DNA of 42,437 bases from Actinomycetota bacterium (GTDB taxonomy: Bacteria > Actinomycetota > Actinomycetes > S36-B12 > UBA5976). The position numbers were made by a program, and so were the translations under genes. Each line of letters begins with the position of its first letter. Position 1 is the first letter of the stretch. Below, piece by piece: positions 1 through 42,437 of the stretch. The stretch lies in assembly GCA_009885745.1 (NCBI GenBank), contig VFKC01000099.1:1-42437 (forward strand), written 5' to 3'. The notes beneath the pieces were generated by a model. It was not told where the DNA came from, ran no database searches, and saw only the letters and a list, made by a program, of their open reading frames with translations.

Positions 1-62
1 TATGCGTGCTGTTTTTTGTTGTGCTGGCATTTATCAACTAGGGATCTAGTTAGTCGCAACTT

Positions 63-1610
63 TTAGTCGGCTTGCCGTATCGGCCGTTGAATCAACTGCC
101 AACCATCTTTTCCAGTCACCCTTGGCCAGTTGTTAGTACAACTCGCCTGTTGCTGGTTCTCATTCCTAACAATCCAACTAATGTTTCTGGCCCAATCTGC
201 GGTGCAAAACAGTTCAGGATTTATTTCAAACGCTTGGACTTGATCAATCCGTGTCCACCAATTGACTAAATCTTTGCCCTTATAAGGGGGAGATTTCCGG
301 TCAACATAAATTGGATATCCCGCATTTAGGCGAAGGTTTTCATTCTCTAATGGGATTAACCCCAAGCCGATTGGCATGGCGCTGTCGACTAACTGAGTCG
401 CTGGATCAGTCACTATTGGTGACTTGGATTGCAAAGTTTGAGATGTTCCAAAAATTGCAATCACAAGGCTGACAAAGATTGCCATTGGAAGCACAATCTT
501 TGTGGGACCAACTATTTTGATTAACACATCTCTTAGCCACACAGAAATTACTACAGCTGTTGCTACGCAAATCAATGGAATAAAAATAACGCTAATACGC
601 CAAGGGAAAAGTAAGGCGAGCCATGAAAGTTTTGTAACATAGACAATAAATACGCACGTCATACTTACGGTAAAGACTGAGCCAAACCAGGTTGCGAGCC
701 ATTTTCCATTTGGCAATCTTGAAATTGCCCAGATACCGATCACGGTTAATCCGATTAGCCGTAATTCTGTTGTCAGTGGCCAATGACTCCAGAGAGTGTG
801 ATGTGGAATTCGTTCAAAAGCAAAACGGTAAAGCGCTTGAGATTGGCCGTCAGAATCACTAACTACCCCGCCACCAAATGATGAAAACAGTGACGGATTA
901 GTAGCAACCGATGCAACTAATGCTGAGGCAAAAATCAATAAGTACTGTTTTATCCGGATCAGGCCCAAACCAGAGAATAGGTCTGCTACCAGCGCCGCAC
1001 CCACAGCGATTGAACAAGCAATTAAGTACGTAGGGTGCAAGATACTGGCTAAAACCATCAAACTAACGGGCGCTAGAAATGTAGATGACCTAATGGGCGC
1101 CTTGATTTTTAGGGCGTGAAATAGCAGTGGAAATGCGATGAATAACAAGCTTCCTGCTTGCGAAGGCTGAAAGAATCCTGGCTTATTTATCACCGCTTGA
1201 GTGCCTAGTCCTGCAAAAAACGAGATTCTCTCAATATGCGGCAGCGCAACTAAAGAAGATCCAACCATGATTGTTGACACGATTGGGACAACCCTGCTTC
1301 TTGATGGATTAATCAAGCACGCAAAAGTGTAGATACCAAAGATGGCGAAAAACGTGCAAATGAATGCCGCAACCTGAAGTCCCCGATAACTACCAAGATT
1401 AAATATGGCGTTCGCAATCGAGGTAAAAATTGGATACGGATCTGCCGTGGACGATAAAGGGTCGGCTAATAACCGTCGGTTCGTTTTTTGCACAACAAAG
1501 AACAGGTACTGATTCTGATTGCTGTAAAAAGGGAAAGTGTATGTCAGGCCCGCGGACAGAAGTAAGCAGACAACTATGCCTACCTTGCTTTTGGCAATTC
1601 TATTTACCAT
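63..1610 (-). CDS. Multi-pass integral membrane protein, possibly GT-C/DUF6798-like
   Basis: 515-aa ORF with many hydrophobic segments; N-terminal NQNQYLFFVVQK...TADPYPIFT resembles the start of polytopic DUF6798-type proteins (from memory). Confidence 0.6.
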   Translation of the reverse strand: MVNRIAKSKVGIVVCLLLSAGLTYTFPFYSNQNQYLFFVVQKTNRRLLADPLSSTADPYPIFTSIANAIFNLGSYRGLQVAAFICTFFAIFGIYTFACLINPSRSRVVPIVSTIMVGSSLVALPHIERISFFAGLGTQAVINKPGFFQPSQAGSLLFIAFPLLFHALKIKAPIRSSTFLAPVSLMVLASILHPTYLIACSIAVGAALVADLFSGLGLIRIKQYLLIFASALVASVATNPSLFSSFGGGVVSDSDGQSQALYRFAFERIPHHTLWSHWPLTTELRLIGLTVIGIWAISRLPNGKWLATWFGSVFTVSMTCVFIVYVTKLSWLALLFPWRISVIFIPLICVATAVVISVWLRDVLIKIVGPTKIVLPMAIFVSLVIAIFGTSQTLQSKSPIVTDPATQLVDSAMPIGLGLIPLENENLRLNAGYPIYVDRKSPPYKGKDLVNWWTRIDQVQAFEINPELFCTADWARNISWIVRNENQQQASCTNNWPRVTGKDGWQLIQRPIRQAD

Positions 1611-1684
1611 TTGAGCGCTACAGTCTTTTGCGAATCCAAATGTGAATTACTCGGGTTTTGGCCAATTAGCATTTCTAAAGAATA

Positions 1685-1701
1685 ACTCACAGCCAGTGAG
1701 T
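1685..1701 (-). terminator. Possible weak hairpin terminator after the DUF6629-like gene
   Basis: ACTCAC-AGCCA-GTGAGT inverted repeat just past the stop at 1713, followed on the minus strand by TATTCTTT. Confidence 0.35.
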
Positions 1702-1712
1702 ATTTTGATTGA

Positions 1713-2414
1713 TTACTGCTCTAATGAATCTGCGCTAATTGGTGCACGGTCCATAGAAGTCTGCAAAATTGATGCCTGTTTTGCTTCGGGTGAACGGATA
1801 AACCAAGAGATAAAACCACTAGTGCAAGCAGCCCAAAAGCACCACAATGACGGCAGGCTGTGGCTTAATCGATAACTTAAGAATGCGACGGCAAGGACAT
1901 TTAACATCCCCCAGTAAAACAGTGGTTTGCTACCTGATAGCAGCATGGCACCACAAGTGACAACGATATACAAAACACTCACTTGAAATGGCACACCTTC
2001 CACATGAAAATCAATGTATCGCTCGCCTGCCACTACGCTACTTTTTCCAGCAGCAATGTTTTGCCAGAAAATACCGCCGACCAATAAGCCCGTCAAGCTC
2101 AAAATAGCTAGGGAAAATCTGCGCCAACCCGGTGGTTCAATTAACCAAGTAGCAATGGGCACAATTATCGGCAGCCCTACAAATGCGATATAGATATACA
2201 TGTCAGTCGCAACGGATTCCACACTATTTGAGACATCCCCATTTTGACCTAACCAAACAAATGCTGAGGTGAATGTATGGATTGCGAAAAGTGTGGGCAG
2301 AACAGCAATCGGCAAGGTGCGGATATTGGGATTGTTGCGCAAGGCATCAAAAGCAAAAATTGATATCGCGGTACCGGCTACAAGATCTACTTGCGGAGAT
2401 AGGCACATTTGCAA
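1713..2414 (-). CDS. DUF6629-like membrane protein
   Basis: 233 aa, about 7 TM segments, N-terminal MCLSPQVDLVAGTAI typical of the DUF6629 family. Confidence 0.6.
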   Translation of the reverse strand: MQMCLSPQVDLVAGTAISIFAFDALRNNPNIRTLPIAVLPTLFAIHTFTSAFVWLGQNGDVSNSVESVATDMYIYIAFVGLPIIVPIATWLIEPPGWRRFSLAILSLTGLLVGGIFWQNIAAGKSSVVAGERYIDFHVEGVPFQVSVLYIVVTCGAMLLSGSKPLFYWGMLNVLAVAFLSYRLSHSLPSLWCFWAACTSGFISWFIRSPEAKQASILQTSMDRAPISADSLEQ

Positions 2415-2595
2415 GCTCCCTCAGTAAGTCTTCTCGGTAAGAACTTTTAGCACTGAAACTGGATGGATATTTCAGTGTCACATGCTTTTATTAAAATTGT
2501 GGCTGTCTTTGATAATTGCCCAATGACTAGTTATTTATAGCCACATAGGCTTTAACTACGGTAAATTTTGGCAACGCAAGTAACATAGACATGTA

Positions 2596-3336
2596 ATGAG
2601 AGGTTGGGGAAACGCAATGGGTTTGCTCGAAAACTTTGAAGAACGACTGGGCAAAATTGTTAATGGCTCCTTCTCAAAAGCCTTCAAATCGCAAGTGCAA
2701 CCGGTGGAACTTGCCGCAGCCCTACAAGGGGAAATTGATAATCGAGTTACAAGCATTAGCGGCGCGCAAATTGCCCCCAACATCTTCATATTCGGTCTGG
2801 CACGACAAGACTTTGAGCGACTATCTGGTTACTTCAGCGCGTTAGCCAGTGAGCTTGGCGACATTGCTATTAAGTACTGCATAGAGCAGCGTTACACCCC
2901 AGTTGATCGTCCTGATATTTCATTCGTGCTGGAAAGTTCACTCAATACTGGTGATTTCCGGATAAAAAGCACCTCGGGTCAAGTTTCCAGTGCTGGCTTA
3001 AACGAGTTAACGCCCACTCCGCAGGTCCCGCTGGCACCAATTCCGGTTATGACTGAATCAGTTTCACCGCACCTACGAACTATTGAGGGTGACGATTATC
3101 CGCTCATCCGATCGGTGACAAACATTGGTCGAGGCGGTGATGCTGATATCCAGGTAAACGATTCTGGTGTGAGTCGTATTCATTGCAGCATTGTTTTAGG
3201 TAGCGAAGTGCTAATCCGCGATCACGGCTCTACCAACGGAACATTAGTTGACGGCAATCGAATTACCGAAGCTGTTCTGCATGACGGCTCAATCATCAAA
3301 GTTGGTAACACAATTTTGACTTACGCGAGTCGGTAG
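2596..3336 (+). CDS. fhaA: FhaA-like protein (DUF3662 + FHA domain)
   Basis: N-terminal GLLENFEERLGKIVNGSFSKAFKSQVQPVELA and C-terminal FHA motif GRGGDADIQVNDSGVSRIHC...DHGSTNGT; likely start is the internal ATG at about 2617. Confidence 0.9.
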   Translation: MRGWGNAMGLLENFEERLGKIVNGSFSKAFKSQVQPVELAAALQGEIDNRVTSISGAQIAPNIFIFGLARQDFERLSGYFSALASELGDIAIKYCIEQRYTPVDRPDISFVLESSLNTGDFRIKSTSGQVSSAGLNELTPTPQVPLAPIPVMTESVSPHLRTIEGDDYPLIRSVTNIGRGGDADIQVNDSGVSRIHCSIVLGSEVLIRDHGSTNGTLVDGNRITEAVLHDGSIIKVGNTILTYASR

Positions 3337-3339
3337 CCT

Positions 3340-3810
3340 ATGTCTGAACTGCTTTTGAATGTTCTAAGAATAGGTTTTCTCCTAGTTTTGTGGTGGTTTG
3401 TACTCTCAGTTATTTCTGTCTTGCGCCGTGACTTGCAAGCGCCACGTGACGCCAAACCATTAACACCAGCAAGAACTACACGCCGTCCTAGCCCGCGGCC
3501 AACTTTACGAAGCAAAAAAGCAGCAAGCGGAATCGTTATCACTGAAGGTCCGCTTGCCGGAACTGTAATTCCACTTGGTAATTCCTCAATCACTATCGGT
3601 CGGGCTCCTGATTCAACTGTGGTGCTTGACGATGATTTTGTCAGTACCAATCACGCGCGACTCACGCCCCAAGGGACACATTGGGTGGTTGAAGATCTTG
3701 GTTCAACAAATGGAACTTGGATTGGGGATACAAAAGTTACTGGCCCAACTTTGTTGAAGTCAAAAGCTGTTTTACGAATTGGGCGAACTTCATTGGAATT
3801 GCGATCGTGA
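3340..3810 (+). CDS. fhaB: FHA domain-containing membrane protein FhaB
   Basis: N-terminal TM segment, C-terminal FHA motif IGRAPDSTVVLDDDFVSTNHARL...DLGSTNGTW; located between fhaA and pstP. Confidence 0.88.
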   Translation: MSELLLNVLRIGFLLVLWWFVLSVISVLRRDLQAPRDAKPLTPARTTRRPSPRPTLRSKKAASGIVITEGPLAGTVIPLGNSSITIGRAPDSTVVLDDDFVSTNHARLTPQGTHWVVEDLGSTNGTWIGDTKVTGPTLLKSKAVLRIGRTSLELRS

Positions 3811-5009
3811 CAAGCCTTTCTTTTCGTTATGCAGCCCGCTCTGAAATTGGTCGGGTTCGCAAAAACAATGAGGATGCTGGGTTTGCTTCCCCAAACTTGC
3901 TGATCGTTGCAGATGGCATGGGTGGCCACGAGGCTGGGGAACTTGCTAGTTCCGCCACTGTTGCAACTATCGTTTCCGCCTCCAATGATTCGACTACTGC
4001 TGATGAAGTTTTGGCTTTGTTGGCGGATGCAGTAATTACCTCTGGTGAACACATCGCAGATGTAGTGGCGCAGAATAGTACATTCGCCGGAATGGGTACG
4101 ACATTAACCGCACTTGCCCTACGCGGAGACAGAATTGCAGTGGCACACGTGGGAGACTCACGTGCCTACATTTTGCATGATGGTGAACTTGCCCAAATGA
4201 CCAAAGATCACACTTTTGTTCAGACTCTCGTAGATAGTGGTGAGATTACTAAGGCACAAGCTGCGGTTCATCCACGTAGAAACTTGATGATGAGAGCAAT
4301 TGACGGAGTTAATGCTGTTGAAGTCGACCTTTCGATTCGAGAAGCGCATGTTGGCGATCGGTTCTTACTTTGTAGTGATGGGCTATGTGGAGTAATCGAA
4401 GATGAGGCAATTTTGGAGTGTCTGCAAAATGCCGACTTACCTAGTGCAGTGACTGACCTAATTGATCGCGCTATGGCTAATGGCGGACCAGACAATATCA
4501 CAGTTGTCGTTGCAGAAATTCTTGAAGCTACGGTAGGAACCGATCCAGTGTTAATCGGAGCAGCAAGTGATACCGAAAATCAAGATCGTCTTCCTAAAGT
4601 TGATTTTCCATCTGAAGTAGAAGTTGTTTTGGAAGATGAACTGGTATTTGTTATTCCTAAACGTAGGATTCGTAAGTGGTTGATGCCGATGCTGGCAACC
4701 TTGGCTACCTTTGGCATTTTTTTCGGTTGTGCGCTTTGGTGGCTTTCCGGGCAATGGTATGTGGGTATATCTGGACCAACCCGAGTGGCGGCCATCTTCC
4801 AAGGAATTCCTAGTGGCGGATTTTCTAGGCTCGTTGAAATGACAACGCTGCGCGCTGATTTCCTACCAGAATTTGAACGAAACAAATTACAGGAAACAAT
4901 TGCATCCTCTTCGCTTGAAGAGGCAATCGCACTCATCGAGAGACTGCAGGTTCGAGTCAATGATTGTCTCCAAAACCCAGTAACTCCTGGATGTCCGGCG
5001 CTGTACTAA
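3807..5009 (+). CDS. pstP: PP2C-family Ser/Thr protein phosphatase
   Basis: VADGMGGHEAGELAS, HVGDSRAY, LCSDGLCG and GGPDNITVV motifs; GTG start at 3807 overlaps the fhaB stop (GTGA), so the ORF-track start 3717 is too long; C-terminal TM. Confidence 0.92.
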   Translation: MTSLSFRYAARSEIGRVRKNNEDAGFASPNLLIVADGMGGHEAGELASSATVATIVSASNDSTTADEVLALLADAVITSGEHIADVVAQNSTFAGMGTTLTALALRGDRIAVAHVGDSRAYILHDGELAQMTKDHTFVQTLVDSGEITKAQAAVHPRRNLMMRAIDGVNAVEVDLSIREAHVGDRFLLCSDGLCGVIEDEAILECLQNADLPSAVTDLIDRAMANGGPDNITVVVAEILEATVGTDPVLIGAASDTENQDRLPKVDFPSEVEVVLEDELVFVIPKRRIRKWLMPMLATLATFGIFFGCALWWLSGQWYVGISGPTRVAAIFQGIPSGGFSRLVEMTTLRADFLPEFERNKLQETIASSSLEEAIALIERLQVRVNDCLQNPVTPGCPALY

Positions 5010-6388
5010 TGAGTCAAATTCTTCGTCAATACACAGTCTCCACCAGACGTTCAACTGAGTTAGTTCTACTTGTAGGTGCTTGGCTTGTTGGGGTTTTTGC
5101 CTGGATTTTGGTCGATGCCTCAAGTGATTCGGGTTCACTCGGTGGCTGGAGTGCATTGCTCAGTGCTGGACTTTTACTTTTGTGTGCGCACGCTGTGGTT
5201 CGTTGGCAAGCTCCGTATGCAGATCCGGTGTTACTTCCTTGCGTTGCTTTGTTAAACATGCTTGGTCTGGCAATGATTCACCGATTAGATGCCGCTAATG
5301 CTGCCCGAGCAATCGCAAACGATAGTCCCCAACCAACTCCAGATGTCTACTTGCAATTAACTTGGATGCTTCTTGGGTTGATTCTCTTCAGTCTCATAAT
5401 TGCTCTATTGCGTAATCATCGCAGACTTGCACAATTCACTTTCACAAGTGGCCTCATCGGAATTGTGCTTCTCTTTCTACCCCTTGTACCTGGCGTTGGA
5501 AATGTGGTGAATGGGGGGCGACTGTGGATCAGCATTCTGGGCTTTACTTTTCAACCTGGTGAATTGGCAAAAATCGCTTTAGCAATATTCTTTGCTGGCT
5601 ACCTTGTTGGTAGGCGACACACCTTGGCTCATGTGCGCGGTTCGATTTTGGGCATTGGTGTCCCACGTTTTCGAGATGTTGGACCTCTAATCTTTGTTTG
5701 GTTTGTTGCGCTTTTGGTTCTTGTTTTAGAACACGATTTGGGCACTTCTTTACTTCTATTTGGGCTCTTTACTGTCTTGTTATACGTGGCAACATCACGT
5801 CGCTCATGGGTGGTTATTGGCGCGCTCCTGCTCGGGGTTGGTGGTAGCGCCGCTTACTTCGCATTTGGCCATGTTCGCATTCGCTTCAGCATTTGGCTAG
5901 ATCCGTTCAGTCAAGCAAACGGTGATGGTTTCCAAATTGTGCAGTCCCTTTACGGTTTAGCAAATGGCGGTCTGTTTGGTACTGGTTGGGGTCAGGGGTA
6001 TCCACAACTTGTCCCCTTTGCAAAAACAGATTTCATCACCTCTGCCCTTGGTGAAGAACTTGGTCTTGCCGGGTTGATTGCAATCTTGCTTGTGTACGCA
6101 ATTGTGGTTGAACGGGGAGCCAGAGCGGCAGTTGGCACACGTGACCCATTTGGCAACCTGCTGGCGATTGCACTTACTACGGTCATTGGTCTGCAAGCAT
6201 TTATTGTTATCGGCGGAGTCACTCGCTTAATCCCATTGACTGGTTTGACTACTCCATTTATGTCCTACGGTGGGTCATCTTTGGTGGCCAATTATATTTT
6301 GGTCGCGCTGTTAATTCGCATCTCTAACTCGGCTCGTGCCCCGCAGAATTTTGCACTGGACTTGCCAAAGAGTGAAGTAAACGCATGA
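5009..6388 (+). CDS. rodA: SEDS peptidoglycan glycosyltransferase, RodA/FtsW family
   Basis: FQPGELAKIALAIFFAGYL, EHDLGTSLLLFG, ALGEELGLAG and PLTGLTTPFMSYGGSSL motifs; ATG at 5009 overlaps the pstP stop (TAATG). Confidence 0.9.
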   Translation: MSQILRQYTVSTRRSTELVLLVGAWLVGVFAWILVDASSDSGSLGGWSALLSAGLLLLCAHAVVRWQAPYADPVLLPCVALLNMLGLAMIHRLDAANAARAIANDSPQPTPDVYLQLTWMLLGLILFSLIIALLRNHRRLAQFTFTSGLIGIVLLFLPLVPGVGNVVNGGRLWISILGFTFQPGELAKIALAIFFAGYLVGRRHTLAHVRGSILGIGVPRFRDVGPLIFVWFVALLVLVLEHDLGTSLLLFGLFTVLLYVATSRRSWVVIGALLLGVGGSAAYFAFGHVRIRFSIWLDPFSQANGDGFQIVQSLYGLANGGLFGTGWGQGYPQLVPFAKTDFITSALGEELGLAGLIAILLVYAIVVERGARAAVGTRDPFGNLLAIALTTVIGLQAFIVIGGVTRLIPLTGLTTPFMSYGGSSLVANYILVALLIRISNSARAPQNFALDLPKSEVNA

Positions 6389-7833
6389 TTAGACAAATTA
6401 ATCGCGTCACTGGTGTTTTAATTTTTTTGATTTTGGCCCTGATAGTTAACGTCAGTTACCTTCAGGTATTTAAGGCCAAGGAACTGCGTCAAGCACCCGG
6501 TAATCAGCGGATTCTCTTAAATGAATATTCACGGGCACGTGGCGCTATTTTGGTCGGTTCGGAATCGGTCGCAAAATCCAAATCAACAAGTGACTCACTT
6601 AAGTACCTACGCACCTACCCAAATAAAAGCACGTACGCACCAATAACTGGTTTCTATTCATTGGTTTATGGCGCAACTGGCTTAGAGCAGGTCGAAAATG
6701 ACATTTTAGCTGGCAACGACAGTAGATTTTTTGTAAATCGGCTACAACAACTTTTTGCGAATCGTAAGCCAATGGGTGGAGCAATCCGATTAACTATTAA
6801 TCGCGATGCCCAAACCGTTGCGATGCGAGCTCTAGGTGGTCGAACCGGAGCTGTCGTAGCAATTGATCCTGAGACCGGAGCATTACTGGCACTCGCTAGT
6901 TCGCCATCCTACAATCCAAATCTTTTATCGAGTCACGATGCAACTTCGATTCAGAAAAATTACGAATTGTTGAACAATGATCCAAGGCAGCCGATGTTAA
7001 ATCGTCCATTAGCGATGACTCTGCCGCCTGGATCTACTTTCAAACTAATTACTGCAGCTGCTGCGCTTGAATCCGGGAAATTCACGGCTGCCTCGATAAT
7101 TCCTGGGCCAAAAAGACTCAAGTTTAAGAATTCAACCAAATACTTAAATAACTGGACAGGTAAACAGTGTGGACCAAATGGCAAGACCACACTCAAGAAT
7201 GCTCTGACAATTTCTTGCAACACATCCTTTGCCTGGCTTGGAATGAACCTTGGTCAGGACAAAATATCAGAACAGGCAAAAAAGTTTGGGTTCGAAAATT
7301 CATTCCAAGTACCCATGACTTCAGCAACTAGTCGATTTCCGCAGAATCTTGATGGTGCGCAAACTGCGATGAGTGCAATAGGGCAATTTGATGTTCGCGC
7401 GACTGCGCTACAAATGGCTATGGTCAGTGCTGGTATTGAAAACTCAGGCATTGTAATGAAACCATACCTAGTCGATAAAGTTCTCGGACCTGATCTAGCC
7501 ACGCTGCAGAATGCCACTCCGAGTGCTTTCGGTAGAGCAGTAAGCGAGACTAGTGCAAAAGTTTTACAGGACATGATGGTTGCGGTAGTCAACAACGGTA
7601 CCGGCACAAATGCTCGTATTGCCGGGGTTCGGGTAGGCGGCAAGACTGGCACCGCAGAAACCTCACCGGGATCACCCGCACATGCTTGGTTTGTCGGTTG
7701 GGCTAATGCTGGCGGTAAACATGTAGCCGTTGCAGTAGTTCTAGAAAATGGTGGCGGAGCTACTGAGATCAGTGGCAATGGCTTGGCTGCGCCAATTGCA
7801 GCGAGTGTGATGCGCGCAGTCTTATCCAAGTAG
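6385..7833 (+). CDS. pbpA: Class B penicillin-binding protein PbpA
   Basis: GSTFK, SCN and KTGT transpeptidase motifs; ATGA overlap with rodA. Confidence 0.92.
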   Translation: MIRQINRVTGVLIFLILALIVNVSYLQVFKAKELRQAPGNQRILLNEYSRARGAILVGSESVAKSKSTSDSLKYLRTYPNKSTYAPITGFYSLVYGATGLEQVENDILAGNDSRFFVNRLQQLFANRKPMGGAIRLTINRDAQTVAMRALGGRTGAVVAIDPETGALLALASSPSYNPNLLSSHDATSIQKNYELLNNDPRQPMLNRPLAMTLPPGSTFKLITAAAALESGKFTAASIIPGPKRLKFKNSTKYLNNWTGKQCGPNGKTTLKNALTISCNTSFAWLGMNLGQDKISEQAKKFGFENSFQVPMTSATSRFPQNLDGAQTAMSAIGQFDVRATALQMAMVSAGIENSGIVMKPYLVDKVLGPDLATLQNATPSAFGRAVSETSAKVLQDMMVAVVNNGTGTNARIAGVRVGGKTGTAETSPGSPAHAWFVGWANAGGKHVAVAVVLENGGGATEISGNGLAAPIAASVMRAVLSK

Positions 7834-7891
7834 TGAACAATAGAGGGAAGCGCCCAATTCAAGTCAAGACCAGCATGTACTAGGAGCAAAA

Positions 7892-9631
7892 GTGAGCGAG
7901 TTCACCCAACTTGGTGATCGTTATGACATCGGTCAAGTCGTAGGTCGCGGCGGTATGGCCGAAGTTTACGAAGGAACTGATAGGCGACTCAATAGACGAG
8001 TGGCCATTAAGGTCCTTCGTCCTGATTTGGCGCGTGACCCTATGTTCCAGGAACGCTTTAGGCGAGAAGCACAATCTGCTGCCGGGCTAAATCACCCAAA
8101 CATCGTGGCAATTTATGACACTGGTCAAGACACCATTGTTGATGGCGCGACTGAGGTTCAGGTGCCCTACATCGTGATGGAATTTGTTGATGGGGTAACT
8201 CTGCGTCAAATGCTAGCTCGTGGTCCGCGTATTTTGCCTGAGCGCAGTCTAGAAATTTCTGCAGGTATTTTGGCTGCACTTGATTACGCGCATCGTCATG
8301 GAATTGTCCATAGGGATATCAAACCAGCAAACATCATGATCAACAGCAATGGTGATGCCAAGGTGATGGACTTTGGTATCGCTCGTGCTATGAGCGATGC
8401 AGCAAGTTCAGTCACTGCAACGAGCGCTGTGATGGGTACCGCACAATATCTTTCACCAGAACAAGCACGTGGTGAATTGGTCGATGCACGAAGTGATATT
8501 TATTCAACAGGTTGCGTCTTATTCGAGTTACTAACTGGGGCGGCACCATTTACTGGCGAATCTCCGGTGTCAATCGCCTATCAGCACGTCAACGAAATTC
8601 CGAAGGTACCTTCCCAAGTTGATCCATCAATACCTGCAACACTGGATGCGATTGTTTTACATTCCTTGGCTAAGCAACCAAACAGTCGCTACCAAAGTGC
8701 TGCGGAAATGCGTGCTGATGTTGAACGGGCCATGGCTGGTATGCCAATTATGGCTTCGGTCACCGCACACACAAGCGTCATCCCAGTGACTGCGCAAAAT
8801 CCAGTGAGTGACGACTCGTTACTGCCTTTGGGCGATGGGGATACGCCAAAAAGAAACACCATGAAATGGATTGGAGCTGCGGTTGCATCAATCTTTGCCC
8901 TGGGACTAATTGTCTTTGCCGGTCAGCAACTCTTTGGCTCAGGTATCAGCAAAGTGACTGTACCCAACCTGACAACAAAGACGATTTCGGAAGCAACAAC
9001 TTCACTGGAAAATGTTGCGCTAACACTTGGCACTGAAACACCAATGAATGATGAGAATGCCCCGAAGGGCACAATCATTGGGCAGGATCCAGCTGCGGGC
9101 GAGTTGCTTGAGCAAGGGCAGAAAGTCAATGTCACTGTGTCCAACGGTAAGGAACAAGTCATTGTTCCTGATGTGGTAGATCAATTCACAGTTGATGATG
9201 CTCGGGCTCTTTTGATTGAGGCAAAACTTGTTTTGGGTAAGGTCACTTATGAAGACAGTGACAAGCCCGAGGGAACAGTAACTGGTCAAAGTCCAAAGGC
9301 TTCAGACACTGCTGATGTTGGTAGTCGCGTAAACGTTGTTATTTCAAGTGGCAAGGTTCCAGTTCCATCAATAGTTGGAAAAACCAAGGTTGAAGCAAAC
9401 GCGATTTTGGTTAATGCTGGCTTCAAGGTGCAGGTACTTTATGATTTGGATGAAAATCTTGCAGGTGGAATTGTGCTGGCTCAATCTCCTAGTTCGGGAA
9501 TGGCACTAAAGGGCACCACAGTCACAATCACAGTCAATAAGACAACCGCCACCCCGGCAGCAACGGAATCAGTAACTCCAACTCCAACACTTTCAAGTAC
9601 TCCTAGTGCAACAACGACTCCGGTTCGATAG
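7892..9631 (+). CDS. pknB: Ser/Thr protein kinase PknB with three extracellular PASTA domains
   Basis: GRGGMAEVYEG, VAIKVL, HRDIKPANIM, DFGIA and SPEQA kinase motifs, one TM, three PASTA-type repeats, Thr/Pro-rich tail. Confidence 0.95.
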   Translation: MSEFTQLGDRYDIGQVVGRGGMAEVYEGTDRRLNRRVAIKVLRPDLARDPMFQERFRREAQSAAGLNHPNIVAIYDTGQDTIVDGATEVQVPYIVMEFVDGVTLRQMLARGPRILPERSLEISAGILAALDYAHRHGIVHRDIKPANIMINSNGDAKVMDFGIARAMSDAASSVTATSAVMGTAQYLSPEQARGELVDARSDIYSTGCVLFELLTGAAPFTGESPVSIAYQHVNEIPKVPSQVDPSIPATLDAIVLHSLAKQPNSRYQSAAEMRADVERAMAGMPIMASVTAHTSVIPVTAQNPVSDDSLLPLGDGDTPKRNTMKWIGAAVASIFALGLIVFAGQQLFGSGISKVTVPNLTTKTISEATTSLENVALTLGTETPMNDENAPKGTIIGQDPAAGELLEQGQKVNVTVSNGKEQVIVPDVVDQFTVDDARALLIEAKLVLGKVTYEDSDKPEGTVTGQSPKASDTADVGSRVNVVISSGKVPVPSIVGKTKVEANAILVNAGFKVQVLYDLDENLAGGIVLAQSPSSGMALKGTTVTITVNKTTATPAATESVTPTPTLSSTPSATTTPVR

Positions 9632-9642
9632 GAAGTTTTCCC

Positions 9643-10269
9643 ATGGTGCACATTCTCGTTGTCGATAACTACGACAGCTTTGTTTTCAACTTGGTGCAGT
9701 ATCTTGCCCAGTTGGGTGCGCAAGTTGATGTCCGACGCAACGATCAGGTAACCGTGCAAGAAGCAAGTCAATACGATGGGATCTTACTTTCACCTGGCCC
9801 AGGTAATCCAAGTCAGGCCGGAATCTGCATCACCTTGGTTAAAGAACTAGGTGGAGAGGTACCAATCTTTGGTGTGTGCCTTGGACACCAGTCAATTGCG
9901 GAGGCTTTTGGGGCAACTGTATCTCGGGCTCCTGAGTTGCTCCATGGGAAAACTTCAGAGGTTTTTCACCACAAGCAAGGTGTGCTTGCTCCCTTGAATT
10001 CACCATTTACCGCAACTAGATATCACTCGTTGGCAGTTGAGCGAGATACTGTGCCAGCTGAGCTTGAAATAACTGGTGAAACTGAAAATGGTGTCATCAT
10101 GGCGATTCGACATCGCACTATGGACATTGAAGGTGTGCAATTCCATCCTGAATCAGTGTTAACTGAGGGTGGACACCAGATGCTCGCTGAGTGGCTAGTA
10201 CGGTGTGGCGATGTTAACGCGCGAGCGATGGCTGTTGGGCTCACACCTGTGTTGGGAAAAATTAATTAA
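9643..10269 (+). CDS. pabA: Class I glutamine amidotransferase, anthranilate/aminodeoxychorismate synthase component II
   Basis: DNYDSFVFNLVQYL, LSPGPGNP, GVCLGHQ and FHPES motifs; lies downstream of pknB as trpG does in mycobacteria. Confidence 0.85.
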   Translation: MVHILVVDNYDSFVFNLVQYLAQLGAQVDVRRNDQVTVQEASQYDGILLSPGPGNPSQAGICITLVKELGGEVPIFGVCLGHQSIAEAFGATVSRAPELLHGKTSEVFHHKQGVLAPLNSPFTATRYHSLAVERDTVPAELEITGETENGVIMAIRHRTMDIEGVQFHPESVLTEGGHQMLAEWLVRCGDVNARAMAVGLTPVLGKIN

Positions 10270-10978
10270 TTGCACCTTGCCAGGCCGGCAATGTCGTTTG
10301 GTTCAAGATTTTTACCTGCCAGCCAAGGTTCAATGTCTCAACATACTCGCGATAAATCTGAACGCCCGGTTCGGTCGCTAGTCCATCTTGAAGATCGCTG
10401 ACATTTCCAACCGCAGTAACAACAAATGGCGGACTATAGACACGTCCCTGGAGTAACAAAGTATTTCCCACACAGCGAATTGCGGAGGTGGAGATTATTC
10501 TCTGATCCATGACCTGAACTGCTGTGGCACCCGCCCGCCAAAAAGCATTTACTACTGATTGCACATCTTGTTGATGAACAACTAAATCATCAGGGCCTAC
10601 TCCGGCTGGCAGAGTTAAATCACTGTTTCGAGGCGCATCAGACAAACTAACTTGTAAGGCCGATCCAGTAACTGCAGCTAATCCGGTGATGTTTTCTAAG
10701 GCTAAAAGAGTTGCACTGAATTCGGGAGAGATTTTCTTTGCCGAAATTTCACTGACTTGATCTTGAGTTTGACTCACCTTGTTTTCTAAAATCGCCACCG
10801 TACCGGCGCGATCAATCACTAACCCACGCAGATCTTCAACACCACCAGTACGCAAATTTGTACCAAGTGAAGTGATATTGCTAGCCACAAAAAGGAAACC
10901 TGCAAGACCGGCAACAACTCCGGCAAAAATTTGCCGCCGCCGTAGTGTGCGAGCAATCTCTAACAAGGACTTATCCAC
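10262..10978 (-). CDS. DUF881 family membrane protein
   Basis: N-terminal TM followed by a DUF881-like domain (NAFWRAGATAVQVMDQRIISTSAIRCVGN); adjacent to crgA; GTG start. Confidence 0.85.
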   Translation of the reverse strand: MDKSLLEIARTLRRRQIFAGVVAGLAGFLFVASNITSLGTNLRTGGVEDLRGLVIDRAGTVAILENKVSQTQDQVSEISAKKISPEFSATLLALENITGLAAVTGSALQVSLSDAPRNSDLTLPAGVGPDDLVVHQQDVQSVVNAFWRAGATAVQVMDQRIISTSAIRCVGNTLLLQGRVYSPPFVVTAVGNVSDLQDGLATEPGVQIYREYVETLNLGWQVKILNQTTLPAWQGAIN

Positions 10979-10991
10979 AGGTTAATCCACA
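10971..10991. promoter_or_regulatory. DnaA-box-like pair
   Basis: Perfect TTATCCACA at 10971-10979 and TTAATCCACA at 10982-10991. Confidence 0.4.
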
Positions 10992-11024
10992 ACTGGGGAA
11001 AATTACGTCCATGTAATTTAGAAA

Positions 11025-11291
11025 CTAGCGCCAGCGAGTGGAAAGGAAGAAGCCCACACCGATGAAGCTGAAGCCAACTAGTACATTTTGAATGTTGTTT
11101 AGATCCTTCATGATTGGCAACGTATTTCCAACCAGATAGAAGGCCACAATCCACAGTAGGCCAACGACAAACAACGCCACCATGACCGGGGCAAGCCAGA
11201 CAGGGTTTCCTACCTTGAAGGCAGCGGGCTTTGCTAGAGGTGGAGGGGTATAGACCGGCTCTTTTGACTTACGAGACTTTGATTCAGGCAT
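11025..11291 (-). CDS. crgA: Cell division protein CrgA
   Basis: 88 aa, two TM segments, NPVWLAPVM...IVAFYLVGNTLPIM...IGVGFFLSTRWR typical of CrgA. Confidence 0.92.
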   Translation of the reverse strand: MPESKSRKSKEPVYTPPPLAKPAAFKVGNPVWLAPVMVALFVVGLLWIVAFYLVGNTLPIMKDLNNIQNVLVGFSFIGVGFFLSTRWR

Positions 11292-11330
11292 ACCTTAACA
11301 ATACCCTGCCAATTCATCTTTTGTTAGCCC

Positions 11331-12152
11331 CTAGCTACCGGCTATCGACAAGATTGCTGAAATCCTTATGACTACAAGTCCCAGAAGGCCAAGGCCCAGT
11401 ATGGTCATACTCGATATTTGTGCTCGCGTGTATTTGTCCGAGCGAGAGCGCACGATAGTTCGAGCCACAACAGCCCCAATGAGTGCTCCACCTAGATGAG
11501 CTCGCCAATCAATTCCTGGTGACAAAAAACCAAAAACAATATTTAAGCCCAGCCAAAACAAAATTTGATTTACATCAGTGCGAAGTGCCCGACCGACGAC
11601 GACAGATGCCGTCATCAATCCGAATACTGCGCCACTGGCACCGACGCCAAGAGTGAGTAGGTCTGAGAACCAGAATGAAGCAACAGCGCCACCAAAGGCA
11701 CTGAATGCATAAATCAAGATAAATCTTGCTTGCCCGACTGTTCGTTCCAGACTTGAACCCAAAACCAGAAGGGCATACATGTTGAACAAGATGTGCATTA
11801 TGTTGATGTGCAAGAAAGTTGAGGTGACTAGGCGCCACCATTCACCTTGTGCAACAAGTAACGGTGACATTCCAAATGAGTAAGCCGCATTGAGTTGCCC
11901 GCCAGTGGCCATAGCGATGAGGAATGCCCCGACGCAAGTGGCAATTATGGAACGAGTCACAATGGGCAATGAATTCCAAAAGCTGTCGCTAGTGCGAATT
12001 ACTTTGACATTTGAACTTGCGCCTCGGGAACACTCAGGACACTGAAATCCCACAGGGGCGCTGATCATACATTCGTGACAGATTGCTCGGGAACAACGAG
12101 TGCAAGAGATATTGCTACTGCGATCTGAATGACGGTAGCAAAAATTACTCAT
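11331..12152 (-). CDS. Rhomboid family intramembrane serine protease with N-terminal zinc-ribbon/B-box-like region
   Basis: GVGASGAVFG (catalytic Ser), AHLGGALIGA (catalytic His), N-terminal CYRHSDRSSNISCTRCSRAICHECM...CPEC. Confidence 0.92.
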   Translation of the reverse strand: MSNFCYRHSDRSSNISCTRCSRAICHECMISAPVGFQCPECSRGASSNVKVIRTSDSFWNSLPIVTRSIIATCVGAFLIAMATGGQLNAAYSFGMSPLLVAQGEWWRLVTSTFLHINIMHILFNMYALLVLGSSLERTVGQARFILIYAFSAFGGAVASFWFSDLLTLGVGASGAVFGLMTASVVVGRALRTDVNQILFWLGLNIVFGFLSPGIDWRAHLGGALIGAVVARTIVRSRSDKYTRAQISSMTILGLGLLGLVVIRISAILSIAGS

Positions 12153-12153
12153 G

Positions 12154-12672
12154 TTAGGCCCGAGTTACAGAAACGCTTTCAATTACTACGGGCGTGATTG
12201 GGCGATCTTGCCCACCAGTTGGCACTTCGGCGATTGCATCAACCACAGCACGGCTGTCGGCGTCAGCAACTTCACCAAAAATAGTGTGCTTGAAATTCAA
12301 CCATGAAGTTGGTGCCACAGTTATGAAGAACTGCGAGCCATTGGTGTTAGGGCCTGAATTAGCCATCGCGAAAAGATAAGGACGATCAAAAACAAGTTCT
12401 GGGTGTGGTTCATCAGCAAATTTAAAGCCGGGACCGCCAGTTCCCTGTCCTAGTGGGTCGCCACCTTGGATCATGAATCCTGGGATGATGCGGTGAAAGA
12501 TTGTGCCGTCATAAAGTGAGGCAGTTGTTTTCTGGCCAGTGCGCGGATCTGTCCACTCCAATGTGCCTTCGGCAAGACCAAGAATTGTTTTTGCGGTCTT
12601 GGGTGCTTGATCTTCGAAAACATTGATTCGAATGTCGCCGTGGTTAGTATGCATAGTCATCAAGGTACTCAT
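12154..12672 (-). CDS. ppiA: Cyclophilin-type peptidyl-prolyl cis-trans isomerase
   Basis: FHRIIPGFMIQGGDPLGQGTGGPGFKFADE and GSQFFITVAPTSWLNFKHTIFGEV; ATG at 12672 chosen over the upstream ORF start. Confidence 0.93.
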   Translation of the reverse strand: MSTLMTMHTNHGDIRINVFEDQAPKTAKTILGLAEGTLEWTDPRTGQKTTASLYDGTIFHRIIPGFMIQGGDPLGQGTGGPGFKFADEPHPELVFDRPYLFAMANSGPNTNGSQFFITVAPTSWLNFKHTIFGEVADADSRAVVDAIAEVPTGGQDRPITPVVIESVSVTRA

Positions 12673-12695
12673 GTGTCTAATTGTGTCACACAAAA

Positions 12696-12734
12696 TAATT
12701 GGGACCTACCCGCATAGCGAATAGATCCCAATTA
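12696..12734 (-). terminator. Intrinsic terminator of the rpsF-ssb-rpsR-rplI operon
   Basis: Inverted repeat TAATTGGGA (12696-12704) / TCCCAATTA (12726-12734); followed by TTTT on the minus strand, just past the rplI stop. Confidence 0.65.
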
Positions 12735-12746
12735 ACTAAAAAGGTG

Positions 12747-13190
12747 TTAGCTCTTCTTGCCTCGAACGTCTAGGACGATTTCAGCAGTCACATCTGGATG
12801 AAGGCGCACTGTAACAGTGTGCTTTCCAGCAACCTTGATTGGCGATGCAAGAACTAGCTTGCGCTTGTCCACATCGACTACGCGGATTGCCTCAGCAATA
12901 TCAGTGACAGTGATGGAGCCGAATAGGCGTCCCTGTGCACCGGCACGAGCAGAGATAACAACTGGAGAAGCCTCAAGTGTTTCCTTGATCTCAAGCGCGT
13001 GATCGCGATCGCGAACCTCACGCTTGGAACGAGCACGCTTGATCTGTGTTACCTGCTTTTCGCCACCACGTGTCCACGCAGTTGCTAGTCCTTGAGGCAC
13101 TAGGAAGTTACGACCGTAACCATCCTTGACTTCAACAACATCTCCTGGGCCACCCAAACCGGTGACTTCTTGCGTCAAAATAAGTTTCAT
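12747..13190 (-). CDS. rplI: 50S ribosomal protein L9
   Basis: [36 protein letters not shown]. Confidence 0.97.
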
Positions 13191-13203
13191 CGCTCAAATC
13201 CCC

Positions 13204-13440
13204 TTATCGTGCAGTCGAGGTGTAAGGCAGCAATGCAATTTCACGAGCATTCTTTACTGCGTTGGCTATATCGCGCTGGTGTTGTGTGCAGTTACCTGTC
13301 ACACGACGGGCACGAATCTTGCCGCGATCGGATATGAACTTGCGCAATGTAGCAATGTCCTTGTAGTCAATTGCTGCAGCGTCTTCACGGCAAAAACCGC
13401 AAACTTTCTTCTTAAATTTCTTGATTGGTGGCTTAGCCAT
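13204..13440 (-). CDS. rpsR: 30S ribosomal protein S18
   Basis: [28 protein letters not shown]...; true start at 13440, not the longer ORF start. Confidence 0.96.
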
Positions 13441-13510
13441 TGTGGTGCTCCTTAATGAGCCCGGATTTATCCGGAATGGAAGTAATTTTTTAATGAGGTC
13501 TGGACTTGGC

Positions 13511-13975
13511 TTAGAACGGAGGTTCGTCGCCAGATACAGAAGGAGCGGCCCATGGATCTTCGGTTGGCGCAGCAGAACCGCCACCACCGTTGAATCCATT
13601 GTCGCTACGGGCAACACGTGAGACCTTAGCTGTTGCGCTCTTTAGTGCTGGGCCGACATCGTCAACTTCCATCTCTACTACGGTGCGCTTTTCGCCTTCC
13701 TTAGTTTCGTATGAACGTTGCTTCAAACGACCAGTCACAATAACGCGAGTTCCTTTGGTTAGGGACTCGGCTACGTTCTCTGCGTATTGACGCCAGACGC
13801 TACAGCGCAAAAATAATGTGTCGCCGTCTTTCCACTCATTGGTGTTGCGGTCTAACATGCGGGTCGTGGAAGCGACCGTGAATGAAGCAACCGCTTGCCC
13901 ATTTGGGGTAAAACGCAATTCTGGATCACTTGTTAGGTTTCCAACTACTGTGACAACTACATCGCCCTGTGCCAT
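13511..13975 (-). CDS. ssb: Single-stranded DNA-binding protein
   Basis: OB-fold [29 protein letters not shown] and acidic C-terminal tip DEPPF. Confidence 0.96.
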
Positions 13976-13984
13976 GACTGACTC

Positions 13985-14275
13985 CTATTTCTTGTCGAGA
14001 CGAATGACTTTAGTACGCAGCACTGACTCGTTCAGACTTAACTGACGATCAAGTTCAGCTACAGCTGCTGGTGAGCAATTGACATCAAGCAGGGCATAAA
14101 TTCCATCACCCTTTTTATTGATTTCAAATGCCAGACGGCGGCGACCCCAAATATCGACTTTGCCAACAGTGCCACCATCGTTCTTGACTACGTTTAGAAA
14201 CGCATCAAGTGATGGAGCAACCGTTCGCTCTTCGAGTTCGGGATCAAGGATTACTACTACTTCGTAGTGGCGCAT
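13985..14275 (-). CDS. rpsF: 30S ribosomal protein S6
   Basis: [29 protein letters not shown] at 14275 preceded by a GGAGGT Shine-Dalgarno. Confidence 0.95.
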
Positions 14276-14406
14276 ATTGATACCCACCTCCTATGGACTA
14301 ATCGGCCACGGTCTTTCCGCGGCAGGAGGGATCATGCAAGTTTTAAGTGTATTGGCAGATCGGATAAATAGAAACCCTGCGTCCACAGGCGCGATAACCT
14401 ACAGGC

Positions 14407-15189
14407 ATGGCGAAATTAGCAATCGGGGCACATGTCGGGTTGGAAAACCCAATTGAACACGCAATATCTATGGGATTAGATCATATTCAGATCTTTTTAG
14501 GTGCCCCACAAAGTTGGAAAGCGGCCGAATTTCCACATCCAGACGGCGCCGAGGGGTTAAAAGCTGCGGCAATAGCTGCTGGTATCGACATTTATGTTCA
14601 TACGCGCTACATCATCAATGTGGCCACATCCAATAACAAAGTACGGATTCCGAGTCGCAAGATACTTCAGGGTGATGTGATTGCCGCCGCAGCCATTGGG
14701 GCTAAAGCAGTAATTGTTCATGGTGGACATGTCATGGAAGGGGATGACCCACAATTAGGAGCAGATAACTGGTTAAAAGCACTTACCCAACTAGATATGC
14801 ATGTTCCGGTTTTAATTGAAAACACTGCAGGCGGTAGCCATGCAATGGCCAGGCGCCTTGAGGCAATCTCTCGACTGTGGGACACCGTGGGTCACACTGG
14901 AGTTGGTTTTTGTCTCGATACTTGCCACGCGCATGCTGGCGGAATCGACATGAGCAATCTGGCTGAAACCATTCTTGGCATAACCGGTCGCATTGATTTG
15001 ATCCACTGCAATGACAGTCGTGATGCCTTCGATTCTGGGGCTGATAGACATGCCAACTTAGGGCAAGGAAATATTGCCATGGAAGACATTCTTAACTGTT
15101 TGAAGATCGCCAATGCGCCGATTGTCTTGGAAACTCCCAGCGATGGTGTTGGCGCCGATGTTGCTACCTTGCGTAGCGCACTAAATTAA
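14407..15189 (+). CDS. nfo: Endonuclease IV-like AP endonuclease (deoxyribonuclease IV)
   Basis: IGAHVG, VIVHGGH, PVLIENTAG, FCLDTCHAHAGG, HCNDS and VLETP motifs of the AP-endonuclease 2 family. Confidence 0.88.
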   Translation: MAKLAIGAHVGLENPIEHAISMGLDHIQIFLGAPQSWKAAEFPHPDGAEGLKAAAIAAGIDIYVHTRYIINVATSNNKVRIPSRKILQGDVIAAAAIGAKAVIVHGGHVMEGDDPQLGADNWLKALTQLDMHVPVLIENTAGGSHAMARRLEAISRLWDTVGHTGVGFCLDTCHAHAGGIDMSNLAETILGITGRIDLIHCNDSRDAFDSGADRHANLGQGNIAMEDILNCLKIANAPIVLETPSDGVGADVATLRSALN

Positions 15190-15214
15190 TCGAAGTCACA
15201 GATAGATTTAAGTC

Positions 15215-16333
15215 GTGCAGGTTCGTCCAATCACCGCTGAGCAACACTTGGCATACATATCCACGCGCAGTTCTGTGTCTTTTTTACAAACACCAGCCTG
15301 GGGAAATGTAAAGGGGCAATGGCGCCACGAGAGTTTGGGTTGGTTTGAAGGTGAAGAACTTGTCGGCGCCGGCTTAGTTCTATTGCGCAAAGTCCCAAAA
15401 ATAAGTCGTTACTTGGCATACCTGCCTGAAGGTCCTGATTTGAATTGGGAAAATAGTCAGGATGTGCGTGAAGCGCTGGCCGCTCTAGTTGAGTACGCAA
15501 AATCCATCGGGGTATTCCAATTGAAGATAGGTCCACATGCTTGGACTAGGCGCTGGTCCGCTGATTCCCTTAAAGAGGCCATCAGCGAGGGCGACGCAAA
15601 ATCGATAACACAAGTAAGAGCCACCCACACGAATAATGCTGGTGTGGAACTTGTTGAGCAACTTCGAAATTTAGGTTGGTCACAAAATGCTGCAGATGGC
15701 ACTGGTTTTGGAGACTATCAACCGCGTTTTGTGTTTCAACTCCAACTAACCAATCGCACCAGCGAGGAATTGTTGAGTAACTTCAATCAGCAATGGCGTC
15801 GCAATATTCGTAAAGCTGAGAAAGCGGGCGTTGCAATTGAAGTAGGTGGCAGGACTGAATTGTCTGCTTTCCATGATTGCTATACGGAAACTGCGCAGCG
15901 CGATAAATTCACACCAAGATCATTGACTTACTTTGAAAAAATGTGGGATGTAATGAAGCAAGAGGCGCCAGAGCGGATTGCGGTATACCTCGCGAAGCAC
16001 CCTGATCATGATGGAGCAATTGCCGCCACCACCATGACTCGAGTTGGAAAACATGCTTGGTATTCATACGGGGCCTCAACAACTGCTGCCCGAGATCTTC
16101 GCCCTAGTAATGCAATTCAATGGGCAATGATCAGCGATGCGCTGGAGTCCGGGGCCGATGTATATGACATGCGTGGTATCTCAGACACACTTGACCCACA
16201 AAACCACTTATTTGGGCTTATTCAGTTCAAACTTGGTACGGGCGGCTACGCTCAAGAATATGTTGGTGAGTGGGACTTTGTTATCTCGCCAATTTTGGCT
16301 AAGGCTTTCAATTTGTACATGGCAAGGCGGTAA
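15215..16333 (+). CDS. FemAB/FemX-like peptidoglycan aminoacyltransferase
   Basis: QQWRRNIRKAEKAGVAIEVG, TAQRDKF and SDALESGADVYDMRGI motifs of the FemAB-type GNAT fold. Confidence 0.85.
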   Translation: MQVRPITAEQHLAYISTRSSVSFLQTPAWGNVKGQWRHESLGWFEGEELVGAGLVLLRKVPKISRYLAYLPEGPDLNWENSQDVREALAALVEYAKSIGVFQLKIGPHAWTRRWSADSLKEAISEGDAKSITQVRATHTNNAGVELVEQLRNLGWSQNAADGTGFGDYQPRFVFQLQLTNRTSEELLSNFNQQWRRNIRKAEKAGVAIEVGGRTELSAFHDCYTETAQRDKFTPRSLTYFEKMWDVMKQEAPERIAVYLAKHPDHDGAIAATTMTRVGKHAWYSYGASTTAARDLRPSNAIQWAMISDALESGADVYDMRGISDTLDPQNHLFGLIQFKLGTGGYAQEYVGEWDFVISPILAKAFNLYMARR

Positions 16334-16339
16334 CTAAGC

Positions 16340-17473
16340 ATGACTTTTGCGCTAACAGTTGATGCTCATATATTTCGCGAGCACCTAAATAAAATCAGCA
16401 GCAATTACAAACTTGTTGGTGCCGAGGTTGTTCCGGTGGTGAAGGGCAATGGTTACGGCTTTGGTCGAGAACTTTTGATCCGCGAAGCTAACCTTCTTGG
16501 CGCGTCACAGATTGCCATCGCAAATGTTTGGGAATTGGCAAGTGCTCTAACCCAAACATCTAGTCAAGTGCTAGTTCTTGAACCTTTCGATCCAGCAGAT
16601 CGGCTTGCCGTTGGGCAATGGGAGTTGGCACTGCGCACAGAGGCTCATCGGGTTACTGCAATTTTGTCTAGCAATGCTCTTGCCGAAGCGAAGAGTGTTG
16701 GAATTACAAAAATCCTCTTAGACGGCGCAACTTCAATGCACAGATTCGGTATGGCTCGTCATGAGATGTCTTCGCTCATTCGAGATAACGATAGGCAACT
16801 TGAGATAGTTGGTTTAAGTCTTCACTCTCCAATTGCAGAGCCGGTAGTAACACACTTTGCAGCTCTGGAGATGACAGCGGGAATCAATACCCAAAGCACA
16901 ACAAATCGCGTCCTGGAAATACTTTCTTGGTTAGCCAGTTACCAAGCGATGGCAAAAGAAAATTCACTCCCGTTACGAGCAAGTCTGAGCCATCTAACCA
17001 GTAGCGACATAAAGACAATTAAATTGGCTTATCCAGATTTTGCTTTGGATGTTCGCACCGGAACACAATTGTGGCTTGGCTGCCCAAAGGCATTACATGC
17101 AACTGGTGATGTGCTGGCCATTCATGAGATTACAAAATCAACTCATGTTGGTTATCGTCAAATAGAAAGTACAAGCAATCAAAGACTTCTGGTAGTCAGC
17201 GGTGGTACTGCCCACGGCGTTGCTCTTGCCGCACCTGCTGATCGTTCCACACTTCGCAAAAAGGGAATTGCTCTTGCCGAGGGAATTAATGAGGTGCGAG
17301 GAAAGGTCCGTTCACCATTTACTAGGGGTGGAGATAGTTTTATTTTTGCCGAGCCACCACACATGCATGTTTCATTACTTTGGACAAATAGTCTTTCAAT
17401 AAATGTTGGCGACAGACTCGATTGCATAGTGCGAAATACCACTGCGAATTTTGATGTAGTTGTTGGTCTTTAA
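16340..17473 (+). CDS. Alanine racemase-like PLP protein, divergent C-terminal half
   Basis: VVPVVKGNGYGFG (PLP-Lys motif) and DGATSMHRFGM; the canonical GYADG motif was not found. Confidence 0.75.
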   Translation: MTFALTVDAHIFREHLNKISSNYKLVGAEVVPVVKGNGYGFGRELLIREANLLGASQIAIANVWELASALTQTSSQVLVLEPFDPADRLAVGQWELALRTEAHRVTAILSSNALAEAKSVGITKILLDGATSMHRFGMARHEMSSLIRDNDRQLEIVGLSLHSPIAEPVVTHFAALEMTAGINTQSTTNRVLEILSWLASYQAMAKENSLPLRASLSHLTSSDIKTIKLAYPDFALDVRTGTQLWLGCPKALHATGDVLAIHEITKSTHVGYRQIESTSNQRLLVVSGGTAHGVALAAPADRSTLRKKGIALAEGINEVRGKVRSPFTRGGDSFIFAEPPHMHVSLLWTNSLSINVGDRLDCIVRNTTANFDVVVGL

Positions 17474-17476
17474 TTT

Positions 17477-19678
17477 TTAAAGCGGGCTATTGCTGACTTG
17501 GACCAAAACCGAACTACCAATCGCTACCTGGGATCCAGAAGCAGCAGATTGGCTGACTACATAAAGTGGGAGTGTTAAGTCGACGGTCTCATCCAAGGGG
17601 ACTTCACTCAGGGTCAAACCAGCATTTGCGGCATTTGTCCGGGCAGTCTCAATGTCACCAATCAGATTGGGAACTGAGGCTGTTGGTTGATTTGTTGGAC
17701 TTGCAGACTTACTTGGCGTTGGCGTTGGCTTTGTCGAGGGAGTTACCGAAGGCTTAACACTCTTTGATGCACTTGGCGAAGGCGCCCACCCACTTGGTTG
17801 GTTTGGTGGAAGTGGTGGGAACTTCGTGATTGGCATATCTTTTAAGGCGCCTTGCATATAAGCAGTCCAAATTCGACACGGGAATGAGCCACCGTAAACG
17901 GTTTCCAATCCACCAGTGCCACGCAAAGTCATTGGCTGACCATTGGCATCGTCTTTAACCAACATCACTGCTGTGGCAAACTCTGGAGTAAATCCAGCGA
18001 ACCAAGAAGACATGTTGTCGTTAGTCGTACCGGTTTTACCAGCAGCTGGCCGACCGAGCGCTCGGGCCGGTGTACCGGTTCCGTAGTTAACCACTTGCTG
18101 CAACGCATAACTGACAGAATCAGAAATTCTTTGCGTGAAAGCTTTTGTCTTTTCAGGAGTGAGTGTGAATATATTTTCGCCCATAGGAGAGGTGATAGAA
18201 CGAATGTATGAAGGGTTAACTTGAATCCCACGGGCAGCAAAGGTGGCATAGCTTGCCGCGATATCAATAACTTTTGGACTTGCAGTCCCAAGAGTGAATG
18301 TTAAGTTCGGCACAAGTCCCACGGTGTCGCTGGGAATACCAGCTCGAATTGCTGCTTGCTTAACAACCTCTGGACCAACTTTGTCTGCTACCTGAACAAA
18401 TGCAGTGTTCACCGATTGTTCTGTCGCGCGCAGTAGTGAAATGCTTGATCCAAAAGAAGAGTTGGAATAGTTTGTGACCCTGTAGGTGCCAACTCGAGTT
18501 CCATTTATCCCGCTGAAAGAGTCCGCTAACGTTATTTTGTTCTCGAGTGCAGCGGCCAAGGTGAAAGCTTTGAAAGTGGAACCAGCTTGACCAATCGCTT
18601 GGGTTGCATTGTTTAGTTGATCTTTTAGAAAATCTTTTCCGCCATAGAGTGCGACAACTTCACCGGTGCCTGGTCGCACTGAAGCAAGACCAATGCGCAA
18701 ACCCTCGGTTCCGCTCTTTGGACCTTGCGCATTGACTGCCGCAACAGCAGCAGCCTGAGCACGTCGATTGAACGTCGTGACAACACGATATCCTGCACGG
18801 TTGATTTCATTTTCTGTGATGCCCTGGGCCAGTAATGCCTTGCGAGTCTGCTCGACCAAATATCCGCGCGTGCCACCATAAGTATCTCTTTGATTAAAGG
18901 GTTTTATGCTGGGGAACTTCATGTTGTTGCGTTCTGCGGAATCTAACCAGCCTTGTTTAACCATGCCGTCCAGAACGTAATTCCAGCGTTCGGTGAGCCC
19001 GGTGATATTTGTTTCTGGTGCAAGACCGTTAGGGGCTTGCACTAAAGCCGCTAGCACAGCAGCTTGTTCAACAGAAAGTTTGTAAATGGACTTGCCGAAA
19101 TAGGCGGTAGAGGCACTTTCAATTCCATAAGCGCCTCGTCCGAAGTAGATGGTGTTTAGATAACGCTCAAGGATTTTGTCTTTGCTTATTGTGGTTTCAA
19201 GTTTTATTGAAAGTAGGAGTTCCTTTACTTTTCGCACTATTGTGCGGTCTTGGGTTAGGTAGGCGTTCTTAGAATATTGTTGAGTGATTGTTGATCCGCC
19301 TTGTGTGGAGGACCCACCAGCATTATTTAGAATGGCTCTACCAATCGCCCTTAGTGAAAACCCTCCGTGTTCGAAAAATTGGCGATCTTCGGCGGAAAGC
19401 ACAACGCGTTGTGCAAACAGAGGAACTTGATCGATAGTAACTGCGACTCGGTTTGCTTCACCTAGTCGAGCCATTTCGGTGAAGCCATCATCAAAATAAA
19501 GAATTGTTGCTTGGGCCTTGGAAAGTTCACTAGGTTCTGGAATGCGAATAAACCTGACCGCAAGCGCCAGGGAAATAAACAGCACAAAGGCGCCAATTAA
19601 ACCCAGCAAGATAAATTGTTTAAAAGATGGAATCCATCGCTTGAATCCAGTGCGGTTACGTCTTGGGTAATTAAACAT
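17477..19678 (-). CDS. Class A penicillin-binding protein (GT51 transglycosylase/transpeptidase) with C-terminal PASTA domain
   Basis: EDRQFFEHGG, GGSTITQQ, GSTFK, SVN and KTGTT motifs; Ser/Thr/Pro-rich linker then VPNLIGDIETARTNAANAGLTL... Confidence 0.93.
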   Translation of the reverse strand: MFNYPRRNRTGFKRWIPSFKQFILLGLIGAFVLFISLALAVRFIRIPEPSELSKAQATILYFDDGFTEMARLGEANRVAVTIDQVPLFAQRVVLSAEDRQFFEHGGFSLRAIGRAILNNAGGSSTQGGSTITQQYSKNAYLTQDRTIVRKVKELLLSIKLETTISKDKILERYLNTIYFGRGAYGIESASTAYFGKSIYKLSVEQAAVLAALVQAPNGLAPETNITGLTERWNYVLDGMVKQGWLDSAERNNMKFPSIKPFNQRDTYGGTRGYLVEQTRKALLAQGITENEINRAGYRVVTTFNRRAQAAAVAAVNAQGPKSGTEGLRIGLASVRPGTGEVVALYGGKDFLKDQLNNATQAIGQAGSTFKAFTLAAALENKITLADSFSGINGTRVGTYRVTNYSNSSFGSSISLLRATEQSVNTAFVQVADKVGPEVVKQAAIRAGIPSDTVGLVPNLTFTLGTASPKVIDIAASYATFAARGIQVNPSYIRSITSPMGENIFTLTPEKTKAFTQRISDSVSYALQQVVNYGTGTPARALGRPAAGKTGTTNDNMSSWFAGFTPEFATAVMLVKDDANGQPMTLRGTGGLETVYGGSFPCRIWTAYMQGALKDMPITKFPPLPPNQPSGWAPSPSASKSVKPSVTPSTKPTPTPSKSASPTNQPTASVPNLIGDIETARTNAANAGLTLSEVPLDETVDLTLPLYVVSQSAASGSQVAIGSSVLVQVSNSPL

Positions 19679-19682
19679 TTAC

Positions 19683-20180
19683 CTATTCCAAAATGTCGCG
19701 CGGTTTGCGGGGAGGTGTTCGTGGTTTGCCGTCACCTAGAACATACGACATAAATAGGTGGTTCCAATGACATGACTTACATACTTCAACGACATAAACA
19801 CGGAAATGACCATAATCGTTAGCCATGATGGCGACATCCTGGGAACTATTCACATGTCCGGTGCGAAAACCTAAGTCATCACCAAATGTGTAAGTCACAT
19901 GTACGAGCTCGCTGCGCGCGCACATTGGACATAATCTTTCGGTTTGCTCACCATGATATTTGGCAGCCCGCAAAAGATATGGGTCGGCATCACATACTTC
20001 TTCGCGGGCTAAGGCATCCACTTTCATGTGCTCGATTATTGAACGACGAGCTAAGACATAGTCGATTACATGCCTAGGTCGGGCAGGATCTGCTACATCC
20101 TCAGCGGGATGAGGCACTGGTCGGGCAGGTTCGAGTGACATTCCCATGATCCGGGACCCTCTAATTGCGTCGCTAGCCAC
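19683..20180 (-). CDS. DUF5318 family protein
   Basis: RHVIDYVLARRSIIEHMK...CDADPYLLRAAKYHGEQTERLCPMC...VCKSCHWNHLFMSY; adjacent to the PBP as in mycobacteria; start uncertain (20141 possible). Confidence 0.82.
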   Translation of the reverse strand: MASDAIRGSRIMGMSLEPARPVPHPAEDVADPARPRHVIDYVLARRSIIEHMKVDALAREEVCDADPYLLRAAKYHGEQTERLCPMCARSELVHVTYTFGDDLGFRTGHVNSSQDVAIMANDYGHFRVYVVEVCKSCHWNHLFMSYVLGDGKPRTPPRKPRDILE

Positions 20181-20242
20181 GCAATAACTCTACGCTGAGG
20201 AACAAATCCGATAAAAACTGGTGTTTTGGCGTGTTGAGATGC

Positions 20243-20280
20243 CTGATGTATCTTAGAGATGTATCATTTAGATACATCAG
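20243..20280. promoter_or_regulatory. Probable PadR operator
   Basis: Half-sites GATGTATC (20245-20252), GATGTATC (20258-20265) and GATACATC (20271-20278), all 13 bp apart; outer inverted repeat CTGATGTATCT/AGATACATCAG. Confidence 0.75.
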
Positions 20281-20294
20281 AAAAAGGATTATTT

Positions 20295-20954
20295 ATGGCT
20301 AAGAGATCTGCGGCGTTAGAGCTCGCAGTCCTTGGCGTGCTTTCAGCGAATCCACTACATGGCTACGAATTACGTAAACGCCTTATTTCAGTGCTTGGAT
20401 TATTCAGCACAATTTCCTACGGCGCCTTATATCCAACACTTAAGAGATTAGTTTCGCGCGGATTTTTAGTTGAACAAGATGAAAATCCAAGCGCTAAATA
20501 TCCAAAGCGAACTCGGATTGTCTATGCATTAACCGACCTTGGCCGATCACATTTCGAGACGCTAGTCGCTGATAGTGGCCCCACTGCTTGGGAAGATGAG
20601 TCCTTTGCGATTCACATGTCATTTTTCGGCCAAACGAAGGCTGCTACCCGAATCCACATTTTGCAAGGTCGTCGTAGTCGAGTTGAAGAGCGACTCGATT
20701 TACTACAAACCAACCTGGCAAAAGGGCGTGAGCGTCTAGATGCATACACCCTTGAACTGCAACAACATGGTCTTGATGCACTTGTTCGTGAAGTGCGCTG
20801 GCTCAATGAATTAATTTCCCGCGAAGAATCTGGCGGCATCAATGCCACTAGTTCCACTTCACCCACTGCTGTGCTGAATGGTTCAGTTGAGCAGAAGAAA
20901 CAAAATGAATACCAAATAAATAATTCACTAAATCTTCAGGAGGCTCCACAGTGA
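20295..20954 (+). CDS. PadR family transcriptional regulator
   Basis: [25 protein letters not shown]...[12 protein letters not shown] winged-helix; ATG at 20295 preceded by AAAGGA. Confidence 0.93.
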
Positions 20955-22030
20955 ATCCAATTAGAGTAGCCATAGTGGGCGTAGGTAACTGCGCTTCCTC
21001 ACTAGTTCAAGGTGTGGAGTACTACAAGGATGCAGATCCAACCTCATCAGTACCTGGACTTATGCACGTTAACTTCGGCCAGTACCACATCAGTGATGTT
21101 CAGTTCGTTGCTGCATTTGATGTTGATTCCAAAAAAGTTGGCCAAGATCTTTCCGATGCGATCTTCGCGAGTGAAAACAACACCATAAAATTCTCAGACG
21201 TGCCACCAACTGGCATAACTGTTCAGCGTGGCCAGACCCTTGACGGTCTTGGTAAGTACTACCGCGAAATGGTAGTTGAGTCAGATGAGACTCCAGTTGA
21301 TGTTGTCCAGACGCTCAAGGATGCCAAGGTCGATGTTCTTGTTTGCTACCTACCCGTAGGTTCCGAGCAAGCAGCTAAGTTCTATGCGCAGTGCGCAATC
21401 GATGCTGGAGTTGGATTTGTTAACGCGCTTCCAGTATTCATTGCCAGCACAAAGGAATGGGCTGACAAGTTCACTGCGGCCGGTGTGCCAATCGTGGGCG
21501 ATGACATCAAGAGCCAGGTCGGTGCCACTATCACTCACCGTGTACTAGCGAAACTATTCGAAGACCGTGGTGTCATAGTTGATCGCACCTACCAACTTAA
21601 CGTTGGTGGAAACATGGACTTTAAGAACATGCTCGAGCGCGAACGTCTAGAGTCAAAGAAAATCTCAAAGACCCAATCTGTAACTTCACAGTTGCAGCAC
21701 GACCTAGGCGCACGCAATGTGCACATTGGCCCAAGTGACTATGTCGCATGGCTTGATGATCGTAAATGGGCATTCATCCGACTTGAGGGTCGTGCTTTCG
21801 GCGATGTTCCATTGAACTTGGAATACAAGCTTGAAGTTTGGGATTCACCGAACTCAGCTGGCGTAATCATCGATGCCATTCGTGCTTGCAAGATTGCTTT
21901 GGATCGTGGCGTAGGCGGACCGATTCTTTCGGCATCAAGTTACTTCATGAAGAGCCCACCAGTTCAGTATGACGATGCAAAATGTAAGCAAGAGGTCGAA
22001 GATTTCATCAACGATGTTGCAACTGTCTAA
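20951..22030 (+). CDS. ino1: Inositol-3-phosphate synthase
   Basis: [40 protein letters not shown] and [15 protein letters not shown] start with AGGAGG upstream, GTGA overlap with padR. Confidence 0.96.
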
Positions 22031-22042
22031 TTGTTAGTTTTA

Positions 22043-22076
22043 CAAATGGGGCCATCGAATTCGGTGGCCCCATTTG
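22043..22076. terminator. Near-perfect palindrome / hairpin terminator after ino1
   Basis: CAAATGGGGCCA (22043-22054) / TGGCCCCATTTG (22065-22076), 12-bp stem. Confidence 0.65.
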
Positions 22077-22118
22077 CATGCTCAATGAGGAAACTTCGGC
22101 TTTACCGATAATCTCTAA

Positions 22119-23441
22119 GTGATGACAAAAGTGCGATTTATTGAAATCTTTCGTCCGGTAAATGCCAGGCGTCTTCTAATCACGCGCGTGCTTGGTCAAG
22201 GTGGCGATGGTTTGCTGCAAACGGCACTAGCCACATTCGTACTTTTTTCTCCGGCTCGCCAAGCAGACCCCATGAAAATAACCATGGTTTTTGCGCTGTT
22301 GCTGATGCCTTATTCATTGATCGGCCCATTTGTTGGTGTGTTTATTGACAAGTGGTCACGACGCAAAATTCTGATACGCGCTAATCTCATTCGTGTTGCT
22401 GCCATGGTTCTGATCGCATTGAGTGTGGCTGGGCACTCAGCCAATGGAGTTTTAGCGGTCTTAGTTTTAGTTTGTTTGGGGGTGAATCGATTCGCCCTTT
22501 CAACTCTTTCAGCTTCGTTACCCCACGTTGTCGAGAGAAACTTACTCGTTGCCGGCAATGCAATCTTTCCAACCATGGGAACGGGGGGTGCCTCACTCGC
22601 GGCAGCAACCGGATTAGGTTTACAACATCTTTTTGGTAACACCGATGCCGTTAATGCTTCCTTGATTTTGCTAGCAGGGGGGCTAACCCTAGGAGCCTCA
22701 AGCATTGCCAGCAAAATATCGCCGAGCAACATCTTGGGTCCCGATCAAGATAATCACGAGGTACGTGATGAATTCCGTAATCTTTTCGTTGGTTTCGTAC
22801 GCGGTGGAAAAATAATTATCTCTACTCCTCGAGTGCTGCTAAGTGTTGGAAGTGTAACAATCCTGCGCTGCGCCTTTGGGGGAATTACTATGCAGACCCT
22901 GCTGCTTTCGCGCCAAGTGTGGAACAGCCAAAGCGCTACCAGCGCTGCATTGCGAGACTTTGGCATCATCGCTGCTCTAGCCGCTGTGGGTTCGTTCTGT
23001 GGAGCATTCACAACCGGTGCCCTCTTGCAAAAACAAAAGGAAGTTCTATCTGATTCCGCTCAAAATCAACGAATAATACTCTTGCGGATAACACTTGGGG
23101 TGAGTGTTAGTGCTGGTATTTTCTGTTCTGCTGGATTTTATTTTGGTACTCACATTTGGATGTACCTGGCAGCGTTCAACATTGGGCTATTGAGTCAGTT
23201 AGTTAAAGTAAATGCCGATACTGCAATCCAGCAAGAAGTAGATGATCTGCATCGAGGACGAGTATTCGCAATCTTTGACATGCTCATAAATTTCGCAGTT
23301 GTTTTCGGGGTTGCGATATTCGGAGTTCTGGGCAGTGCGCCGACCCAATCCGTCTTGAGCACATTTGTTATCGGTGCGCTGCTCGGCGCCACGGCTTGGC
23401 TGATTTTCAAAATTCTGCGACTAACACCCAAAGCGGATTAA
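22119..23441 (+). CDS. MFS transporter
   Basis: About 12 TM segments, PYSLIGPFVGVFIDKWSRRKILI motif. Confidence 0.85.
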   Translation: MMTKVRFIEIFRPVNARRLLITRVLGQGGDGLLQTALATFVLFSPARQADPMKITMVFALLLMPYSLIGPFVGVFIDKWSRRKILIRANLIRVAAMVLIALSVAGHSANGVLAVLVLVCLGVNRFALSTLSASLPHVVERNLLVAGNAIFPTMGTGGASLAAATGLGLQHLFGNTDAVNASLILLAGGLTLGASSIASKISPSNILGPDQDNHEVRDEFRNLFVGFVRGGKIIISTPRVLLSVGSVTILRCAFGGITMQTLLLSRQVWNSQSATSAALRDFGIIAALAAVGSFCGAFTTGALLQKQKEVLSDSAQNQRIILLRITLGVSVSAGIFCSAGFYFGTHIWMYLAAFNIGLLSQLVKVNADTAIQQEVDDLHRGRVFAIFDMLINFAVVFGVAIFGVLGSAPTQSVLSTFVIGALLGATAWLIFKILRLTPKAD

Positions 23442-24883
23442 TCCGATTGCGAATTCCACCATTTTTTCAAGTAATCGACTGCTTGATCGTATGACATAGG
23501 ACCTTCATCTAATCGCACATCAAGCATGTACTTGTACGCTTTGCCGACCATAGGGCCTGCTGGCAACGCTAAAATTTCCATGATTTGGTTGCCGTCGAGA
23601 TCTGGTCGAATTGAGTTCAATTCCTCTTGGCTGGCTAAAACTACAATTCGCTCTTCTAACTCATCATAAGTTGCCGCCAAAATCATGGCTCGACGTTGAT
23701 TACGAGTTGTGCAATCTGCCCTTGTTAGTTTGTGTAGACGTACTAACTGGTCACCTGCATCACGCACATATCGGCGAACTGCGGCATCGGTCCATTGACC
23801 TTGACCGTAGCCATGGAACCGCAAATGCAACTCAATCAGTTGAGTGACTTCATCAACAACCACACCTGGGTAGCGCAGAGCCATCAACCTTTTACGGGCG
23901 ATCTTTGCACCAACAACTTCGTGGTGATGGAAACTCACGCCACCGCCTTGTTCAAAGCGTCTCGTTTTTGGTTTGCCGATGTCATGCAAAAGAGCCGCAA
24001 GACGCAACACCAAATCAGGTTCCATAACTGGCAGGTGGGTAGATTCCAATTCAATTGCTTGCTTTAGAACGATAAGGCTGTGCTCGTATACATCCTTATG
24101 GCGATGGTGCTCATCAATCTCCAACTGCAACGCCGGCAGCTCAGGCAAAATCCGATCTGCAATTTTAGTTCCTTCAAGAATTTCTAATCCCAATAGCGGG
24201 AATTGACCCATGAGTAACTTATTCAACTCATCACGAACACGCTCGGCTGAAACTATGTCAATGCGATCTGCCATCTCGGTTGCTGCAATGACTACATCAG
24301 CAACTAGTGAGAAGCCCAACTGGCTAGCGAATCTGGCCGCACGCATCATCCGGAGTGGGTCATCCGAAAAGGAGAGTTCAGCCGCGCGTGGGGTCTTAAT
24401 TACCTTTTTAAGTAAATCGTTGATTCCGCCAAATGGGTCCACAAACTCTAGTTGTGGCAACCGAACAGCCATGGCATTAATCGTGAAATCACGTCGGACT
24501 AAATCCTCATTTAAGTCTGTGCCGAAAGCCACCTGTGGTTTGCGACTATCTTCCTCATATTTTTCCGCGCGATAGGTTGTGATTTCCATTTCGGTGTCAC
24601 CGAGGCGAACGCCTACAGTCCCGAACTCAATTCCGACATCCCAAACACTATCGGCCCAAGGTTTTACCAGCGCGATAATCTCTTCAGGGGTCGCATTAGT
24701 AGTGAAATCAAGGTCACAAATAGTTCGGCCAAGTAAAAGATCGCGCACTGGTCCGCCGACGATTGCGAATTCAAATCCGGCCGACTCGAACTTGGTCGCG
24801 ACGCTCAATACATCAGTCATCTCACGCAAAGCAGACATTACGACATGAGTAGCGATGGATTCTGGGCTTGGTTTTTCATTCAT
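23438..24883 (-). CDS. pcnA: CCA tRNA nucleotidyltransferase with HD domain
   Basis: FAIVGGPVRDLLLGRTICDLDFTTNA, RRDFTINAMA, DDPLRMMRAARFASQLGF and LLHDIGKP. Confidence 0.95.
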   Translation of the reverse strand: MNEKPSPESIATHVVMSALREMTDVLSVATKFESAGFEFAIVGGPVRDLLLGRTICDLDFTTNATPEEIIALVKPWADSVWDVGIEFGTVGVRLGDTEMEITTYRAEKYEEDSRKPQVAFGTDLNEDLVRRDFTINAMAVRLPQLEFVDPFGGINDLLKKVIKTPRAAELSFSDDPLRMMRAARFASQLGFSLVADVVIAATEMADRIDIVSAERVRDELNKLLMGQFPLLGLEILEGTKIADRILPELPALQLEIDEHHRHKDVYEHSLIVLKQAIELESTHLPVMEPDLVLRLAALLHDIGKPKTRRFEQGGGVSFHHHEVVGAKIARKRLMALRYPGVVVDEVTQLIELHLRFHGYGQGQWTDAAVRRYVRDAGDQLVRLHKLTRADCTTRNQRRAMILAATYDELEERIVVLASQEELNSIRPDLDGNQIMEILALPAGPMVGKAYKYMLDVRLDEGPMSYDQAVDYLKKWWNSQSD

Positions 24884-24943
24884 GACTTTCCTAGCCTAGA
24901 TGTAATAACAGGAACTGCGTGGTTGCCCAAGTATTCTTAGTAA

Positions 24944-26896
24944 GTGGCTTACTTAAAATCGGCAAAGACTAAAGGTTGCGTAGCCATAGCTTTGCTGTTT
25001 TTTGTGTCGATATTTTGCGGTCCAGCAGTTGCCGCTGTGGCAAACCCGAAATATAACTCGGCTCAATTGGTAATTACCGATTTTAGTGTCGTTAAGTCAT
25101 CTGCGGCCAAACATATAGTGACTATTACGGGTTCAATGACCAACAGTAGTGAACAAGAATTGAAAAATGTTGTAATCCAACTTGCCACTAACGGCCCGAT
25201 AACAAGCCGAGATGAACTCGCCGATGTGCGAAGTGAGCCAACGGGCATTAGGGGCTTTGCCCAGCCCGAGATACGAGACTCGATAAAGATTATTGCTCCT
25301 GGGAAAACTGCGAAATGGAAATTGCGATTTTCAGGTGAGAAAATTCTGGGTCTTAATGCTCAAGGTGTTTTTGAATTTGGGGTAAGCGCCGCCACCACAG
25401 CAAATGTTTTTAGAGCATCAATAACTGCGCCGTGGACTTATGGGACAAAGCTCTCCGCTAAGACGAGAGTCGCGTTAGTCATCCCGGTGACCGCATTAAC
25501 TGACAAGTCCCCATATGAATCGAAAAAGACTAAACCGAGCGATGTCAAAAAGCTTTCTAGACTAAACGGCCTAACTGCCACGAACGAATACCAGAAAATC
25601 AGTTGGATAGTTGATCCCGCTTTACCCCATTGGGCTGCCTCTTTTGCAGAGTCATCACTATCTTCAGAAAGTGCCATTCTGATTAAGCGGCTGAACAAGA
25701 TTGCAAAATTTTCTAATCTCTCGCCGTATGCACATGCCAATCTTGCTGGATTAGTAGGTAGTCACAGGCGCAATGAAGTAGCACAAATTATTAAGTATGG
25801 TTCTCAACAATGGCCAGTTGGTTCAAGTATCTACAAGAACTCAGATGGAACATTAACTAATCAAACTGCCACAGTTTTAGGCACTAATGCAGTTACGCCC
25901 CTGGTTTCCAACACCTTTGTGCACGCGGACGATAATTTCACTACTGACGCTCGAGTCCGGATTTTCCAACAAAAGTCACTGGTCTTTGATGCCAGTGCAT
26001 CAGCGTGCCTCAGCAATGTCGCGGGAACAAAATCAGCACTTGCCCAGCGAATGTGTTTAGCCAGCGAACTTGCCATGATGAGTTTTGAATCTGCGGATAC
26101 GGCTCGTTCGGTAATTGTGCTAGCGCCCGCACAATGGAAAATAGGCGACAAAGATCTTTCAGTTCTGGTAAACACAATCGCAAATTCCAATTGGGCAAAA
26201 TTGGTATCTACTAACAGTCTGCTGGATTCTCAATTCACCCAGGATGTATACCCAGTTGGCACAGCAACTACGGAGAAGGTTTCACCACGCAATATTCGCC
26301 AAGCAACTTTGCTGGCGAAATCCAGTGAGATTTCCAATTCAATAATCAGCAACACTGCATGGGTTCGCAACACTAGATTCGCTCGATTTGTTGGCTACAG
26401 CGATCTGTGGCCAACAAACAAAGATGCTTTCTCTTTTCTGCATAGCCAACTCAAGGCCAACAGAACGATCATAAATTCCATCACAATTCAGGCTTCTGAC
26501 CGAATAACAATTGCAGCTGACCAAGCACAAATCCCAATCACTGTTGTGAACTCGAGTAATCATGCCGTACAGGTACGTGTGCGAGTTACGCCCGACCAGC
26601 CCATTCGATTACAAGCAACACAGCTTGCTTCTCAACTGGTTCCCGTTGGCGCTCGAGTGACTTTTGCAATCCCAATAACCCTGAGTGGAACTGGAACGAT
26701 CGGCGTAATCTCGGCCTTGGAAACGCCAGATGGAGTAACTTTTGGCAAACAGAAGAGGATTGAAATCTCGTCAACTGCTTATCGACAAGTCGCCGGAATT
26801 CTTGTCAAGCTGGCCTTCGGCTTACTGTTAATTTTAGCGCTCAGCAACTTTGTAAAACGACGTAAGTTGGCAAAGAATCCAGAGAGCACGAACTGA
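24944..26896 (+). CDS. DUF6049-like secreted/membrane-anchored protein
   Basis: N-terminal signal peptide, C-terminal TM plus basic tail; position between pcnA and murJ matches DUF6049 genes in actinobacteria; GTG start. Confidence 0.7.
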   Translation: MAYLKSAKTKGCVAIALLFFVSIFCGPAVAAVANPKYNSAQLVITDFSVVKSSAAKHIVTITGSMTNSSEQELKNVVIQLATNGPITSRDELADVRSEPTGIRGFAQPEIRDSIKIIAPGKTAKWKLRFSGEKILGLNAQGVFEFGVSAATTANVFRASITAPWTYGTKLSAKTRVALVIPVTALTDKSPYESKKTKPSDVKKLSRLNGLTATNEYQKISWIVDPALPHWAASFAESSLSSESAILIKRLNKIAKFSNLSPYAHANLAGLVGSHRRNEVAQIIKYGSQQWPVGSSIYKNSDGTLTNQTATVLGTNAVTPLVSNTFVHADDNFTTDARVRIFQQKSLVFDASASACLSNVAGTKSALAQRMCLASELAMMSFESADTARSVIVLAPAQWKIGDKDLSVLVNTIANSNWAKLVSTNSLLDSQFTQDVYPVGTATTEKVSPRNIRQATLLAKSSEISNSIISNTAWVRNTRFARFVGYSDLWPTNKDAFSFLHSQLKANRTIINSITIQASDRITIAADQAQIPITVVNSSNHAVQVRVRVTPDQPIRLQATQLASQLVPVGARVTFAIPITLSGTGTIGVISALETPDGVTFGKQKRIEISSTAYRQVAGILVKLAFGLLLILALSNFVKRRKLAKNPESTN

Positions 26897-28518
26897 TGAA
26901 AGTGAGATTCGGACAAACTTCAGGAATGGCGGTTGGGACTCTCGCGAGTCGAATTACCGGTGTGCTGCGCGACGTAGCACTAGTGGCAGCCATTGGTACA
27001 GCAGTTTTTTCCGATGGATATTCCGTAGCTAACAGCATCCCAAATATTATTTATATTCTTATCGCGGGCGGAGCCATAAACTCAGTCTTTATCCCAGCCT
27101 TGGTCAGACGGATGCAAGATGACGAAGATAATGGGCAAATCTTTGCAAATCGCCTAATAACCCTTATTGGTATTTTGCTCATTGGAATTGTTGCACTAAC
27201 TATTATTTTTGCTCCGCTAATTATTCGGCTCTACGCAACAGCGGCCTGGAGTAGCTCAGAATTACATGCAGCCACAATCTTTGCGTACTGGTGCCTTCCA
27301 CAAATATTTTTTTACGGTGTTTACACCTTGGTTTCTCAAGTACTGAATGCGCGCAACATTTTTGCTTTGCCAATGTTTGCACCTATCTTCAATAACCTGA
27401 TCGTGATTGCAACCGCACTCGGATTTATGGCCATTTCTAATGGGGTGCCCGATGCGCAAAGTGTTAATCCAAGGGAACTTAATCTGTTAGGTGCTGGCAC
27501 ATTGTTGGGGATTGCTGTGCAAGCGGTTTTATTGATGCCGGCACTGCGAAAGTCCGGCTTTCACTACAAGCCGCGTTTTGATTTTCGTGGATCCGGCTTG
27601 ATGAAAATGGGTGACTTAGCCGTCTGGACTTTTGGCTTTGTCATGATTAACCAGATTTCATTCCTGATTATTTCTAACCTGACCACTTATGCGAATGTTC
27701 TGGCCAACAACGCAGGAGCCACCGCAATAGGCTTCACTTCATACCAAAAAGGCCAATTAATGATGATGCTGCCACATGCAATCATCACCGTTTCTCTCAT
27801 CACCGCATTGCTGCCCCGGCTCAGCAAAAATGCACACATCAGGGATGACCAGGCTTTTGGCGCGCAATTAACAAGCACGGTCCGACTCGTTGCTGCGTTC
27901 ATAATTCCGTGTGCTGGGCTGTTAGCGATAACTGGGCCGACGGTAGGCATCTTGCTCTATGGACATGGCGCAGCATCAGTGGCCGAGGGTGCTTCAGTTG
28001 GATTAATCGCTTCTGTTTTTGCTTTAGGCCTGCCGGCATTTTCGGTCTTCTACACGCTATTGCGCAGTTACTACGCTCGAGAAGACACCCGCACGCCATT
28101 CCTAATCAATCTTGGATTTAATGCAATTCATATTTCAATTGCTCTCTTGTTTTTCTACCGAGTAGATTCGCAATATAAAGTGGCTTCCATCGCGCTGGCA
28201 TACTCGATCGCCTACACAATTGTTTGCGCAATAACCTGGCGTCGGGTCTGTGCTGATGTCCCAGCTCTGGGGGCTAAACGTAATGTCCAAATGATTGCTC
28301 GAGTGCTTTTCGCCACGCTAGTTTCTTGTCTAGCAACTTGTGCAATTCACGCATTTATTTTTCAAAGTTACACGGTTGGAAATCTCAACGGGTCAATAGC
28401 CAGAATACTTTTTGACACTTTAACTTTTGTCTTAGGTTTTGCGACACTCGCAAAGTTGATTCGGGTCGAAGAAGTCAATGATGCAATTTCCCAAACGTGG
28501 CGGAGATTCGCAAAATAA
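26896..28518 (+). CDS. murJ: MurJ/MviN lipid II flippase
   Basis: TLASRITGVLRDVALVAAIG, IYILIAGGAINSVFIPALVRRM and about 14 TM segments. Confidence 0.94.
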   Translation: MKVRFGQTSGMAVGTLASRITGVLRDVALVAAIGTAVFSDGYSVANSIPNIIYILIAGGAINSVFIPALVRRMQDDEDNGQIFANRLITLIGILLIGIVALTIIFAPLIIRLYATAAWSSSELHAATIFAYWCLPQIFFYGVYTLVSQVLNARNIFALPMFAPIFNNLIVIATALGFMAISNGVPDAQSVNPRELNLLGAGTLLGIAVQAVLLMPALRKSGFHYKPRFDFRGSGLMKMGDLAVWTFGFVMINQISFLIISNLTTYANVLANNAGATAIGFTSYQKGQLMMMLPHAIITVSLITALLPRLSKNAHIRDDQAFGAQLTSTVRLVAAFIIPCAGLLAITGPTVGILLYGHGAASVAEGASVGLIASVFALGLPAFSVFYTLLRSYYAREDTRTPFLINLGFNAIHISIALLFFYRVDSQYKVASIALAYSIAYTIVCAITWRRVCADVPALGAKRNVQMIARVLFATLVSCLATCAIHAFIFQSYTVGNLNGSIARILFDTLTFVLGFATLAKLIRVEEVNDAISQTWRRFAK

Positions 28519-28528
28519 CATTGGCAAC

Positions 28529-29980
28529 ATGGGTGATACTAATACTCGCTGCTTTGCTCAGCGTTACGAGTTGGACATCCAAATTGATGATTATCTGGGT
28601 GCCAAGGTATGGCGGGCATACGATTCCAAACTTGAAATCCCCGTCACTGTGCTTTTGTTGCCTGACGATGATTCAAGATCAGAACACCTAATTAATAGCT
28701 GTCTTGAGGCCGCAGAGTTGGAGTCGCCAAATGTGGTGGCTATAAACAACGTGATTCAGCATAATTTTGTAGCAGGCTTTGACGACGGCTCGCAAGATCA
28801 TAGTTTTGTGGGCATCGTTAGCGAGGAAGTTTCTGGACAGAATCTCACGGAATTATTAGCTAGAACTCGTGATGAATTTTCATTGATTGAAACACTCAAC
28901 TACGCAAACGAGTTAGCGCATGTCCTGCAATCGACGCACTCTCAAGGAGTCACACATGGCCACTTAAGGACTAGCGATGTCCTTATTACCGATTCTCATA
29001 CCTTGCGGTTGGCTGGTTTTGGAATTTGTGAGTCGTTGGTTCTTGAAAATCGTGATGCTGATGTTTTTGATGACATCAGAGATTTTGGTCTAGTCACATT
29101 TGAGTTGCTAACTTGCGTCAAACCATTTGCTGATTGTGATGTTCGCTGTCTTGAAGAAGATTTGCGACCGAGTATGGTTCGCAGAGACATCCAAATCGAC
29201 ATTGATGAGTTTTTTGCTTGTACCCAAAATGGGACATACGCCAGCATGTCTCAAGTCGTTGAGGACTTAGATTCGTTGGTCGCTAGGTACAAAGGCTTTA
29301 AGGTTATTGAGCCGCAACACATTATTATTCAAAATGCCAATTTGGTTGGTGCATTTCTGACCAAAACAAAGTTGCGAGCCGTCACTGCCTGTCTTTTGAT
29401 CTTGCTTGGGTTCGGGGCTTTGAGTTTGATAATGCTAACCGCAAGCTTTGGTACCAGAGCTGTTCCCAGCGCTATGTTGCCCAGTGATTTTGCTGGACCA
29501 ACACCCTCATTCACAAATTCCGGGTTCCCAGTTGCTGCCTCAAAGTACTTCTACCCGTCAACCATTTCTGACTATGACCCGCTAGGAGATGGGCAAGAAA
29601 ATCCAAATCTCGCACGATTAGCCATCGATGGGAATCTTAAGAGTACCTGGCGCACTGAGCACTATAAAGAGATTAACCTTGCAGGCAAAGCTGGAGTCGG
29701 GCTCCTTGTTGATCTCGGAAAAACCCTAAAACCAAATGCACTTTTCATACATTTCTACACCCCTGGACATAACGCCAAATTGTTCCTGAGCAACAGCGCG
29801 AATGTCGAGGTCGCCGGCGTAAAGCCGTATGGACAGGTGTTTAAGAGCGCGAAACTCAAAATTTTTATGAATGTAAATGCACAATCAGGTAGATACTTAC
29901 TTATTTGGTTAACGCGTTTACCTAAGGGCACGGATGGGAATTTTGTCGGGGGAGTGAATGAAATACAGGTTCGGTTGTGA
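28529..29980 (+). CDS. Membrane pseudokinase with C-terminal discoidin-like extracellular domain
   Basis: Kinase-like fold HGHLRTSDVLITDSHTLRLAGFGI (HRD->HGH, DFG->GFG), one TM, then LAIDGNLKSTWRTE... discoidin-like domain; directly downstream of murJ. Confidence 0.75.
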   Translation: MGDTNTRCFAQRYELDIQIDDYLGAKVWRAYDSKLEIPVTVLLLPDDDSRSEHLINSCLEAAELESPNVVAINNVIQHNFVAGFDDGSQDHSFVGIVSEEVSGQNLTELLARTRDEFSLIETLNYANELAHVLQSTHSQGVTHGHLRTSDVLITDSHTLRLAGFGICESLVLENRDADVFDDIRDFGLVTFELLTCVKPFADCDVRCLEEDLRPSMVRRDIQIDIDEFFACTQNGTYASMSQVVEDLDSLVARYKGFKVIEPQHIIIQNANLVGAFLTKTKLRAVTACLLILLGFGALSLIMLTASFGTRAVPSAMLPSDFAGPTPSFTNSGFPVAASKYFYPSTISDYDPLGDGQENPNLARLAIDGNLKSTWRTEHYKEINLAGKAGVGLLVDLGKTLKPNALFIHFYTPGHNAKLFLSNSANVEVAGVKPYGQVFKSAKLKIFMNVNAQSGRYLLIWLTRLPKGTDGNFVGGVNEIQVRL

Positions 29981-30039
29981 GAGTTACTAATTAACTCCAC
30001 TAAACTCATATCATCCTGTAGCAAAGTTAAGGAATTCTC

Positions 30040-30972
30040 ATGTCTGAAGAGATTCAAGATGTAATCATTATTGGCTCTGGTCCAGCTGGTTACACCGCGG
30101 CTATCTACGCTGCGCGCGCCCAATTGAATCCAATCATATTTGAAGGTGCAGTCACTGCCGGTGGTGCTTTAATGAACACCACTGAAGTAGAGAACTTCCC
30201 AGGCTTCCCTGAAGGGATTATGGGTCCGGCACTTATGGAATCGATGCGTGCGCAAGCCGAAAGATTCGGGGCGAATCTCATTACAGATGATGTGACTGCG
30301 ACAGATTTAGTGAGTGAAATAAAGATAGTCACAGATAGTGAAGGAAATGTCTATCGGGCACGCTCGGTTATTTTGGCCACCGGCTCGGGTTATCGCGAGT
30401 TGGGTCTAGAAAATGAAAAGCGTCTTTCGGGACATGGTGTCTCTTGGTGCGCCACCTGCGATGGTTTCTTCTTCCGTGATCAAGATATTGCAGTTGTTGG
30501 GGGTGGCGACTCTGCTGTGGAAGAGGCAACATTCTTAACGCGCTTTGCCCGCTCGGTGACAATGATTCACCGTCGTGATGAATTGCGGGCAAGCAAGATC
30601 ATGATTGAACGCGCGCTGAAGGATCCCAAGATTAAGTTTGCTTGGAACAGCGAAGTAATTGATTTGCATGGCGATCCAAAGCTCACGAGTGCCACGTTGC
30701 GTGACACAGTTACCGGCGCAACAAGCGAGTTAGCGGTCACTGGGCTATTTGTGGCAATCGGTCATGATCCACGTTCTTCGCTGTTTGTGGGTCAAATCGA
30801 CCTTGATAGTGCAGGTTATGTTCTAACCGCCCCACAAAGCACTGCCACAAATATTGCTGGCGTCTTTGCCTGTGGAGATTTGGTCGATCACACCTACCGT
30901 CAGGCAATCACTGCAGCAGGTTCGGGTTGTGCTGCTGCCCTTGATTCAGAACGATTCTTATCTAGTCTTTAA
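30040..30972 (+). CDS. trxB: Thioredoxin-disulfide reductase
   Basis: [36 protein letters not shown] and [24 protein letters not shown]. Confidence 0.97.
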
Positions 30973-31047
30973 GTGCATTAACCAATAGGCGCAAAGCCTT
31001 TTATTCAATCTATCTATGCTTTAATAGCAACTAACTAAGGAGAACCA

Positions 31048-31371
31048 ATGGGCGCAACAATTGAAGTTACTGATGAGAACTTTCAAGAATTAGTTCTAAA
31101 TAGCACTAAGCCAGTTTTGGTTGATTTCTGGGCTGAATGGTGTGGACCATGCAAGATGATTGCTCCAATTCTTGATGAAATTGCCTCCACTCATGGTGAT
31201 AATTTGATCATTGCAAAATTAAATGTTGACGAGAATCCGGCAACCGCTGCAAACTTTGGGGTGACATCCATTCCCACAATGAATGTGTACTCAGGTGGCG
31301 AAATTGTGAAGCAAATCATCGGGGCAAAGCCAAAGGCTGGCCTACTCGCTGACCTCGCAGAATATTTGTAA
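31048..31371 (+). CDS. trxA: Thioredoxin
   Basis: VDFWAEWCGPCKMIAPILDE. Confidence 0.97.
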   Translation: MGATIEVTDENFQELVLNSTKPVLVDFWAEWCGPCKMIAPILDEIASTHGDNLIIAKLNVDENPATAANFGVTSIPTMNVYSGGEIVKQIIGAKPKAGLLADLAEYL

Positions 31372-31379
31372 GAAAATAC

Positions 31380-32480
31380 ATGGGGTCAATAATCCTGAAG
31401 GATGGTGATTCTGGGCCAGCTGTGCGCGATATTGCGCAACGGTTAGTCCGGCTAGGCCTTTTGAGTGAGACTCCTGTGCAGGGTGAGCCAGTTGAGCGCG
31501 AATACTTTGACACTCAACTAGCAGATGCAGTTAGGATTTTTCAACAAAGTCGCGGGCTTACCGTAGATGGAGTTGTTGGGCCACAAACTTTGCGACGCCT
31601 TGAAGAGGCACGCTGGGCCCTTGGCGACCGGATCTTGCGTTTTATCCCAAGGGGCATTGTTCATGGAGATGATGTTGTACATCTGCAACGACAACTTATC
31701 GGGTTTGGCTTCGCCATGGATCGCGTCGATGGAATCTATGGGCCACAAACCGAAAATGCAGTGCGGGAGTTTCAAAAGAATGTTGGTTTAGGTATCGATG
31801 GGATATGTGGACCTGACGTCTTCAAATCATTGTCACGCCTTAATCGCACCGTAGCCGGCGGTAGTCAAGAGTACTTACGCGAATTAGTTCGATGGGATCC
31901 AAGTCATAGTTCTCGCTCGGTAGAAACCTGCACAATCTTGTTGGATCCAAGCGACTCGGATGTTGAACTACATGGTGGCTCCACGCTTACCCAGGCCAAT
32001 GTTTGTTGGGATATTGCTAGTCGACTTGAAGGCCGGCTAGCCGCCTCTGGAGCTATGGTGGTAGTTACCCGCTCTCAGAATAGCCCGCTAGGTGATGAGC
32101 GAACTCGTGCGCTAATCGCAAATCAACAAAATGTGGATTTAGTACTGAGTTTGAATATGGATGCCAACCCTGTATCAATAGCAAACGGATTAGCGACTTA
32201 TTATTTTGGTCATGAATATTCACGTTCAGCTACTGGAATGCGCTTAGCCGGAATTATTCAAGATGAGATCATTACTAAAACCCCATTTACAGATGCCCAT
32301 ACTCATGCAAAAACTTGGGACATTTTGCGCTTGACAAAAATGCCTAGCATTAGAACCACGATTGGCTACAGTTCTAATCCGCAGGATGCAACTTTTCTCA
32401 GCGATCCAAATTCTCGCGATTTGATTGCAGATTGTCTTTCCTCTGCTGTTAGCCGCATTATGGCACCTAAAATAGGTTGA
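31380..32480 (+). CDS. cwlM: CwlM-like protein: two peptidoglycan-binding domains plus degenerate Amidase_3 domain
   Basis: Two PG_binding_1 repeats (TVDGVVGPQTLRRL, RVDGIYGPQTENAVREFQ) then ILLDPSDSD...SLNMDAN...IGYSSNPQD; no signal peptide. Confidence 0.85.
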   Translation: MGSIILKDGDSGPAVRDIAQRLVRLGLLSETPVQGEPVEREYFDTQLADAVRIFQQSRGLTVDGVVGPQTLRRLEEARWALGDRILRFIPRGIVHGDDVVHLQRQLIGFGFAMDRVDGIYGPQTENAVREFQKNVGLGIDGICGPDVFKSLSRLNRTVAGGSQEYLRELVRWDPSHSSRSVETCTILLDPSDSDVELHGGSTLTQANVCWDIASRLEGRLAASGAMVVVTRSQNSPLGDERTRALIANQQNVDLVLSLNMDANPVSIANGLATYYFGHEYSRSATGMRLAGIIQDEIITKTPFTDAHTHAKTWDILRLTKMPSIRTTIGYSSNPQDATFLSDPNSRDLIADCLSSAVSRIMAPKIG

Positions 32481-32507
32481 CATAACATTTCAGTTGGCTG
32501 AATTATT

Positions 32508-32544
32508 AGGTTTACACACAGGTTATCCACCTATGTGTAAACCT
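32508..32544. terminator. Bidirectional hairpin between convergent cwlM and parB
   Basis: Perfect 11-bp inverted repeat AGGTTTACACA/TGTGTAAACCT with a nested AGGT-TATCC-ACCT. Confidence 0.65.
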
Positions 32545-33555
32545 TTAGTTGAGAGGTTCGCCAAACATTCCAAGAGTCGGCGGATCCACAATAGCCACAA
32601 TGCGTTGTAGGTCTTCTAGGGTCGCAAATTCAATCATTACTTTGCCTCTTTTGGCGCCTATTGCGATGGTAACTCTGGTATCTAGTCGCTGGGATAGCCG
32701 ATCGCTTAAGTCAGCCAAGCCTGGAGCGCTAATCGTGCCAGTGGACTTGACTCGAGCCTTCTTAACAGTTTTAGAATCGCCACTAATAGCGACGATTTCC
32801 TCGACAGTGCGAACGGATAATCCTTCAGCAACGATTCGGCTCGCTAAGGCTTCCATCGCTGCTGGATCTTTTAATGACAGCAAGGCACGAGCATGTCCGG
32901 CAGACAAAACCCCAGCGGCTACTCGACGAGCAACTGCCGGTGGTAAATTCAACAGACGAAGTGTGTTGGAAATTTGCGGTCGGGATCGACCAAGACGAGT
33001 CGCAAGCTCTTCTTGAGTACAACCGAAATCCTCGAGTAACTGCTGATAAGCCGCAGCTTCTTCTAAAACAGTCAATGCAGAACGGTGTAGGTTTTCTAAC
33101 AATGCATCACGAAGCATCTGCTCATCAGCAGTGTCGCGAATTAAGGCAGGAATGCTGGTAAAGCCAGCTAATTTTGAGGCTCGTAGTCTTCTTTCGCCAG
33201 CAATAAGTTCATAACCCTGATCTGATGGGCGAACAACAATTGGTTGCAGTAGACCGATTTCCTGGATGGAATGAACCAGTTCCGCTAAGGCATCTTCATC
33301 AAATACCGTTCTAGGCTGGGCTCGGTTCGGAACGATTTCATTGATATTAAGTTCGGCAAATCGCAATCCCGCGATCGGAGCTTGCTCAGAAACCAACACA
33401 CTTGTCGGCGTACTAGGCTGCTTCACAGTTGTAGATTTACCAGAGACTAATGCAGGTTCCAGGGTTGGTGCACCGGGATCTGTTGGCGATGTTTCACGTG
33501 AAACATCGGGCATGAGGGCGTTTAATCCCCTACCCAAACTTTGTCGCTTTGCCAT
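32545..33555 (-). CDS. parB: Chromosome partitioning protein ParB
   Basis: GLGRGLNALMPDVSRETS, NRAQPRTVFDEDALAELVHSI and LIAGERRLRASKLAG. Confidence 0.96.
   Translation of the reverse strand: MAKRQSLGRGLNALMPDVSRETSPTDPGAPTLEPALVSGKSTTVKQPSTPTSVLVSEQAPIAGLRFAELNINEIVPNRAQPRTVFDEDALAELVHSIQEIGLLQPIVVRPSDQGYELIAGERRLRASKLAGFTSIPALIRDTADEQMLRDALLENLHRSALTVLEEAAAYQQLLEDFGCTQEELATRLGRSRPQISNTLRLLNLPPAVARRVAAGVLSAGHARALLSLKDPAAMEALASRIVAEGLSVRTVEEIVAISGDSKTVKKARVKSTGTISAPGLADLSDRLSQRLDTRVTIAIGAKRGKVMIEFATLEDLQRIVAIVDPPTLGMFGEPLN
33490..33505. promoter_or_regulatory. parS site 1 (inside parB)
   Basis: Perfect TGTTTCACGTGAAACA, within 22-nt palindrome CGATGTTTCACGTGAAACATCG (33487-33508). Confidence 0.97.
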
Positions 33556-33567
33556 TTCTTTCCTTCC

Positions 33568-34446
33568 TTATGCCCGTTGGGCGATTTCACGAGCAGCCGC
33601 CAAGTAGGCGACCGCACCAGATGAGCCAGGATCATACGTCATAACTGCTTGACCGAATGATGGAGCTTCGGCTACATAAATCGATCTTGGGATAACGGCT
33701 TCTAACACTTTGGGACCAAAATATCCACGGACTTCGCTAGCCACCGAAGCGGCTAAGTTTGTTGTTGAGTTGTACATAGTTAGCAAAACAGTGCTTACTT
33801 CAAGTTCCGGATTCAGCCTCTCGCGGGCGAATTCTATGGTCCGCAATAGCTGTTGCACGCCCTCTAAGGCGTAGAACTCACACTGAATCGGTATCAAAAC
33901 TTCACTGACGGCCGCCAAAGCGTTGATTGTTAACATACCTAAACTCGGTGGGCAGTCCACAAAAACATAATCAATTTGATTTGCTGTCAGATAGTCATTT
34001 AGCGCATCTTTAAGCCTGAAAGGGCGGTTTGCCTCATCAACATTGGAGATTAATTCAATGTCCGCACCCGCTAAATCAAGTGACGCTGGTAAAACCCAGA
34101 GTGAGTCATAACCAACTGCAGGGCTAATTGCCTCACTTATTGGCATCTGATCAATGAGGACATCATAGGTACCGATGGCGTCTTCTTGATGGTCTACACC
34201 AAACGCGGTTGAGGCATTACCCTGAGGATCAAGGTCTATCAGAAGCACGCGCAAACCCGCTAAGGCCATTGCTGCCGAGATATTAACCGCTGTTGTGGTT
34301 TTACCAACTCCACCTTTTTGGTTGGCGATTGTGATAATTCTAGTTTTACTGGGTGCTGGAAAAGTTCCCTTTAATCCACGACGGACAAAAACTGCAGCAG
34401 CCGCCTCGGCTGCTAGGGGGGTGTCTGCAAAATCATCAAATGCCAT
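33568..34446 (-). CDS. parA: Chromosome partitioning ATPase ParA/Soj
   Basis: ANQKGGVGKTTTAVNISAAMA and LLIDLDPQGNAST. Confidence 0.97.
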   Translation of the reverse strand: MAFDDFADTPLAAEAAAAVFVRRGLKGTFPAPSKTRIITIANQKGGVGKTTTAVNISAAMALAGLRVLLIDLDPQGNASTAFGVDHQEDAIGTYDVLIDQMPISEAISPAVGYDSLWVLPASLDLAGADIELISNVDEANRPFRLKDALNDYLTANQIDYVFVDCPPSLGMLTINALAAVSEVLIPIQCEFYALEGVQQLLRTIEFARERLNPELEVSTVLLTMYNSTTNLAASVASEVRGYFGPKVLEAVIPRSIYVAEAPSFGQAVMTYDPGSSGAVAYLAAAREIAQRA

Positions 34447-34535
34447 TTGGCTGATCCCCCTCTATGGATAACTACAATAAATTTAAAGTTCGATATTAGT
34501 TGAGATTAGCCTATGAGTACGCCTTAATTGGCAAA

Positions 34536-35147
34536 CTAGCAGGTAACCTGCACAACTATGGTAGGTGGGTCTACTAGATTGATTCCACAATGAATAATTT
34601 CAACGCTTTTTCCTTTTAATTTCGATTTCGCATCGAGAATTTCCTGTTCAGCCGTAGAGCCCTTCATCGCTAACACCAGCCCATTCTTCCTCGTTAGTGG
34701 CAAAGTCCATTCCAGAAGTTTGGCCAAAGGTGCTACTGCCCGCGCAGTTACTACATCTGCGGGCACAAGCTTGACTTCTTCGGCTCTGCCACGAACCACC
34801 TGCACCTGCTCGGCTAGGTCCAAGTCAGCAACCACTTCCGACAAAAAAGTTGCTCTTCGCAAGAGTGGTTCAATCAGACTAACTTTCAAATCGGGTCGCA
34901 CGATGGCAAGAACTATTCCGGGAAGCCCCGCACCACTACCAACATCATAAACTGAGGAATTCTCGGGGATTAATTCGGCAACTGCAGCGCAATTGGCCAC
35001 ATGTCTATCCCATAATTTTTCGACTTCGCGCGGTCCCAAAAGGCCACGCTCAATCCCGGCCCCAGCAAGCCAACCAACAAAGGCTTCTAACTTGGGCATT
35101 GCGTGCGGATAAGCCAGGGCAAGTTTTTCATGTTTCACGTGAAACAT
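34536..35147 (-). CDS. rsmG: 16S rRNA (guanine527-N7)-methyltransferase
   Basis: YDVGSGAGLPGIVLAI, VTARAVAPLAKLLEW and N-terminal MFHVKH encoded by parS. Confidence 0.95.
   Translation of the reverse strand: MFHVKHEKLALAYPHAMPKLEAFVGWLAGAGIERGLLGPREVEKLWDRHVANCAAVAELIPENSSVYDVGSGAGLPGIVLAIVRPDLKVSLIEPLLRRATFLSEVVADLDLAEQVQVVRGRAEEVKLVPADVVTARAVAPLAKLLEWTLPLTRKNGLVLAMKGSTAEQEILDAKSKLKGKSVEIIHCGINLVDPPTIVVQVTC
35131..35146. promoter_or_regulatory. parS site 2 (at rsmG start codon)
   Basis: Perfect TGTTTCACGTGAAACA overlapping the rsmG ATG. Confidence 0.97.
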
Positions 35148-35169
35148 TCCTCACTTTCAGGCTAAGTGA

Positions 35170-35185
35170 TGTTTCACGTGAAACA
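35170..35185. promoter_or_regulatory. parS site 3 (intergenic)
   Basis: Perfect TGTTTCACGTGAAACA within 24-nt palindrome GTGATGTTTCACGTGAAACATCAC (35166-35189). Confidence 0.97.
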
Positions 35186-35214
35186 TCACATTCTTAAAAC
35201 GGGTGCTCCCGAGA

Positions 35215-35694
35215 TTACGAAGGATGAACCACGATGTGGCGCTTAGGCTCGACGCCTTCTGATGCGCTAACTGCTCCAGCTACTCCTACAGCATCATGCA
35301 CGATCTTGCGTTCAAAGGCATTCATTGGCTTAAGTTTCACAATTTCGCCTGTTTCAATGGCTTGTGCCGCTGCTTCATTGGCTACCTTAATTAAGCGCTC
35401 ACGCACTGAGGCTCGGTATCCAGAGATATCCAGCATTAAACGAGAGCGCTCCCCAGTTTCCCGGGTTACTGCCAATCTTGTTAGTTCCTGCAAGGATTCA
35501 AGGACAGATCCTTTCTGACCAACCAATTGACTTAACTCTGCTCCGACAATGCTGACCATTGCCCGACCATTTTCAACATCCATGTCAATATCGCCATCAA
35601 GATCGGCAATATCAAGCAAACCTTCTAAATAATCAGCGGCCACTTCGCCTTCTTGCTCTAATAATGAAATTTTCTCTACACTTTTTTCTGACAT
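35215..35694 (-). CDS. jag: Jag/KhpB-like RNA-binding protein (KH + R3H)
   Basis: VGQKGSVLESLQELTRLAV, RSRLMLDISGYRASVRERL and MNAFERKIVHDAV; located between yidC and rsmG. Confidence 0.93.
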   Translation of the reverse strand: MSEKSVEKISLLEQEGEVAADYLEGLLDIADLDGDIDMDVENGRAMVSIVGAELSQLVGQKGSVLESLQELTRLAVTRETGERSRLMLDISGYRASVRERLIKVANEAAAQAIETGEIVKLKPMNAFERKIVHDAVGVAGAVSASEGVEPKRHIVVHPS

Positions 35695-35728
35695 TTGATT
35701 GCCTTTCAAGATTGGTTAGGAAGGTGGA

Positions 35729-36634
35729 TTAGGAACGCTTTTTACGTGGTTTGCGTTTTGGTTGATTTCTGGTGGTTGAATCTGGAATAGGTTCTATCTC
35801 TGGGGCCAATTCGGTTCCACTACTCTTGGCTAATTTTGTAGCCTTGCGCTGCTCAAGTTGAGCATGCGCTGGGGTTCCGGGTTGTGGACTGTTATGGATT
35901 ACATAGAACTGCTGACCCATAGTCCAAAGGTTTGTGGTAAACCAATAAAGCAAAACACCAACGGGGAAATTGATGCCAGAAATTGCAAAGATTAGGGGGA
36001 ACACATAAAGCAAGATTTTTTGCTGTTTAACCATTGGATTATCAGGTGCGGAGTTCTTAACAATCATCTGGCGTTGAGTTAAGAAGGTTGTGAGTGTCAT
36101 CAAAAAGATCAGGATAACGGTGACTACCAGCGTCACTGACGGATTATCTGTTTCAGCTCGATGAGTGAATGTGCCATACAACGGAGCCCCAAAAATCTTG
36201 GCGTTACGTGCCTGAATAACTAGGGAATCTGTCATCACTCCGTATGCCTGCATCTGAGCAATTCCTTGTAGCACATGGAAAAGCGCGAAGAATATGGGAG
36301 CTTGGGCCAAAATTGGTAAACAGCTAGCTAGGGGATTGGTCCCGGTTTCTTTATACAGGGCCATAAGTTCTTGAGATTGACGTTCCCGGTCGCCAGCATA
36401 TTTCTTTTGAATTTCTTTAACTTGAGGCTGAATAATTTGCATATTCCGCTGGCTCTTAATTTGTTTCACAAACAAAGGGATAAGCAAAATACGAATAAGC
36501 ACTACAAGTCCAACAATGGCTAGACCCCAAGCCCAACCTGTATCAGGACGAACAATCAATGACAGGCCGGTGTGGAAAGTGACCAAAATCCAACTAACGG
36601 CTATTTCGAGCCAACTTAAGGGATTCAAATTCAT
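35729..36634 (-). CDS. yidC: Membrane protein insertase YidC
   Basis: IRILLIPLFVKQIKSQRNMQIIQPQVKEIQKKYAGDR and NPLASCLPILAQAPIFFALFHVL; ATG at 36634 overlaps the yidD stop. Confidence 0.95.
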   Translation of the reverse strand: MNLNPLSWLEIAVSWILVTFHTGLSLIVRPDTGWAWGLAIVGLVVLIRILLIPLFVKQIKSQRNMQIIQPQVKEIQKKYAGDRERQSQELMALYKETGTNPLASCLPILAQAPIFFALFHVLQGIAQMQAYGVMTDSLVIQARNAKIFGAPLYGTFTHRAETDNPSVTLVVTVILIFLMTLTTFLTQRQMIVKNSAPDNPMVKQQKILLYVFPLIFAISGINFPVGVLLYWFTTNLWTMGQQFYVIHNSPQPGTPAHAQLEQRKATKLAKSSGTELAPEIEPIPDSTTRNQPKRKPRKKRS

Positions 36635-36951
36635 ACAAATACTCCATGACATTTCGTGTTAGTTGAAACTTCAATTACATCTTTATTGCGCCACGCTTTA
36701 CCGCTGGGCACAAAGTCCACGCCACCTGGGGTCCACGGATTGCAGCGAAGCACTCGCCATAACGTCAACAACGTTGCCTTAATTGGGCCATGTTGAGTTA
36801 ACGCCCCTAAGCCAAAACTTGAACAACTCGGGTAATACCGGCATCTTGCACCTAATACAGGGCTAAGGAATATCTGGTACCCGCGAATAATAGCGATCAA
36901 AATAACGGTTAATAACCTGCCTAAAGTTGCAGACCAAACAGCGCGGATCAT
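36631..36951 (-). CDS. yidD: Membrane protein insertion efficiency factor YidD
   Basis: IIRGYQIFLSPVLGARCRYYPSCSSFGLGALTQHG...LWRVLRCNPWTPGGVD. Confidence 0.95.
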   Translation of the reverse strand: MIRAVWSATLGRLLTVILIAIIRGYQIFLSPVLGARCRYYPSCSSFGLGALTQHGPIKATLLTLWRVLRCNPWTPGGVDFVPSGKAWRNKDVIEVSTNTKCHGVFV

Positions 36952-37283
36952 TATTTAGCCACCTTACGCAGGGCGAATTCCAGATTTTCTTTTAGCTGAT
37001 CAAAGCTGGCATTGGCAGATCCTGGTAAGGCACGGACAACCACATGGCATCCGGGAGGAAAATGAGGCAATTCTTGACTCAAAATGTGCCGTAACCGACG
37101 AGTTACCTTGTGTCTTACCACGGAGTTCCCAACTGTTTTTCCCACTGCAAAAGCCACTTTGGTGTCCATTGAGTCGCCTTTTGCCACAAATATGACCAAT
37201 AGCTTGGATGTCGAGCGCTTTCCGCTCTTCATCGCGGCCGAGATTTGCTTTGACTTATGCAGACGAGCTGAGGCTGCCAGCAT
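36951..37283 (-). CDS. rnpA: Ribonuclease P protein component
   Basis: FAVGKTVGNSVVRHKVTRRLRHIL; between yidD and rpmH. Confidence 0.95.
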   Translation of the reverse strand: MLAASARLHKSKQISAAMKSGKRSTSKLLVIFVAKGDSMDTKVAFAVGKTVGNSVVRHKVTRRLRHILSQELPHFPPGCHVVVRALPGSANASFDQLKENLEFALRKVAK

Positions 37284-37294
37284 TACTCAAGCAA

Positions 37295-37432
37295 TTAGGC
37301 GGAGATGTTTGTGCGACCCTTACCGCGGCGGGCGGCAAGAATGGCACGGCCGGCACGGGTGCTCATGCGAAGGCGAAAACCATGAGTTTTGGCACGACGA
37401 CGATTATTTGGTTGAAAGGTACGCTTTGACAT
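37295..37432 (-). CDS. rpmH: 50S ribosomal protein L34
   Basis: Absent from the ORF track (45 aa); manual translation [45 protein letters not shown]. Confidence 0.96.
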
Positions 37433-37726
37433 AATTTATTTCTCCGCAGGAAGGTAGGTTGAGGCGATTGGCCATCGGACATCCACGACATTTACTTCGT
37501 GGACATTCGACGAGATTTGCACATCATCTCACTGATAACTTCCCAAACATACGCGCTTAATGGGCATCTGGTCAAACCCGCTTTACTAAAATAGCAACTA
37601 AAATACAGGTCAAAGATGGGCGCTTCAACTAGCGACCTTCGGAACCTGTGGAAAAGACTTGTCAGATTGGTGCAATTGGGCGTAGTCTGCTGATTTCGAC
37701 CTGTGGAAAACTGTGAAAGGCCCAAA

Positions 37727-39172
37727 ATGGACAATGTTGAATTAATTGAAGTGTGGACAAAGACACTTGAATCCCTCACCTCAAATGCAATCACACCTCA
37801 ACAACGTGCGTTCGTGGCATTAACCAGGCCGCTGGGTCTTATCGGTGATACGGCTCTTATCGCAGCACCAAATGAATTTACAAAATCAGTTTTAGAAAGT
37901 CGATTAAGTCCGATTCTCTGTGATGCACTTTCACGAATACTTGGCCGTGAAGTGCGACTTGCCGTAACAGTTGATGAAACTATCGCGCCGGATCTTGATG
38001 AAGATGCAACAGACGAGTTGGCTGACTCAACCTATGCAGACATCGAAGTTGTCGGATCTCCATCTGACCCCAAACCTGCCTTACCGCCGCAGGCAAGTCG
38101 CGGTCCAGCGCCAGCGCCCAAGAACGCTCAAGAGGGTAGCCGACTAAATCCCAAATATACTTTCGACACATTTGTTCCAGGTTCATCAAATAGATTCGCG
38201 CACGCAGCAGCGCGCGCTGTCGCCGAGCAACCGGCTAAGGCATACAACCCATTATTTATTTACGGGGAATCTGGTCTTGGTAAAACTCACCTCTTACACG
38301 CGATTGGGCACTATGCCCGAACGTTGTATGCAGGCTCGAAAGTTAGATATGTAAGTAGCGAAGAATTCACCAACGAATTCATTAACTCAATTCGTGATGA
38401 CAAGGCTAAAGAATTTCAACGACGATACCGTGATATTGATGTTCTACTAGTTGATGATATTCAATTCTTGTCTCAAAAAGTACAAACACAAGAAGAGTTT
38501 TTTCATACCTTTAATACTCTCCACAACGCAAATAAACAAATAGTCGTAACTTCAGATTTGCCACCGAAACAATTACAAGGTTTTGAAGACCGAATGAGTT
38601 CACGTTTTGAATGGGGTTTGATTACAGATGTTCAGCCACCCGATTTAGAAACACGTATCGCTATCTTAAGAAAAAAGAGTGCGCAAGAAAGATTAAGTGC
38701 TCCTGCCGATGTGTTGGAATATATTGCCTCAAAAATGTCAACTAACATTCGTGAACTTGAAGGCGCACTAATTCGAGTAACAGCCTTCGCTAGTTTAAAT
38801 CGCGCACCTGTTGACCTGGATCTTGCTGAGATTGTGCTTAAAGATTTGGTTACGGATGCTGCTGGTCCTGAAATAACTTCAGCTTTAATAATGAGCCAAA
38901 CTGCAAATTATTTCGGAATTAGTATGGACGATTTAACCGGAGCAAGTAGATCTCGGGTTTTAGTGACTGCGCGACAAATCGCGATGTACTTATGTCGGGA
39001 GCTCACTGAGTTGTCTCTGCCAAAAATTGGCCAGCAATTCGGTGGTCGTGACCACACAACAGTTATGCATGCAGATCGTAAAATTAGAACTCTCATAGCG
39101 GAACGTAGAAGTTTGTACAACCAAGTGAGTGACTTAACTTCACGAATTAAGGTTCAAGCAAGACAACTTTAA
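37727..39172 (+). CDS. dnaA: Chromosomal replication initiator DnaA
   Basis: [31 protein letters not shown] and [17 protein letters not shown] 37727 gives [10 protein letters not shown]. Confidence 0.97.
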
Positions 39173-39245
39173 GTTATGTCATCTCATTAACTTAAGTCAC
39201 TTATATACACATTGTGCACAACTTGTGCATAAATAGGTATTTGGT

Positions 39246-39284
39246 TTTGTTCTCACTTTGTTCATAATTTGTTTTCATTTTGTT
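39246..39284 (+). repeat. Four TTTGTT elements with an 11-bp period
   Basis: TTTGTT begins at 39246, 39257, 39268 and 39279. Confidence 0.85.
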
Positions 39285-39626
39285 GGGATAAACTGCGGAT
39301 AACTCAACAGTTACCCACAAAAAACTGTGGATAGCTGTGGATAACTAATCTGAAATTACTAACTTCAATATTCATGCATTAGTTTTACACAGGTTATTAA
39401 ATAAAATTATTCCTGAGCCAAGTGAATATTCAGGGGTTATCCACAGTTTCCACAATGCCTAATACGACTAATAAAGATATACATATGAAATCTGCTTAAC
39501 CCACTGATTTGAGATTTTCGTGGATAACTACAAATAAAAGTAATAAATTGCCAAATAGTAAAATTGTGTAGTGCTGTGATGTGTTCGTCACAAGTACATG
39601 GCACGATAGGGGCTCGGAGAACATTA

Positions 39627-39665
39627 TCAAGTTACTTAAGAATAATTATTTCTTAAGTAACTTGA
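39627..39665. repeat. Perfect 16-bp inverted repeat with 7-nt loop upstream of dnaN
   Basis: TCAAGTTACTTAAGAA (39627-39642) / TTCTTAAGTAACTTGA (39650-39665). Confidence 0.95.
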
Positions 39666-39690
39666 ATCAATTTTAGAAGGTGTGAAGTCT

Positions 39691-40818
39691 GTGAAGTTTA
39701 GAGTCAATCGTGACGTTATGGCCGATGCTGTTAATTGGGCAACACGTAGCCTTCCAACAAAGTCAACGAATCCACTTTTAGCTGGATTACATTTAGTTGC
39801 TGAGCGCACCGGTTTAGTTTTATCTGGTAACGATGCCGATGTCAGTGCTCGAGTAAATCTAAATGCTGATGTCGCCGAACCAGGAACAACACTCATACCT
39901 GGGCGACTACTTGCAGATATAACTAAGTCTCTTCCATCTGCACCAATTGAAATTTCAATAGAAGGCTCACGGGCAGTTATTACTTGCGGACGCTCATCAT
40001 TTACTTTGCCAACAATGCCTGTTGCTGACTACCCACCATTACCTACTATGCCTGAAATTAGTGGATCAATAGATGGAGCTTCATTTGCTAGTGCGGTTGC
40101 ACAAGTTGTGGTGGCTGCTTCCCGCGATGAGACGCTACCTGCTTTCACTGGTGTAAAAATAGATGTAGAAGGATCTGTAATTACTCTGGCTGCCACAGAT
40201 CGTTATCGGTTAGCAGTGAAAGAAATATCTTGGACACCAACACAAACTTCAATTTCAACAAATGCTTTAGTGCCAGCGAAATTTCTTTCTGATACAGCAA
40301 AATCTTTATCAAGTAGCGAGCTGGTATCACTGGCCTTCGCGTCTGTTTCCGAGGGACTAATCGGCATCGAAGGTGCTGGCCGCCAAACAACTAGCCGCAT
40401 GTTAGCTGCAGATTTTCCAAAATACCGAACACTGCTTCCGAGTGAATCAAGCACGATTGCTCAAGTAAGCACAGCGTCATTAATTGAAGCTGTTAAGCGT
40501 GTTTCTTTGGTGCTTGAGCGAGAGCAGCCAATCAAAATAACTTTTGGTGCCACAGAAGCAACAATTTCTGGTGGCGGCGGTAGTGGAGACATCGCAGAAG
40601 CAAAAGAATATGTTGAGTGCGCAACAGCTGGTGAAGAAATATCTATCGCATTCAATCCAAACTTTTTACTTGATGGTCTTAATGCAATAGATGCACCGGT
40701 CACTGTTGTGTCAATGACTGCTGCAGCAAAACCTGCGGTTATCACTGGTGCACCAGATATGGACGCTGATTCACAGGATGGATTCAAGTACCTTTTGATG
40801 CCAATTCGCCAGCCCTAA
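39691..40818 (+). CDS. dnaN: DNA polymerase III subunit beta (sliding clamp)
   Basis: MKFRVNRDVMADAVNWATRSLPTKSTNPLLAGLHL; start could be 39682 or 39691 (both GTG). Confidence 0.96.
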   Translation: MKFRVNRDVMADAVNWATRSLPTKSTNPLLAGLHLVAERTGLVLSGNDADVSARVNLNADVAEPGTTLIPGRLLADITKSLPSAPIEISIEGSRAVITCGRSSFTLPTMPVADYPPLPTMPEISGSIDGASFASAVAQVVVAASRDETLPAFTGVKIDVEGSVITLAATDRYRLAVKEISWTPTQTSISTNALVPAKFLSDTAKSLSSSELVSLAFASVSEGLIGIEGAGRQTTSRMLAADFPKYRTLLPSESSTIAQVSTASLIEAVKRVSLVLEREQPIKITFGATEATISGGGGSGDIAEAKEYVECATAGEEISIAFNPNFLLDGLNAIDAPVTVVSMTAAAKPAVITGAPDMDADSQDGFKYLLMPIRQP

Positions 40819-40821
40819 ACA

Positions 40822-41934
40822 ATGCGAATCAACTCAATAGCGCTCCACGATTTTCGTAATCACACGGATCTGTCACTCGGATTTCCAACTGGGGTGAGCG
40901 CAATAATTGGCCGAAACGGCCGAGGCAAAACCAACATTGTTGAGGCCGTAAATTATTGCGCCATTCTCAGCAGCCATCGAAGCGCTCAAGATGCCCCGTT
41001 AATTAGACGAGAATGTGAAGAAGCAGCCATCACGGCCCAGGTACAAAAACATGACCGGACTGCAACTATGAGTGTGACCATCAAATCTGTAGGGGCTAAC
41101 AAGGTATCGCTTAACGGAAATACACTCACGCGCCCAAGAGACATATTGGGATTAGTGCAAACAGTTATTTTTTCACCTGAAGATTTAGATTTAGTAAAAG
41201 GTGACCCAAGTGCACGAAGAAAATATCTTGATGAATTTAGTACCCTACTCACCCCGCGATTTGCTGGCATCCGCCTGGAATATGATCGCGCTCTTAAACA
41301 AAGAAATTCGCTACTTAAGTCGTGTGGCAGGCGCGAACTTTCCTCGAGCGTTCGAGAAACATTGATGGCTTGGGATGAGCAACTTATTAAACATGGAAGT
41401 GAACTGGTTGCCCAACGTTTAGGCTCGCTAAGAGCGCTGGAAAATCATATTTCGGAACATGGACAAACCATAAGTGGGGACACCGAGCCCCTGAGTGCCG
41501 CTTATCACTCAACTTGGTTAAAACCAGATTCAGTAAGCATTGAAGAAGTCGCTTTCGATTTACGAGAGCAACTAGCTGCGCGACAGATGCAAGAACTTGA
41601 TCGAGGGCTAACCTTAGTCGGGCCACATAGAGATGATTTGGAATTGAATCTAAGTGCAATGTCAGCAAAATCATACGCGTCGCACGGGCAATGCTGGTCA
41701 ATTGCACTGGCTTTGAGATTGGCAACATTTAGTGTCTTGCGCGCGCGCGATGATGACCCTATTTTAATTCTTGATGATGTATTTGCTGAGCTTGATCAGA
41801 AACGACGAGTGCGGCTCCAGGAGGCAATTTGTGATGTGGAACAAACACTTATCACTGCTGCAGTTAAAGAAGATTTACCAGGTAGCCTTGAATTTCAAGA
41901 GATTCTATTAGATGACCGTGATCTAGATGCTTGA
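40822..41934 (+). CDS. recF: DNA replication/repair protein RecF
   Basis: IIGRNGRGKTNIVEAV, VGPHRDDLEL and PILILDDVFAELDQKRR. Confidence 0.96.
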   Translation: MRINSIALHDFRNHTDLSLGFPTGVSAIIGRNGRGKTNIVEAVNYCAILSSHRSAQDAPLIRRECEEAAITAQVQKHDRTATMSVTIKSVGANKVSLNGNTLTRPRDILGLVQTVIFSPEDLDLVKGDPSARRKYLDEFSTLLTPRFAGIRLEYDRALKQRNSLLKSCGRRELSSSVRETLMAWDEQLIKHGSELVAQRLGSLRALENHISEHGQTISGDTEPLSAAYHSTWLKPDSVSIEEVAFDLREQLAARQMQELDRGLTLVGPHRDDLELNLSAMSAKSYASHGQCWSIALALRLATFSVLRARDDDPILILDDVFAELDQKRRVRLQEAICDVEQTLITAAVKEDLPGSLEFQEILLDDRDLDA

Positions 41935-42433
41935 AAAGCCACAACTTGAGTTCTTGAGGTCCTTGCTCACCAGAGCAAGGTTGCGCACTGGCATTCCTAA
42001 AAAGCACAAACGGACTCAAACTTTTTACGACGAGCAGCGCAGCGGGCCAGGACCTGATGAACGTGACCCAGCAACCCTGTCTGGCCTATTAGATAAGTTG
42101 GTTATTAACAAGGGTTGGGATTTACAGATTGCCGGTGGACGCTTACGTGCGCGGTGGCCAGAACTAGCGGGTCGCGACGTTAGCGAACACGTTGCGATTG
42201 AAACTTTCAACTTAGATCCAAGTGGCCAATCTGGCACTTTGGTTTTGCGAGCGGACTCAACTACCTGGGCCACGCAAATGCGTTTATTGCTTCCAGTGAT
42301 CCAAGAGCGACTTGATGATGAAATAGGCGTCGGACGCATAACAGAAATAAAAATTTTGGGACCAAATGCTCCCTCATGGAAGCACGGTATTCGCAGCGTT
42401 CCGGGACGTGGTCCACGCGACACATATGGGTAG
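41927..42433 (+). CDS. DUF721 / DciA-like protein
   Basis: Downstream of and overlapping recF; W-x6-G-x-L-x2-RWPELAGRDVSEHV...ADSTTWATQMRLLLPVIQERL matches the DUF721 pattern. Confidence 0.9.
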   Translation: MLEKPQLEFLRSLLTRARLRTGIPKKHKRTQTFYDEQRSGPGPDERDPATLSGLLDKLVINKGWDLQIAGGRLRARWPELAGRDVSEHVAIETFNLDPSGQSGTLVLRADSTTWATQMRLLLPVIQERLDDEIGVGRITEIKILGPNAPSWKHGIRSVPGRGPRDTYG

Positions 42434-42437
42434 TGAA

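What the first reader, a model, noticed from the sequence alone, without database searches (positions are those of the whole stretch)
39246..39284. Phased TTTGTT array with exact 11-bp period next to the DnaA boxes in oriC
Four identical TTTGTT hexamers start at 39246, 39257, 39268 and 39279 (units TTTGTTCTCAC, TTTGTTCATAA, TTTGTTTTCAT, TTTGTTGGG). The spacing is constant and close to one helical turn. The array lies immediately left of the DnaA-box-like cluster at 39294-39344. It does not match the classic DnaA box or the DnaA-trio as I know them. Helical phasing suggests cooperative binding of an origin protein, phased bending, or an element of the unwinding region.
Basis: partly seen in the sequence, partly recalled or inferred. 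Interest (0 to 1): 0.65.

Follow-up and report, generated by a model that had tools for sequence, protein, structure and literature searches.

The report
Degenerate 11-bp DnaA-box array in oriC
Four near-identical short repeats spaced exactly one helical turn apart sit in the replication origin of an uncultured actinobacterium; they are real, are shared with one sister species, and look most like a row of weak binding sites for the replication initiator DnaA, a layout known from E. coli.

Summary
The four TTTGTT hexamers at 39246, 39257, 39268 and 39279 are real, and shuffles do not reproduce them (0/4000 and 0/20000). They lie in the dnaA-dnaN intergenic region, between two DnaA-box groups rather than only left of one. 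In 43 family genomes, TTTG x4 at 11 bp occurs twice: here and at the same place in the closest sister species. The other genus oriCs have a shorter T-rich spacer there. So the period is shared by the sister pair only, and the full hexamers are not conserved.

A generic scan of the whole window for four DnaA-box-like 9-mers in an 11-bp register ranks the array first (25/32; best outside oriC 21). It also outscores the two E. coli gap regions that hold the proven low-affinity arrays (21 and 19). Same-orientation box spacing in 72 other actinobacterial oriCs peaks at 11 bp. The array is not the unwinding site: a conserved box-box-DnaA-trio element lies about 150 bp away (39437-39481).

Best reading: a lineage-specific low-affinity DnaA-box array. 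Binding is untested, orientation unresolved, and box resemblance in the sister weak. A decayed tandem repeat in a T-rich spacer remains the main rival.

The parts
37703..39172 (+). dnaA
   Evidence: 489-aa ORF; 83-98% identical to DnaA of genus relatives
39682..40818 (+). dnaN; the 509-bp dnaA-dnaN intergenic region 39173-39681 is the origin region
   Evidence: ORF; order dnaA-dnaN-recF, with clusters of DnaA boxes between dnaA and dnaN
39203..39211 (+). DnaA box ATATACACA (genus form CTATACACA)
   Evidence: box matrix score 8.2; conserved in the genus alignment
39213..39221 (-). DnaA box TTGTGCACA (near-palindrome; reads TTGTGCACA on + from 39212)
   Evidence: score 8.0; upstream pair conserved in genus at 11-12 bp spacing
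39224..39232 (-). DnaA box TTATGCACA, 11 bp from the previous one
   Evidence: score 10.9
39246..39284 (+). the TTTGTT array: hexamers at 39246, 39257, 39268, 39279
39247..39255 (+). unit 1 as weak DnaA box TTGTTCTCA (7/8 of TTRTNCACA)
39258..39266 (+). unit 2 TTGTTCATA (7/8); on minus TTATGAACA at 39259-39267 scores 6.0 with the genus box matrix
39269..39277 (+). unit 3 TTGTTTTCA (6/8)
39280..39288 (+). unit 4 TTGTTGGGA (5/8), overlaps the conserved box at 39283
39283..39291 (-). middle DnaA box TTATCCCAA, 43 bp before the central pair (39326), a position kept in most of the genus
39294..39302 (-). DnaA box TTATCCGCA, 11 bp from the previous one
   Evidence: score 9.7; same in the sister L002
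39311..39319 (+). DnaA box TTACCCACA, 15 bp before the central pair
   Evidence: score 12.9; same position in several relatives
39326..39344 (-). central DnaA box pair CTATCCACA / TTATCCACA, 10 bp apart
   Evidence: scores 13.2 and 15.7; pair conserved in the genus
39437..39454 (+). box pair TTATCCACA-GTTTCCACA next to the DnaA-trio
39459..39481 (+). DnaA-trio-type unwinding element CTAATACGACTAATAAAGATATA (degenerate CTA repeats; near-perfect CTACTACTACTA in most genus members)
   Evidence: aligned position conserved in the genus and across many actinobacteria

Best explanation
The array is a row of four degenerate, low-affinity DnaA boxes in a 9+2 bp register, in the gap between an upstream box group (39203-39232) and the middle/central boxes (39283-39344). 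DnaA held on the stronger flanking boxes would load further DnaA onto the weak sites one by one. All protomers lie on one helical face, so a DnaA oligomer fills the gap before opening occurs at the separate box-box-DnaA-trio element (39437-39481). Shown by sequence: the exact 11-bp register, the position between stronger boxes, the graded box similarity (7/8, 7/8, 6/8, 5/8), the same periodicity in the sister species, and 11 bp as the modal box spacing in actinobacterial oriCs. Inferred: DnaA binding, cooperativity, and any ATP dependence. Orientation is unresolved: the plus reading fits better in the window, the minus reading (ACA core plus AA flank) fits both species weakly.
For: Generic scan for four TTRTNCACA-like 9-mers at 11 bp: the array is the top hit among 84,792 positions of the window (25/32); maximum outside oriC 21. 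Window p<1/400; sister p about 0.015 on minus. Same-orientation box spacings in 72 other actinobacterial oriCs peak at 11 (133 pairs) and 22 (101), trough at 14-19. The first two units resemble the upstream two-box module, 16/22 (p 2e-4 spacer shuffle, 0.0018 linker shuffle); linker letters fit the box better than shuffled linkers (p 0.004). TTTG x4 at 11 bp occurs in 43 genomes only at this oriC and the sister's.
Against: No binding data. With a box matrix learned from this genus and family the plus-strand units score at or below zero, and only one minus-strand site (39259) is above background; the best single score in the spacer is not significant (p 0.12) and an earlier phased matrix test was marginal (p about 0.04). 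Most of the 25/32 comes from TTGT inside the hexamer itself. The plus-strand reading is not kept in the sister. Other genus members mostly lack a phased box array in this spacer. Under an ungapped alignment the array is 59% identical to the sister, close to 4-fold sites (56-72%); retention of the 11-bp units under neutral drift has probability 0.005-0.05, so constraint is suggested, not proven. Register, orientation and the 22-bp comparison were chosen after seeing the sequence.
Confidence: 0.5

Rival explanations
1. A decayed 11-bp tandem repeat in a fast-evolving T/G-rich spacer: slippage or duplication in the ancestor of the two sister species lengthened the spacer (from about 31 to about 50-58 nt). 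The repeat carries no function beyond keeping boxes apart.
For: The window and L002 have extra sequence exactly here relative to the other genus members; TRF sees a tandem repeat; array identity to the sister (59%) is near neutral, versus 92% for the central boxes and 89% for box-box-trio; absent in the other genus members.
Against: Linkers are scrambled while all four TTTG stay in 11-bp register in both species (L002 p 5e-5 at 11 bp); neutral retention 0.005-0.05; the period equals the modal DnaA-box spacing of actinobacterial oriCs.
Confidence: 0.28
2. A phased T-tract spacer that makes the DNA bent or flexible (with or without an HU-type protein), letting DnaA on the upstream and central boxes meet, as IHF does in E. 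coli.
For: T-runs in this spacer have a roughly 10-bp period across the genus even without the window and its sister (z 5-7 at 9.5-10.5), not seen in two of three control segments. Predicted curvature here is high within several oriCs and at the 97th percentile of the window. HU binding in the spacer between two DnaA boxes is presumed for T. maritima oriC (PMC10316083).
Against: Curvature is not above shuffles of the same spacers (Fisher p 0.18), A-tract phasing only weakly so (0.02); in the window itself T-run power at 9.5-11 is unremarkable (p 0.64); the runs are short (3-4 T); the species are related, so z is inflated; the wedge table was entered from memory.
Confidence: 0.13
3. A T-rich single-strand DnaA-binding element (E. 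coli ssDUE type, motif TTGT/TTATT), i.e. part of or a second unwinding element.
For: Each hexamer contains TTGT, which with TTATT is required for DnaA binding to the T-rich DUE strand of E. coli (PMC5742627); the top strand is 59% T here.
Against: The array lies between boxes, whereas DUEs are described as flanking, never within, the box cluster (PMC4285127); TTRT motifs are few and not conserved in genus spacers; it is not the least stable segment; the conserved DnaA-trio is elsewhere.
Confidence: 0.06
4. A binding array for another origin regulator that recognises TTTGTT-type sites.
For: Identical hexamers at a fixed helical period are typical of cooperative binders (inference).
Against: No such array in 41 other family genomes and no further copy elsewhere in this genome; MtrA-type sites look different and lie upstream.
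Confidence: 0.03

Closest known systems
E. coli oriC low-affinity DnaA arrays (R5M-tau2-I1-I2 and C3-C2-I3-C1)
   Same: Four sites, one direction, exactly 2 bp apart (11-bp period), in the gap between stronger boxes, each deviating from consensus; the E. coli gap even contains the 9-mer TTGTTCTTT, close to unit 1 TTGTTCTCA
   Different: Here the units are near-identical repeats, binding is unproven, the organism is an actinobacterium, and the array is confined to two sister species
Actinobacterial oriC box arrays at 11-bp spacing (e.g. Nonomuraea L046, Acrocarpospora L049)
   Same: Same-orientation DnaA boxes in 11-bp register around dnaA
   Different: Those units are near-consensus boxes; here they are degenerate
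DnaA-trio / basal unwinding element
   Same: Present in the same oriC, next to a box pair
   Different: It is about 150 bp from the array and has a 3-bp, not 11-bp, repeat
E. coli ssDUE TTGT/TTATT motifs
   Same: TTGT inside each unit, T-rich top strand
   Different: The array lies between boxes, is not the least stable DNA, and is not conserved

Membership tests
Low-affinity DnaA-box array (E. coli type) | Several sites in one direction separated by exactly 2 bp (11-bp period) | tested here: met
   39247/39258/39269/39280; top phased hit of the window; period 11 scores 25/32, other periods 15-19
Low-affinity DnaA-box array (E. coli type) | Lies in a gap flanked by stronger DnaA boxes | tested here: met
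   Boxes 39203-39232 and 39283-39344
Low-affinity DnaA-box array (E. coli type) | Units are recognisable but degenerate boxes (deviate from consensus) | tested here: inconclusive
   7,7,6,5 of 8 against TTRTNCACA, better than the E. coli arrays; poor against the genus-trained matrix
Low-affinity DnaA-box array (E. coli type) | Specific, cooperative, ATP-preferring DnaA binding at low affinity | not testable with these tools
   Needs footprinting with purified DnaA
Low-affinity DnaA-box array (E. coli type) | Conservation of the array across relatives | tested here: inconclusive
   TTTG x4 at 11 bp kept in the sister species only; absent from other genus members
DnaA-trio unwinding element | 3-bp repeats (5'-TA[A/G]-3' on the bound strand) directly beside a DnaA box | tested here: not met
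   The array has an 11-bp repeat; the trio is at 39459-39481
Intrinsically bent DNA (phased A-tracts) | A/T tracts phased at about 10.5 bp giving curvature above composition | tested here: inconclusive
   97th percentile in window but p 0.26 versus its own shuffles; genus Fisher p 0.18 (curvature), 0.02 (A-tract)
E. coli-type ssDUE | TTGT/TTATT motifs in the T-rich strand of an unstable DUE flanking the box cluster | tested here: not met
   TTGT present, but it lies within the cluster and is not the least stable segment

The most novel reading that the evidence does not exclude
An E. coli-like timing array of low-affinity DnaA sites arose recently in one actinobacterial lineage by tandem multiplication of an 11-bp DnaA-box unit, with selection keeping only the half-site and the helical register while the rest drifts. 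It would be a young, traceable case of a replication-timing array being born.
Probability: 0.2. Interest if true: 0.55.

Novelty: new member of a known kind. Interest (0 to 1): 0.36.

Why it matters
Low-affinity DnaA arrays set initiation timing in E. coli but are hard to see in other origins because the sites are degenerate. A blind 11-bp phased scan scores this array above the E. coli gaps, and 11 bp is the modal box spacing in actinobacterial oriCs. That makes such arrays predictable from sequence and gives a concrete, lineage-specific case to test.

Tried and rejected
Unwinding-element reading: rejected because the conserved box-box-trio lies at 39437-39481 and the array is not the least stable DNA. 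Curvature and A-tract phasing: only weak. Genus-matrix search for strong hidden boxes in the array: one weak site only. Intraspecies variation: not obtainable (one genome per species held; metagenome scans closed). Viral-contig scan for the upstream module gave one phage contig (L127) unrelated to oriC; a scan for the trio segment gave none. A first attempt at delimiting the spacers failed on a bad pattern and was redone.

Full report
OBSERVATION. The four TTTGTT hexamers start at 39246, 39257, 39268 and 39279 exactly as reported. They lie in the 509-bp region between dnaA (37703-39172) and dnaN (39682-40818). In dinucleotide shuffles, no hexamer occurred four times at any constant period of 6-40: 0/4000 for the intergenic region, 0/20000 for the 62-bp spacer. 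The array is the only one of its kind in the window. In the whole genome and 42 other family genomes, TTTGTT x3 at 11 bp occurs only here.

ANATOMY. A box matrix learned from 33 family origins finds boxes at 39203+, 39213-, 39224-, 39283-, 39294-, 39311+, 39326-, 39336-, 39437+ and 39446+. The array thus lies between two box groups. Placing the genus origins on the central box pair shows a fixed framework: an upstream pair 11-12 bp apart, a middle minus-strand box at -43 in most members, a plus box at -15 in several, and the central pair. In the window the -43 box is 39283-39291 (TTATCCCAA), and the fourth hexamer overlaps it. The other three hexamers sit in the T-rich spacer between the upstream pair and the middle box. 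That spacer is 21-43 nt in other members, mostly 31-33 nt, but 49 nt in the window and 57 nt in the sister L002; in the alignment the extra sequence falls in the array.

CONSERVATION. The sister species (DnaA 98% identical) has TTTG x4 in perfect 11-bp register in the same spacer (TTTGTAATTCA TTTGTGCTCTA TTTGCCATTTG TTTGGATAA). Among 43 family genomes the pattern TTTG x4 at 11 bp occurs only at these two origins, with zero control hits; the shuffle probability for L002 alone is 5e-5 at 11 bp and 7e-4 over periods 5-20. The full hexamers are not conserved. With an ungapped alignment the array is 59% identical to the sister, against 92% for the central boxes and 89% for the box-box-trio. Four-fold sites of dnaA and dnaN are 56% and 72% identical, so the array is near the neutral level overall. 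Simulated neutral drift keeps four phased units with probability 0.005-0.05. Constraint on the register is suggested, not proven.

WHAT IT RESEMBLES. A scan using only the generic consensus TTRTNCACA, four sites at 11 bp, ranks the array first in the whole window (25/32); the next hits are the adjacent upstream boxes, and the best score outside oriC is 21. The 9-mers it picks there include TCATTCACA, TTATACGGT, TTGATCCAA and TTGTTCTTT, which I recognise from memory as R5M, I1, I3 and C3. E. coli arrays are described as four low-affinity sites in one direction, separated by exactly two base pairs, in gaps between strong boxes (PMC4451416; PMC6727663). Plus-strand units here match 7, 7, 6 and 5 of 8 consensus positions. 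The first two units also resemble the upstream two-box module, 16 of 22. In 72 other actinobacterial origins, same-orientation box spacing peaks at 11 with a second peak at 22 and a trough at 14-19, so an 11-bp box register is normal for the group.

LIMITS. Much of the score comes from TTGT inside the hexamer; linker-only shuffles give p 0.004. The genus/family matrix finds only one above-background site in the array, TTATGAACA on minus at 39259, not significant on its own (p 0.12). In L002 the plus reading fails; a minus chain anchored on CAATCCACA gives p about 0.015. Orientation therefore stays open. Registers, orientation and the 22-bp comparison were chosen after seeing the sequence.

RIVALS. 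(a) A decayed tandem repeat in a drifting spacer explains the lineage restriction and near-neutral identity, but not easily the kept register. (b) Phased T-tracts: T-runs in this spacer show about 10-bp periodicity across the genus even without the two array species (z 5-7), also in the next spacer at 9-9.5 bp but not in two other segments. Related species inflate this, predicted curvature is not above shuffles, and general A-tract periodicity of 10-11 bp is known in prokaryotes (PMC3940949 abstract). (c) A TTGT-type single-strand element: the motif fits (PMC5742627), but position, stability and conservation do not. The conserved opening site is the box-box-CTACTACTACTA element, seen at the same place throughout the genus and in many other actinobacteria.

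VERDICT. Observation confirmed; interpretation partly supported. Most likely a lineage-specific, low-affinity DnaA-box array in the standard 9+2 register: a new member of a known kind, with moderate confidence because nothing here measures binding.

Noticed in passing
39177-39199 (GTCATCTCATTAACTTAAGTCAC) and the same place in most of L003-L012, L019-L022: Direct repeats of GTNAC with a 9-bp period just after the dnaA stop, conserved in much of the genus (e.g. GTCACACTCGTAACATCTGTCAC in L011). They resemble the MtrA motif GTCACAgcg reported at the M. tuberculosis origin, and the genome encodes an MtrA above the NCBIfam cut-off.
   Followed up: partly
39437-39481 and other actinobacterial loci: Two adjacent DnaA boxes followed by CTA repeats (DnaA-trio) are conserved in position and form from this genus to Streptomyces and Nocardiopsis; the window and its sister carry an unusually degenerate version (CTAATACGACTAATA).
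   Followed up: partly
Spacer between upstream pair and middle box in genus loci L003-L022: T-runs on the top strand have a roughly 10-bp period across the genus independent of the window; cause unknown.
   Followed up: partly
L127:4636-4657 (IMG/VR contig): A phage contig carries ATTGTGCACAACTTGTGTATAA, the sister's upstream two-box module, just before a phage ORF; possibly DnaA boxes or a promoter in the phage.
   Followed up: no
L023 (CAMBGF010000002.1): Record titled Bifidobacterium breve carries a DnaA 87% identical to the window's and matches genus member L011; it looks like a mislabelled MAG.
   Followed up: no
L046, L049 (Nonomuraea, Acrocarpospora): Near-consensus DnaA boxes in strict 11-bp same-orientation arrays lie around dnaA.
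   Followed up: partly
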